Source: Venturia oleaginea
Taxonomy: Eukaryota; Ascomycota; Dothideomycetes; Venturiales; Venturiaceae
NCBI GenBank assembly: GCA_013176395.1
Contig: JABMLP010000003.1
Coordinates: forward strand, 496,001 to 560,000
Length of the DNA stretch: 64,000 nucleotides
Reading direction: 5' to 3'
Positions 1-64,000 of the stretch are shown here, one piece after another (the first letter of the stretch is position 1; the number at the start of each line of letters is the position of its first letter). Position numbers and translations under genes: made by a program. Under the pieces are notes generated by a model. The model made no database searches and was not told where the DNA came from. It was given only the letters and a program-made list of their open reading frames with translations.

Positions 1-40
1 AATTGGTCAATGACAGTAGCTCTCGTCCACATCTCCACCA

Positions 41-256
41 TCAGATCTTCGCCTTCCCGAATACTCCCTCCATCTCACCCAACCACTTCTTCATAATCGG
101 CCCAGTCTTCTCCGGCACCTCAAGCGTCTGCCAATGCCTGCCCTCCACTTCCTCAACCTTCAAATCCGGCAACAAACCAGCCTGCTGTACCACATAAATG
201 TCTTGGAGTTTAAGGTGCAAATCGTGTTGGGCCTCGTTGAGCCTTTGTAATTTCAT
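41..256 (-). pseudogene. alpha/beta hydrolase C-terminal remnant
   Basis: A 71-residue frame ends at a TGA at the low-coordinate side. The segment VEGRHWQTLEVPEKTG followed by a short amphipathic helix resembles the C-terminal end of epoxide-hydrolase-like alpha/beta hydrolases, where the catalytic His lies in a G-H-W context and is followed by a 'P-E' helix. Nothing upstream on the minus strand (257-650) continues the fold: the frame is closed by TAG three codons before the ATG, and the nucleophile and cap regions are absent. It is either the last exon of a gene whose earlier exons I cannot find, or a remnant. Family call is inference from a short motif. Confidence 0.4.
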
Positions 257-649
257 GGGCTTCTAGACCATCCTTTTCTGCGTGTAGATTTTCTCGTCAC
301 CGTAGTTGATTGCCTTTCGCTTGAAGCCTGTCATGTTAGATAGTAGTGACAGGTTAGTTCTTTGGTACTGCTGATAAGAAAGTCGAAGGGACGGATGTGC
401 CTCTTCTAGTTTATACATTCTTCGTCAAACATAGACACACAATGTCCTACATTATCTCATTCACGACTTCTGCTCTATTCGTGAACAAATGTGTAAGAAA
501 CAAGTAGTGGAAGAGGATAGGAAAATGGTAATGTAGAATGATTGAACAAAAAGGTCGTATGTGACCACTCTCGACCGTCATTTCTTCGCCCGATGCACAA
601 TATGGATTCTACCATAGCTTACCAGGCCCGGTCCCTTCAAAGATCGTAC

Positions 650-808
650 TCAAACAGGCTCCAGAGCATATCTGTCCGCCGGCTCGACAAGCCTTGTACC
701 ATCTCCACTGTTAACCACACCCCCTCGTATCACAACACTCATAACTCCCAGTCGCCGAACTTTCTTGCCCTCAGCCTTATATTTCACCTCATCCAGCAAT
801 CCACTCTT
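650..808 (-). pseudogene. MOSC-domain protein remnant (C-terminal part)
   Basis: Reading the minus strand gives about 52 residues ending ...LVEPADRYALEPV then TGA. The stretch SVVIRGGVVNSGDGTRLVE matches the C-terminal strand and turn of MOSC domains (typical pattern G-x-V-x-x-G-D-x-I/T), which bind molybdenum cofactor or sulfur carriers. The frame is closed two codons upstream by TAA next to a poly-C/G run, and no N-terminal MOSC sequence is visible, so it is a decayed fragment. The family call rests on this one motif. Confidence 0.35.
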
Positions 809-2319
809 AATTTAAGGGGGGGGGGGTGATATCGCCATCGCTTTAGAGCGCCAGCTCATGCTGCAGCTGTATGTGATACCGATACATCCTTGAAGTTTGT
901 GGCATCTCCGCTCCATACAGACCAGGTATTGGAGTATCACGAGTAGTCAGCTTGCTGAGAAAAATGGTGCGTATGAATCGGCTGGATCCTGTCACATGTG
1001 GTTGGTGTTTGCTCGGATCGGGTCATCATATGAAGGACCGATTCGTGAAGTGGCCGTCATTGGGCTTCAGAGGGTGGAATATCTTGAATGCTTTGCCATC
1101 AAGTCTTTTCGTGGTTGAGAGAGATCGATGGGAGTGAATTGTGGACACGGATCTTGCCGTTGCCGCCCCGTTCCACGAGATGATCAAAGCTTTTGGCGTT
1201 GACCAGCCTTGCCAGCCAAGTCACCGGGGCTATCTTTAGAGACTATCGAGGGCCGGAGTTATAAGGCGTTGCTTCAGGCAATAGTCAAGAGGACGTCGGC
1301 GTCTCAATGCAAATGCGGGTAATGCGGGTGGTTTATGGAAGCTAATAAAAGCGTAAATTGGTGATACTGAATGGTATGTGTATCAGTTCACCGTAAGTTA
1401 TCTAATTAGAGTTACTCCGAAGTAGCTCCTCCGGTGTTAACAGGACCTAGCGGAGGTGAGGATTCCTGCTTGCGTAAGTTGCGCTAAAAGTGTTCAATCT
1501 TTCCTCTAAAAGATTAATAGTTGCTACCGCTAGAGCGATGTCCCGTAACTGTATATAGAGATGCCTGATATAGTTCCCGGTAAATGAGACGCCTGTATGA
1601 GGAGCCTATAACAGCAATCTTGCCATTTGAAATTGTGGTCGAGTTGAGACGCCCTATAAGACAAATATCTCCCTTTCTCAACCTGTGTCATTCTGGCTTT
1701 TTGGAAATGTACCGAGTAGTATATAGTAGGTGTACTGAGTCCTTATGCGTAATTTGAACACGGCTACCTTACCTACCACAATCAAAGCCACGACTCCATA
1801 AGAGTAAACCAATTCAAAATCTACATGGAGGGAAGATCTTACGATATATTCTCTAACCTATAGAAATATGTTGAGGTACTCTCAAAGTTACTCTATTTCA
1901 AACTATTTCTAGACGCTGTCTCAACCGGTTGTGAACGCCGGGTCAAGAACAATAGACTTCGATGAGGCTGAGTAATCGTTCAATAAGCGTGTGTTCATTG
2001 ATGGAATTACGCAGCCTAGGTAATCCTGAACACGTAATTTAGACTAGTACTAAGATTGTTGTACCGGTCAAAAGAAAAACAATGATTCTGCTATTGACCA
2101 TTCAAACTTGGACATTGAAAAAAGAAGAAATCGATAAAAAAATCAAGTCTCTATCCTTTCTCAATGAGTTGTGAAGGACAAAGTGAAGTTTCAGTGGCCA
2201 TGTGAGAAACTGCCAGATCTGGCCCTCGAGGCAACCAGATCTGTTAACAATAAGTGAATGACCATATTCATTGAGACAATAGCAAGTGATATTTCGAGCA
2301 TATAAACCTTTGATCAACA
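809..2319. other. intergenic, no supported gene
   Basis: About 1.5 kb without a convincing coding frame on either strand. The part from about 1260 to 2080 is AT-richer than the flanks, with many TA steps, as in RIP-altered repeat DNA, but I could not assign it to a known element. Confidence 0.5.
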
Positions 2320-2930
2320 TTGCCTACGCGAAACTCCATCACAAAACACAACTACAATCATGGCGCGTACCAAGCAGACCAAGCGCATGCTTCAGCTGCG
2401 AAGAGGGCAGCAGACGATATCATCGAGCCACGAGTAGTCAAGATCCGAAAATTCAAGAGCGGCAAGCGATCATCATTCAATTGCGACTGGTGCAAGTCAT
2501 CACATTGACAGCGAACTGACCCGACGACAGGCACGATGACACCAATCGACGAGACCTACGATGTCCAACGACCAATTGTCTTGCCTCGGTGGTCTCAGTC
2601 TCCAAACACCCAAACAAGGCAACAACCTACTTTACCCTACCACTCGAGCTCCGCCTACAGATCCTTTACAAGGCCATCGACGACAACATCATCCAATTTA
2701 GGGAAGACTGCAGGAATGACCAGATTGGGGAGTACGAATGGTATGGGCTGCAATGGAAACTACTTGAAGCCAAAAAGGTATGTTTGCAGATGGAATCCGT
2801 CTTTCGTTCTGTAGATCCGCGCGTCGAGGGAGATTTTGAGGGCGTGCTTACGATGTTTGAGAGGGAGGTCAAGTGGATGGCTGAAGTGGTTATGGAGCTC
2901 GAGGGGGAAATGGGGTTGCGGCTGGTTTGA
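2320..2930 (+). CDS. fungal hypothetical protein with F-box-like LPLELR motif; MARTKQT start nearby
   Basis: Two coding-looking blocks sit in tandem. The first (to 2508) encodes a basic stretch ...AAKRAADDIIEPR...KIRKFKSGKR ending near CDWC. The second, in the 2589-2930 frame (open from 2520), encodes FTLPLELRLQILYKAIDD, the L-P-x-E-L/I-R motif seen at the head of many fungal F-box-like proteins, followed by a helical region rich in Glu and Arg. A short intron ending at the CAG near 2530 would join them, with donor at GTGCAAG or GTCATC near 2488-2494; this is 35-42 nt and short. In another frame an ATG at 2360 starts MARTKQTKRM, identical over seven residues to the histone H3 N-terminus, and stops at 2437. 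The two frames differ by a small shift. Function unknown. Confidence 0.35.
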
Positions 2931-3173
2931 GATGGTTTGCGCATTATGCGCAGTGGAGGCGGTGGATGTAAAGGCCATTGAGGTTCGGAGAATTGGACGT
3001 TGGAGATCTTCTAGGAAGGGAAAGCTGTTGGTGGTGAATTACTTTTGCGCGTCGGACAAAGCATGACTTGATAAATCGAGGATTACGGCAGGGTGGGATT
3101 TGGCCAAACGTTTGGGGCAAAGCACAGGTCCTGGGGCTGTTGAAGCTCCATATAGCAGCCATTGATTGTCTGT

Positions 3174-4406
3174 TCAAGCAGTCTGACTTTTCGCAAAATT
3201 GTATTCGGGCAGTGTGATGGCGTCGACTGGTGGTCCAACAAACGATTCTGCGAACCTTGAAATACCAGACCACGAAACAAAGCCCAAGAATGAATGCAAC
3301 ATTTTGACTCCAATAGCACTGGCTGGATTCGCCCATTGTGGAGCCCCGGGAGGCAGCTTCTGTCCCTTCGTAACAAAAGGACGCATGATCTTCTCGTAGG
3401 AACCAAAAGCTTGCTTCGGGTCCTGTGGGGCTTTCGTGATTTCCCCAGCTAGGATGTAGGCGCCAACAATGGCAAGAGTAGTTCCCATTCCGGAGATAGG
3501 CGAAGGACAGAAAGCTGCGTCTCCCAGAAGTGCCACCCTTCCTTTTGACCACGTGTCCATCTTCACTTGAGCAATCTCTTGCATGGTGAATTCATCGTCA
3601 TTGTCCATTCCCTTGAGACAGCGAGTAGCTTCTCCTCCGGCATCGTGGAAGATGTCGTGGGCCAAGATCTTCTGTTCCTGTTTGCTGAGCTTCGAATAGT
3701 TCCTCAACTTCTCAGAAGGCTCGCATATCCACATTGATGCTCGCGTGACATTCTCTGTGGCCTCGTTCGTATTCGGACGTAACAGGATCATGCGGCGGCC
3801 AGGAGCATTGTACCAAGTACCCCAGGCAGTGTCATGGTCTTCGCGAGGAATGCTGAACCATGACACCCAGGCATTAAGCGATGAGATGGGATCATTTCCA
3901 AAGACGAGCTTTCGAGTCGTTGAGCCTAGTCCATCTGCTGCGATGACCATATCGTATTCGTTTGTGCGGCCGCTTTTGAATGTGACGTTGACTTTATTAC
4001 CCTTCTCATCAAGCCCTTCAATGCTGTCGTCAAACTGATATTCCACATCATTTTTGGTCGCATCGTAGAGTATCACAGCAAGATCACCCCGCATAATTTC
4101 GATCTCGGCAGTAATGCTCTTTCCACTTCCAGATTTGTCGACGGGGAATTCTGCCTTGTGACGATTAGAGCTATCGACGAAGGCAATTCCTGCTTCGGCC
4201 GTCATCTTCTCCTGGACTCTGTCGTGGGTGCCCATCTTGGCCAAAACTTTGCGCCCCAAACCTCTGATATCGACATTCTGGCCGCCCATTCGTAGAGACG
4301 ATGCTCGCTCGACAATTGTGACCTTGGCGCCAGCTTGGGCGAGGAAATGGGCCAGGACTGGACCTGCCACGCCAGCACCGCTGATGATTATTTTAAGTCC
4401 CGACAT
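3174..4406 (-). CDS. FAD-dependent monooxygenase (PHBH/TetX-like)
   Basis: A single-exon 410-residue protein. It opens with a Rossmann dinucleotide motif (IISGAGVAGPVLAHFL, residues about 6-21) preceded by a beta strand, has an acidic residue ending beta-2 (IVERAS), the middle A-A-D-G-L-G-S motif near residue 160, and the C-terminal FAD motif LLGDAAFCPSPISGMGT near residue 290. This order is that of class A flavoprotein monooxygenases, which use NAD(P)H and oxygen to hydroxylate aromatic or polyketide-like substrates. Length matches the family. No signal peptide; probably cytosolic. No biosynthetic cluster is visible around it, so the substrate is unknown. Start chosen at the ATG directly before the Rossmann strand. 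Confidence 0.85.
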   Translation of the reverse strand: MSGLKIIISGAGVAGPVLAHFLAQAGAKVTIVERASSLRMGGQNVDIRGLGRKVLAKMGTHDRVQEKMTAEAGIAFVDSSNRHKAEFPVDKSGSGKSITAEIEIMRGDLAVILYDATKNDVEYQFDDSIEGLDEKGNKVNVTFKSGRTNEYDMVIAADGLGSTTRKLVFGNDPISSLNAWVSWFSIPREDHDTAWGTWYNAPGRRMILLRPNTNEATENVTRASMWICEPSEKLRNYSKLSKQEQKILAHDIFHDAGGEATRCLKGMDNDDEFTMQEIAQVKMDTWSKGRVALLGDAAFCPSPISGMGTTLAIVGAYILAGEITKAPQDPKQAFGSYEKIMRPFVTKGQKLPPGAPQWANPASAIGVKMLHSFLGFVSWSGISRFAESFVGPPVDAITLPEYNFAKSQTA

Positions 4407-4757
4407 GACGAATAGTAAGGTGACTGTGAATTGAGCTATCTGAGGAAAAGTGATGGCGACTTATCAGCACTTTATGCTTATGTCCACCTCTTCGGAGAAC
4501 CTTCAATGGGGAGCCTCTATCTTGCCCTAAGAATTGGGGATCCGGTTTGTAATTGCAATGCGTGGATCGACAGCTGTCTGAGATGATCACTCCTCACAAT
4601 CGGTGGGCACTTGTATCAGGCCATGGTGAGGATGTAGGCGTCATGATCGCCATTAGTTGGTGCATTCAGTATCCAGGGGTACAGAAATACGCAGTGATAC
4701 TATGATATGCAGTCACGTGTCTATCTACCTAACAGTTGACCGGCTATATTCTTCCCC
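4407..4757. other. upstream region of the monooxygenase gene
   Basis: Non-coding stretch between the monooxygenase start and the retrotransposon relic. It should hold the monooxygenase promoter; I see no clear TATA box or other element. Confidence 0.4.
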
Positions 4758-4771
4758 TCCACGATACGCAG

Positions 4772-6377
4772 AAAAACAGCACACACAGCGAGAACTCAAT
4801 TTTTGGAATTTACAGAAGTATCATCTAAAGATCATCAAAACACCTCTGCCAGTGGCCGCTCCGGCCTCTAGAGGCCATCGCGCGTCCCTCAGCGTCGATG
4901 AGATATCTCTAGAGTCGCCGTCGCGGCCACGGCAGAGCAAGCAGACGAATACATGAGCAAGCTACACGAACGATGCGTCCACCAAAGACAACAGCAACCA
5001 TCTAGTCACTATCTCCCGGCTAGTCCATCACCCCAGATGACACTGCAACGCTCCGAGTCGACGAGTCACTGCTAGAACGGCAATACCTTCAACACATCTC
5101 AAACACCAGACGCCCGGTGCGCAACAATCGGCACCACACACCACTGCAACGACTAGACAATCTCTCCCAACGTCTTGGCAAACCGTCCTGCTACAAGCTG
5201 TTGCCCAGAGCCTTGAGCCTCTCCCCAAACTGTTGCGTCCCAGTTATGGCATTGGCAAGAGTAGGTGCGCGACACAGTAAGTAGTAAGGACGCATAGAAG
5301 GAGCCTATTGGCGGCAAATCCCCTCCCTGTAAGCTAGCAGACGTAGCCTTGAGCCTCTCCCCAGACTGTTGCGTCCCAGTTATGGCAGTGGCAAGAGTAG
5401 GTGCGCGATATAGCAAGCAGGGAGAGCGACTAGCAGCAGATAGGCTCCGACTATAAGACGACAGGTCTACAACACAATCGGTGCGACACGATACGGCAGC
5501 TGCTAGAGAACCTCATCTACTATCGTCTCCGCAAACCGTCCTGCTGCAAGCTGATGTCCAGAGCCTTGAGCCTCTCCCCAAACTGTTGCGTCCCAGTTAT
5601 GGCATTGGCAAGAGTAGGTGCGCAACACAGTAAGCAGTAAGGACGTATAGAAGGAGCTTATTGGCGGCAAATCCCCTCCCTACAAGCCAGCAGACGTAGC
5701 CTTGAGCCTCTCCCCAGACTGTTGCGTCCCAGTTATGGCATTGGCAAGAGTAGGAGCGCGATATAGCAAGTAGGGAGAGCGACTAGCAGCAGATAGGCTC
5801 CGACTATAAGACGGCAGGTCTATAGCACGATCGGCGCCATACAATACGGCAGCTACCAGACAGCCTCGTCCACGGGCATACCCGGAGTATCACACCCAAG
5901 CAGCGAAATCACGACTACGATGGTTACTATTGTCTCCAGCATCACACAACCAAATACACCGCCGCATAGGAATCTGGTGCAAGGCAACTTTCACAAGCAG
6001 AAACATACTTAGGGAACCCATTGGCCTTGAGGGATAAGGCGAAACAGATAGACAAAGCTGAGCATTAGAGGGAGACTGTAGGTAAAAGGTTAGCGAAACA
6101 CGAGGCATTGCCTCTTGAGTCTACATAGCACAGATATACTAGCAGAATAACCAGTATCTACAAGAGCCAGCGGGCATTTGGAGATACTGGTTAAGGGAAA
6201 AGAGGGAGGACGGAGGGGACAGCTGGTCTTGTTTCAGTGAACGGGGCGAAGTGGGGCGCGGTGGATTATATAATCTATCACGTGTCGGCTGTCTGATGAA
6301 GTCCTCCTAACCGGACATAGCTGCCTGATTAAGCGGCTGCAACCGAGTAGGATAAAATCAATCAATCAATCAATCAA
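4772..6377 (+). mobile_element. non-LTR retrotransposon relic, degenerate or non-autonomous, with target duplication
   Basis: The 14-bp sequence TCCACGATACGCAG occurs at 4758-4771 and again at 6378-6391, directly flanking this 1.6-kb segment. The segment ends in a short simple repeat, (ATCA)n at about 6357-6377, preceded by GAGTAGGATAAA, as LINE 3' ends in fungi often do. Direct target duplications plus a simple-repeat tail are the mark of target-primed reverse transcription. No endonuclease or reverse transcriptase frame is visible, so the copy is truncated, decayed or non-autonomous. Strand is inferred from the tail. Confidence 0.6.
5177..5880 (+). repeat. two tandem copies of a 355-bp unit
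   Basis: The block starting CAAACCGTCCTGCT recurs at 5177 and 5532 (period 355). Each unit itself holds two related sub-blocks around CAGTTATGGCATTGGCAAG, at about 5238, 5379, 5593 and 5734. The copies differ by scattered substitutions. They lie wholly inside the retrotransposon relic. Confidence 0.85.
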
Positions 6378-6662
6378 TCCACGATACGCAGTGGCTCTGT
6401 CTTCTCATGCATTACTTTCCAGCCTCTTTCCAACGCCTAGAAAAGGATGAAGGGATCAGGATTCGAGGTACTCTAGCGGTAGCCTCTACCAACTTCGCCT
6501 TCTAGCTTCGGCCGAGCTGTCAATCGAGATATCGATAAATATACTGCTTCCTTAGTCTGCCAATTGAAATCCTTTTAAAGAGTGTCCCATTGGCCATCTC
6601 CTCGTTCCTGTTCCTGCATTCAATTGACATTCGTTGTCCCTATCCATCACCATATTCTAACC

Positions 6663-7385
6663 ATGCCTTACAAACTCTTCAGATTGATCGCTCTCCTACT
6701 AGCTTCAACACCCCTATCAACAGGCCACTCAAATCACCATGCCCGCCGCCATTTCTCTCAAGAATCGCTCTCCCAGCCCGAGCTTTCGATCAACTCCATT
6801 CCCTTCTCGACCCGCGCCTACTGGATGCGCCGCGCAAACCAAGCCCTAGCAGACCTCGGAAACCCATGCCCTTTCGCAGCCTTTGGTTCTGTAGTCGTAA
6901 ACCACACCGACACCTCCAGCCCGCTCGGAACACTCGTCTGCATCGGTGCAAATTCCAATTCCGCAAAAGGCAACCCAACTCTCCATGGCGAAATCGCTGC
7001 AATCAATAATTGCTCTGCTGTTCTCCAGGCACCGCCATACAATCTGACTCCTGCAGCTGCACTTGCTGCATTGCCGAAGTTGAGCTTGTATACCAATGCT
7101 GAGTCTTGCCCCATGTGTGCTTCTGCGATCCGGTGGGCGGGCTTCAGGGAGTACATCTACGGGACGACCATCGACTACCTGATTGAGAAGGGATGGGGAC
7201 AGATCAGGGTTGCAAGTTTTGAAATCTTCGAGAAGAGCATGGACTTGCCAAACCCGTCAAGATTGATTGCTGGTGTATTAACGAACGAGACTGATCCGTA
7301 CTTTTCGTGGCAGTTTGATCCTACCAAATCCTGCCCAACTGGCTGTGCTCGTGTCAACGCTACTGGGCCGTGTGCGAAAATATAA
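6663..7385 (+). CDS. secreted cytidine/guanine-deaminase-like zinc enzyme
   Basis: Single-exon, 240 residues from the chosen ATG. The frame runs 27 codons further upstream, but starting at MPYKLFRLIALLLAST gives a textbook signal peptide with cleavage near the Gly-His after it. The core carries the zinc-dependent nucleoside deaminase signature: H-G-E near residue 107 (one ligand plus the catalytic Glu) and C-P-M-C near residues 149-152, spaced as in the CDA/TadA/guanine deaminase fold. The C-terminal extension has several Cys and two N-glycosylation sequons. Related fungal proteins form a secreted subgroup. The substrate cannot be told from the sequence; deamination of nucleobases, nucleosides or related compounds outside the cell is inferred. 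Confidence 0.8.
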   Translation: MPYKLFRLIALLLASTPLSTGHSNHHARRHFSQESLSQPELSINSIPFSTRAYWMRRANQALADLGNPCPFAAFGSVVVNHTDTSSPLGTLVCIGANSNSAKGNPTLHGEIAAINNCSAVLQAPPYNLTPAAALAALPKLSLYTNAESCPMCASAIRWAGFREYIYGTTIDYLIEKGWGQIRVASFEIFEKSMDLPNPSRLIAGVLTNETDPYFSWQFDPTKSCPTGCARVNATGPCAKI

Positions 7386-7667
7386 TTGATGAGCAAGACG
7401 ACTAAATACCAAAACATTGAACTCGTGCTTTCATAAATCAATGTTTTCATGGTGAATAGCAATCCGTTTTACATAACATTACTCTGGCAACCATCTAAAT
7501 TCCCATCATGCAACTCACGCGCCAACTTCACCCTATAAGTACACCACGCAGGTACCCCTTTTAAGTTGACACCTTGCATTATCCTTCCGCAATGCGCACC
7601 AAAAACAAAGATTATGTCCACGATTCACGAGTTCAGTCTTGGGCGGAGCAAGAAGAACAGCAACGAC
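7386..7667. other. intergenic between deaminase and tRNA gene
   Basis: Short non-coding stretch that should hold the 3' flank of the deaminase gene and the 3' flank of the minus-strand tRNA gene. Nothing further recognised. Confidence 0.4.
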
Positions 7668-7674
7668 AAAAAAA
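7668..7674 (-). terminator. RNA polymerase III T-run terminator of tRNA-Ser
   Basis: On the minus strand seven consecutive T residues follow the discriminator base of the tRNA gene after six nucleotides. A run of four or more T on the sense strand is the usual Pol III stop signal; its position supports a transcription unit ending with the tRNA. Confidence 0.75.
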
Positions 7675-7691
7675 GGCAGTCGACACCTGAG

Positions 7692-7702
7692 TGATTCGAA
7701 CC
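7692..7702 (-). promoter_or_regulatory. Pol III B box spanning the intron 2 acceptor
   Basis: GGTTCGAATCA matches the B-box consensus GGTTCGANTCC except at the last base. Its first G is the last base of intron 2, so the genomic box is complete only because the intron ends in G. Confidence 0.65.
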
Positions 7703-7754
7703 TGACGAAACCATTAATATCAATGCACGGATTATTGGTTGCGGCTAGACTTAC
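7702..7754 (-). other. intron 2 of tRNA-Ser(GCU), 53 nt, GT-AG
   Basis: Starts with a perfect GTAAGT and ends TTTCGTCAG. TATTAAT, 11 nt before the terminal AG, is a weaker branch-site match. It interrupts the T stem between positions 52 and 53. Confidence 0.75.
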
Positions 7755-7785
7755 ACTCGCTCCCGAAGGAACGGGCTTAGCAGGC

Positions 7786-7837
7786 CTAGTCGAAGTCAGT
7801 TATGTAGTTGACGCAAGATTCACGCGTGTGTACTCAC
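7786..7837 (-). other. intron 1 of tRNA-Ser(GCU), 52 nt, GT-AG
   Basis: Starts GTGAGTAC, ends CTAG, and carries AACTGAC 10-15 nt before the acceptor, matching the fungal branch-site consensus CTRAC. It interrupts the 5' strand of the anticodon stem after position 29. No bulge-helix-bulge fold expected of endonuclease-type tRNA introns was seen. Confidence 0.75.
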
Positions 7838-7848
7838 CCGCGCGTTAA

Positions 7849-7859
7849 CCACTCCGCCA
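7849..7859 (-). promoter_or_regulatory. Pol III A box in the tRNA gene
   Basis: TGGCGGAGTGG, positions 8-18 of the tRNA, fits the A-box consensus TRGYNNARNNG. It lies in exon 1 and is not disturbed by the introns. Confidence 0.7.
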
Positions 7860-7866
7860 AAGTGCC

Positions 7867-9168
7867 TGTACGATGGTTTGATGCAGCGCCGATGGAGCGA
7901 TTGTGATTAGTACTAAGTAGAAATCAGCCGCATTGTTTTTGTTAACGAAGTTATATGAAAATGTGATCAAGGTCGATCACGGGAATTTCTAGATCGCGAT
8001 AAGATTACTATGTATCGATAATCGAACAACATTTTGTGAAAGACGAACAAAGAAAGCGAGTACAACGTCAAGTCTTGAAGTGCTGACTTGCTCCATGTAT
8101 TGTGTGGGAAGGACGTTGACCAATGCGACTGCTGAAAACCAGCGTCGGGGATATGAGGAAATGTGAGAAAACAATCGACAATTAGATACACTTCGGCAAG
8201 AGAGTAGTACAAGCAGCCAGCATGAGCGACCAACTGCCCAAAAGGAAATTCCAATCAAGCCAACCAGCCACATTACAAAGAGCGGCATGCGATCTGGGCA
8301 AAGGTATGCTTGCTATCTCAATCGACTCTATATCCCCACCTCTTTGTGAAGATTTGCTATACTTGCCAACGATTTAAGTACCCCAACGTAGAGCGCCGCT
8401 GCAAGTGAAGGCCCCGATGCGGCGACCTGGGGGGTTTCTTGAGCTATCCATCTCAAATCCCTTGTTTAAATAGATGTGATGCCACGAGGCCGTTCTGTTG
8501 ATAGAGTCCTCACCAAAGGTCATGGTGGTGGAAGTGCTCTGCGCTGGAAGGGTTTAGTAGTAAGTCGCACCAAGTCTGATGATCAAGAGCAGTAGAGAGG
8601 GCATCACTACAGATGAGGAGAAACAGAATCAAAGATGCCGCGTGAACATGGCTGTGTATGATGGTCTTTGAAGAACGAGGCGTTCTGTGGCTTGCATGCT
8701 ACTCAAAGAAGCATTGGACAATCTCCCGCGTGGTTGGTATAATCCCTATGGCAAGGCGGACGGATCTTGCTCTTGTTCATGGTCGGTTCCATTATAATGC
8801 ATCTCACGATGCGATTGTTATTGGTATTCAGTAGTGGTAGAATCGAGTGGGGAAGGAAGAGTCATATGGTCTGGACAAAAAATTGATTCATGTGTCAGCA
8901 ACCACTCAGGAATCATCTCACAGATACACGTCTTCCTTCACGCAATTATCAATTAGCAGCTCCGAACTGAAGAAGCCGTGAGTGCCACAAGAGCTAGTAT
9001 ATCCATACATACATTCAAAACCATCATAAGAATATGCCAAATTATGCCGGCAATTAAGCGCGCCTCGCCATGCCTATAAGATAAACATGTGAGAATCATT
9101 AAACAGATACGCCTCGTAGCCAGGAAGACGCGATATCAACAAGACCCCATCATGACCCAATTCATTGT
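7867..9168. other. intergenic, no supported gene
   Basis: 1.3 kb with only short, unconvincing frames on both strands. It holds the 5' flank of the tRNA gene and the 3' flank of CDC45. No RNA gene recognised. Confidence 0.5.
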
Positions 9169-11843
9169 TCATCCAACAACAGCTTTCATACTCAAGTTCT
9201 CCAGGAAATCAGCCAAATCCTCCTTATTGACCTCCACCACGCTGTGCTCAAAGCTGTCCTGCCTCACACGCGCTCCCGTCTCGTCAACAGCCTCACCAAA
9301 AGCAATACCGAAGCGATTGAGGCCCTTGCCTCTTTCTTTCTTCTCGTCCTCGTTCTCTTCCTCGTCACTCGATGCATCAGACTCGCTTTCATCGCTACTC
9401 TCAGAATCGAGGTCAGACTCCCAAACCTCGCCATTTGCCTCCATACGTTCGCGATGCAATAGCTTCTTCTTTTCCTTCTTCAACCTACGAGCTTCCTTCT
9501 TCTTTTCTCGCTCTTTTCGTCGTTCAGCTCTTCTTTGTTCCTTTTCCCGTTGAGCAACGACGCCTGCGCCGCCGCCGAGACCGACGACGACATAGATACC
9601 TCTGCTGTCATCTAAGCCTGCTAGGACAAGCTCACCTCCTTTCTTTCCCTTGCTACCTTCTTGCTCCGTGATGGCTTCGGCCAGCCATAGTGCTAGCTTG
9701 ATCAAGGCGCCTGGATGCGTAAAGAGCTCAACATCTGGTCCCTCTCTCACCACTCCCAGACGAAACGAGCGCAGATGTCGAATTTGCTTCTTCTGAATCA
9801 GTGATGTCCCAGTGCGAAGGATCGCTCGATGAAGATGTTGTGCTGTTGTTACGTGACTGTCCAGCAATGAAATCTTCTGCAAAGAATCATAGGCCGTCCA
9901 AAAGCGTTTCGAAATCGCCTCCTCGCGTTGTTCTTGCACTGTTTGAGCTTCACTTTGTATACTGATGGCTGATTCTTCTCGCTCCACAGGCGTACGAACG
10001 CCAGAGTCTCGTCCTCCAGAGTGGGTACGGAAAGGTGCCTCAGCGTCGACGTGTATTTTTGGGTCCATATCACCGACTTCGAGGATGGCTCCAACAATAA
10101 CACCAACGTCCTCGGCACTTAGACAGTACTTGTAACCCCAGCATCGGACAAATCCCCATCCTTCCTTGCCCCGGCCTCCACGAACTTGCATGGGCACAAG
10201 CCCGTCGAGGCCGTAGACCGGCGCAAATTTGAGTAGTCGTTCTCGAAGGCCGCGTTTGAGTTCCATGTCCATGTATTTGTATTGTTGTCTACATTGCGTC
10301 AAGCTCACACCCATTTTAGCGAGGAGTTTGTGCAGTCGCTTCTGGCCTGCATCGGTCCAAATCCGTAACTTTGCAGATAAAAAGGGCGAGTGCAGCATGC
10401 TTTCGTAGAGAGACCAATGTCTTACGAGCAGAAATCGTGGTTCCGGGGACAGTCGTATCGAGTCATCTGTTGGACCCTTGGCATGCGTTTGGATGATACC
10501 GGCTGAATCGCCGACATTTCTTTCGCGTTCGATGTCTCTGATGTCTGTTGGGTTTAGTCTGCGAACTTCGTCTCGTAAAATAGCGCGTATTTGCTGTCCA
10601 CGATCTCGATTCCAGCTTGATGAGCTCCCTGATGTTGATGGTGAGAGACCAACACCATTTGTGGTTCGACCAGAGAGGTCCATACTGCTAACGCCGACAA
10701 TAGTATGCCACAGCAATTCATTGTCGTCGCGACCCAAATCAGATGCCAAACTGTACATTAGAGAAGAAATTGGCTCCGAATAAGAAGTACCCAGGTTTTG
10801 ATATGATTGAATGACTGAGTCGTGTTTCCGTCGAAGACGCAAGAGCTGCCGCCTCAGTTGTCGAGCTGAGGGTTGTTTTGCGGTTTGGGAACCCAGTATA
10901 ATCGAGCCATCAGGAGAATCTGATCGAAGAAGGGGCTCAGAGTCTTCTTGTTGTTCCGAATCGATCATAAGACCTCTCCGAGCCGGCCGCCCTAGTTCGG
11001 GAGTCGAGTCTATTGAGGATGACTGTGCAAATATTAGCAAATATTCCATCACCCTGATCGAACTAGCCATACTGAATTACTTCGTCTCTTCTTCCGCGGC
11101 GTGCCTTCTTCTGCGTCACTGTCGCTGTCTGTCTCTTCGTCTGATGACGACTTGCGTTTCTTGGGTGCTTGACCAGACTCTGGTATCCTCTCTTCTTCTT
11201 CATCGTTCTCCGAGTCCGAGCCATCAGACTCGCCATCATCTTCACCAAGATCTGGCATCTCAGCTAACGCGACATACGCGTCTCTTTCCGCACCCAACTC
11301 TTCCTCGATGTCCCCGTCGTCAAAGACAAAGATGCCCCCCTTCCCAGGCCGAAAACTGGGCGTGATTCTGCCTTGACTTACACCCTCCACCTTTGTAACC
11401 AGTGCTCCCTGCTCGTCTATAGTACCCAAACTCTGAGCACCAAACACATTGCTCAGATTCCACGGTCTTCTCGCATCTATGACCCAGACCTCAACATCTC
11501 CCATGCCTCCCTGTCCTTCATCATCGACTTCCAGGCCCAGCATAGATTCAAGATCAATCAAGCCTCCAACTCCTAGACACACGACAACGCCGCCAGCTCC
11601 GCCTACCGTGGTACGCATGGGTTTCACCAGATCTTCACCGGCTTTTTGGAGGTCGCCATAGCCGGTTATTGGCTGGATCTTGTGGGGTATGTAATCGCGT
11701 TTGAAAAGGGCTGTAAGAATTCGGCAAGCGCATAACGCGTCTGGGTCGAGGGAGACCAGTATCAGGACGGGAGGAGTAAGAGCATGGTTCGTTCTTTGAA
11801 GGTGAAGGTATAGGTGCGAAATGAGCGCGCGGGGGAGATACAT
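9169..11843 (-). CDS. CDC45: Cdc45, DNA replication initiation factor
   Basis: Two exons, 11843-11073 and 11022-9169, with a 50-nt intron (GTATGG...TGCTAAT...CACAG) joined in phase 0; about 874 residues. The N-terminus MYLPRALISHLY with LVSLDPDALCACRIL is the diagnostic opening of Cdc45, which has a DHH-phosphoesterase-like fold. A long acidic/basic linker (about residues 190-260, DEETDSDSDAEEG and KKRRS) separates the halves, and the C-terminal half carries LLAKMGVSLTQCRQQYKYMD, FGIAFGEAV and a highly charged KERE/SSDES insert before the end. Cdc45 joins Mcm2-7 and GINS to form the replicative CMG helicase in the nucleus. Length agrees with fungal orthologues. Confidence 0.92.
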
Positions 11844-13035
11844 GGAGGCGGATGAGCGGATCGAGGTTGTGGTTGTTGGAGAGACGCGCTTTGGACGCGA
11901 AGGCGCATCTAAGGGGAAATTCCGGACTTAAAATTGGCGGATTGGAGCAAAGGAATAATAAAGTTCAGGTTACAATCGAAGAGGTGTACTTATGGGTGAC
12001 TGAAAAGCAATTAAGAGGTGTTGGCGATGTTCATGGTCGTGTTGTTGCTTGGGATGAGACGGGAGCTTAACTGACGCTAATGGAAGTTTTGAGCACGCGT
12101 CAACATCCAATCACACGCGACATGAGTCAGCCTAACCGAAGAACCTAGAGTCCTGGACAATCATTCTACTCGGCTATTATTTTGGTCGGCAACGTTCTCT
12201 ACATCTGTTCGAGGTGAGAAAAAGGTGTGAAGTGGTTGGAGAGGATCATAAGCTGTTTGGGGTCTGAAGGGCCTTACTTGCAACCTCAACATTTTCACGA
12301 GGCTCAATTTGTCGACAGCCTTGTCACAACATTTTGGTCTCCTGCCACTCTCCAGAAGACAAGGCCAGCTTTCGTGGATGACTTGTTCATTTTGAACATG
12401 TTGATCAATGACTGCACATTGGCCGAAGTTTGTAACAAGCATTCAGGTATAGTTTTTTATTTCTTTGAAACCAGCAGGTCGAAATGCTAAATAAGACTTG
12501 CCGATTTCATTGCACTATGAAGGTCTCCCAAATAGCGCAGAGCGTCAGGCTGCAAAAGAATTTGTTCGCCATCTGGCGGTCAGGTGCAGGGGAAATTCAA
12601 GCCAGTCCTTCGACTAGCCGGAATCTGTTCAGCTTTTGAGTTCGGTTGAATGAAGGTTGCGTATGTCGTTCGTATTCATTTCTGCAAATTGTCGTAGAGT
12701 AATAGTTGGAGCAGTGAGACCAGGAGCCAGTTTTCGAATGAATGCTCACAATTAATGGAAGTGTCATTCATTTTCGTGCCGGCGTCTCGACCCCTCTAAT
12801 CTTCCAATTGTGAGCAACGTATGAGTGGAGATTTCATCAAATCTTCCAGAAGGTGTCGGTACGATCTTCATGCCTTTATTCAGAGACCAGAGCCTTGCAC
12901 TCGTGTGATGTATGTGTATCAATGCAGTTGTGCAAACGCCACTCCTATGCCTGCCAGTTGTGATGCCGTCCAAAAACACCGTCCCATAAAATTTAAAGCC
13001 TTCCATCTCAATAGAATAAAATTCGGTTGTGGTCT
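11844..13035. other. intergenic between CDC45 and CMC2
   Basis: 1.2 kb. The left end is the CDC45 promoter region. The open frames around 12161-12490 and 12764-13258 show no recognisable domain or consistent coding bias; I leave them out. Confidence 0.45.
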
Positions 13036-13332
13036 TCATGAGTTGGCATCAATGTCCGCCCAAACCGCCTCTCTCTTCGCTTTTGCCGCTCTCGCTTTAT
13101 CTCGATTCGCCTTTGTCCGTTCCAACCTCTCAGCTCTAAGACACTTATTCACCGCAGTCTTAACACTATTGCAGCCACCCATTACTTTCCACAGGAATCC
13201 GCGGGCGTGGCATTCGTCCAAGGCGTTCATGACTTCTTCGCAGTCTAACCGGGGTTAGCAAAGTGGCGGTTTGGGAGAACGTGGACGGGGAGAAGTACTG
13301 TTGTTGTCTTTGGTGTGAAGCGGCGGATGCAT
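13036..13332 (-). CDS. CMC2: Cmc2-like mitochondrial twin Cx9C protein
   Basis: Two exons, 13332-13299 and 13244-13036, with a 54-nt intron (GTACTT...TGCTAAC...GGTTAG); 80 residues starting MHPPLHTKDN. The protein has two exact C-x9-C motifs, C-EEVMNALDE-C and C-NSVKTAVNK-C, followed by LRAERLERT and a basic tail, the pattern of the Cmc1/Cmc2 family. Such proteins are imported into the mitochondrial intermembrane space by the Mia40 disulfide relay and are needed for cytochrome c oxidase biogenesis. The tiny first exon supplies the initiator Met and half of the codon before the first Cys. Length agrees with fungal CMC2. Confidence 0.9.
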
Positions 13333-13530
13333 TGTAAGGGTTCTGATGTCTCGTGGGACTTATTCGAGCTTTTGGTGCGATTGTTGTGGTTGAAGTTGAT
13401 CTTGGAGGCAATTGTGGTGTGGTCGGTGACCCGTGAATATCGCTGAGCATTGACCATCACTTTGCGATCGAGAAGGAGCCTCTCATGATAGGCATCTTCT
13501 AATCAACGACATCATCAAAGGTATTTCAAG

Positions 13531-14400
13531 ATGGCTACTCAACGAGTTTCTGCCCAGAAGCAAAACCGTAGGTATCAATAATGCTATCGAAAGTGCAATC
13601 GCTAACATGATGTAGAGCTCCAGAACGAATATCAAAACTACAAAAACCTACTACAAAACCTCGCCGAGAGAATCGGAAACATAGAACAAGAAACCGAAGA
13701 ACACAAGTACGAAGCCCCTCCACCTCTTGAATATCAGTATCCAGGCACCTCAAATCTCTTTTCATACCGTTCCAACTGATGTTCGTCGTCCCTGCATCTG
13801 TGTTTCATCCGCAATTCCCAGTTCCCATACACCGCTCCATTGCCATACCGTGCTCTCCCGCCGCACGAAAAAGCCTTCTATCAGTGGGAGTGAAGAGTCG
13901 GTCATTTCTACAGCACCACAACGATCGAAATAAATTCTTAAAACTTCTCAAGAAGTAGAATGTAATCTACGCTATCTCCTCTAAAAGTTTCGCAATATTT
14001 CATCTATTGCTGGGGGAGTGATTGCAAAAAGAAAGCGGATTTCCGCGTGCCCAATTGACTGCTTTTTTACTCCCACCACCCGAGGAATTTGAAGATATCT
14101 TCTAGCTAACCTCGTATCTCGCATAGACTCGTGCTCGAAACACTGGAACCCCTTTCCGAAGATCGGAAATGTTTTCGCATGATCAATGGCGTTCTTGTTG
14201 AGCGGACAGTGAAGGAGGTTGTTCCGGCTTTGAAAACGAACTCTGAAGGGCTGAAGAAGGTGCTCGATGAGCTTGTCGTTCAGTATAAGAGTAAGCAGGA
14301 TGAGATGGAGAAGTGGAAGGTATGTTTATCACCTTCGAGCTGATGAACATGTGCTGAAAATTAGTAGAAAAAGAACAACATACAGATTGTCCAGCAGTAA
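13531..14400 (+). CDS. GIM4: prefoldin subunit 2
   Basis: Four exons, 13531-13567, 13616-13706, 14127-14319 and 14368-14400, giving 117 residues. The joined sequence runs QLQNEYQNYKNLLQNLAERI...EETEEHK-LVLETLEPL...RKCFRMINGVLVERTV then a second coiled coil ending KWKKKNNIQIVQQ. Two coiled-coil helices around a short beta hairpin with the CFR-x-I-x-G-V-L-V-E motif identify a beta-type prefoldin, subunit 2. Prefoldin carries nascent actin and tubulin to the CCT chaperonin in the cytosol. The second intron is about 420 nt, far longer than others here; acceptor TCGCATAG after AGCTAAC restores the frame exactly. Confidence 0.9.
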
Positions 14401-17013
14401 GGAGATGGTTACTGCCATAGTGGGGATGAAATTCCTGCAATCATCACCTGATTGTAAGAACATGCATCCAAAAGTACGTCAGCAAATGCGTCGATGTATG
14501 TCCTGGAAGAGAAGGCCCAACATCACTCGCCAACTCAACATTCAATCCCATCACAACCACCTCAAGCAAATCACAGCCCGGAGTAGGAACGTACTCGCCG
14601 CAAAAACGACGTCAGTTATCTGGTTCATCAGGGTCGGCACGTAAGCGCGCTTCCGTGGTTCTCATATTGATCCACGTGGGATAGTCAAGATCTGGTATGC
14701 TTGCAGAACTGCAGACTAAGACATGGGGAGATTGGGACTACGTAGACTAGCCTTGCCAAATCTTCCTCATACTAGTTCAAGTGTACATACATGATCTATG
14801 GAGAAGCCAGTCTGCAGTCACTTGATTAGATTGGGCAGGAATACATGATGACTACGAATCATCTCTCCCCATTTCAAAAAAATGAGAATGTTCCCCACGT
14901 CAAACTTCCGAAAGCCTCCGTCCTCATCATCATCACGAACAAGGAAATCAGCATCTGGAGAAATAATTTCTCCAGATGCTGCTCGTCTGCATGATGAGGC
15001 GTGGTCGTATCTATATGTAGCTTGCATGCAGACATCGATGCGTTGGCATTGGTGCCATCAACAACTCAATTCAGCCATGGCTCTAGGCAGCAACCTCACT
15101 GGGTACCAAATAGTTCAACCGATTCGGAACTACGATGCGATGGTAGTCAAGATTACTGGACTGTGAGAAGCAACGTCATTGCATGAGGCTGAATACAAGG
15201 AACAAAGAGGACCTGAACTTCCGTCACTTTCTGAAGGATCCAGAAAGCCTTATTGCTTGACTCTCCTCTATCGGTGGGGTCATCGCCCCTGCTAGTATGT
15301 TGTCTCTGATGTTGCTACTTTGACGGGAATGAGGCGAGGATACCAGTAAGGCCGTTCGCTTCCTCGGTCGGTTCATGATGGACAACTCAGAGGTTTGGGA
15401 TGGAGGGACGCGACGATGCAATGACAAGTCTCGGCCTACAGGGCTCTGGGCGGCGAGTGCGGGTAAAGCAGGTTCTAGTATCTCGGGGCTGACGGCAAGT
15501 CATCGATTGCTTGTCTCGAGGTAGAGAACAAGTCTGTGGATGATATTTGCGATAACCAATGGAAAAGCGTAACAGCTGCGGAATTTGAAAGGAGGAGGGT
15601 TCGTCGAATGAAGGGTTCGACTTTAGCTTGGGACGTATTCATTGGGCGGGCGATATGGACCCGTGGACGATACAAACCCGGTGAAGATCCTGCGTCGAGC
15701 ATTCTCCGGTTAGCCATCTGAAGATTCAAGCGTTCGCCTTGTTCCGAGGGTCGGCCCACTCGCCCTCCACGCGGAGAGACTCTGCTATCAGAGACTTGGT
15801 AGACTAATGAGCTTATTGCATTTTTCTGGACGTACGACTGGCTCTGCTCCGTGTTGTTGACGCCTCTCCTGCGCGTCTAGGATCAAGGGCCGACACGACA
15901 TCAGCATCATCAGAGAAGTACACCGCGACAACCAGGCCCAGCGTATCAAACTCTGATTATTGCGCGTCCCCTGGGCTATCGTGTGTATCTCGAAATCCCC
16001 TTTTGCACAGTGCAGGCGAGAGTCGTGATCTGGATTGTATCTGAGGCTCTGAGCGCGAGACAGATTCACACGGGTTCTAGGCTGTCTCGCGCGGCTGTAC
16101 TGTGACGGCCGGGAAATTCTGCTTTCTCCAACTCCCACTTGTCTGCTGCCCGCATCTTCAACTGACTTGAACCTCCATTGCCCTCTCCCCACATTCTCTT
16201 TGCCTGACTGAACCTGAAGTACATATCCATCGCCGGGTCATATTCTTTCTAGGCGCAATTGCACACGTTACAGACCCCACGCGAGTGCATGCATTCGTGC
16301 CTTAGCTCGGGATTGCCATCATTGCGCCCAGGTAGCAAAGCATAGCACGGTGTCGTCTGATCTGTGGCCTGCTTGCGCGCCTACCTGCACTCTGTGTCCT
16401 TCTTCGGCCTTGTCGAGGCGAAGTCGTCGCAGTTAACGTGTGTCTCGGTTGCCCCTGCTGCTTAGCTGTTTCGCTGCTATACGGAGAGTACGAAAAGGTA
16501 TACTCCAACAGAATCCAGCCTCTTGGAGTGCTGGCAGTCTTCAGACTATCAAAACGTGTGGGCGGACCCTGATCTTAAACACATCCCATCTTCTGGTAGT
16601 AACCATGTGCATAGTGCCACCATACACAACCAGCCGACACCACCGCGACGTGGTACCAGTACCACACCGCAACTCCCTCCAAACACCGCAGCCCTCACCC
16701 AATCCAACCCCAAGCAGCTGCCTGAACCCACCTGGTACCCGCTACCCTCTGCCTATCCCCTTGCAGCCACCGCCTACCCATTCCAAATACAGCATCGAGC
16801 GCGGCCAGTAACACCCTCTCACGAAGCCGCTGCAGTTACACAAGCCCCTAGACCCGTTTCCACCCTGACAGTACTCCGCCCGCTGCAGCCCGCCCTCGGA
16901 GCGCGTCAATTTGTGCGTGACGTGTATTGTCTGCCAACAGGCTGTGCATACGCCAGCTCACACCGCGAACCGGCTTGGAAGATCACAAAGCCTGCAGGCG
17001 GCCGCAATAAAAC
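14401..17013. other. long intergenic / HAP3 5' region
   Basis: 2.6 kb without a gene I can support. Several open frames (for example 15536-15721 plus, 15475-15759 minus, 15788-16192 minus and a Pro-rich frame at 16523-17176) lack recognisable domains. The last kilobase probably holds the HAP3 promoter and leader; TC-rich tracts and CCACC repeats are frequent there. Confidence 0.45.
14951..14979. repeat. perfect 14-bp inverted repeat (hairpin)
   Basis: GCATCTGGAGAAAT is followed after one base by its exact reverse complement. No T-run follows and no gene is assigned on either side, so the role is unknown. Confidence 0.8.
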
Positions 17014-18199
17014 ATGTCGTCCTCCCCGCCAAAGAAAGGGGAAGCGGAGGAAGAAGAACAATCGCCACAAGAAAACACCGAGCAAGGCACAGGTCAAGGC
17101 CCCATGGACCCTTTGGATACACAAGGGCAAGGAACTGAGGTCGAAGTCAAGGAGCAGGACAGATGGCTCCCGATAGCCAATGGTTAGTTGTCTTCTACGC
17201 CCTTACACTCTCTGATTTGCGCGCGACATTTCCCTCTGCATGTCCTCAGCGATGCTGTGACTGGCGTCGCTTCTTTCCTCCAACCACGATTGTTGTGAGA
17301 TCCACCAGCCATCATCGAATCACTTGCTTGTTCGGACACTCCCGCTGCAGGACCAGCTCAAACGGTCAACTTGCTGCCAAGCAGCGTGCAATCATGTCGT
17401 CCTCTTCCCTCTCTGATTCCACCTCGCCTGTGCAGCGGCCCTCTCCGTCCAAAGGCTCGTCCAATAATCGCGAATCCGATGCTAATATAAGAAACTTTGC
17501 TCCAGTCGCCAGAATTATGAAGTCGGCTCTCCCAGAGAACGCAAAGATCGCCAAGGAGGCAAAGGAGTGCATGCAAGAATGCGTGTCCGAGTTCATCAGC
17601 TTCATCACGAGCGAAGGTGAGTTTTTGTGTGTTTGCGAGACGTGTGTACGCGGTTGCAACAAATCATGTCTTTAAAGGGGACAATATAGCTTCAGCGTAG
17701 CACGGTGGGTCTTCTAGAAACGCGCTAATGAGAGACAACAGCATCGGAGAAGTGTCAGCAGGAGAAAAGAAAGACGGTCAACGGGGAAGATATCCTATTC
17801 GCCATGACTTCGTTGGGATTCGAGAACTATTCCGAGGCGTTGAAAATATATCTGGCCCGCTATCGAGAGGTAAGCTACGAACCCCGTTCCACACCCCCCC
17901 TTCCCCTTGCACTCTCTTTTCTGTATCAATTATGAACACAAAAGACGAATGACTGAACTATTGGTACTGATGGGAGCCCCGAGACCCTCCTCGCAAGCCA
18001 GAAATCAACCGGCCCTTCAGGCGCCACTGGGAGCGGGACCAACAATCCTGCCGCCACTGGCAATGCCTCCTCCGCCGCGGCCTTCGCCGAGGGGACCAAC
18101 GATGCATTATTAGGAGGCGATGTACTGGACGATGCGACGACAGGGTACGATCCCTCGTTTGCGGCCTCTCACAACGGGAACGGCTCGGCCGAGTACTGA
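17014..18199 (+). CDS. HAP3: CCAAT-binding factor subunit HAP3/NF-YB (HapC)
   Basis: Four exons, 17014-17182, 17506-17616, 17742-17869 and 17984-18199, giving 207 residues. After an acidic N-terminus the sequence [21 protein letters not shown] opens the NF-YB histone-fold domain, followed by [15 protein letters not shown], the TSEASEKCQ link, [17 protein letters not shown] and [11 protein letters not shown], all hallmarks of the family. HAP3 dimerises with HAP5, then HAP2 joins to bind CCAAT boxes in the nucleus; in fungi an added HapX subunit links it to iron control. The C-terminal exon is a Gly/Ser/Thr/Asn-rich tail of low conservation, and its acceptor (CCCGAG) is my best in-frame choice. 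Intron 1 is unusually long at 323 nt and holds an alternative in-frame start. Confidence 0.9.
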
Positions 18200-19599
18200 G
18201 GACGTCCGGCCTTGCTTCGAGGCAGGATGGATGGTCTGATTGGTGTGCAAATGGACGGGATCAAGATTCGGGGTTGGGGTTGAGGTTGAGGTTGAGATTG
18301 GAGAGTGTGAATGGGATGAAGGATTCAAAATTGTGCTGGATGTATGATGGGAAAAGGGATGAATTGATGGGATGGAAATGGGATTGCGGTATGGATTATT
18401 GTGGTATGGATCTGGATTTGGGTTTGGGAATCGGCGATGCTATGGATGGATTGGAGATGGCGAATATCGGGTTTCCTTCTTCTGTTCGACTGTGTAAAGT
18501 ATGGATCGGTCGTTTCTGTATGAGCTACCGTTATTCTTCTAGTGAGAGGGACATTATAATGGGATTACTGCTAAGAACCGTGAGAGAAGTCATGATATAT
18601 GAATCAGATGGAATTTGGAAAACCTTACGCAGCATCGTAGTAATGCTTCTTGACGGAGGAGAAGATGTGATTCGTGCGTCAATTACCTTGATGGACATCG
18701 TATCGGCTCAATAAGCGCTAGCCGCTTCTGATTGTCCCAGATGGTACTTTGAGATGGCTATTCTATATAAGAAACTACCATCCCTTCACTCCTTGCATCC
18801 CTCTTTAAACATCATCTCACCTCACCTTCTGTGGATGGGGAATTTTTGGCACCGATAGCCACGTGAGGCCGGAGAGGCTCCCGTCCGCACTAATGGCCTT
18901 GTAGTAAATCCGATATCACCGCTACATCAACGTCATTGTTCGAACTCTTTCATCGGAGCCCCACCGCTTTCGATGAGAAGACTGGATGGCATTATGGATT
19001 AGCCAAGTTCCGCAGTGGGACAGAGCTCACAGAATCACTCAGTTAGCCAGCCATACACTTGAGAATGTCAAGGTTGATGCACAAAGCACAGTAGTAGGAG
19101 ATGGGCGAGGACTGTGTTATTCCCGAAGTTATCAGCAGCCGACGTCCTCTACCGATATGGGTAACTGAGCGGCATTGTCTTGAGCCTCCACCTCCATTAC
19201 ATCATCCCGACCTGTATCGGAGATATTGGTCGACCTCAAATATTGCTTGGCGAGGATGGCCAATCAGAGACCTTCATTCCTGTCTAAATGTGGGTCTGGT
19301 ATCAGTTTTCGCTACGATTTTGATTTCAAATGGGTGGTGTAGGGTCGCTGGTCCTACTGCCTGGATGGATTAGAGGTGGGTGGTGACGTGTGTGTTCATC
19401 ATTTTTGTTCTTAGGAATGAGGTGCGCTATATAATTCGATTTTCCCACTGTCTCTAATTCAACCACTAACACCGAACTTACCTTGCAATAACCAGTGCTT
19501 TATCAACTGGTAAGCATTCATTGCCAGCACTCGATGGTCTCTGCTGACAACTGCTCAGAACAGCCACTTTCTTCCACCCATTCGCGAATCACCACCACA
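18200..19599. other. intergenic between HAP3 and the alcohol dehydrogenase
   Basis: 1.4 kb. The first 250 bases are G/T-rich with repeated GGATGG and GGTTGAG words, producing a false open frame (18274-18714). The last part is the dehydrogenase promoter. No gene supported. Confidence 0.5.
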
Positions 19600-20742
19600 A
19601 TGTCCACTGACTACAAATTCGAAGGTTGGATGGGTCTCGACCCCAAATCTGTGGAAGGAAATATGAAGTGGCAGTCCTATGAGCCCAAGAAATGGGAAGA
19701 ATCCGACGTCGACATCAAAATCTCACACTGCGGCATTTGCGGCTCAGACATCCACACCCTCCGCTCAGGCTGGGGTGCGACGAACTACCCCTGCGTTGTC
19801 GGTCACGAAATCGTCGGCCGTGCCGTCAAGGTTGGCAAAGAAGTGAAGGGCATCAAAGTCGGTGACCGTGTCGGTGTTGGTGCCCAGTGTGGAGCTTGCA
19901 TGAACAAAAAGGGTGATTGTGAGGAGTGCGCTGATGGTGCTGTCAACCACTGCCCGAAGGCGACGACGACATTTGACGGCAAGTTTGAGAATGGCGACAA
20001 AAGTTACGGTGGATATGCCGATTACAACCGCGCAAAGGGTGATTTAGTTGTCCAAATTCCCGACGGACTTTCTTCTGCTGCTGCTGGTAAGCCCACATTT
20101 GCGAGAGCATATTAGGACAGAATTCGCTAACACAGAAGAACAGCCCCCATGCTCTGCGGTGGTGTAACAGTCTACGCCCCTCTGAAGCACAACGGATGCG
20201 GTCCCAGCAAAACCGTCGGTATCATCGGTGTCGGTGGTCTAGGCCATTTCGGTATCCTCTGGGCCAAAGCCCTCAACGCAAAGAAAGTCGTCGCCATCTC
20301 CCGCTCCCACTCAAAAGAAGAAGACGCCAAGAAGATCGGTGCCGACGACTTCATCGCCACAGGTGACGAAGGCTGGGCAGGAAAGCACTCTGGTACCCTC
20401 GACATTATCATCTCAACCGTCTCCTCACCAAAAATGCCATTGGGACAATACCTCCAACTTCTGCGTCCACACGGTACTTTCGTCCAGGTCGGTGCGCCAG
20501 AGGACGAGCTTCCCGGTTTCAGTGCTTTCGCGTTGATTGCCAAGGGTGCTCAGATCAAGGGATCTATGATTGGTACTCCGGTTGAAATTAGTGAGATGCT
20601 ACAGCTTGCTGTTGACAAGAAGGTGGAGCCTTGGATCGTGGAGAGGGACCTGAAGGACGCCAATCAGACCATTGTTGATATGGAGGAGGGTAAGGCTCGT
20701 TACAGATATGTACTCGTCAACGGAAAGCACGTTGAGAAGTAG
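19600..20742 (+). CDS. zinc-dependent NADP alcohol dehydrogenase (ADH6/cinnamyl-type)
   Basis: Two exons, 19600-20086 and 20144-20742, with a 57-nt intron (GTAAGC...CGCTAAC...AACAG) joined after GCTG; 361 residues. The catalytic zinc site is HCGICGSDIH and GHEIVGRAVKVG, the structural zinc site GACMNKKGDCEECADGAVNHC, and the Rossmann motif VGIIGVGGLGHFGILWAKAL with SRSHSKEEDAKK after it. These are features of the CAD/ADH6 branch of medium-chain dehydrogenases, which prefer NADP(H) and reduce aromatic and branched aldehydes. Start placed at ACAATGTCC; upstream in-frame ATGs lack homology. Cytosolic. Exact substrate unknown. Confidence 0.92.
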
Positions 20743-21189
20743 ATTCTGTGTTCTTTTGGAAGCTTTACAAGGATACGATGGTATGATGAAATGGTGACAT
20801 GGTAAGGCTCTCGAGATGATCAAAATAGACTATACGTAAATTATGATTCGAGTAACGATTACTTTTATACTTCTACGCGTTGTCTCCAATGGCCACAACA
20901 CCTTCATAAACATCGATTTTTCTCGTTCTTGCTCGTAGCATGGTGATTTAGGCATCATTCTACTTCTACTCGTCTCGTTCAGCATATTCACGGAATCAGC
21001 ACAGCTTTTATCCGTACTTACGCGCTACGACAACATCGTCGGCGTAATAGTAGCTCCTTATACTTCTTCTCGTAGAAACCAATACGGTATCCTTTCGGAC
21101 CCTGGTAGGATCCTACAATAACCTAGTACTACTATTAACGCTAATTTTACCTAACTATTAGAACCTGCGATACTAACTGGGTCTAATTT
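20743..21189. other. AT-rich, RIP-like sequence left of the solo LTR
   Basis: After the dehydrogenase 3' flank, from about 20860, the sequence becomes rich in TA steps and short TACTA/TTAAC words without open frames, as expected of an old repeat altered by RIP. Confidence 0.4.
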
Positions 21190-21445
21190 TGTCACGGGCC
21201 GGGTTCGGGTATCAGGAGGAAGGAGCAGCAGCAGGAACAGGTATCATTCAACAGGCTATGTACGAACTGGCAAGCAAACCAACAGGCAGGTTTAACGACA
21301 GGACGTAGCACAAAGAGCTACGGATTGGTTGAAGCCACGCAGGCTTTTAAAACCTTTCCTCGGCAGAACTACGGTTCTGCCTTGATCACGTACCGTGGGG
21401 CCACCCCAACGGCGGGAGAGACTTGTCCGCGGTCGTACCGTGACA
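21190..21445 (+). mobile_element. solo LTR (256 bp) with 5-bp target duplication
   Basis: Starts TGTCACGG and ends CCGTGACA, the TG...CA form of LTR ends with an 8-bp terminal inverted repeat. AATTT lies directly on both sides (21185-21189 and 21446-21450). A related copy in the opposite orientation is at 43522-43776. No internal retrotransposon sequence lies next to it, so it is a solo LTR left by recombination. Strand is arbitrary. Confidence 0.85.
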
Positions 21446-21749
21446 AATTTATAGTATACTAGTAGACGTTAAAGGACCGCCGGGCTATAAGGCGCTTTAA
21501 TTAGTAGAGAATCGTTAAGGAGAGTTAAAGTAGATCCCTAATTAAAGAAGACGCGGTATAGCCGCGCTATATATACCGTAAAGAATCGTCTGATTTATGA
21601 GATAATTGGACTTCACATCTGGACAAATACTTCACGTGTTCGACGCATATTGCGTCATCAGAGTTCCAAGTTGATCTCATAAAAGAACCAACACAATCAC
21701 CGTACAACTCTATACGCAACCATCGGAAGCAACCTGTCGCCAGCTACCC
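21446..21749. other. AT-rich flank and promoter of the SnoaL-like gene
   Basis: The first 150 bases continue the TA-rich repeat interrupted by the LTR. The remainder precedes the SnoaL-like gene. Nothing else recognised. Confidence 0.4.
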
Positions 21750-22338
21750 ATGGACGGCTTCATGAAAAACCAAATCAACAACACCAAGGAGAGACGATCA
21801 GACATCCTACGATGGAAAAGCCATGAATTCTGTCAAGCGCTGCTCTCGCCAACCGAAAACCCATTACATTTGATTCAGAAATACTTTGTCCCTAGAGGCG
21901 CGAAGATCACCGAGCATGGTCCACGATGGTGCACAGATTGACTACCGTTTCTCGCGAAGACGTTCAGAAAAATCAGTGGTGACGATAGCTGTGAAACGTA
22001 CTTCAAGGTTCTCTCGGACACGCTTAAGATGCACATGACCGAATACACTTTTCCGGCACCAGAGGCCTTTCTTGTCGATGCTGATGCTGTTGTTGAAGGG
22101 GAAGACGGCAGGACGAGGGGTGCTGTGAGTGTTGTTGGAACAGCTAGGTTCGAAAGCGTGAAAACAGGGAAGAGTTGGGAGGAGCAATTCATCTATAAAC
22201 TGAGCGGTTTCGACGATGTGGGAAGGATTGGGCATTGGGTAAGCAGTTCAAGGCCTGGAAATATAGTACCTGCTAATCTTGAGGTAGGAAATATGGGCGG
22301 ATCTACTGAGCGCTTGGGAGGCTGTTGGTTCTACTTAG
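21750..22338 (+). pseudogene. SnoaL/NTF2-like protein gene with in-frame stop
   Basis: Exons 21750-22238 and 22288-22338, joined over a 49-nt intron (GTAAGC...TGCTAAT...GGTAG) in phase 0. The reading frame is continuous except for one TGA at 21939-21941, where family logic calls for Trp (CTD-stop-LPFLAKTF). Downstream KTGKSWEEQFIYKLSGFDDVGRIGHW-EIWADLLSAWEAVG is typical of small fungal SnoaL-like proteins of the NTF2 fold. A single TGG-to-TGA change would explain the stop. Everything else, including the intron, is intact, so the loss is recent, or the stop is polymorphic or edited. Enzymatic role unknown. Confidence 0.65.
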
Positions 22339-23107
22339 ACCTAACAACATTCTACCCTGGATCCCGACCGTCAGTTTCGACATCCGGCTCAAGTTAGCAT
22401 TGTTCATGCCCATCTCCTTGGACTGAACACCAGATATCTCATGATGTCTCTTCGCTTTTTTGGAGAGCACGACATCACCCTTCTTGAAAATCCACACCAG
22501 TTGCTTTTTTGCCATGAGTTTCGTCCAAGGGGTCGAAGTATTAATCTTCGGTGTCGTGATCGAGGAGCAAGAAAGCTTTTGCGAGACGGACGCCATAGGT
22601 CATTTCACATATTCTCGTTGTGGTAAGGTTGCCCTTTTTCTCAATACCCATCACGACGGCTTCTCTTATGACTGCAGTCTATCTACGAAGGTACTTCCGG
22701 TTCGAATTTGTTAAATATTGACCATAGCGACTGCATCTCTGGCCAAGCTCTTCCTTCTTGTGGGATGATCCCAAGGAAAGTATTTCGAGCTCAATCGGCA
22801 CTTGCTGAGCATCATATGGGTACGTTTAGATTAACCACGTAGGGGCCGAAACCTACTTTTTCTCGATTCCTTTCTAAAAGTCGGCTCTTTCCTAGCCATA
22901 CTATACTCTCAACTTATGCAGGAAATAGTTGAGACTTTGGGAATAAAATAGATGATTACCTTCTCCTTTCTATTGAAAAATTTCCAAGGATCTACTTAGA
23001 TATAGATAGAGTGAATTGGGAAATTACGTAGGGAGACTGCTTTCGCAGCATTGTCTAAAATTCGAGTCCGTTTCATAAGAGATGTCTTAGAGAAGAAGTT
23101 CCCTCAT
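22339..23107. other. intergenic left of the Mutator-like element
   Basis: Short overlapping frames on both strands (22303-22596 minus, 22460-22714 plus) have no recognisable domain. From about 22850 the sequence is AT-rich and unremarkable. Confidence 0.4.
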
Positions 23108-23117
23108 AATTTTCATC

Positions 23118-24129
23118 CGGCTAATGACTGTACACCCACAATCATCGGTTTTTCGGACTATTGCATACATGATTGCGACGATTGCAATTATTGTATGTTC
23201 AATGACTATTACATACATACAATTCTGTAGCAATCAACACAATTAATATAGTTATAGTCAGCACAGTGGAGGGCAACTTACCGTGCAAACTTCTGCTCAA
23301 AAACCCGATTTCAGCAACACCAACAACCTCAAATTACACCTATGGCGACACTATTATCAAGCCAGGCGCTGTCCCAGCGCTCTCAAAAACCTCCTGCACC
23401 TGAAGATATCCCTCTCTATCCAACGCTCCAGCTTGGAATGATTTTCGAGACTCTTGAGGAAGCCAAAAACCTCATTACCGACGCGATTGCGGCCGCCAAT
23501 GAGTCTTTCAACGTTAAGAACAGCAAGCCCCAGTTCTGGCAACTCGAATGCCGTGGTCGTGAGAAGCATACATGCCATTTCGCAATACGAGTAGCCCTCG
23601 TAGGCAAGCCAAAGGAGTGGAAGTTACGACAACTTAAAAGACATACGTGTCCGCTATCCTGTGCATTCTGCGGCTCAAAAAACCATATAAGTGACGCCTG
23701 CGATGCCAGCGAGATTGGTAGGGACATTGAGTTGTTATAGGAGAAAGAATGAGCGATTTTGAGGCCGCCGGCAGCATGTACAGCGGCCTTAGCACGGTTC
23801 TGAGCGAGATGTTTGAGCCAAAATGATGAATTTAATTGAGTTGAGTCGATTGCCGTGTAGTTTGAGTTTGTACATTATTCAAATGCGGTTAGCGCCATTC
23901 TATGGTGATGGTCGGCGTAATGCCCCTGAGATTGACTTCGATTACAGCAGCGACTCTATGCAATGAATGGCTGAACCTTTTGGCCTCAAACATATAATCA
24001 GTGACTGTCGCATAAAATTAATGACTAAAACATACACAAATTTGTGTTCATGCCAAATGATTGTGCTAGTCATTGCGTGTATGTGCTGGTCCGAAAAATC
24101 GATGGTTGTGGGTGTACAGTCATTAGCCG
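23118..24129 (+). mobile_element. 1.0-kb Mutator-like element without transposase
   Basis: The ends are 41-bp terminal inverted repeats (23118-23158 and 24089-24129) beginning CGGCTAATGACTGTACACCC, differing at two positions. The 10-bp sequence AATTTTCATC lies directly outside both ends (23108-23117 and 24130-24139). Target duplications of 9-11 bp are typical of the Mutator superfamily. The only gene inside is the 132-residue protein at 23342-23740; no DDE transposase core or MULE catalytic domain is present. It is therefore non-autonomous, but not empty. Confidence 0.85.
23342..23740 (+). CDS. stand-alone Mutator-type DNA-binding domain with zinc knuckle
   Basis: 132 residues. Residues about 30-100 (LGMIFETLEEAKNLITDAIA...FWQLECRGREKHTCHFAIR...WKLRQLKRHTC) follow the order of the N-terminal DNA-binding domain of MuDR-type transposases: a G-M-x-F start, a helix, then a WRKY-like zinc cluster C...C...H-x-C. 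Directly after comes C-AF-C-GSKN-H-ISDA-C, a perfect C-x2-C-x4-H-x4-C zinc knuckle, and the protein stops 13 residues later. It lies between the TIRs of a 1.0-kb element. Complete start and stop suggest a real product rather than random decay. It might bind the TIRs and act in trans with, or repress, a full-length transposase; that is inference. Confidence 0.7.
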   Translation: MATLLSSQALSQRSQKPPAPEDIPLYPTLQLGMIFETLEEAKNLITDAIAAANESFNVKNSKPQFWQLECRGREKHTCHFAIRVALVGKPKEWKLRQLKRHTCPLSCAFCGSKNHISDACDASEIGRDIELL

Positions 24130-24358
24130 AATTTTCATCTATCTAAATCCGTACTTCTCGGATACAGATCCTAAGATCGGATTAAAAAAAGTAAATCCAT
24201 CTAAATCCAAAGTTTTCGAATCACCAATCTATCGTGACCTCGTAATTTTTAGTAGGGATACAGCTCCCAGCGCCTACGCAGTCAACTCCAAAACACCCTT
24301 ACTATCTATCATTGATAAAGACAGTTAACAACTAAAACTACATACACGGGGGAACATT

Positions 24359-25855
24359 CTACAAAGCATCCCCCGTAAAATTCGTATTCGTATTCCCAAC
24401 CTTCCCAGGAACAATAAACGGCTTCACCTTCGGCAAATTATCCAGAACCGAATCCGGTAAATTCAAAGTATCCTTCACCACCTGCCTCGGCGTCAAACCC
24501 AACCACTGCCCAACACTAATATCGTTGTACTGCGGCGCTCGCAAAATCTCCAGGTAGACGACAGTATCGTTGCCGACGTTCTCGACGTAGTGGGCATTTG
24601 GAACAGGGATGTATCCTACATCGCCGGCGGTGAAGTCGAAAGTTCGGGCTCCCTTTGCGCCTGCAAAGGTTGTCAATCGAGCGGAGCCTGAGATGAAGTA
24701 ATTCCACTCGTCCGAGGTGGTATGCCAATGCATTTCTCGCATCGCGCCAGGCTCAATCGTAATTAAAGCCGCAGCGATGTCGGTCGAAATGGGGAAATTG
24801 ATGGAGTCGATGATCTTGATGGTTCCGCCTGGTACGGAATATGGTTGCTGACGTGAGAGGTGGTAGCTGTAAGACATGTTATTCAGAATGTCACCAGCAG
24901 GTCCTGTCGAGTTCTGTGCGTTGATGTCGGTCGGTGCTGGTGTACCGGGGAAGATGTAAAGCTCAGACTTTGGGATGTCATCGAATGCTGAAACATCGGT
25001 TCTGAAGTTCTTTGCGAGAACCTCCTTTGGTGTTCTGTAGAAGAGGGAAGAGGCTAGGAAGGTGTTGTCCTCGCTAAAGGTGCCATCGTCGAACACGAGT
25101 AGGAACTCGCAGCCGTCGTCTTTGGCTTGGATGGAATGAGGCACGCCAGCAGGGAAGAACCATACGTCCCCTGCTTCAAGGTCGTCTTCAAAGACTTGTC
25201 CGCTATCATCCATGGAAGAAAGTCTGACGCTGCCCTTGAGCATGTAAGACCACTCTGCTTGTTTATGCCAATGAAGTTCCCGGTAGACATTTGGCTCTAG
25301 ACGCATATCCACACCAGCCATCGCAGTGGCGACAGGTAATTCATCGACGTTTTGCTGACGCGCCCATCCAGCAGAGTAGGGACTGCCGTGGCGGCTTGAC
25401 GATAGACCAAATGGCCATTTGGAATTGGCAATATTTCCAGCATCTGTTCCTGGACGTGCAAAGAGGTCGCTGTTCAGCCTATCGTACTCCATATTTCGTG
25501 GTCCTGGATCGGTGGGACTCTCAGCATTGCCTCTGATGGGTTGGAAATTCTCGACATTGTCGAAGTCGAGATACAATCCGAGGTCGGGATCTTCTGTTTG
25601 GCCTGGTGCAAGTTGAAAATCTGAAGGTGGTATTACACTTGGAGGGGTTCCAACAGATACGGCTGGATCATAGCCAGCCAGACCGACAGATCCTCGCAAA
25701 GAGCCTTGAGCTCCTGGTGGACCAATGGGATCCTGTACAGACTCTACGTCTTGACGTCTTTCGACTGCTGGAAGCGCGGAGGTAGCATGTGAAAGGAGGA
25801 TGGCTAAGAGGATACTGATGCGGCTAAACCCGCGAAGTCGTGAAGCAGAAACCAT
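24359..25855 (-). CDS. secreted oxalate decarboxylase-type bicupin
   Basis: Single exon, 498 residues. The N-terminus MVSASRLRGFSRISILLAILLSHATSA is a signal peptide, followed by a basic processing region (VERRQ). Two cupin domains carry manganese sites: HWHKQAEW with VPHS in the first (about residues 195 and 240) and HWHTTSDEW with NAHYVE in the second (about residues 375 and 420). The loop DDGTFSEDNTF between the domains matches the active-site lid region of fungal oxalate decarboxylases. The enzyme would turn oxalate into formate and CO2 outside the cell or at the wall. Length fits. Oxalate oxidase activity cannot be excluded from the lid sequence alone. Confidence 0.9.
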   Translation of the reverse strand: MVSASRLRGFSRISILLAILLSHATSALPAVERRQDVESVQDPIGPPGAQGSLRGSVGLAGYDPAVSVGTPPSVIPPSDFQLAPGQTEDPDLGLYLDFDNVENFQPIRGNAESPTDPGPRNMEYDRLNSDLFARPGTDAGNIANSKWPFGLSSSRHGSPYSAGWARQQNVDELPVATAMAGVDMRLEPNVYRELHWHKQAEWSYMLKGSVRLSSMDDSGQVFEDDLEAGDVWFFPAGVPHSIQAKDDGCEFLLVFDDGTFSEDNTFLASSLFYRTPKEVLAKNFRTDVSAFDDIPKSELYIFPGTPAPTDINAQNSTGPAGDILNNMSYSYHLSRQQPYSVPGGTIKIIDSINFPISTDIAAALITIEPGAMREMHWHTTSDEWNYFISGSARLTTFAGAKGARTFDFTAGDVGYIPVPNAHYVENVGNDTVVYLEILRAPQYNDISVGQWLGLTPRQVVKDTLNLPDSVLDNLPKVKPFIVPGKVGNTNTNFTGDAL

Positions 25856-26689
25856 GTTGAGAATGTTTTGGTATGAATCTAAATCACAGCATAGGGTTCA
25901 GCAGCAAGACTATATATCTAGTAGAAAGCTTGGAAATGTTGATGTAACGGTTATGATGATTGTTTAGACACGCCTGGACGGCGACGCATGAGAATCCTGA
26001 TTCGGTGAGACATGATTTGAAATGATTAGTAGAACCCTCACTATCTTTCTGAGGTAAGAACAAGGTAGGATGTCCAGAGATGGAGATCCTCCAGGAATTC
26101 GCGCCGACAACGCGGAGATGATTGGCACCGGCGAGGCTGACAGGTCTTCAGCTTGCATGAAGGCCAAGCGAAGTCTAGATTTCTGGTATATCCGTGAGCA
26201 CTAAGACGGGAGCGACGGCAGATAAGCATTCCTAATCCTGGATATCCCGGAATGCTTGGTCTGACAAGCATTCTCTTGGAGTCTTGGTCGGGAATACTGG
26301 CGTATATCCGGAGAAGATGCAGGTTGTAGGTAATGGCTCTTCTCGGCGAAACTCTGAGAATCGAAGAAAATCGGGCGGCGCAGGTGAGTTGCGCGTCAGG
26401 GTCGCGAATGGCAAGTTGATGTAATTCTGGGATTTTTGGAAGTCAAGAAGTCGGACCGAGATCCCGATATCGGCGAAACACGACCAGTAGATCAAATTCA
26501 CTCCATACACGCACCTATCAAAGAGAACAGTCACAACTTGACCTTAAGGTCGTTGAATTTGGAATTCATTCCATTGATGCTAAACGGACTGCAGATGTGC
26601 AGCAAATTTTATAATACCGAGTGAGAGCACCTAATAGCCCACCACAAAGACGCCCAAAGCCCATTCTCCACGTATCGAGGGTGACACGC
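25856..26689. other. intergenic between bicupin and eL15 genes
   Basis: 0.8 kb with promoter of the bicupin on the right of its start and the eL15 3' flank. Only short shadow frames; no gene supported. Confidence 0.5.
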
Positions 26690-27518
26690 CTATCTGTAAC
26701 GCCACAAGGAGAGGGTGTTGTGCTTCTTCCATGTCTTTCTGCGACCAGCAGTTGTCTTGTTGTAGCGATGACCCTTTCCGAGACCACGGGACTTCTTGCC
26801 AGTGGCAGTGAGACCACGAGATTCACGGTGCTTGTGGACTGGGTTGACGATCCAGTTGATGCGGGGATCGCGACGGATAGCCTTGTGTTGAGGGTCGACG
26901 AGGATGATCTCGTAGTACTTGTAGGTCGAGTCCTGGTTGATCCAGTAGGAGTTGAGGACGCGGAGGTTGGCACATCGCTTTCCGACACGCTCTTCAGCGG
27001 TGGAGCGGAGGGATCGCTGGTACTTGAGCTGATTGATACCCTGGTTGGTTGGCTTGCCTGTATTCCCACTTGTCAGTGCATCCTTCCACGCGCGCAATTA
27101 TCCATGTTCACATACCGTAGGTAGCACCCTTTGGCGAAGGTCGCTTGCGGCCACCACGACGAACACGGATGCGGTAGATAACGTAGCCCTGCTTAGCCTT
27201 GTAACCGAGACGGCGAGCCTTGTCTGGACGAGATGGCCGGGAAGCGCGGTGGATGACCTTCAATTGTCGGAGCCTACAGTGATGCACTTCTCAGCAAAGT
27301 TCAACGAAGTGACATCGGCGCAGTTGCAGAGATCTTGAGTCTCGCAAAGCAGCCTTGAAGGTAGACTCACTCCCAGCAGCGGACACGGAGAAGGAAACGG
27401 AGCACATCGCTCTGCTTCTTCTTCTGAAGTTCCTCGACGTACTTGAGGGCACCCTGGGGAAAGTCAGCATTGCTTTGGAGATGGGGGAATCGATGAGATT
27501 GAGGCCTGGACGAACCAT
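26690..27518 (-). CDS. RPL15: 60S ribosomal protein eL15
   Basis: Four exons on the minus strand: 27518-27516 (ATG only), 27453-27371, 27273-27116 and 27057-26690; 203 residues. The product begins [21 protein letters not shown] and continues with [53 protein letters not shown] and ends LSLWRYR, matching eukaryotic eL15 throughout. It is a core protein of the large cytosolic subunit that contacts 28S rRNA near the exit tunnel. The intron directly after the ATG codon is a common arrangement in fungal ribosomal protein genes. Introns are 62, 97 and 58 nt. Confidence 0.95.
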
Positions 27519-28127
27519 TTTATCGCGAGAGGTGAGCTGTTGTGTTAGATATCGGGTCAATTCGAGGTAGAGTTTTACTCGCCAGATAATTTTGGATAGT
27601 GGGAGCGCTAGATGTCTTAGTATCACGTGATGGAAACTCGGATCTTGACCGACCATCAACTGGATCCTGATATCAAAAACTTCATTGATTATTCGCTTTT
27701 TGCATCAATGTTCGTCTTATCATTTTCCCGTTCCTTGCCACATGAGACGCAAGAACGACGACATCATTGTTGAGGACCCACTATCTTCATGGAGACACAG
27801 CATTTGTGTATTCAAGCTCCTGCTCACCAGACTCGATAGCCATGGCTGATATGCCTTCGATTCTCATTGCCTTGTCACTTTTCGAATTAGATATGCTGCC
27901 ATAAATACGGGACTCCATCAATATCGCCTCGGAATCGCCGAAATCGAAATTGCGCGACATCTACGCGAGGTCGAGCAGGTTAGCAGGTTTTCACTGGAGA
28001 AGGTTGGAATATCGAAAGACTCGGATATTCACTCTGTCGATTCTGTTTTAAATCCAGTGAGGAATGCTTTGGTTGTCCAGTGTATATTCTGTCTTATGGT
28101 GAGCAGTAATTGGGAAGTGGATAGCCA
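27519..28127. other. promoter side of eL15 and unassigned sequence
   Basis: 0.6 kb with the eL15 promoter on the left. No convincing reading frame; no TATA box stands out. Confidence 0.4.
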
Positions 28128-28897
28128 TTAAACAGCACAGCGGCAACACACGAATACACAAGTGCTGTGGATCAGATCAACCTCCTCCAATCCATCACAA
28201 CTTACTACCAATATCCTCACCGTTCCCTCCTCCTTCAATAACACAAAATACCACTTAACCCCGCACATGTTAATCCACCCATCCCCACAAAGTCCCTCCT
28301 CGCTCGCTTGTCTCAATATCCCATCCAACCTCTCCCTCCCCTCAACACCGATCGTCAAACTCTCCAGCCCCGCCTCCTTCCCCTCTTTCCCCCTCACAAA
28401 CCCCATTCTCGCATTCATAAACGCCAAAAGTTCACGGCTCATATCAACACCAAAGAGATACCTCCATTCTCTCGCCGCACCTTCTGTATCTACATCCCCC
28501 GGTGCCAACCTGAGAAGAGCACCGAGCAGATGGAGATCAGCATATTTCCTCATCAATGCGGAAAAACTCTTGAAATCTGGACCACAAGCATGCCACGGGC
28601 TGCACCTCTCTTTCAACGGTTCCGGATTTTCCTTTGTCGGCGCATGACTATCAAGTTCTGGCATCATTCCGCCCTTGATACCTTTTTAGGATGGTACTGG
28701 ACACACTCCACATCATCATAGGAATAACTCCAGATGACTTTAGGGCCGAGAGACTCGATGTGTTTGCGTCGTGCTATAGCGTTGAGGTTCTGCATGAAAA
28801 TCATGTAACCGGCATCGCCTCTTTTATCGAGAAGTCTGCCTGCAGTGGTATTTGCTTGGATGGGCTAGGCGACTCCGAGGAGGTCGCCGCCGAGGGG
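28128..28897 (-). pseudogene. VOC/glyoxalase-like protein pseudogene
   Basis: Minus-strand reading from about 28897 gives PLGGDLLGVA, a TAG at 28865-28867, then ANTTAGRLLDKRGDAGYMIFM...ARRKHIESLG...DDVECVQYHPK, a frameshift near 28680, and then GGMMPELDSHAPTKENPEPLKE continuing 170 residues to a stop at 28128. The HPK...GGMMPELDSH motif and the overall order fit fungal vicinal-oxygen-chelate proteins. The TAG fits CAG-to-TAG (CpA to TpA), and the shift fits a 2-nt insertion in AAAAAGG. Two disabling changes in one gene make it a pseudogene. Metal ligands and substrate are not assigned. Confidence 0.6.
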
Positions 28898-29207
28898 TAC
28901 TAGAAACTATTAGGATGCTGGACGAGGCTGAAGGAGGATCGGGACATCTACACAAGAAATTCTCTTGCCCGAATTTAGAGATCTTGAAGTCGATGTAGCA
29001 TACTTCTGTTCCAAGCACCTTCATCTAAGCCACGAATAAGCATCTTCTTTCCATCCCACTTGCTTACAACCCACCCCGAACACATCAAATAGCCAACTAT
29101 CTTCAACTTCCTTCAATAACAGACGAGCAATCTAAACAAAACCTTCGAATCAAGAAATGTGTACACCAACTTGATTGATGAAAAGAGTAGAAGATAATCG
29201 TTAATCG

Positions 29208-29387
29208 TTAATCGTTTGAACAATGCGAACCACTCAACAAATCCCCAAAAGAATCAAAACTCACAAGAACCCTCCTCGCCTCCCCCAATTCCCTCACAAC
29301 AAGCGCAACCTGCCTCAACCTCGTCGGTTCATTCTTTAACCCCTTAGTACCAAAAGACGGCGGCATCCCACTAATCCTCTTCCACTT
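29208..29387 (-). pseudogene. possible last exon of an unknown gene
   Basis: After an acceptor-like ATTTTTAG, 59 codons are open on the minus strand (KWKRISGMPPSFGTKG...RLRQVALVVRELGEARVLVSF...) to TAA. Codon composition looks coding, but no upstream exon was found between 29388 and 29866 and no domain is recognised. Confidence 0.25.
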
Positions 29388-29866
29388 CTAAAAATTATAT
29401 CTCGGGAAACAGTTATGATTAGTCAAAGTAGATGCTGAGTAATTCAAATATTTAGTGGAGAACTCCGATGACGATGACAGGGAAGAAAGAGCCACTATTC
29501 AGAAGATTGTAATGCAACAACTAATGTCGTTGTTATTGATGTGTGTTGGTGCCTCCTACTTGGTGGCGAGCAAAGAGCTTCACACCCTCGGGATTAAATT
29601 TCCCGCATCGACCGGATTAGGAAATAAATACAGGAAAATGCAGGGCAAATCATCTTTCACTCCTGGAACAAAACCGCCGCTGAAGTAAGATCTCAAAAGC
29701 AACGATCTCAGACGGTAAAACTGCCGGACAATGTCAATGAGAAAGTGGTTCTGTTAAACATTTCAATCCCATTTTCACCATGCAGATCGTGGTATCATAC
29801 ACCCCAACCCATCAAATCCAACATAAATCATGCAGCGAAGCTCTAGATCTCTTCTGGAGATTGAGC
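29388..29866. other. intergenic, dipeptidase 3' flank
   Basis: No gene supported; the 29455-29688 frame has no recognisable features. Confidence 0.4.
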
Positions 29867-31356
29867 CTATTCTTCAACCATCGGCTCCTCAGCAACATAG
29901 TGCAAGTAAGCACCGAGCAGCTTGATACCCTCGATGTAGTTCTTTTTATCCAGCTTCTCGTTGATACTGTGCGCCGCATCCGTGCTGCTTCCCATGGGCA
30001 GCAAGAGCACATTCTTACCAGTGGCTTGCTCGAATGTCAGTGTAACAGGGATACTGCCACCCTCTCGTGTTAAATCAGGCTTGACCTTCCACACGTGCTC
30101 GACAGCCTTTCCTGCTGCTGTGAAGTTCCAGTGCTTAGGTGAAGCAACCCACCATTTCCCGGCATGTTGAAGTGTGCAGCTCATCTTGTTTGGTGACTTG
30201 AACTTAGCAAATTGTCCATTCACATAGTCAAAAACGAGCTTGTCGACATCCTCTGGCTCCATGTTTGGTACTGTGCGAATAGAGAATTTGCCGATGACCT
30301 TGGCTGGAATGACAGTCTTTGCGCCTGGGGCAGAGAAAGCACCTTCGATGCCGTGGAGTGACAGAGATGGATATCGCCATCTGCCCATCAGGGTGCGCTC
30401 TTTGTCTGGGAAAAGACCGGTCTTGCTTCCGAGGGATTCATAGAGGTTGTCCATTGTGAATGAAATGTCTCCGTACAACGCCTTCTCTTCATCTGTCATT
30501 GGAGCTACGAGCTTGTCGATTCCTGGAATCAGGATTGTGCCGTTGATATCGACGAGTGTGGACATGATCCTGGTGAGATCGGTCATGGGTTCGTGAGCAG
30601 TGCCACCGAACACACCACTGTGGAGATCTTGGCCTGGGCCGGAGACTTCAATGGAGTAGTAGCTGCATCCTCGTAGACCGTATGTGAGGCAGGGCTTCTC
30701 TGTGCCTAGCCAGTAGTTATCCGATATGCACACTGCGTCGGCGTCCTTGAAGTATTTGTTCGCTTCCTCTTTGATGAAGTCGTCAAGACCTTCGCTTCCA
30801 TACTCTTCCATGCCCTCAAAGCAGCATAGCAAGTTGACTGGAAAGTCAATGCCAGCTTTCTGATGTGCCTCAATAGCATTCAACCAGCCGAGAACTGGTC
30901 CCTTGTCATCGGTACTGCCACGTCCATACATGCGTCCTTTGTCGTCCACGGTGAGTTTGAAGGGCTCTGTTGCCCATCCATCCTCTAATAACGCAGGCTG
31001 TACATCGTAATGTCCGTATACGAGAATGGTTCGCTTATTCTTGTCACAGCCGTATCTGGCGACGACGACGGGAGGTAAATCGAGGTGTTCTTTATGTGGT
31101 TGCTTGCCCAACTTTCGAAGCTCAACATCGGCTCCTAGGCTCTTGAGTTGGTCTGCTAGCCAGTTGCCCATCTATACACCTGTTAGCCTTGCTGATGTGG
31201 CGTGATTCTCGAGGCTAGACTTACGCGGACAACCTCTGAACGGCGTTCATCTTCAGCAGAGACAGATTGGATGGCAACAGCGTCGCTTAATCTTTTGATG
31301 AAGTGGTCAGACAAGCTGTCGACCTGCTTGAAGTATGTGTCGAGTTGAGGCGCCAT
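29867..31356 (-). CDS. DUG1: cytosolic non-specific dipeptidase, M20 family (Dug1/CNDP2-like)
   Basis: Two exons, 31356-31225 and 31171-29867, with a 53-nt intron; 478 residues from MAPQLDTYFKQVDSLSD. The two-metal M20 site is visible: YGHYDVQPA (His), GRGSTDDKGP (bridging Asp), EGMEEYGSEG (catalytic Glu and ligand), CISDNYWLG (Asp) and GSSTDAAHSIN (His). GQDLHSGVFGG marks the dimerisation/lid domain. In yeast Dug1 cleaves Cys-Gly dipeptides and with Dug2/Dug3 degrades glutathione. The frame is open 76 codons further upstream to 31584, with a basic, Ser/Thr-rich stretch; I keep the internal ATG because it matches family starts. Confidence 0.93.
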
Positions 31357-31996
31357 GGTTCGTTTGGAGCTGTACAGGTATGGCCACACTGGTTTTGACG
31401 TGTATCTGGGAATGGAGAGGTGAAAATGGCGGGCTTTGGTATTGGTAAATCTGAATGATGCCGCCCAAGTTCGGGAATTCAAAGTGTATTTGGCTGTTGT
31501 TAGCACTTGGCGGGGGAAATCAGGTTGCATGGAGGGGTGCTGTTGGGAGGAGTCAGAGCTCCACAGTTCGAAGCCAAAGGTCACTTTTCATCCTGCCTTC
31601 ATTTCTTCAACAACGTTGCAGGTAGCCTTGCTTGAACACCTCTTTTGCTTCCCGTCAATCCTCTTTCTCGTTCGGCGATACAAGCACATTGAAGACAGAA
31701 CCGAACCTGTTTGGATACACTTCATATTCCTTTGGCGATCGTCTTCAGATTGAAATATAATCTCTAGAGATACATCTAGCAAGCTACACTTTTCGAAGAA
31801 GCATTGGATGCAAGCCGTGAGCATCAAAACTCGCCCATAGCTCCGAGTCAGTAAAGCAGCCAAATTGCCCGCTATTCAATCCCAACCGCCTGCGCCTCTC
31901 TTTGAGATGGTTCCACCTCATCCTATGATCACACATTAAAGAAAACCCCCACCAATCCTTGCTCCTACTCAAAAACGTCAACAGCCCAAATCTCAA
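31357..31996. other. intergenic between dipeptidase and Mit1-like gene
   Basis: 0.6 kb, the dipeptidase leader and the Mit1-like gene's 3' flank. The part up to 31584 is open in the dipeptidase frame. No other gene supported. Confidence 0.5.
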
Positions 31997-34900
31997 TTAA
32001 TTCTGAGTCATAATCATCAACTTGTCTTCAACAGCCAATTGATCCCAAGGAACAGTTGGCTGCTGTCCACCAGCCTGGCCATTGGCACCATTACTCGGTC
32101 CTGCCATGCCTGGCCTCGCACTTCCATTGAGGCCCTGCACATTCATCCCATTTGGCGGAACATGGACATAGCCCACCTTCTTCTCCGCAGCCTTACGTTT
32201 ATCCTGTACCAAATGCCCCTTCAGACCTTTGAGATATTTCCTTGCGGCATCAACGATGTACTTCGGTTCTAGACTCTGCTGTAACGTATCAAGCATCTGT
32301 CGAACTTGTGTCTCCGATTTGAAATGCGGACACACTCTGCCGTGCCCATAGTGCGCCATGCCGCAGATATTGCAGTGCTCAGGACCAGCCAGCTTCAAGG
32401 GACAGGAACCTATGAAGTGGGTTTGGTTGCACAGATTGCAGGCGCGAACGGCAGGGTAGGCTTTGCCGTTTGTCATCCGGGCGTTTGGATCGCCCGGGAG
32501 GCGTGGATCTTTCAATTGGGCGCGTTTGAATGCTATACTCTCTTTGGCATGATGTTCTGATGAAAGTGTAGGGGCAGGGAACTCGCCTGGAACTTTAGGT
32601 GGAACTTTTTTGCCGAAAGGCGGTTGCTGAGATACTTCAATATTTCTGGGCTTCTGTGACCCACCAAGGATGGCACCGGTAGTGCCAGCCTTTGAGGTGG
32701 CCTCTGCAAGATCCCTAGGATTGATAGGTCCATCATCTTGTTCATCGGCGGATTCTTGCTCGCTGTCGGACGCCTGAAAATCAGTGTCACTGTCATCTCC
32801 GGGATTGTGACGCTTGCGGTTGCGTTTAGGCTTCTCTGGGTTGATTGGTGGGAGATCCAGTTCGGGACTATGAGAACCAGCAAGGTTTGCCTCCATCGGT
32901 AGGTTGCTGTCCGTTCCATCGTAGTTGACATCCCGTCGCTGGCGTTTACCTCGACCAAGATCAAGCTTGGCTCGTGCCGCTCGCTCGGCTGCTTCCTTCT
33001 CACGTTCTTGCAAAATCTTCTCCCAGAAACTGGCATCGGGAGCTTGCTCTTCCTCCGACACCTCAAGGGTCTCTTGAAGAGCAGCGGTATCATTGGCCCA
33101 TACACGAGCGAATGAGAACTGCGACTCGGCGGTGTCTTCCTTGTCAGACTTGGTGTTCTCAATCATTGTACGATCCAGAAGCTTGTCGATGGACTCCTCG
33201 TCGTATTTGATGACTTGCTCGGGGTTATCATCATTGAAGATCTCAGCCATCCCGTGCTTCAAAATACCCTCCATGTCCTTCTCCTCGACGTCTTCTTCGT
33301 CTAGTTTGTTGATCACAACCTCGTCGAGGGCCATTTTCTTGCGCCCCATCTGCATGATCTTCTCCTCAGCACTATTTCTAGTCATGAGCTGGAAGCAAAG
33401 AACCTTCTTCGTCTGACCAATACGATGAGCTCGAGAGATAGCTTGGATATCCTGATGGGGATTGAAATCTGGATCGAGAATAATAACAGTATCGGCCGTG
33501 GCGAGGTTGATACCCACACCTCCAGCGCGAGTCGATAGGAGGAATGCAAATGATTGTGAGTTCTTGCTGTTGTACTCATCGATGCGCTTCTGTTTCTCCA
33601 AGGCAGGAATGTTGCCATCCAAGCGCTGATACGCCATTCCCATGCCTTCAAGAAAATCTTCCATAATATCAAGCATGTTCAGAAATTGACTGAAGATGAG
33701 AACACGATGACCCGCTGCTTGCAATTTCGGTAGAAGAACATCTAGCAATTGAAGCTTAGAAGATGCTTCCACCAAGTTGGCATGAGTGACGGTCTGGTCG
33801 AGGTGTCGCTCTTCGATAGCCTGGTTGAAGACAAACGGATGGCAAAGACACTTGCGGAGCTGCATGAGGATGTTGTTGAGACCAACTCGTTCATCTTTCT
33901 TGAGCGTGCCTTGACTGAAAAGCGAACGCAACAGCTCGGGTCGCTGCTCCAAAATTGAACGATATGTTCGCTTCTGTAAGACACTCATAGAGACTGGCAA
34001 GATGATTTGGGCCATTGGTGGCAAGAAGCTCAGGACTTGAAGCTTTGTTCGCCGTAGTATAAACGGGCGGATCAAGCCGTGGAGTTTCATAATCTTCTCA
34101 TTTGTCATGTCCGCAAACTCTTCCTCCATCTGAGAAGCATTGATCTTGTCGTCCAAGAATTGAAGCAAGTTGAAGAGCTCTCGAGCGTTGTTTTGGAGAG
34201 GAGTGCCTGTGAGGAGGATGCGGAAAGGAATTTTCAGACCAGCTAGACAGTTGTGCAGTATACTCTCGTCATTCTTCAAGCGCTGACCTTCATCAACGAT
34301 CAAACCTTGCCAGTTCACAGCCTTTAGGAATTTACGACTCGACTCATCAACAACGGAATCATATGAAGTAATGACGACATGGCAGTGAAGAGTCTTGCTG
34401 TTGCCTGGGAAGAGCTCGTGCTCGTAAGCCATTTGTCGCGCTTTGGCCGATCCGTAGTATGTGACAACGCGAAGTTGGGGCGCCCACTGCTTAATCTCTC
34501 TTCGCCAATTTGGGCAAGTTGAGTTGGGAACAACCACTAGGAAAGGATAGCATTTGATATCCTGGACCATCGTAGCCAGGAATGCAATGATTTGAATCGT
34601 TTTACCAAGACCCATCTCGTCAGCGAGAATGCCATTCTTCTGCTGGTACCATTGATAGTAGAGCCAATTGAGTCCATCCACCTGGTACTTCATCAATTCA
34701 CCACCCACGAGATTTTCAGGCTGTTTGGCCTTCTCTTTGAACTTTCCAGAGCGCACTTTATCGATTCGCGATCGCAGATGAGTTACTGAAGGAAGCGTGG
34801 TGTAGCGACCTAGGACCCAATCATTGTAGGCTGTGACGAAATCGGTCCATCTCTCGCCATCTTCGGGGCCTGGAACGGCTTCCCAGACAGCATCTTCATA

Positions 34901-37246
34901 TCCAAGACCTTTGTACTTGATCAAAGCCCTATCAACTTCTTTGATACGAGCTTTGTCAATTTCGTAGCCCTGAATATCGACATGATTGGAGTACTTGACA
35001 TCAAGGACAATGTCGATCCGAACCCATTCTTCAGGGATCGCGTCCTCTGTAGTCAGTTTTGGCGAAACTTGCTTGTTGAAAAACGCTTTTCGCATTGCTG
35101 GTGCAATGACTCCCCAGGTCCAAGCACCGGGCATCCATACTGATTGGAGGTAAGAACGGTTCTCCCATTTGATAAGGTACTCCTTGTCGTCTTCGTCAAC
35201 AATTGATACATCAAGGCTAGGATCGTAGCTGTTCGCATCCGTTGGTCTCCAGGCAACCAGACCACTGACTTTACCAAGCATATCAACGCATTGCTTGCAT
35301 TTCCAGTCCTTGGAGTACTCAATGAAACGGTTGTTAGCACTATCTTCATTGTCGTGTTCTGGATTTGAGAATCGGTTGCGTGATTCGAGGTGATGGTAGT
35401 GGAAAGGACGTGTGCATTGGATGCAGCGGAACATGACGTTCGCTGGATTGTTGATGAGCGACGGGGAGATGTCTGCGATGGGATCTTGGCCTCCATTCTG
35501 CTCACGTTCACGTTGTTCCTCAGCAGGAGATTTGCGAGTGCGGAAAGGAACACAACTTGCACCGATTCCGTTGCAGTCCTGGCATCTCGCTAGATTCGGT
35601 GCGTGGATGTCTTTCTTTTGCGGCATGTTCACACAGCGTCTGCACTGAAGCACAAAGTCATCTTCATCGATCTTGGTAACGAGATGCTCTCTCCCACCCC
35701 GAGGACCAAGACATGCTCTGTGATACGAAAGGGAGCAGCCTTGGCAAAAGACAAGCTGTCCAGCCGCGCTACCAGAGTTCTTGCAAGTATCGCAGTATTG
35801 CATGTGTCGTTCGCGAAATTTGTTACCTCGAGCCAAAGGCTTAAAGGCTTCCTTTGCGCCTGTCGCTTTTGGAGCTGCAACGGGAGGTGAGTCGGAATCA
35901 GAGCGAAAAATTTCTCCTTCGCCCACTTCTTCCATGTTGTACTGGTGGCGGGTCTCACGACCAGAGCGCCGGGTAGCTTCTTGGATAGGCTTTCCGTTCT
36001 TACGACTTCTGCTGTGGACCGTCTCGAGTTGGTGAAGCTTGCGACGCTTCTTCCTGGGCACAATATCTGATTTCAGAATATTGATTGCATCATCTGAGGA
36101 TTCATCGTCTTCAATATCCTCATCAGATGGCTCCATGCGCCTACCACGAGTGCGTCCGTTGTGTTTAGCGAAAGATAGGCGTGATTGTCCAAAGTCCTTC
36201 TGACGAGGAGCGGCCCGTCGCCTGGAGCGTCGGCGGCTGCTGACTTCATCCTCGCTGTCTTCTTCCTGCTCTTCTGATGAGTCGTCACGTCTGCGTTTGG
36301 ATTTGCGACTCGGTTGGGATCGACCTTTCGACGGGCGGCCTCTTCTCGACTTCCTGGTAGATACCTCGTCATCGGAGTCGGTCTCGTAGAGCTGAATTGA
36401 ACTGAAGTTTGTGACAGCCTTTCCACGCGACAACCGTGCGCGAGTTCTGCGCAGTTCCACCATTCCTTCCTTTTCACTGCTTTCAGATTCAGGCTCGGCA
36501 GGTTCTTCAAAGTCGGATTCACTGTTCAAGCCCGCAGCTTGCTTCTCGAGCGCTCCTTTGCCGTTGTCAAGGTCGAGGAGTTTTTCGAAAGAGACCTTAA
36601 AGGATGTTAGAATCTTCTTGTTCGCTATTGGGGTGAGATGGTTCATAGGAAGTGACTTTACACAGCGCAATGGCGCCGGGAGGCAGAGAGGTGTAGTGAT
36701 AGGTTGGAGTGCTCAAGACTCGTATCAAAGAATGATATTCCAAGTCACGAATGGGGTGTAAGGTAGATGGGGTTGAATGATGGGTGACGCGATCTATAAG
36801 GACATGATGAGATACCCGGACGAATGCATCATAACAGAAGACGCTGGATAGATCTCGATCTTTCAGGAAGAGGATATACTCACTGGTCCTTCATGTCTGT
36901 CTCTGAACCTCACTCTATAACATAAGCCCTTCTCATCCACCTCTTCTTCCAGTACCTTGTCCACGATGGAGTCCAAGAATTCATATTCATTCCTGTCGAA
37001 GCCCTTGGGCTCATCAATCACGACTTCCGTGAGCCATTTCCTCTGTGGTCCCTCCTCTTCATCCAACATTTCTACATCGCTGTCGGCATTGCTGTTCGCG
37101 TCGGGGCTCTCGGAGGCCAAGTTGATGGGCGAATGCGGAGCGGAACTCTCTACAGGAAAATGACTTTTGGCGCGTCGGCTGCCAGTACTGCTTGTCGCGA
37201 CAGACAATGATCCCGGTCGAGATCTGGCTACCGAGCTTGTGACCAT
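31997..37246 (-). CDS. mit1: Mit1/CHD3-like SNF2 chromatin remodeler
   Basis: Exons 37246-36884 and 36595-31997, joined in phase 0 (HEGP then VSFEKLLDLDN); about 1653 residues. In order: a chromo-like N-terminal region; acidic/basic disorder; a PHD-type zinc finger near residue 390 (CDTCKNSG...CQGCSLSYHRAC) and a second Cys-rich unit (CQDC...CIQCTRPFHYHHL); chromodomain-like EYLIKWENRSYLQSVW; SNF2 ATPase with ADEMGLGKT near 781, VDEGQRLKN, LLTGTPLQN; helicase C with SRAHRIGQTKKV near 1178; and a C-terminal knuckle pair (CNLC...CNICGMAHYGHGRVC) near 1519. In fission yeast Mit1 is the remodeler of SHREC, which silences heterochromatin. The intron is long (288 nt) and might hide a small exon. 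Confidence 0.9.
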
Positions 37247-37566
37247 GGTGAAGGGAGTACGCGGAATGTTAATGCCGTGCGTCGCGTTAATGTGGCATTG
37301 GATATGGCAAAGAATCGAATCGTCGTCTTCGAAAAAGAAAAGGGATTATTAGGGTTGCGAAATGGTTTGATGTTGTTCAGATCGCGTCTTAGTAGCAGAT
37401 TAATGAAGTTGAGACGCGGAAAGCTGGGAGCCGCGGACGATCAAAGCTCTATCAGAAAAATTGTTACAAGCTCCGACACGCTTCAAAACTGCAATGGCAT
37501 CAAGAAATTGACATGCTACATATCTGCAGAAGTGGCAGCGTCCTACTATGCTTGCCTGCCAATTAA

Positions 37567-39663
37567 CCATCTATTGCGCACATACATCGCCGATTCGTCT
37601 CGCGGAACACGGCCATTCATCGCGGACTTCGCCAGGAAGCGAGTGGAGGCCGAACAGAAAAGCCATGGGAGAATCGCAACAAGCCACGGGAGAAGCTTGA
37701 TCAGCCAAGGTCGACCGAAAGGCGAATATACCGGGAGCCAACTCGAGCCCAAAATGGTGAACGGGTACCATATGCCAAAAGATGGGATGAGCAGCGGATA
37801 AATCAACGGCAACAGTACAATGGTCGAAGCCCAACCTCCCACGAGAAGCGGACATACGAGAAGCGACCATACCAAAGCGAGGGGCCTGATGCTGGAAACT
37901 CACGCTCATATGGAGCTGGCGAGAAGAAGTGGACGGGAAAGCCGTATCAACGAGAGCAATTCGGTCGTGGAAGCACACGATCCTATGGGCAAGGAGAGGA
38001 AACACGGCAAAGACTCTCATTTCAGATGAAGACATTGGAGGGGCGTGAGGAAGGATCACAGCCACAACGAACTGTGTCCAAGCCTTGGGAATCTCGAGGA
38101 GATAAGCCGAGGGCATCTCGAGGAGAAAAGCCTTGGGAATCTCGAGGAGACAAGCCTTGGGCATCTCGAGGAGACAAGCCTTGGGAATCTGGAGGAGACA
38201 AGCCATGGACGGAAAAACGACCATATCAACGCGATACAAACCACCAAGACATTTCACGCTCGTACGAAAACAACAATCGCGGAGCAACCTCATCTGCAAA
38301 TGATGCTGGAGATGCACCCTTAGGCTTTTTCCGCCCCGCTGTTGGAAGGGATCAAAGTGATGGACAACAGCCGCAGTCCAAACCCACGTTCCGCACAGTA
38401 TATAAGGAATCCGACCTCGAGTCACAGAGAGAACCCATCTCAATTCCATACACAACAGCGGCCTCCGAGTTTCTCTTTGGATATAATCCCATTCGCGCCG
38501 CGTTAAAGGCCGGTAGACGGAAACTTTATAAGATCTACATTCACCCACGAGTAGCGGGTCGAGAAGATGGGGACCATGTACAATCTCTAACAACGCTGGC
38601 AGAAAATGCCAAAGTCGAGGTCAAGAACGTCGACGATAGTTGGTTGCGAGTAATGGACAAGATGAGCGACTACAGACCGCACAATGTAAGTATGTTCTCT
38701 GTTAGTCAAAGACACTTAACCTAATACACTCAGGGCGTTGTACTGGAAGCCTCACCCCTTCCTCGTCTTCCCGTTATCTCAGTTGGGCCTGTTCAAATGA
38801 AGGAAGATGGCGAAGAAGGTTTTCATCTTATCCTTGGCCCACAGTCCCCCGAAGATCTCACAATCAATGGCAATAGTTCATGGCAATCCTTCAAATCACA
38901 GGGTTGGCGCTCTCCTTTGATCCTACTCATAGACGATATCACAAATCCTGGAAATCTGGGCGCTATAATCCGCTCTGCATACTTTCTAGGCGTTGACGCC
39001 ATCGCCCTATCAACAAGGACTTGTGCGCCGCTGAACGCGGAACTTGTGAAAGCCTCTGCAGGAGCTGTGGAAGCAATCCCCATCTTCAAGGTCGAAAATG
39101 TGGGCGACTTCCTTGAACAATCCGCAGCCGAGGATGAACTTTCCTGGAACATCTACGCTGCCACAACGCCAAGTCATTATGCTTTCAATGAAAATCGAAT
39201 CAGACACTCACACCAGCAAGGAGCGCTGCTCTTCACCTCCAGAAAATTTACAGCAGATACGGATCATGCAAGGAAGTCCAAATTGGGTCATGCATTCCGC
39301 TCACCTCTTGGTGTTCGTCCCGTCATCCTTGCTATTGGCGGCGAGCAGAAGGGCCTCGATCGTGAAGTGACCAGAAGAGCGATGGCGTTTGTGGAGATTC
39401 TGCCGCCGGGGGATCATGTTTTGGATGTTGATGTTGATTCCCTGAATGTGAGCGCTGCGAGCGCGATTCTTTGTGCTCAATTCATGGCAATGAAACCAAA
39501 AGAATTGATACGCAAGGGGAGATTGGACGCAAGGTGGTCACAACAAGACGGGCCGGAAGACGTTAGTTCTGCTACTGCGGGCTGGGGACCGACTTTCCAG
39601 CGACTCCCTGGCAAGCGGGTTTATACGGGCCAACGGGGTTATACGGGCAACAGATCTATATAA
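37567..39663 (+). CDS. MRM1: mitochondrial rRNA 2'-O-ribose methyltransferase, TrmH/SPOUT family
   Basis: Clear exons: up to 38685 and 38734-39663 (48-nt intron). The first ATG in frame is 38026, giving 529 residues, but the same frame is open from 37567 and reads RRFVSRNTAIHRGLRQE, very like the mitochondrial presequence end of fungal Mrm1, without an ATG. The true start is probably joined from a frame or exon I could not resolve, or a 1-nt shift has occurred. After a Lys/Arg/Gln-rich region with a 24-bp tandem repeat comes the substrate-binding domain (FLFGYNPIRAALKAGRRKLYK) and the SPOUT fold with its three motifs: NPGNLGAIIRSAYFLGV, AIGGEQKGLDREV and DVDSLNVSAASAILCAQF. It methylates the mitochondrial 21S rRNA peptidyl-transferase loop in yeast. 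It starts head-to-head with the Mit1-like gene. Confidence 0.82.
38080..38208 (+). repeat. 24-bp in-frame tandem repeat, about 5.4 copies
   Basis: Unit AAGCCTTGGGAATCTCGAGG plus four bases, encoding KPWESRGD with E/A and S/G variants. It lies in the disordered N-terminal region of the methyltransferase. Confidence 0.9.
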
Positions 39664-40327
39664 TTCTAACTTATATGAATATGTGCGAAAACTACTGGCA
39701 AAGAAATATATGGCCATGTATCCACTGAGATTACCCGGCTGACGCTGAGATTGCGGCAGAGTTCGCAGAAGCAGTCAATCATGCCATTAAAACCATTAGA
39801 AGATAGCATATTGAAAATACAGTTGACCTTCAGTCGATCTTCTATTATTTGAAACCACGACTATACCATTCTCTTGCTTTCGCGTTCTATCAAACTTGAA
39901 ATTGCGAAGCTTCAAATCGAGTCTCCTCCTCTTACTTGCCTCGCGGTACACACCATTGATTGAATCACTGAGCAAAATATGTTCTTGATTTATTTTTGCC
40001 TGCAAATAAATGTTGAGTAATGGTCACCTTCAAAAGAGTGAGAATGTGCTATCACTCTTGCTCGAAGGAGAAAAAGCAAGAACGTACAGGCATGAGGGCG
40101 AGAAAAGAACTGTTATTGGAGTTAGGTCACCTGATGAAGATTCAATTTATGAGCGGAGACGCCCCTGACGCGCATCTCCTTTTGTGTCGTCTTCGCTTGT
40201 ACCATTACCAATCATCAAACCTCACTTCTTTGTACCTATCATCCAACTCTTGTCACTCGCTATTCAGACCTCGCATCTCTGCATCACATCTCGGCTTCGA
40301 AGACTCACGCAATCACAACATAGTTAG
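39664..40327. other. intergenic between methyltransferase and GT8 genes
   Basis: 0.66 kb. Holds the methyltransferase 3' end and the glycosyltransferase promoter. No gene supported. Confidence 0.5.
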
Positions 40328-41518
40328 ATGGATAATTACTGGGAGGACGACGAGCTCCAAGACCGTCTCTATCATGCTCGCAAAGATGAGGAGCGTCGAC
40401 AGCCCTCACGACCTTCAAGAAGTGACTTTCATTGGACGCTGAGTCGGACCAAAACAATCCCTCTCATACTTGGACTACTGTTGATGCTATGGTGGCTTCT
40501 GTCATCGATACCCAGGACTACACGACTAGACTGGTCTCGCTATGCTTATAGTCAATATGCGACCGATACTCACAGTCTCTGCAATGCGGTCATGGTGTTT
40601 GCAAGTCTACGCAAGTTAGGCAGCAAAGCAGACAGAATACTTTTGTATCCACAACAATGGATGTACCGCAAGGATATCAAGACTGCCTGGCTGATGGAGA
40701 CCGCCAAAACAAAGTATGGAGTTAAGCTGGAACCTATTCAATTGATAAGCGCCGACGGGAAGCCTGCAACCCCGGGTACGTTAGCAACACCTGATAGCGA
40801 TTGGAATCTCAGTATCACCAAACTCCGTGTCTTCGATCTCATTCAATACGACCGTGTCATTCATCTGGACTCTGATATTGCACTTCTCCAGCATATGGAC
40901 GAACTTTTCACTCTCCCATCAACACCAATCGCAATGCCACGCGCGTATTGGTCTCATGGCCCGTACTCGAAATGGGAGCTCACATCTCTGGTCATGGTGA
41001 TCGAGCCCAGCACGCACGAAGTTCCAGCTATGATGAAGATCTTACGCGAATGGCAGAAAGACCCATCTTACGCACAGTCAAACAAATACGACATGGATCT
41101 CTTAAATGACAGGTTCGGAGGGAGCGCGATGGTCCTCCCACATCGCCCATACACCATGTTGTCAGCCGAGTTTCGCTCACACAACCACACGAGATATATG
41201 GGAAATCCACATGCGCACCCTCTCGACCAAAGAGCGATCTGGAAAGCCGACGATGCGCTTTCAGAAGCCAAAATAGTACATTTTAGCGACTGGCCACTGC
41301 CTAAACCATGGATCATGTGGCCTTCAGAAGGGCTCGCCGAAATTCAGCCAGATTGTGGTGGCAGCACCAAAGGGACATGTAGAGAGCGAGAGATCTGGAA
41401 GAAGTTGTACAACGAGTTTCGGCGTCGGAGGAAGGACATCTGTGGGATTCTTTCAGTGCCTGCGCCGGACTGGTGGACCTGGAAGAAAGAAGTCGGTGCT
41501 GGTGGTGATCAAAGTTGA
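40328..41518 (+). CDS. GT8-type glycosyltransferase, glucose N-acetyltransferase-like
   Basis: Single exon, 396 residues, type II membrane topology: a basic cytosolic tail (DDELQDRLYHARKDEERR), one transmembrane helix at about residues 43-62 (IPLILGLLLMLWWLL), and a lumenal catalytic domain. HLDSDIALLQ near residue 180 is the D-x-D metal/nucleotide-sugar site, preceded by KLRVFDLIQYDRVI; GGSAMVLPH and KIVHFSDWPLPKPW complete the glycogenin-like GT-A fold. Fungal proteins with this layout (Gnt1 family) add GlcNAc to Golgi glycans. Acceptor not known from the sequence. Confidence 0.85.
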   Translation: MDNYWEDDELQDRLYHARKDEERRQPSRPSRSDFHWTLSRTKTIPLILGLLLMLWWLLSSIPRTTRLDWSRYAYSQYATDTHSLCNAVMVFASLRKLGSKADRILLYPQQWMYRKDIKTAWLMETAKTKYGVKLEPIQLISADGKPATPGTLATPDSDWNLSITKLRVFDLIQYDRVIHLDSDIALLQHMDELFTLPSTPIAMPRAYWSHGPYSKWELTSLVMVIEPSTHEVPAMMKILREWQKDPSYAQSNKYDMDLLNDRFGGSAMVLPHRPYTMLSAEFRSHNHTRYMGNPHAHPLDQRAIWKADDALSEAKIVHFSDWPLPKPWIMWPSEGLAEIQPDCGGSTKGTCREREIWKKLYNEFRRRRKDICGILSVPAPDWWTWKKEVGAGGDQS

Positions 41519-42189
41519 TGACTTGATTCATAGATGCAGACGGGCGGGTCTATATGATCTTGCATTGAATTCAGTGACGTCTCACAGACCCAAAAATCTG
41601 GTACGTATTTTGTGTAAATCCAAGGGCAGCCTTCGAAAAGAGCTAATATGACATGAAGCTTCCAGTCATACTTCGACGTCCGCTTCAAAGTTGTTTACAC
41701 TAATTCAGAGAAGGACCCATGTTTGACCATGTCGAGGAGTGAGGGGTAGGTATGGCGAAAGCTATACACCCTCCGAGCAATTGGCCTATCTGAACAGAAC
41801 TTGAATGCATAGAACCGGTCAGCTACAAGGAGAACGACGTTGCTATCGCGCGTGCCATTTTCCCATCCTGCTGAAGTCGCACTCATTTGACGCCACCAAG
41901 ACCGCCAATTCGTAATGGAATCACCCGACTCGATTGTATTGGCGGTTTCTTCTCTTCAAGTCGCCAGCACAGCTTGGTTCAATATAATATGCAGCTTCTG
42001 CCACTGCTTTCCATGGCCATCTAGAGGTCGCGCTCACACTGGCAGGAATGCTACCGGTGAGTTTGATCATGAGTAAGGCAGGATTGAGTATGATAACACG
42101 CCTACTTTGTTCGGGCGGTCCACTATCAGGCTGCCAACCTGGACCCAATAATGTATTCACCTGAAGCCACAAACTCATAAGGAAGAGCA
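41519..42189. other. intergenic right of the glycosyltransferase
   Basis: No gene supported. The minus-strand frame 41921-42310 is without recognisable domains. Confidence 0.4.
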
Positions 42190-42573
42190 ATGCCGCAAGT
42201 CGCAGATGGTCGTTCGCCCAGCCAGCGTAGAAACGAAGTGCTGGAAGATGACAACGACTCGCAGATGGAAGATCGGCCTGAAGCCCCCAAGCCAAAATTA
42301 CGAAGGGCAAAGAGAGACCACCAAAGACGGAAACTACGACTAAAGCACTACAATTCTGTTGAAGATGATGCGCGAGAGCCTAGCGCACCAATTCAAAGGC
42401 CGAAATCGGCCATGAGCTCAATGTTTGGCCCTACTCCTCGGGCAGCACAACATCAACAGTACCATGCTCCTCCAGATCCAAGAGCCTATCTCTTATCTGG
42501 TTTTCGGAAAGTCGGTGGTTCGAAAAGTGGACCAGAATGGATGACACAGACGTGGTTGTGGCGCGCGGGCTAA
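42190..42573 (+). CDS. uncharacterised basic protein, possibly one exon
   Basis: 127 residues, rich in Arg, Lys, Gln and Pro (KLRRAKRDHQRRKLRLKHYN; GPTPRAAQHQQYHAPPDP). No domain recognised. Between 42650 and 43118 further Pro-rich frames follow in two registers, so this could be part of a multi-exon gene of low-complexity protein, or not coding. I cannot choose between these. Confidence 0.25.
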   Translation: MPQVADGRSPSQRRNEVLEDDNDSQMEDRPEAPKPKLRRAKRDHQRRKLRLKHYNSVEDDAREPSAPIQRPKSAMSSMFGPTPRAAQHQQYHAPPDPRAYLLSGFRKVGGSKSGPEWMTQTWLWRAG

Positions 42574-43052
42574 ACTACAGGCTCTACAATGTGCTAAAAA
42601 TTCAAGGACCACATAAGGTATCAAAAAGGCTTCATTCCCGGTAGTTACAATGTTCATCCAAGCGGCTAGCCGTTTCCCACGCTTCAAACAGCGCCTCAAG
42701 CAAACGAAGCGAGACCAGAAATCGGCCTCCAAGATACCTCATCCGAATGCAAGTTTCCATGGGCACCCTTATCAGCAATGGGATGCCTACGGAGAGCCCT
42801 ATTCCACCCTACCCGCCACAATTGTCAGAATTTCGGCCACAACCTACGAGAAGGGTTCCCCCAACACCCTTGGAACGAGAAAACCAAGAACTGCCATTCC
42901 ACCGCGTGTCAAATCCTGCCTGCGTCAAACAACCAATCCACAAAATCAAACAGACGCACTTCTCGTCCTACCCGCCCCCTCCCAAATACTTAAGGAGGAC
43001 ACGCTCTCATATTAAACCTCTCACGCCGAAATGGCTTCATGCATTTACAAAT

Positions 43053-43265
43053 TCAATCAAACAGTCCTTTGCTGTCCTGATAGCACTTATCTGCATGTCC
43101 TTTGCAGATAAGTGCTGAGCCTTGTGGGTCTCGTTTCTGGACTTGGTTGGGGAAAAAGAGCGCGGTAGGATTGGTGTCGAGGTTATCCAGAGATGAAGTA
43201 TCGGCTCCTGGTTGTTTGATGGAGAGGGCGAGGGGCGAGAGATGCAAGAAGGTGAGGGGCTTCAT
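43053..43265 (-). CDS. possible small secreted peptide precursor
   Basis: 70 residues. MKPLTFLHLSPLALSI resembles a weak signal peptide; a later VQKR-DPQG is a Kex2-like dibasic site that would release a C-terminal peptide of about 25 residues holding two Cys (ICKGHADKCYQ). The last third of the gene contains a 14-bp inverted repeat (43081-43094 and 43104-43117). No homology can be claimed; support is the layout only. The same DNA is open on the other strand, so this may be chance. Confidence 0.3.
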   Translation of the reverse strand: MKPLTFLHLSPLALSIKQPGADTSSLDNLDTNPTALFFPNQVQKRDPQGSALICKGHADKCYQDSKGLFD

Positions 43266-43521
43266 TTTCGGTTTAGTTTGTCTTGATTTGGATCAATTTG
43301 GGTTCGATTGAGGTGTGATGTATGGGTTAGGTAACCTGAGTCCGATCTTCGAAGACGTTTCATAAATTCCTCGAGCAAAGAAGATATTATACGGTATTAA
43401 GAAAGTTAGAATGCTGTAGGCCCGATAGACATTTAAAATCCCTAAGACTATACTATTGTATATTACTATAATGGGTTTTAAACGTTAATGAAGCACGGAT
43501 AATAGAATCCTTGTACCTGTA

Positions 43522-43776
43522 TGTCACGGTACGACCGCGGACAAGTCCTTCCCACCTTTGGGGTGGCCCCACGGCACGTGATCAAGGCAGAACCGTAGTT
43601 CTGCCGAGGAAAGGTTTTAAAGCCTACGTGGCTTCAACCAATTCGTAGCTCTTTGAGCTATGTCCTGTCGTCAAACCTGCCTGTTGGTTTGCCTGCCAGT
43701 TCGTATATAGCCTGTTGAATGATACCTGTTCCTGCTGCTGCTCCTTCCTCCTGATACCCGAACCCGCCCCGTGACA
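43522..43776 (-). mobile_element. solo LTR (255 bp), inverted copy of the one at 21190
   Basis: Starts TGTCACGG, ends CCGTGACA and is flanked by CTGTA on both sides (43517-43521 and 43777-43781). It matches the reverse complement of 21190-21445 along its whole length with scattered changes. Strand is given relative to that copy. Confidence 0.85.
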
Positions 43777-43884
43777 CTGTATATGTCCAGATCTACAGCT
43801 ACAAGTATTAGTCCTTTAGTTAGAATGTCGCCGTAGATTTGAGAACGCTTACTAGAAGTTTTGACGCTATAGTTACGACAAGGG

Positions 43885-44184
43885 TGTTACAGATCACCTC
43901 AGGGCTGAAGAGCAGGAAGGCAGGACTCGCAAAGAATGGTTGGATGATAAGAAGTTATTGCTAGGACTGATAATGGAGGGGAATCCTTCGAGCAGTCAAA
44001 TTACACAACCCATGTCTTTTTCGGCCCTTCTCGTTGTTACAGATCACCTCAAGACCGAAGAGCAGGGACAACGGGACTTGCAGAGGATGGTTGGATAACA
44101 AGAAGTTGTTGTTAGGACTGATGTGGAGTGGAATCCGTTGGGCGCACAAGAGGGGACTGGTGCAACCAGGTCAGTCCTAAGAGA
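43885..44184 (+). repeat. imperfect 150-bp tandem duplication
   Basis: TGTTACAGATCACCTCA starts at 43885 and again at 44035; about 115 bp after it are similar. Downstream, near 44318, GGGTATATAGGGAGG is TATA-box-like. This may be decayed LTR sequence of another retrotransposon. Confidence 0.55.
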
Positions 44185-44598
44185 GAATAGTACATGGAGG
44201 AGTCACGTGATATTCCCACAGTTCCCACAGATCTTAGCAAGGCTTACAGGCGTGGGAAGTGTGGGAAAGAGCCAAGAGGTGTGGGAATACACCTTGGCAC
44301 CCAGAACCAGATGGGTATATAGGGAGGACATTGGACGGACTTTCCTTTCTCTCTTCGTGGTTATCTCATGTTATGTTTCTCACATAGGAGCTTCTTCAAC
44401 CTACTACAGTAACGACCTTTTACTTAGATACAATCAAGCACAAGTCATATGCATACGAAGCAAGCCCACCCCCAACCTTCATACTAACCGACAAGTGTTC
44501 AGGATTGATCTGAGGATCAAATCGGTTAGTGTTAAGGGATGGAATCCTTCTCCCTAGCTTATCCATGATTGGATTTTCAATTGTTCTCTTGTTATTCT

Positions 44599-44661
44599 GC
44601 AAGCTGTCATATTCTATTTTGCAAGCTGTCATGTTCTATTTGCAAGCTGTCATGTTCCGTT
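44599..44661 (+). repeat. three copies of a 21-bp repeat
   Basis: GCAAGCTGTCATGTTCTATTT and close variants occur three times in a row. No function visible. Confidence 0.75.
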
Positions 44662-45057
44662 TAAAGATACATTCTAGAAGGATCTATTTGTAAGAGGAGG
44701 ATTATATATACAAGCTATCCTTCCTGTACTTACACTTTCTTCCTTGTACTTAGATACTTTGAAATACAAGCTGTCTTCTCTCACTTGCGAAACACCTTCG
44801 AGGGTTGAACTCTTACAGTTAGACGACAATTGAATTGGGAGATACATCGGACGGCTAGGATCTAGTGAGCCTCCAGTGAACCTGAGCAAGGGAAGGTACT
44901 TAAGGTAAGTACTTCCAGACTGATATTGCCCTTACCCCAAACCCGCGGACCAGAACAAGAGAACACAGGTGTCAAGAAGGTCTTGACATAATCAACTGTG
45001 TTGAGAAACGAGTTCCCCGTAACAAAGGGTACCAATTAACGTTTAAAACCCATTATA

Positions 45058-46044
45058 CCGCAATAGTAAATGCAAGAAGCTCTGCCGAGCAAGGGTCTTG
45101 TTTTCCACCCGTCCTGATACTATGGTAGCTGGACTATTAAAGGTTAATCGAGGACCCCCTACCGCCTCCCCCGTCTTCTCCTTCCCAACCCACCTCAATT
45201 ATAAAGATTTTGGTATGCCCAAGAAGACAACGACGAGGAGAAGATCTCATGGAAGGAGGGAAATAAAAATAATAAGGTGTTGTAGGGATGTTGCGAAAGA
45301 GGACCTTCGTGCACAGGCCAAAACAGGGATCCAGGTTAACCTTCAACAGCCCAGCTACCACAGTATACAGCTCAATGATCGACCCAAGTTTCCAGAGCCA
45401 AATCGAAGCAGCGGTGGCGAATAAGATACCAGGTGTTCATATCACGTGATTCCTAGCAAGTTGGACTTGGGGAATCCGTGTCATTTGTACTCAGAAGATC
45501 AGACATCAATTACCAGACTCGTTTCTCAATGCCTTATTCATACTTGCACGTTATTTTATTATCATCTTTAGTGATACCAACACCAGGGTTACTTCAGCAG
45601 ATGCAGCAATGTGCGCCCCCGATACGCAATTACGCAGCTGAAGCTGCCGACCTAAGCAACCAGATTATTCCAGTGGGCTAGAGGAAAGACAGTCAGACGG
45701 GAGGAACTCTCGTCACTGACTGATTCGACTCCGGCCAGTCCGCGGAAAACGAGAGCAGATTCTGGATACGTATCGACAGCTGGTGCTACGAATGGGGAGA
45801 CCTCAAACCGTGTCGTGCCAGCAAAAGATCAAAGGGGCGGATGAGTTCATCGAGTCACAAACACAGGGAGGAGCAAGAACTCATGGCGGAGGACTATCCA
45901 GGAGCAGATGTTGATCTTGAGATGATCCCTGGGCGGAAGCCTGCACCGTACAGACCGGGATTTTCTGGTATCTACTTAGTATGCGCCGGAACCACCGTGG
46001 AGACCTGGGGGTGTGCAATAAAATGGAACAACGCGAAAATTGTA
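45058..46044. other. repeat-island spacer left of the pogo element
   Basis: No supported gene. A frame at 45841-46101 (RPGFSGIYLVCAG...) is cut by the pogo insertion and could be remnant coding sequence of unknown kind. Confidence 0.4.
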
Positions 46045-47876
46045 ACGTGTTCCACCACCGAGCTGGTCAGTTTCTGCCAAGACGACCAACTCCCTCATTA
46101 ACACGATATGTCTCAACAACAAAATGCGCAATTATCTAACAGAGAAGGCAGAATTCAGCTTGCCCTTTCTGCCTATAACACCCACCAATTCCGAAGCCTC
46201 CGGCGCGCTGCTGAAGCGTTTGATGTACCTCCTTCAACATTGACTAGCCGATACAACGGAATCACGTATCGCCTAGATACTCGCAACGCCCAACACAAGC
46301 TCACTACGACTGAAGAGCAGACAATTGTCCAATACATCCTCGACCTCGATTCGCGAGGATTCGCGCCCCGGCTGTGTGAGGTGGCAGATATGGCGGATAA
46401 ACTACTAGGTGTACGCGGTGGAGAGCTAGTAGGGAAAAACTGGGCTGAGAGGTTTATAACGCGCTCAGATGAGCTCAAGATGGCCTTCAATCGAGCTAAG
46501 GATAGGCAGAGGATACTACAGGAAGATCCAGAGATTATTGGCGCGTGGTTCAAGCTCGTTGCAGACACTAAGGCAAAGTACGGCATCCACGACGAGGATA
46601 CGCACAACTTTGACGAGATTGGCTTCCAGATGGGCGTTATTGGGTCAATGAAGGTCGTCACAGCTTCTGAAAGACGTACATGGCCTAATTTGATCCAGCC
46701 AGGCGATCGCGAGTGGGTTACAGTTATCCAGAGCATCTGCGCCGCTGGGTATGCGACCCCGCCATTCATTATCTACAAAGGACGCGTTCACATCTCTGCG
46801 TGGTATGAGGAGGCAGATATACCACGGAATTGGAAGCTCTCGGTCTCTGAGAACGGCTGGACAAACAACGCGCTTGGTCTTGGGTGGTTGAAGCACTTTG
46901 ACGCGTATACAGAGGCGCGTCAAGTGGGGGGGTATAGGCTGCTCATCTTGGACGGCCATGAGAGCCATCTCAACCAGGATTTCAAGGACTACTGCCTCGA
47001 ACATAAGATCATAACGCTCTGTATGCCACCTCATTCATCGCATATCCTCCAGCCGCTTGATGTGGTCTGTTTCTCGCCGTTGAAGTGCAAGTACTCTCAA
47101 CGAGTTCGAGACTTGGCACGCCGACGCGTCTACCATATCAACAAAGAAGGCTTCCTCCCAGCCTTCAAAGACGCGTTTTTCGACGTGTTTACAAAAGAGA
47201 ACTGTCGAAAGGCTTTTGAGATGGTAGGGCTAGTCCCTATCAACGCGGAGGTGGTATTGGATCGCCTTGAAGTATGGCTACGTACCCCACCAGCACCCCC
47301 ACCGCAGGAGACGCCGTGGCAGTCGAAGACTCCAAGCAATACTCTTGAATTTGGATCCCAATCCAAGCTCGTAAGCGAGTCCTTTACTCGGTCACCAGTT
47401 ACTGCGCAGGCAGGCTTTTCCCAGCTTGTCAAGGGCGCTGAATTGATGCTACACCAAAACGCTCTACTTGTTGCGCGCAACCGCGAGCTTGAAGAGCAAT
47501 TGGCAGTAATGACAAAGCGAAAATGGCGCAAAAGGAAGTGGATCCAGCAAGGTGGTACTATAGAGTATGGGACTGTAGCAGCGCAGGTAGCTGCCGAGGC
47601 GTCTGTCGCGCCTCAGGGATCAAAGAAGGCTCGTGGTAGTGGTGGTCAAGAAATAGCCCGACCAACTCAACGGCGCTGTAGGAACTGCGGCGCAACTGGG
47701 CATAATGCGCGAACTTGTAAAAAAGATATCGAGATATCATCTGAATCAGATAGCAGCACGACGGACTTAGAATGTATTGTTAATAGCGATTAAATTGAAG
47801 AGTCGTAACATGAGTTGGTCGTGCCAAGCCTTTTTGACCATTTCGGTGGGTTGACCAGCTCGGTGGTGGAACACGT
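46045..47876 (+). mobile_element. intact pogo/Fot1-type DNA transposon
   Basis: 25-bp perfect terminal inverted repeats, ACGTGTTCCACCACCGAGCT with five further bases, at 46045-46069 and 47852-47876, each flanked by TA (46043-46044, 47877-47878), the target duplication of Tc1/mariner/pogo elements. The element is 1832 bp and carries one uninterrupted transposase gene. Confidence 0.95.
46108..47793 (+). CDS. pogo-family DDE transposase with C-terminal zinc knuckle
   Basis: 561 residues, no stop or shift. An N-terminal Psq-type helix-turn-helix (FRSLRRAAEAFDVPPSTLTSRYNG) is followed by a CENP-B-type DNA-binding helix set (VGKNWAERFITRSDELK) and the DDE_1 catalytic core with Asp in FDEIGFQMG, ILDGHESH and LQPLDVVCFSPLK, the usual D-D-D of Fot1/pogo. 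The C-terminus has a coiled coil and CRNCGATGHNARTC, a CCHC knuckle seen in some fungal pogo transposases. All catalytic residues are in place and both TIRs are perfect, so this copy is probably young and may still move. Confidence 0.95.
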   Translation: MSQQQNAQLSNREGRIQLALSAYNTHQFRSLRRAAEAFDVPPSTLTSRYNGITYRLDTRNAQHKLTTTEEQTIVQYILDLDSRGFAPRLCEVADMADKLLGVRGGELVGKNWAERFITRSDELKMAFNRAKDRQRILQEDPEIIGAWFKLVADTKAKYGIHDEDTHNFDEIGFQMGVIGSMKVVTASERRTWPNLIQPGDREWVTVIQSICAAGYATPPFIIYKGRVHISAWYEEADIPRNWKLSVSENGWTNNALGLGWLKHFDAYTEARQVGGYRLLILDGHESHLNQDFKDYCLEHKIITLCMPPHSSHILQPLDVVCFSPLKCKYSQRVRDLARRRVYHINKEGFLPAFKDAFFDVFTKENCRKAFEMVGLVPINAEVVLDRLEVWLRTPPAPPPQETPWQSKTPSNTLEFGSQSKLVSESFTRSPVTAQAGFSQLVKGAELMLHQNALLVARNRELEEQLAVMTKRKWRKRKWIQQGGTIEYGTVAAQVAAEASVAPQGSKKARGSGGQEIARPTQRRCRNCGATGHNARTCKKDIEISSESDSSTTDLECIVNSD

Positions 47877-48831
47877 TATACGATATCTTATCTTAACACT
47901 ATTGGCGGAATCCTTCTAAAAAAAAAAGGGTAATAAATGATTGCGAGCTTGCCACCATCCCTGACGTTATATGCTGTACTAAGTACTGTAAATTCCGTGC
48001 AAAGTCGGACGAGCGACCAGTGCACGGCTAGATTTTGTATGAGAGATATGGAAGCAAATTAAGTGGGCCAGAAAAGACTAACAATAATTGTCGAAGCCAC
48101 CACCATCCTTGTCTCGTCTACAACTTTTCACGAAATCTACGGTACTTTTTTGTTGAGTTTTAGCGCTGCATAACCATCGGGCCGCTGTCAATCCTTAAGG
48201 AGTCCTGGTTGCTTGTAGTTTGCCTTGATACGGAGTACACTACGAATATACTTATTAGCACCTCAAGACTAACCATAGTGGTTGCAGATATTTCCCCCAC
48301 CACTTCAACGTACTATATAGAGTCTTTTATACAGGATCCAGGGGTGCACGGCTAGATTTTGCAGGAGAGATCTGGAGGCAGATTAAATCAGCCGAAAACA
48401 CTAATAGATATTGTTGAAGCTAACCTACTACCTAGTCTCCTCTGCAGCTTTGCACGGAATCTACGGTATATATCTTTCCGATAGTTCTGATAAGAGGCAA
48501 AAGGCTATTTTCGGATAGAGTTTGACTGGTACGATTATGAAAATTACAGTTTAAGCAATGAATGAGACTGCCATTGCCCGGATAGATCGAGGTTCACCGG
48601 TAGGTATTCCACGGGTGGTGAATGTAGCCAGAGAAGCATGTAAGTACAAAGAGGGACGGTGACGACTGATGGACAATGCGGAGGTGATCTAGCGCATTTT
48701 AATTTGTGTATCAACCTGAACATTCTTCGCCGCTAGTACGATCTCGCAAAATGTTTCTATATCCTTTCCTTACCCCAATGTCCTCCCATATCCTCGCATC
48801 GGATGCCATTTGCATCCCTCCCCTTCCCCTT
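47877..48831. other. repeat-derived spacer
   Basis: No gene. Holds the degenerate direct repeat described at 48020-48470 and, at about 48571-48660, a block also found around 49545-49830. Confidence 0.45.
48020..48470 (+). repeat. two degenerate direct repeats of about 127 bp
   Basis: GTGCACGGCTAGATTTTG begins at 48020 and at 48344; both copies end AATCTACGGTA after about 127 bp. Many differences between copies are C/T or G/A, as RIP gives. Element family unknown. Confidence 0.7.
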
Positions 48832-49074
48832 CTATCGAAATGTTTCGCAGTTGTAGGTGACACGGATCTGAAGATTATCCATTCCACGTGCCGTAATGGT
48901 CGGACGATATGCTTGCTTGTAAAATTCAGGGGGACCATTGTCTGGACCTTCCATGCGGCACCTGATTGGAGGCGCATATGAAATATGGCCTCCGCCTAAA
49001 CTGCAGTTTCTGTTCCTGAACGCTTCGTATGATTGCTCGTATGCCGGGGAAATGGGGAAGGGATGGAATAGCAT
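48832..49074 (-). pseudogene. possible decayed small secreted protein gene
   Basis: The minus frame gives 80 residues with RNRNCSLGGGHIS...RCRMEGPDNGP...TYNCETFR and a stop. About 60 bases upstream, in another frame, KFLTLILSALELFVLQTHAIP reads like a signal peptide but begins with GTG and stops at TGA. A frameshift between a signal peptide and a Cys-containing mature part would explain this. Speculative. Confidence 0.25.
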
Positions 49075-49208
49075 TCTCAGGGTATAGCGTGGGTTTGGAG
49101 GACGAATAGTTCGAGAGCGGAGAGGATTAGTGTTAGAAACTTCACTGTGACCAACTTTGTTAGCGAAACTAAGATTTTAGTATCGGGCCCTTCACTTGTT
49201 GTTGATTT

Positions 49209-49304
49209 CGGAGGTGACTTAATGTCTGAGCTCGGAGGTGACTTGTTATTTGAGTTCGGAGGTGACTTGTTATTTGAGTTCGGAGTTGTCTTATTGTTTG
49301 AGTT
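49209..49304. repeat. four copies of a 24-bp tandem repeat
   Basis: Unit CGGAGGTGACTTGTTATTTG plus AGTT, with the first and last copies diverged. It is open in several frames; coding is not established. Confidence 0.85.
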
Positions 49305-49602
49305 CGCAGATGGGATTTGGTTGAAATTAAAATCGAAATTGTAGCGGGGTTGGAGGCTATGGCCCAGAGTTTATATACATCATATGAGTCCGTCCGTTCT
49401 ATTAGTATTTCACATTACCATAGTAGTGATCTACGGTGCCAAGTTCAGCGTATTACTATACATAGTAGAGCTAGGTACGGGCCCGATTGCTGGGACAAGC
49501 CGCCCAAGGAGACCCTCGATGGGTACGGAGTATGATTCCAGAATTAAAATTCCCGAATACCTGGGAACATATTCTAGGTATTTCACGGGTGGTGAATATG
49601 TA

Positions 49603-49784
49603 CCGTAGAAATCGGCGAACAGACGAAGCTTCGTCGGGGGTAGGCACAGACGTTTTTTGTTGGCGAAAACGTGAGCTTGCCCAGAAATCGCCTAAGGTAC
49701 CAATTTCCACATATAAATTCTGATCGTGCGAGGCCTGCGAACCTACGCCGATTCGCCGATTCGCCGATTCGCCGATTTCTACGG
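49603..49784. mobile_element. 182-bp MITE with 17-bp TIRs
   Basis: CCGTAGAAATCGGCGAA at 49603-49619 is exactly inverted at 49768-49784. The flanks (CACGGGTGGTGAAT... and ...AAGTATAAAGAGGGAC) occur next to each other at 48606-48652 without this insert, giving an empty-site comparison. Just inside the right end the 8-bp word CGATTCGC is repeated about four times. Left flank ends TA; the right one is CA, so the target duplication is not exact. Confidence 0.7.
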
Positions 49785-50575
49785 CATCTGGTGAAGCATA
49801 TAAGTATAAAGAGGGACAGTATTATGGTTTTTGAGAGAACAGGACATTTGCAGCATGCGGTCGAGTGGGTTTCTAAGAGCCAAGATAGCTGAGCATGAAA
49901 ACCAGGCCGATCAAACACGTCGCTTAATGTTGATCCGTTGAACAATTCATAAACTTCCTGTTGTGTGATAAGAAATCTCCAGACAGATCAGAACCACATG
50001 AAAATCCTGCAAAGATCGTGCAGGTTTTGGTCGGTGGCTGTCTTGGCTAAGATATCAGATAACCACTCGATTGCATGTTGCACATGTTCTCGTTCACTCA
50101 AGACCCACAATAATGACCTGAGGGGAATGCGGAGATGAGTTGACGTATTACTACGATGCTTACGAGAATCATCTATACAATTGGCAGGAATTTGCGAGGT
50201 CTGTCCGATAGTATACGCACTGTGGTCTCAGTCATTTTAAATGTCAAGCAGTCTTAAGCTTGTCAAATGTCAACCATGCCTCGCATCCGCGTTACAGCAA
50301 CAGTCACAATATTGTAGGCCCGATAGACATTGGAACCGGCTGCTACCGCAGTAGATCTGATGCAGACGGACGCAGTGAAGTGAAGAACATCAAAACCAGA
50401 TTGTATTCAAGTGAAGTACCAGAAATTCTTTGGCGGTCTGAAGTCTGCGAGCGGGATTACTCCTTCAGCCAATGCCACGTGTGTCTAAGCTTCTCGTAAT
50501 CATAGTATCAAAGTGAGTCGGAAAGCTACTCCGTTGGTTGATATGTCCACAGCGCTGCTGTATCACCAAGCAATA
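49785..50575. other. spacer between the MITE and Tc1 element
   Basis: No gene. A 19-bp word TGTAGGCCCGATAGACATT at about 50313 is shared with 43413 in the other repeat cluster. Confidence 0.4.
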
Positions 50576-51879
50576 CTGTGGTAGCCGGCCGATATATTGT
50601 TAGTATGGTGGCTTAAGCCATCGGCCAAGGGTCTTGTATATAACATGTAATGATGTATTACTTAAGCTACCACTTCGTATGCCCACCCTGGGCATTGATT
50701 ACATTTTGACATCGTGTACTCATACTAGCTACAAAATCTTGGAGTTGCAGTTCTGTTGTTGCCTCCCATGCCTCTTTCACTGCTATCCGAAGCTGGTTAT
50801 AAGAAAGCTGTTTATCACCCCACTTATATTCAATATAGTCCTTCATTAGATTCCATACTGCCTCAATTGGGTTCAAATCTGGAGAGTATGCAGGCCAGAA
50901 GATAGGTGTAATCCCTCGCTCTCTAAGCTCCTGGAAAGTCTCGCCAGCAGCATGCCCAGGAGTACCATCCTGCATAAGCTGGAGACCTGGATTTATCCGT
51001 AGTCATCCATCAATAACAGGTACCGTACGCTCACAGTATGAGCGCTGGTTAATTGAACCCCAATCTTTCTCCCAGAAGAGACAAGGCCCCTTTTGGGTAC
51101 CGCTAAAACAGCCCCAGAACATCCAACCACGCCGCTTCCGGATCTTATCAACTACACAAGTATTATCTAGCTCTTCACCAGATTGCCGAGTAACCCATTG
51201 CTTGCGATACCTCCCTCCTGTCACCTAAGTCTCATCAGTCCATAAGATAGTATTCCATTGCTCTTGAGTCCAATTGACGTGTGCGAGAGCCCATCCAAGG
51301 CGTATTGCTTTATTTCGTTCTGAGAGAGGAGGTTTTGCTCGAGCAACGTATCGTTTAAAGCCATGCTTTCGGAGGGCATTTCGTATAGCATACTCTCCTA
51401 CTTCCCAAGATGCAAAGGGACCAGTAGCGAGGTGGAGGTAGGACATCAACCGATTTGTTCGTGAGTAGCGAATAAATGTGATAAGCTCCTCAATCTGCTC
51501 CTCTGAGAGAGAAGGATCTCGGCCTTTCCGTTTCTTTGGCGTAGTTTGTTCGGCTTGGCACGTATTCTGGACCTGCCTCTGCGTGACTTTGAGGTGGTTG
51601 GCGATGTGCTCGTAAGTCCAGCCATTATCTCGGAGGGTTCTGACTTGTAAACGCTCATCGCGTGGAAGATCTGGTTGTTTTTGGCGTATAGGGGGCATTT
51701 TGGTGGTATACACAAGCTAGGTATGCCTTTAGGAACACGTAGGTAGAGTATAAAATACAGTAACTACATATTATTAAGTATACAGGCGAGGGGACTCATT
51801 GGCAGCATGATATGCGCTAAAATTGTAAGCCCCCTGGCTGGTGGCGGTGTACTAACAATATATCGTCCGGCTACCACAG
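50576..51879 (-). mobile_element. Tc1/mariner element with dead transposase
   Basis: Terminal inverted repeats of about 30 bp, starting CTGTGGTAGCCGG, lie at 50576 and (inverted) up to 51879, with TA on both outer sides (50574-50575 and 51880-51881). The element is 1304 bp. Confidence 0.92.
50667..51713 (-). pseudogene. Tc1-like transposase with two nonsense codons
   Basis: One continuous minus-strand frame broken only by TAG at 51225-51227 (after ILWTDET) and TGA at 51003-51005 (after VIDG); both positions suit Trp. An N-terminal helix-turn-helix (RDNGWTYEHIANHLKVTQRQVQ) precedes the catalytic Asp in WTDET, the second Asp in LMQDGTPGHAA and the third acidic residue in YSPDLNPIEAVW. The TAG is in the CpA-to-TpA context preferred by RIP; the TGA is G-to-A in a less preferred context. 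Without the two stops the product would be about 350 residues, normal for the family. Confidence 0.9.
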
Positions 51880-52149
51880 TACTGTGCATCGGAGCTACAC
51901 TGGCCGCTATTTGATAGGGAATCTACGTGACTAGTTATTATAGACAGTAATAGCAAGCACTAGAAATTCTGCGTCGTGTAACGCGTAGATTCCTTCGAAG
52001 TCGCGTTGGTGGTGGAGCGATACACAAAGGGCGATCAACCAAGGCGAACACATCACAGCAGCCCCAGAACGACAACACGCACGACAGGCACCCAACCTAA
52101 CTAATCAAACTCAAGATACTCGGTATTGCCTTGAGAATAAGAGATCCAG

Positions 52150-53499
52150 ATGTCTCTAATAGAAGGACCAACTACGCCGTTGCAGGAAAGAAGCGCGCCA
52201 ACTACGCCCCCTCCGATGGCAAAGCCAACCGGCCCAACGCTACGACAGTCAACTATAGCAAGCAAAGGCAGAACAGCAGCGATAATGGACGACTCCCTGA
52301 ACCAGCAGAAGCGTACTGAGGTAGCCAAAGCACCGAGGGCTAAATCACAGCGTGCAGCGCAAATACCTGAAGACAACGGCGAGATACCGGTCAGAGAGAT
52401 ACTCCAAATTCTGGTACAGCTTCAAGGCGACGCAACAAGTAACAGAAAGGTTATCGAAGACCTGCGAAACACTCTCCAACAACGTGACGTAACATTCCAG
52501 AATGAGATGAAGAAGATGAAAGAGAAACTCCTTCAGGAAACTAAGCAGCTCCGGGAGCAACTTGCCCAGGAAACCCAGCAGCTAAGAAAGGATGTTTGTT
52601 TGATACAAGCTCAGTTATCGCGGGCAAACCCACTAATCAGCTCACCAGCACAGTCGTACGCGTCTGTAGCTAGGACTAACTCACTTACTCCACCTGCTTC
52701 TATCAGTCAGCAAGCAAGTAATACAAACACCTCATCGATCAGCAGACCCGGCCTAACTCTCAACTTCGCACGCGCTCACACACACATTGACCTCACAAAC
52801 CCTATCGAGATAAAAGAGAGAGTAAAGGATGCCATTGCGGCAGGGCAAGCTACAAAGGACATACAGATTGCAGGAATCGAGAAAATTGGCAGAGAAACAA
52901 AACTGGTCCGAGTTGTCCTCAGGTTAGAGGAGGACGAGTAGGTAATACGGCAGAACCAGGAGCAATGGCTCAAATTCTTCCCTGGCGCGTCTGTTCAAGG
53001 CGAGAAGTGGTACCCCGTTAAGGTCGATCGCGTGGACAAAATGGCTATACTGAACGAAGATCGAATCACGCTGAAAAGCAGTCTGAAAGCGGATATGTCC
53101 GAGGAGAACAACGTCACCATTACAAAGATCTCTATGCTCAGCAAACCTGACCCATACAAGAACTATTGCTCCATCCTGGTATACCTCAGCTCTAAGATAG
53201 AAGCTGACAGAGCGCTGAAACAGCTCGAGATTGGAGGAGAGTTGGCCCGGGTCAGCCCGTATGAGTATCGACCAAGACCGAGACAATGCTACCAATGCCA
53301 ACAGTTTGGACACATTAGCACACGGTGCAACAATGAGCTGACGTGTGCTAACTGCGCGTGTATTGGGCACGAAGCGCAGGACTGTGTAGAGCAGTATCCC
53401 AAATGCCGCAACTGTGGAGACGCCCACCGAGCAACGGACACAGGATGCCCTGAGTACAAGAAAGCGATGGAACAGACCCGAGCGCGCCATCTATGTTAG
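52150..53499 (+). pseudogene. LINE ORF1 (gag-like, zinc knuckles) with one nonsense codon
   Basis: Coiled coil at about residues 90-160 (heptads of LRNTLQQ...KEKLLQETKQLREQLAQ), then a Ser/Thr-rich stretch, a nucleic-acid-binding region, and three knuckles: CYQCQQFGHISTRC, CANCACIGHEAQDC and CRNCGDAHRATDTGC. A TAG at 52939-52941 interrupts after EEDE where Trp would fit, in CpA context. Otherwise the frame is open to 53499. The ORF1 stop overlaps the ORF2 start in ATGTTAG. Confidence 0.85.
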
Positions 53500-56400
53500 A
53501 TACAACCCGTGCGACAACAAGAGGACATTTCAACGTGATTTCATATAACACAGGGAAGAGGAGAGAGACGCTACCTAGTCTACTTAACGACGAATCTATC
53601 AGAGATTTCGACGCGCTGCTAATACAAGAACCACACTGCTTCAAGACACAGACAGGACAGGTAATGGCGGCACCAGCAACAAACAACAAATTTATTCAGA
53701 TTTTCCCAACGTGCTCTAGAGACGACACATGGCCTATCCGATCGATGATCTGGGCCCGGAAAACGCTCGACTACAAACAGATCCCGATTGCGTCTCCCGA
53801 CATCACGGCAATCCTTATCAAAACTCAAGGCAAAGTCATCTTTACAGCTTCAGTGTACGTGCCAGCAGGAGAAGCACACCGAGAGCGGGATAAGACCGCA
53901 GTGACAGAACGGCTTCAGTTACTAGAAGATGCAATCAAAGATACAGCTCAAGAGCTTGGACACGAGCCAGAACTTCTCATCACCGGAGATTTCAACCGAC
54001 ACGACCAGCTCTGGGGAGGCGAGCAAGTAGCAGAAACAAGGCGACAGGATGAAGCAGACGCCATCGTTGAGTATATGGCGGTATATCAACTCTCTAATCT
54101 TGTCCCCAGGGGAGAGGCCACATTCTACGGAACGCAAGTAAGCAGTACCATCGACCTCTTCCTCACTTCACCGGCTCTCACCGACAGCTTGGTACGGTGT
54201 GGATTCCACGTCAACGAACACGGATCGGACCACCGGCCCATCAGTGCGACATTAGCTATGACGTGCGTGGAGGAGACCACAACACCCAGACGACTACAAA
54301 AATGCAGATTGGGAGCGCATCCGCCAGGAGGTAGAACACGCAAAGCAGCGGCAAGCAGTTGCCCCACCGGAAGAGAATGCAGACGAAAACGTGGACGATA
54401 TGCTGCAACGATTGATGGAAGTAGTAGTCCCTGTTATCGAGCAATACGTTCCTCTTGCAAAACCGTCGCCGTACCAAAAACCATGGTGGACACCATATCT
54501 GACCAACCTTCGCAAGGAATACACACACGTCAGAAGACAGCTATGCAGAGAAGTTAAGGCGAGCCGGTGGACGACCGAAACGAACGCTCTCACACACCAA
54601 ACACTGCAGAGGATCCGAACGGAAGCCAGAGAAGCTCAAAGCACGTACCATCGAGCAATCCGATCGGAAAGAAACACTCACTGGAAGGAATTTCTAGACG
54701 ACGCTGAAAATGTATGGAAGGCCGCTAAGTATCTTGACCCAGAGAGTACCTCCTCTTTTGCAAAGATTACAGAACTAGCGAGGCCAAACTCTGACGACAC
54801 GACCGAAAGTAAAGAAGAGATTGGATCTATTCTGCTGCAAGCCTTCTTTCCCCCGGCGGCTGAGGTGATCGAGCCAGAACCAGCAGCAGAGCAGCGAGCA
54901 ACACAACTCCCATCACCAGCACTAACAAAATACGAAATCGAAGAAGCGATCATGGGCGTGAAAGCACACAAAGCACCAGGCCTGGACGGTCTACCCGCGG
55001 TTGTATGGAGACAGCTCTGGCCAGTCCTCCAAGACGAGATAACGAGATTGTTTCAAGCGTCTATGACACAAGGCATCCTCCCAGCGCAGTGGAAATGCGC
55101 GCGAATCCTACCACTTCGAAAGCCAGCAAAAGACGACTATACACAGCCAAACGCGTATCGACCAATCTCGTTGCTAGCAACCCTAGGGAAAGCACTGGAG
55201 GCTGTGGTCGCTACCCGCATCTCCTACCTAGCTGAAGAACACGGCCTCCTACCAGAGAATCATTTTGGAGCTCGGAAGCAACGTAGCACAGAACAGGCAC
55301 TGCTGCTCCTCACCGACCGCATCAAACAGGCGCGAAGAAGGTGCCGAGTCCTTAGCCTGCTTAGTTTTGACGTCAAAGGAGCGTACAACGGGGTCAACAA
55401 AGAAGTACTCTTGGCCAGATTACAAAGACGACGTATTCCAGAGGAGCTTGTTCGTTGGATTGAGAACTTCTGCTCGGGCAGGAGAGCAAGCATTACAGTG
55501 AACGGGCAGAGCAGCGAGGAAGTAGATTTGCATTCCCCAGGGCTGCCTCAAGGCTCACCTCTATCCCCAATACTCTACCTCTTCTTCAACGCTGACCTGG
55601 TAGAGAGAAAGATCAGCCGGCACCAAGGCGCAATTGCGTACGTGGATGACTACTCTGTTTGGGTCACCGGGCCAAATGCTGAGGAAAATACTCGGGTGCT
55701 TCAAGAGACAGTGATACCAAAAGCGGAGCAGTGGGAACGTCGTAGTGGAGCTACATTTGAGCCCAAAAAGACAGCCTTCATCCACTTCACACCAAGCGCG
55801 GAAAGACTGTCAACGACGCCAATTCAAATTGGAGGCTGCTCGGTGGTGCCAGGCTCCTCCGTCAAGCTTCTAGGCATTATTCTCGACCAGAAATTGAAGT
55901 TCCACCTACAGGCTGCCAGAGCAGCTACAAAGGGACACGATGCGGCGATCCGGCTGAAGAGACTGAGTGGTCTTCGTACGAAGCAGGCACGGCAGCTGTT
56001 TGAAGCGACAGTGGCGTCAGTTGTCGACTACGCATCATCAGTCTGGGCAACAGCGTTGAACGCCAAAGATACACGCTTGCTTGAACGACACCAAAGATGG
56101 GGGGCACAAGCCATTGTTGGATGTTTCCGAACTACAGCGCTAGATATTGCGCAGTCGGAGGCATCGATCGGGACCTTCCAGCAACGACAGACAGGGAAAT
56201 GGATAGGCTTGTGGGTTAAGCTAAACACACTACCTAAGCGCCACCCATTGAGATCCAGTATAAAAGCAGTACATCAATCATTCAAGCTTCGCTCGTCACT
56301 TGGCCTGTTGGCAGACAGGTTTGCAGGAATTAATATGTCCCAGATTGAGACAGTCACACCATTTGCAAAAGCACCGTGGATCCAGGGGCCCAGCATGATT

Positions 56401-57378
56401 ATCGAAGAACGCGACGAAGCTGTAAAACCTACCACAACACAAGACAGAGACGAAATCCACTGCTACACCGACGGCTCAGGTAGAAATGGCTTGCTAGGGA
56501 CAGGTATGGTGTACATTCTACCAGACGAAAACAGGACTATACTCGAGCAGTACGCAACAACGGGATTGGCAGCAAACGGCAATGTATACGCGACAGAGCT
56601 GAAAGCAATCAGTACTGCTCTGAGCCAGCTGGCAGTATGGACAATGATCCCGGCAGAAGGAAAACTCACCATCTTCTCGGACAATCAGAGTGCGCTGAAG
56701 AGTATCCGCAAGCCGAGACAGCAGTCAGGCCAGCATCTCATCAAGGATATCTTGTCAGCTACGCAGCAATTACATCAAAAGGGTATTGCCGTGGTTCTTC
56801 GATGGATCCCGGCACACTCTGGCATCAAGGGCAACGAAGCGGCAGACAAAATGGCCAAAAGAAGTACCAAAGCAGGGAGCGCAGTCCCGTCAGAGATACG
56901 ACTACGCTCAGCACTGATTAGGCAAGCAAAAAAGAGCTGTCAGCCAAGCAATAAACCACTGCGAGGAGGGAGATTCACCAAATCTATCGATGCTGCTATC
57001 CCTGGAAAACACACGCGCACCATCTATAACCAGCTATCCAAAACAGAGGCCCAAACCCTAGCTCAATTACGGACGTCACATTGCCGACTGAACAAGTACC
57101 TGAACCGAATCGGAGCGGTGGAGTCGCCATTGTGCGAAGAATGCGGAGTCGTGGAAAGCGTGCAGCATTTCCTACTCGATTGCAAACGATGGAGCGAGCA
57201 ACGACGGCTCTTAAGAGAAGCGACCGAACCAAGGAGCGACGTCTCCTATTTAGTAGGAGGCCGCTCAACACTTACAAACAGAAGAGGAGAGATGATTGAT
57301 GGTCCAAAATGGACGCCAGATGTAGCAGCGGTGCGAGCGACAATTGCGTTCGTAGACGCTACAAAACGATTCAGCTGA
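53493..57378 (+). pseudogene. LINE ORF2 polyprotein with a frameshift
   Basis: The APE-type endonuclease comes first (VISYNTG, LLIQEPHC, LLITGDFNRHD, HGSDHRPI). Near 54285 the frame shifts (the second frame reads DYKNADWERIRQEV) and then stays open to 57378: reverse transcriptase (YRPISLLATLGK, SFDVKGAYNGV, GLPQGSPLSPILY, AYVDDYS), RNase H (CYTDGSGRNG, ATELKAI, FSDNQSALKSI, WIPAHSGIKGNEAAD) and a C-terminal C-x2-C-type unit (CEECGVVESVQHFLLDC). All catalytic residues are present. The single shift, unless programmed, inactivates this copy. Confidence 0.9.
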
Positions 57379-57480
57379 GAGACGGAATAGTCTCTAACGA
57401 AACCAACTCCGAGCATGTGGACTCACTCATTAAGAAAGTACCCATGCAAGCAGCAATCCTAGATCCGACACCCCCTTTTT

Positions 57481-58147
57481 ACTAACCGCCAATCTCTGAT
57501 CCTATCAGTCTATTGGTAGACGGTAAGTTGCGCCTTTCGTTTTTGTTGTTGTTTCTGGAGTTTTGGTCAATTTGAAAACAGAGTATGTTGGAAAGATACG
57601 TTATAAAATTTAAGGTTTGGGCTTGGAATGAAGGGAGCGTTGACAGTGGGATATAATGTATAATAGAGAGTCGGTAGTGTCCCCCTGGAGCCATACTGGC
57701 CCGACGGGTGTATTGAATTCATCCATCCATCCATCCAACTGTGCATCGGGCAGAAGTTTTATGGGCCGGGTCATCCTGCAAGCCAGCCGCAAATTCAATC
57801 TCCAATGTGCTGGGAGCGAAAAGTCGAGGATACCTTGCATGATCTTGGATAAATGATCGCTTATCAATAAATATGTACAATATGTACCTTGCATAAATTG
57901 TCAACACCTCGGGTGTCTTACATATGTTCACTATGATTGGAGTATAATCTTCACAATTCATATGATACACTTTTATCCATCTCTCCCTCCTCTTCCTGAC
58001 TTAAGTTTCTGTTCGCCCAGATAATTTCGAACATTGGCACCGAATCTGGGCATATCAACTCTTCATACGCTCGGTAGCCTTGGAAAGCTTGTTCGCCTGT
58101 AACTAACATATTATCGTGTCGCATTGAGTGCATTCTCATATTCCAAC
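57481..58147. other. intergenic left of the MFS transporter
   Basis: No gene. A short (ATCC)n run at about 57719-57737 and otherwise AT-rich sequence; the right end is the transporter promoter. Confidence 0.45.
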
Positions 58148-59989
58148 ATGGGCGAGCAGAAGATATCTGTGCATTCAACGAGTGAGGAGTCGACCAGTAA
58201 CGAACGTAATGAGCGCGAACCTGATCTGGAGAAGGACCTTGAAAGTTTTGCCGGGGTCGGCGAAACAGCGGAGCAAGAGGCTACAAAGAAGGCTGAGAAC
58301 GACTCCAACATCGTTGATTGGGATGGCGAAGTATGTTGCTTCGTTACTCTTCTCATCATTTTTTCTGGTTGGGACTAATGTATATTTTTTGTTTTAGGAC
58401 GACCCTTCCAACCCATATAATTGGACCTTGAAAAACAAATGGATTGTTGGAGGTCTTATTTCACTTATGACCTTCATCACGCCTCTAGCCTCCTCCATGT
58501 TCGCTCCAGCGGTGCCGCAAGTGTTAAGACAATTCAAGGAATCCAACTCAACAATGGCCTCTTTCGTAGTGTCGATATATGTTCTTGGGTATGCCTCAGG
58601 GCCGCTGTTTCTTGCTCCTCTGAGGTCAGTATCATGCTCTTCAGGTCTGGCGGTCATGCGCTGACATGTTCCAGCGAAATCTATGGGCGCTCGCCGATCT
58701 ATCATGCCACCAATGTCTTCTTCGTTATCACCACCGTTTGCTGTGCTGTAAGTCAGAACATGGGGATGCTGATAGCCTTCCGCTTTCTTGCTGGGGTTGC
58801 TGGATCATGTACGATGTACGTTACCCTTCTCAGCACTTGGAATCTCTATTATTGCTTACAATTTTGCAGCACAATCGGAGCTGGCACGATAGCTGATATG
58901 TTCCGATCCGAGGAGCGTGGATTGGCAATGGCTCTTTGGAGTATTGGACCTCTCTTGGGTATCCTTCACCCGAATATTTGCCTGTTATATTTCGTAATCT
59001 AATAGCTTTTAGGCCCGGTGGTCGGTCCCATCGCCGGCGCGTACCTAGGCGCAGCCAAAGGCTGGCGTTGGGACTTCTGGGTGCTGGCCATGGCATCCGG
59101 CGTTGTAACCATCGCCATGTTGGCATTCGCCAAAGAGACGTACGCGCCGGTTCTCCTGGGGAAGAAGAAAGAACGTCTTCGAAAAGAGACTGGAAACGAC
59201 CAGCTTAGGACAAAATATAACAAAGGCCTTTCCCATGGCGAGTTAATCAAGGTTTCGATTGTTCGACCTTTGAAGATGCTGACTCTGTCACCTGTGGTCC
59301 TACTCATGTCACTTTACGCGGCGCTCGTCTATGGATATTTATATCTCTTATTCACAACCATTACCAAAGTTTTCAGGGACAAGTACAACTTTCGTGGCGG
59401 AACTGTTGGTCTTGCGTACCTTGGCATGGGCGTTGGCATGCTGAGTGGGTTATTTGCCAGCGGCGCGACATCAGACAAGGTTATGATCAAGCTTACAGAG
59501 CGGAACGGTGGACGGAACAAGCCCGAATTTCGACTTCCTTTGATGGTTCCTGCGGCTTTGGTAGTTCCCATCGGCCTTTTCATATACGGCTGGAGCGCGC
59601 AGTACGCTGTTCATTGGATAGTTCCTATCATTGGTACTTGTTTTGTCGGTATGGGTATCATCGGTTCTATGGTGAGTTCTTCTACCTATCTGTATGTTTA
59701 TTGCCTAGCTCGGATATACTAACAATGATGGTAGATGCCCATCGTCACATACCTGACGGACTGCTTCACGCTCTATTCTGCCTCCGTCCTTGCAGCCTCC
59801 ACTGTCGCACGATCCATACTTGGTGCTTTGCTTCCCCTAGCTGGACCTCCCATGTACGATGCGCTGGGTTTAGGTTGGGGCAATTCGCTACTTGGCTTTG
59901 TTGCTCTGGCTGCGGTTCCATTGCCGATAATTTTCTTCAAATATGGCGAGAGAATCCGAACCAGCAAGAGATTTAATCTCAGTTTCTAA
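58148..59989 (+). CDS. MFS multidrug/polyamine-type transporter (DHA1)
   Basis: Six exons: 58148-58330, 58398-58624, 58675-58815, 58870-58958, 59013-59671 and 59735-59989; 517 residues. An acidic cytosolic N-terminus ends in DDPSNPYNW, the usual lead-in to transmembrane helix 1 in fungal DHA1 transporters. LAPLSEIYGRSPIYH is the loop 2-3 signature motif A; GSCTMTIGAGTIADMF and GPVVGPIAGAYLG (motif C, antiporter type) follow in helices 4-5; KGWRWDFWVLA and YGYLYLLFTT are further family marks. About 12 helices. It would export small molecules across the plasma membrane by proton antiport. Substrate unknown. All junctions restore the frame. Confidence 0.92.
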
Positions 59990-60888
59990 GCCGTCGGGGT
60001 AGATGTCAGGGAACGCTAGAAATGGTTTGACCACCTAGATTAGGTCAGCATGTTAGTCATCAGCTTGAGGTTATGAGTTAAGTTAAGTTAGAGTGCTGAC
60101 TTTGAGCTTACTAATCCGACCCACTTATTGCTTGACTCGTTGGACTCGTTGGACTCGTCTGCAAAACACCCGCTCTTATCCACTTCATCCCGTCTTTGCA
60201 CTCTGCTACCTCCTACAATCACCCGGTCCGTGGTCTCTCCTCCGTAGCTCGCCTGGATGGGGAAATCAAATCGAATTCTGGCCGCTCCTGGACTCTATAC
60301 GCGCGAACAAATGAATCGTCGGACGCGTCAGGATTCCCGCCATGACACTGTGCACAGGAAACCAGCAGCAAACATTCTGCCACCATTCGTTCCACGCCTC
60401 TGTCTTTCGCTCACGACTGACGAGAAATTCAATTGTCAACACTTTTTGCTGAATCTGACAATCTACTTTCCTTTTACTAATCCTCGTTTACGTACCACCT
60501 ATTGAATCACGCTTATATCTGGATAGATGACACTGGGTTCAAGGATCCACTCCACCCTGTGACACATTTCACGTCGGCTTTCCCCTTCTGTCCTCATTCT
60601 TCTGTCATGATACTAAATCAGAAACATCCGTGCTCTGGCTATAAACCCAGATCCAGAATATTTTATGGCCCTGGGAGACAAGTAGGTGGATTTTTGCCCC
60701 CGAACAGCTGCTGTGACGACTGCCACACATGCAAGCAACCGTAAGAATGCCTGGCGATCACCCGCCCCTTGTCGACCATTGACATTCCCACAAGGCCACT
60801 CCCGTTAAGCACGGATGAAGAGCCTTTGTTCATGTGGATTGCTCCCATAGTCATCTTCAAAGTTGCTGCTATCCTACCTTCTCTCGCC
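59990..60888. other. intergenic between transporter and catalase
   Basis: 0.9 kb; no supported gene. Contains the catalase promoter; three direct copies of GTTGGACTC-like words near 60138-60160. Confidence 0.45.
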
Positions 60889-61567
60889 ATGGCTTCATTA
60901 CGTTCATTAATCATTTTTGCTGCCGGTTTCAGCACAGCAATCGCTTCAGCAGCATGCCCCTTTGGCTACGATGGACCAAGCCCTCATACCGATAGCGGAA
61001 GTACCGAGACTCTGGATCGACGGGATGCTCCTCCAGCTGCTGCCAATACGGAAGACTTTATGAAAAAGTTCACCATCAATTCTACGGACAATTACCTTAC
61101 CAGCGATGTTGGTGGGCCAATTGAAGACCAAAACAGTCTGACTGGAGGCGAGCGAGGACCAACACTGTTGGAAGACTTTATCTTCCGACAAAAAATCACA
61201 CATTTCGATCATGAAAGGGTGGGTAGATGATTCTTGGTCTACAGAGGGACAGTGTTAACGTTAAAAACAGGTACCAGAGCGTGCTGTTCATGCTCGAGGT
61301 GCAGGTACGTTTACTAGCCCGTGTGGCGCAATGCAGTGCAGCCTTTTGTTACGCCTGTGCTTACCGAAATGACAGGAGCACACGGTATTTTCGAGTCGTA
61401 CGGTGATTTTTTCAATATTACAGCCGCGTCCTTTCTTGGGGCTCAAGGCAAAAAGACCCCGGTCTTTGTCCGATTTTCCACCGTTGCTGGATCGCGCGGT
61501 AGTGCGGATACTACCCGTGACGTCCACGGCTTTGCTACCAGGTTTTATACTGACGAGGGGAATTTCG
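60889..61567 (+). CDS. secreted catalase, 5' part only (gene interrupted by LINE)
   Basis: Exons 60889-61218, 61271-61304 and 61376-61567 give the first 185 residues: signal peptide [21 protein letters not shown], a propeptide with RR near residue 44, then [46 protein letters not shown] (broken here by two introns), with the catalytic His in VHARG, and [34 protein letters not shown]. This is a large-subunit fungal catalase, which turns hydrogen peroxide to water and oxygen. After GNF a canonical donor GTACGT at 61568 starts an intron, and LINE ORF1 begins 140 bp later. The distal Asn and proximal Tyr of the heme site would lie beyond the window or are lost. Confidence 0.85.
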
Positions 61568-61708
61568 GTACGTCCAGACTGCATGTTCTGTTCAATAAGC
61601 GCATTATTTGTCCAAAAACCGCTCCACGCCGTTGAGTCGCCCAATATCATCCAGATAAAGTCATACGCATCACCATCGTAACCGCAAGGGCGCATTACCC
61701 TAGAAAAG

Positions 61709-63373
61709 ATGCCGAACAACCCGCAGGACAGCGGTGGTGGTGGTACCACGAGTGGACCGCCACCATCGCAACTGCCGACCGGATCCATTAGAAGAGCAGA
61801 AGGACCTCAAGCCGGACAACCCTTGAGACCAGCAAAGGACATCCTAATTGAAGTTATAGGACACTTGAACTCCTCCAAAATGCCCAATCCTCGGTTCCTT
61901 GCCTCCCTCGTCCGCGATGCCTTGGACGCACTTGCACCCCCAGTAGCCCGGGAAAACTTTGCGGCTGGACCAAAATGCTTCTCGGCTGGACCACAACTGG
62001 ACCGGATTGAGCGAATGATCAAGGACCTCCACGGAAAGGGGCCATCGACGGAACGTCGCCTGTACTCCCATGTCGCGGCGGAGCCACCAAACTCCAAGAT
62101 AGTCAGAGTCAACCTCAACGAAAATGTTGAGCTCACAGAAGAAGAAAGGAGAGATACGAACAAGATACTGGAAGCCTGCAGGAAGGATATGCCATCCGCG
62201 GTTGGAGTCCACGTCCTCAAGAGCGGAGCGGTGGATGTCCATTTCAGGACCACTGCGGACAAGGACAGGTGCGCCCTCCAAGGAACCGGGGCGGCGACCA
62301 CACAAGTACGAAGAGACTACTTCCTAGAGGTGATGGGAGTACACCGTGGAGTAGGAGTGGCCCACGGAAGAAACGCAGACAACACCCAGGTTCTGAGCGA
62401 CATTATCATGGGGACTCAGAGACTATGCCCAGGGCTGAAGATTCACTCAGTTGCATGGAAGGACAAAGCCAAGAGATACAAAAGAAGGGACGGGCCGGCC
62501 ACGGTCTCCGAACGGGCAGCGCTCTTGCTTGGGTTCAGTACCACAGAGCATAGGGACATGGTAATCCAGAAGGGGATTGTTATAAGAGGGGAGATTTACC
62601 AGGCCAGGCTGTATGATCATACAGCCTCGATCAAGCAGTGTTACAAGTGCCAAGTCTGGGGACATGTCTCGGAGCATTGCACCTCAACGGTCAAGTGCGG
62701 TAGATGCATGGGTGACCACGACACCAGGATATGCCCAGGGGCATTGAATGTCCACCGGTGTACAAACTGCAAGGGCGCACACCCCACGTGGGCTAGGAGA
62801 CAGTGCAAGACCTTTGAAAGATATTTTGGGCAAGTGCAAGCAAAGAGGGCGGCCTTGCAGCAGCAATCCTGGATGATTAAGGACCGCGCCATCCAGGCAG
62901 CACCCGAGTACGAAAAGCAGTTCCCACATGGATCGAACAAGCGTAGGGCCCCTAACGGTCCCGGTGGACCAGTTGGGAGGCCGCTCGGATCCACAAACAG
63001 GCCCAAGGTAGTGCCGAGACCCCAAGGGCAGGGGCACATCTTCGAGAAGGCTGGGTTCAGTACACCAACTACCAGAGGAAACCGACTCTCTATGGCACCC
63101 GAGTCTGCCTATGGAACGCCCATAGGAGAAAACCCAGACATCCCGACAAGGGCGGAAGCGACCCGGCCAGGGAGCGGGGGCAGCGGAAGAGGAATTGATA
63201 CTACCGGCAGCCCCCCGAGGTTCGGGGGGCTGCCGGCTATAGTGAGCAGCGGCACGCTACCGCCATCCATTATGGAGCAGACAATGGATAGGGAATTCAC
63301 GGGGGTAGCCGTGAGTTTTGGCGATGTAGCGCCACCTAGCACACCCCTTAACCCGATCTTACCCAATGTCTAG
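61709..63373 (+). CDS. LINE ORF1 protein with three zinc knuckles
   Basis: 554 residues, uninterrupted. Gly/Pro-rich N-terminus, a central RNA-binding-like region (KIVRVNLNENVELTEEERR...), knuckles CYKCQVWGHVSEHC, CGRCMGDHDTRIC and CTNCKGAHPTWARRQC, then a Gly/Pro/Arg-rich tail. This is the gag-like protein that binds LINE RNA. A GC-rich inverted repeat (GCAGCCCCCCGAGG / CTCGGGGGGCTGC-like) lies near 63210-63235. Confidence 0.88.
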   Translation: MPNNPQDSGGGGTTSGPPPSQLPTGSIRRAEGPQAGQPLRPAKDILIEVIGHLNSSKMPNPRFLASLVRDALDALAPPVARENFAAGPKCFSAGPQLDRIERMIKDLHGKGPSTERRLYSHVAAEPPNSKIVRVNLNENVELTEEERRDTNKILEACRKDMPSAVGVHVLKSGAVDVHFRTTADKDRCALQGTGAATTQVRRDYFLEVMGVHRGVGVAHGRNADNTQVLSDIIMGTQRLCPGLKIHSVAWKDKAKRYKRRDGPATVSERAALLLGFSTTEHRDMVIQKGIVIRGEIYQARLYDHTASIKQCYKCQVWGHVSEHCTSTVKCGRCMGDHDTRICPGALNVHRCTNCKGAHPTWARRQCKTFERYFGQVQAKRAALQQQSWMIKDRAIQAAPEYEKQFPHGSNKRRAPNGPGGPVGRPLGSTNRPKVVPRPQGQGHIFEKAGFSTPTTRGNRLSMAPESAYGTPIGENPDIPTRAEATRPGSGGSGRGIDTTGSPPRFGGLPAIVSSGTLPPSIMEQTMDREFTGVAVSFGDVAPPSTPLNPILPNV

Positions 63374-64000
63374 TGGACCTAGGACCGAGATCGTGCAGTA
63401 CAATTGTTGTAACGCTAACTACAACAAAGCTAGGTCGTTGATCGACCGCTTTCACCCAAAGATACAGAAAGTTATAGTGCTGCAGGAACCAATGGAGAAG
63501 AGAGGCACCACGTAATGCCCCCCGGGGTACACGTTGGCGTTTGAACCAAGGGGGGAGAGGGTGAGAGCGACGAAGGTGGCTTTTTTCATTAGCAAGGAGA
63601 TCGAGCCCGGAACATGGGCGGTCCGCTACTATGGCCCATGGGTCGCGGCGCTCGACATCAACCTCGACGGCTGGCCCGTTACACTTATCAATGTTTACAA
63701 CCCTATCACGAACGAAGTACGAATGACCACATGGCCACAAATACGGACAGCGATAGGGGAGGCGAAGGAGAACTACATGGTCTTAGAGGACATGAATGCA
63801 ACGCACCCGAGATGGGGCGGCATTGGCGCGAGGGCGACTCGCCAAGCCGATCATCTCTGGGAGAAGGTGGAAGCGTACAACCTGTATATGCTTACGAAGA
63901 GAGGGGAGCCGACTTGGGAAAGGAATGGAGACAAATCGACGATCGATCTCACGTTCGGGACTGAGGGGGTACACGCCAGGACCGTGTCCTGTCTCACGGA
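63366..64000 (+). pseudogene. LINE ORF2 start (endonuclease), with a nonsense codon, cut by window end
   Basis: From the ATG in ATGTCTAG the frame reads IVQYNCCNANYNKARSLID...VIVLQEP, hits TAA at 63513-63515, and then continues CPPGYTLAFEP...VTLINVYNP, VLEDMNATHPRWGG and STIDLTF to the end. This is the APE-type endonuclease; the usual G-D-F-N is E-D-M-N here. The stop at codon 50 disables the copy. Confidence 0.8.

What the first reader, a model, noticed from the sequence alone, without database searches (positions are those of the whole stretch)
7681..7866. A nuclear tRNA-Ser(GCU) gene carrying two spliceosome-type GT-AG introns
Seen directly: the minus strand has an A box, a B box, G73 and a T7 terminator, but no folding anticodon or T stem unless 52 nt (GTGAGT...CTGAC...CTAG) and 53 nt (GTAAGT...TCAG) are removed. 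After removal all four stems pair, U33 and anticodon GCU appear, and the variable arm closes with a UUCG loop. Known: nuclear tRNA introns normally sit at 37/38 and are cut by the tRNA endonuclease; these sit at 29/30 and 52/53 and match fungal spliceosomal introns in length, donor, acceptor and (intron 1) branch site. Inference: a Pol III transcript that needs the spliceosome, or a tRNA made by Pol II.
Basis: partly seen in the sequence, partly recalled or inferred. Interest (0 to 1): 0.95.

Follow-up and report, generated by a model that had tools for sequence, protein, structure and literature searches.

The report
tRNA genes interrupted by mRNA-type introns
In a scab-type fungus (Venturia), several tRNA genes are broken up by the same kind of short intron that normally sits in protein-coding genes, so these tRNAs would have to be spliced by the mRNA splicing machinery, which we found described for other small RNAs but not for tRNAs.

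Summary
Window 7866-7681 (minus) is a tRNA-Ser(GCU) that ARAGORN calls only after inserts of 52 nt (7837-7786) and 53 nt (7754-7702) are removed. It is not a lone oddity. In this 46 Mb Venturia-like genome, 14 tRNA loci of seven isoacceptors carry 16 GT...AG inserts in T arm, D loop or anticodon stem; 15 of 16 are 49-60 nt, each with a branch-like motif 9-18 nt before the end. A further decayed locus has two inserts without GT. Two U6 genes carry such introns too, and three protein-gene introns look alike. Arguments for working genes: the window gene and its C15 paralogue have identical spliced sequences while intron 2 shows no similarity and intron 1 at best weak similarity; the only four differences from the intronless Ser-GCU copy are two compensatory T-stem changes pairing across intron 2; both Arg-UCU genes found are interrupted, and no intronless one was found. 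Best reading: Pol III tRNA precursors spliced by the spliceosome. Splicing is inferred; no RNA data were available. Some copies look decayed.

The parts
7838..7866 (-). Exon 1 of tRNA-Ser(GCU), mature nt 1-29 (acceptor 5' strand, D arm, first 3 nt of the anticodon stem)
   Evidence: identical in the C15 paralogue
7849..7859 (-). A-box-like sequence TGGCGGAGTGG
   Evidence: read; the consensus is recalled
7786..7837 (-). Intron 1, 52 nt, position 29/30, GTGAGT...GACTAG, branch-like CTGAC at 7799-7795
7755..7785 (-). Exon 2, mature nt 30-60 (rest of anticodon arm with GCU, long variable arm with TTCG loop, T-stem 49-52)
7702..7754 (-). Intron 2, 53 nt, position 52/53 in the T stem, GTAAGT...CGTCAG; weak branch-like TTAAT at 7717-7713
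7681..7701 (-). Exon 3, mature nt 61-81 counted along the 81-mer (G53, T loop, T-stem 3' strand, acceptor 3' strand, G73)
7693..7701 (-). B box GTTCGAATC, left intact because intron 2 ends just before G53
   Evidence: read; the consensus is recalled
7668..7674 (-). T7 run, Pol III terminator-like, 6 nt after G73

Best explanation
These are working nuclear tRNA genes that acquired ordinary short GT-AG spliceosomal introns. The internal promoter (A box and B box) drives Pol III transcription. U2-type spliceosomes then remove the introns from the precursor, which allows the T arm and anticodon arm to fold; RNase P, RNase Z and (where a 37/38 intron is also present) the tRNA endonuclease complete maturation. 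Shown here: the genomic anatomy, its recurrence over seven tRNA isoacceptors and U6, identical spliced products with divergent intron bodies, and compensatory pairing across an intron. Inferred: transcription by Pol III, splicing by the spliceosome, order of processing. For Arg-UCU, needed for AGA codons, only interrupted genes were found, so at least that tRNA would depend on this splicing.
For: (1) Unspliced, 10 of 14 interrupted tRNA loci give no ARAGORN call; the other four are called with the insert counted into an anticodon intron or long variable region, two of them as the wrong tRNA (Pyl, Lys). Spliced, 14 of 14 give the expected identity. (2) 16 of 16 inserts in those loci are GT...AG; 15 of 16 are 49-60 nt (one 89); the nearest [CT]T[AG]A[CT] motif lies 9-18 nt before the intron end in all 16. 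Thirteen of the 14 loci were found without any splice-site motif at the insert. Protein-gene introns of the window are 48, 50 and 57 nt with CTAAT or CTAAC 9-13 nt from the end (CDC45 and ADH backed by Venturia proteins; SpoU by frame only). (3) The window gene and C15 share both positions (29/30, 52/53) and 81 of 81 mature nt; their introns score z=2.5 (first) and z=-0.3 (second) against shuffles, and their flanks are not alike. (4) The four differences between the window gene and intronless C12 are two compensatory T-stem changes, 49:65 (A-U/G-C) and 52:62 (A-U/U-A), which pair across intron 2. (5) T-stem pairs: 57 of 60 own against 454 of 660 with strands swapped between 12 genes. (6) Arg-UCU 2 of 2 and Gly-CCC 1 of 1 loci found are interrupted. 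(7) Gly-UCC and Ser-CGA exist both with and without the intron. (8) U6: 2 of 7 loci over cut-off carry GTAAGT...CTAAC...CAG introns, a known kind of Pol III gene with spliceosomal introns.
Against: No RNA evidence. One intact intronless Ser-GCU (C12) and two uninterrupted Ser-AGA copies exist, so those interrupted copies could be dispensable. Some interrupted copies look decayed: C5 and C19 Ser-GCU and C27 Ser-AGA each pair at 4 of 5 T-stem positions, C19 has acceptor mismatches (by eye), C20 Arg-UCU has A33 instead of U33 (by eye). A Gly-UCC-like locus (C6:1470243, L102) has two inserts that do not begin with GT. The only Arg-UCU gene with U33 (C6) has its first T4+ run 79 nt downstream. Introns at 57/58 (4 loci) split the B box. 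Six of 16 tRNA introns lack a full GTRNGT donor.
Confidence: 0.85

Rival explanations
1. Interrupted copies are dead or silent tRNA relics; intronless copies supply the cell, and GT-AG ends are leftovers of an insertion process.
For: C12 is an intact intronless Ser-GCU and C59 and C25 are uninterrupted Ser-AGA. C5, C19, C27 and L102 show decay.
Against: 81 of 81 identity of window and C15 mature sequences with divergent introns and flanks; compensatory T-stem changes across intron 2; no intronless Arg-UCU found although AGA is used (44 of 3451 codons in four window genes).
Confidence: 0.1
2. The inserts are removed by a tRNA-endonuclease-type reaction (bulge-helix-bulge), as for archaeal and red-algal D- and T-arm introns, and not by the spliceosome.
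For: T-arm introns at 53/54 exist in the nuclear tRNA-Ile(UAU) of Cyanidioschyzon merolae (passages of PMC9602550).
Against: No BHB fit: totals of 1-4 of 8 pairs at 15 tRNA introns, against means of 2.1-4.2 with shuffled introns (no positive control was run). Donor, branch and AG match mRNA introns of the same genome.
Confidence: 0.04
3. Same introns, but the host transcripts are made by Pol II, and the tRNA is cut out of a longer spliced RNA.
For: 6 of 13 interrupted tRNA genes lack a T4 run within 25 nt; Arg-UCU C6 has none before +79; 57/58 introns split the B box in 4 loci.
Against: The window gene has A box, intact B box and T7 at +6. Lack of a near T4 run is not clearly more common than in uninterrupted tRNA genes (13 of 37). 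The longest T run is 3 or less in 15 of 16 tRNA introns, though this was not tested against a background. U6 is a known Pol III host of such introns.
Confidence: 0.15
4. The introns are copies of a mobile intron-making element (introner) that recently landed in tRNA genes.
For: The same position 52/53 was hit in several isotypes; many inserts share nearly the same length.
Against: Same-site introns are not clearly alike: 27 pairs, z from -1.6 to 2.9; the higher values may come from shared branch motifs. Genome-wide copies were not searched.
Confidence: 0.08

Closest known systems
Spliceosomal introns of fungal U6 snRNA and U3 snoRNA genes
   Same: Small structured non-coding RNA genes made by Pol III, carrying short GT-AG introns with branch sites; paralogues with and without introns in one genome (passages of PMC5832005). 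U6 introns of this kind are present here too.
   Different: Host is tRNA, seven isoacceptors and five insertion positions. The 2017 paper states that U3 and U6 are so far the only small structured RNAs known to be often interrupted by an intron.
Nuclear tRNA introns at 37/38
   Same: Interrupt tRNA genes; they coexist with the new introns in Gly-CCC, Gly-UCC, Ser-UGA and Ser-CGA C3.
   Different: Position, length, GT-AG ends, branch motif; no link to the anticodon loop.
Ectopic D- and T-arm tRNA introns of Cyanidioschyzon merolae
   Same: Introns in D and T arms, including 53/54 (passages of PMC9602550).
   Different: No BHB-like pairing here; GT-AG and branch motifs instead. That the algal introns use BHB is recalled.
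Spliceosomal introns in rDNA of ascomycetes (lichen fungi)
   Same: Spliceosomal introns in non-mRNA genes of ascomycetes (recalled, no paper seen).
   Different: Pol I transcripts; not tRNA.

Membership tests
U2-type spliceosomal intron | GT...AG ends with extended donor | tested here: met
   GT...AG in 16 of 16 inserts of 14 tRNA loci, full GTRNGT donor in 10 of 16; in the decayed locus L102, 0 of 2 inserts begin with GT.
U2-type spliceosomal intron | Branch site 6-36 nt before AG and short fungal intron length | tested here: met
   Nearest branch-like motif 9-18 nt from the end in 16 of 16; 15 of 16 are 49-60 nt. The range 6-36 nt for fungi is from PMC5832005. Motifs in window intron 2 and C15 intron 1 are weak (TTAAT or TTGAT). 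The motif is loose and was not tested against random sequence.
U2-type spliceosomal intron | Removed by the spliceosome in vivo | not testable with these tools
   no RNA data
Functional nuclear tRNA-Ser(GCU) gene | Cloverleaf with GCU, long variable arm, G73, A and B box, terminator | tested here: met
   after in-silico removal of both introns
Functional nuclear tRNA-Ser(GCU) gene | Expressed and charged | not testable with these tools
   no RNA data
Canonical nuclear tRNA intron | Position 37/38 | tested here: not met
   positions 29/30 and 52/53
BHB (archaeal/red-algal) tRNA intron | Bulge-helix-bulge pairing around both junctions | tested here: not met
   15 tRNA introns; no positive control was run
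Group I or II self-splicing intron | Catalytic core | tested here: not met
   52 and 53 nt are too short for one (recalled); no Rfam match in the window at gathering score
Introner element | Many near-identical copies | tested here: inconclusive
   same-site introns not clearly alike; genome-wide copies not searched

The most novel reading that the evidence does not exclude
In this fungal lineage several nuclear tRNAs, among them the only tRNA found for AGA codons, have become dependent on the spliceosome. Introns were gained or kept at five sites of the tRNA, and precursors such as Gly-CCC need both the spliceosome and the tRNA endonuclease, so translation is directly coupled to splicing capacity.
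Probability: 0.7. Interest if true: 0.95.

Novelty: new variant of a known kind. Interest (0 to 1): 0.92.

Why it matters
tRNAs are taken to be spliced by a dedicated endonuclease and ligase, and spliceosomal introns in small Pol III RNAs were reported as frequent only in U6 and U3. If spliced as inferred, these genes show that the spliceosome can process a Pol III tRNA precursor with an internal exon of 31 nt and restore a tRNA fold. They give a natural system to study intron gain in genes without a reading frame. They also warn annotators: standard tRNA finders miss or misname such genes, so isoacceptors that seem missing in fungal genomes may be hidden ones.

Tried and rejected
Tried with little or no gain. 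The 18S rRNA family search gave no answer and was not repeated, so the genus rests on proteins: Mit1 97% over the 501 residues searched and 91% over 1536 aa to Venturia nashicola, CDC45 85% to V. inaequalis. Three donor-plus-acceptor patterns gave 12, 12 and 8 rows against 12, 21 and 18 for the reversed-pattern controls, so no excess overall; they recovered the window gene, C15, C27, both Arg-UCU genes and Ser-UGA, and one new interrupted gene, Ser-CGA C3. All rows off contigs C38 and C58 that were not already known genes were fetched and read by eye; L105 stays unclear, the others show no tRNA. The acceptor pattern gave 48 rows against 43 in its control; of 15 regions fetched for it, Gly-UCC (C13, C23:204k) and Ser-CGA (C1) are tRNA genes, L082 and L088 are tRNA-like (35.2 and 30.8 bits) and unresolved; the rest of its rows were not all looked at. 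A hexamer-based scan for protein-gene introns gave only three trusted introns. The survey of tRNA genes is incomplete: one search scored 63 of 1697 first-look candidates and many isoacceptors were never seen, so no fraction of all tRNA genes is claimed. Papers: ten searches of open-access PMC only; no listed title or abstract start reported spliceosomal introns in nuclear tRNA genes; passages were seen of PMC9602550, PMC12730881, PMC11782384 and PMC5832005. Subscription papers may hold such a report.

Considered and rejected: BHB introns, self-splicing introns (size), relics only.

Full report
WHAT IS THERE. On the minus strand at 7866-7681 the window holds a tRNA-Ser(GCU) gene in three pieces. 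Removing 52 nt (7837-7786) and 53 nt (7754-7702) gives an 81-mer that ARAGORN calls tRNA-Ser(gct), with D stem, anticodon stem, long variable arm with a TTCG loop, 5-bp T stem, G73 and an acceptor stem with two G-U pairs. The raw window gives no tRNA in ARAGORN and no Rfam match at gathering score. A T7 run begins 6 nt after G73.

ORGANISM. The window lies in contig C23 of an unnamed 46.08 Mb, 61-contig genome. A Mit1-like protein is 97% identical to Venturia nashicola over the searched 501 residues and 91% over 1536 aa; CDC45 is 85% identical to V. inaequalis. I take it as a Venturia species or close kin; the species is not known. Contig C38 is inferred to be mitochondrial from its tRNA set alone.

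NOT ALONE. A search with the spliced 81-mer found, besides the window, five Ser-GCU loci: C12 intact without introns (95%), C15 with both introns, C17 with the 52/53 intron only, C5 and C19 with a 57/58 intron. Other searches added Ser-AGA C20 and C13, Ser-AGA C27 and Ser-UGA C2, Arg-UCU C6 and C20, Gly-CCC C10, Gly-UCC C23:204k with a D-loop intron, and Ser-CGA C3 with a 57/58 intron. By isoacceptor, among loci found: Ser-GCU 5 of 6 interrupted, Ser-AGA 3 of 5, Ser-UGA 1 of 1, Ser-CGA 1 of 2, Arg-UCU 2 of 2, Gly-CCC 1 of 1, Gly-UCC 2 of 3 (one of these two, L102, is decayed and its inserts lack GT). Apart from Ser-CGA C3, none of these loci was first found by a splice-site motif at its insert. 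U6: of 7 loci over cut-off, 4 are full length, 2 (C12:1178091, C36:59841) have one intron each at different sites, and 1 (C2:1122156) is partial.

ANATOMY. The 14 tRNA loci (L102 not counted) hold 16 introns: 49-60 nt except one of 89 nt; all GT...AG; full GTRNGT donor in 10 of 16; nearest branch-like motif 9-18 nt before the end. Positions: 29/30, 52/53, 53/54, 57/58 and the D loop. The median of 17 introns (15 tRNA, 2 U6) is 53 nt. Three introns of protein genes in the window are 48, 50 and 57 nt with donors GTAAGT, GTATGG, GTAAGC and CTAAT or CTAAC 9-13 nt before the end. With all equivalent placements allowed, the chance of GT...AG at all 17 is about 1e-34; this assumes equal base frequencies and independence, and leaves out L102 and Ser-CGA C3.

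WHY I THINK THE GENES WORK. First, the window and C15 genes have the same mature sequence, 81 of 81, and the same two intron positions, yet their second introns are no more alike than shuffled ones (z -0.3), their first introns only weakly so (z 2.5), and flanks of 120 nt show no similarity. Second, the intronless C12 differs from the spliced window gene at four places, and these are two double changes in the T stem, 49:65 (A-U to G-C) and 52:62 (A-U to U-A), each joining an exon 2 base to an exon 3 base. Third, T-stem pairing holds in 57 of 60 pairs for 12 genes with T-arm introns, against 454 of 660 (69%) when strands are swapped between genes (Gly-UCC left out, its T arm is whole; Ser-CGA C3 found later); related genes share stems, so the swapped value is high. 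Fourth, a search with the 72-nt Arg-UCU found only two loci, both interrupted at 53/54, and AGA makes up 44 of 3451 codons in four window genes; the C20 copy has A33, leaving C6 as the only normal-looking gene. Gly-CCC has one locus, interrupted.

RESULTS AGAINST. C5, C19 and C27 carry T-stem mismatches, L102 has lost splice sites. The C6 Arg-UCU gene has its first T4+ run only at +79. A T4 run within 25 nt is present in 7 of 13 interrupted and 24 of 37 uninterrupted tRNA genes, and in Ser-CGA C3 at +7, so this neither proves nor excludes Pol III. Introns at 57/58 (C5, C19, C2, C3) split the B box. Intron 1 of C15 contains TTTT. Nothing here shows RNA.

MECHANISM. Most likely Pol III transcribes the gene from A and B boxes; intron 2 ends just before G53, so the B box stays whole in the window gene. 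The spliceosome recognises each short intron as in mRNA and joins pieces whose mature parts are 29, 31 and 21 nt; end trimming and modification follow. In Gly-CCC, Gly-UCC, Ser-UGA and Ser-CGA C3 an anticodon-loop intron is present as well, so two splicing systems would act on one precursor. The precedent is fungal U6, whose precursor splicing is impaired in fission-yeast splicing mutants (only a title in the reference list of PMC5832005 was seen).

NOVELTY. PMC5832005 (passages) states in 2017 that U3 and U6 are so far the only small structured RNAs known to be often interrupted by an intron. Ten full-text searches of open-access PMC listed no report for nuclear tRNAs. D- and T-arm introns of a red alga are known (PMC9602550, passages), but the junctions here show no BHB fit (no positive control). 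I file this as spliceosomal introns in a new class of host gene: a new variant of a known kind.

Noticed in passing
L093 (C12:1178051-1178300) and L094 (C36:59801-60056): Two U6 genes each with one GTAAGT...CTAAC...CAG intron (52 and 58 nt) at different places, beside four full-length U6 genes in the same genome.
   Followed up: partly
L102 (C6:1470100-1470480): A decayed Gly-UCC-like locus with inserts in D loop and T arm; the D-loop insert begins TTAAGT and ends ATAG.
   Followed up: partly
L099 (C20:146880-147260): The second Arg-UCU gene has A at position 33 of the anticodon loop, where U is nearly universal.
   Followed up: no
window 46102-47793 (+): Open frame with DDE_1 and HTH_psq domains, transposase-like.
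   Followed up: no
window 54262-57378 (+): Open frame with reverse transcriptase and RNase H domains, retroelement-like.
   Followed up: no
L021 and L022 (C58, 18.9 kb contig): Two opposite copies of the same organelle-like tRNA-Arg(tcg), and repeated matches on both strands, on a short contig.
   Followed up: no
L065 (C19:646019-646636) and L066 (C60:820514-821187): Two tRNA-family matches of 35.7 bits with the same sequence on two contigs, one about 240 nt from a contig end; not called by ARAGORN.
   Followed up: no
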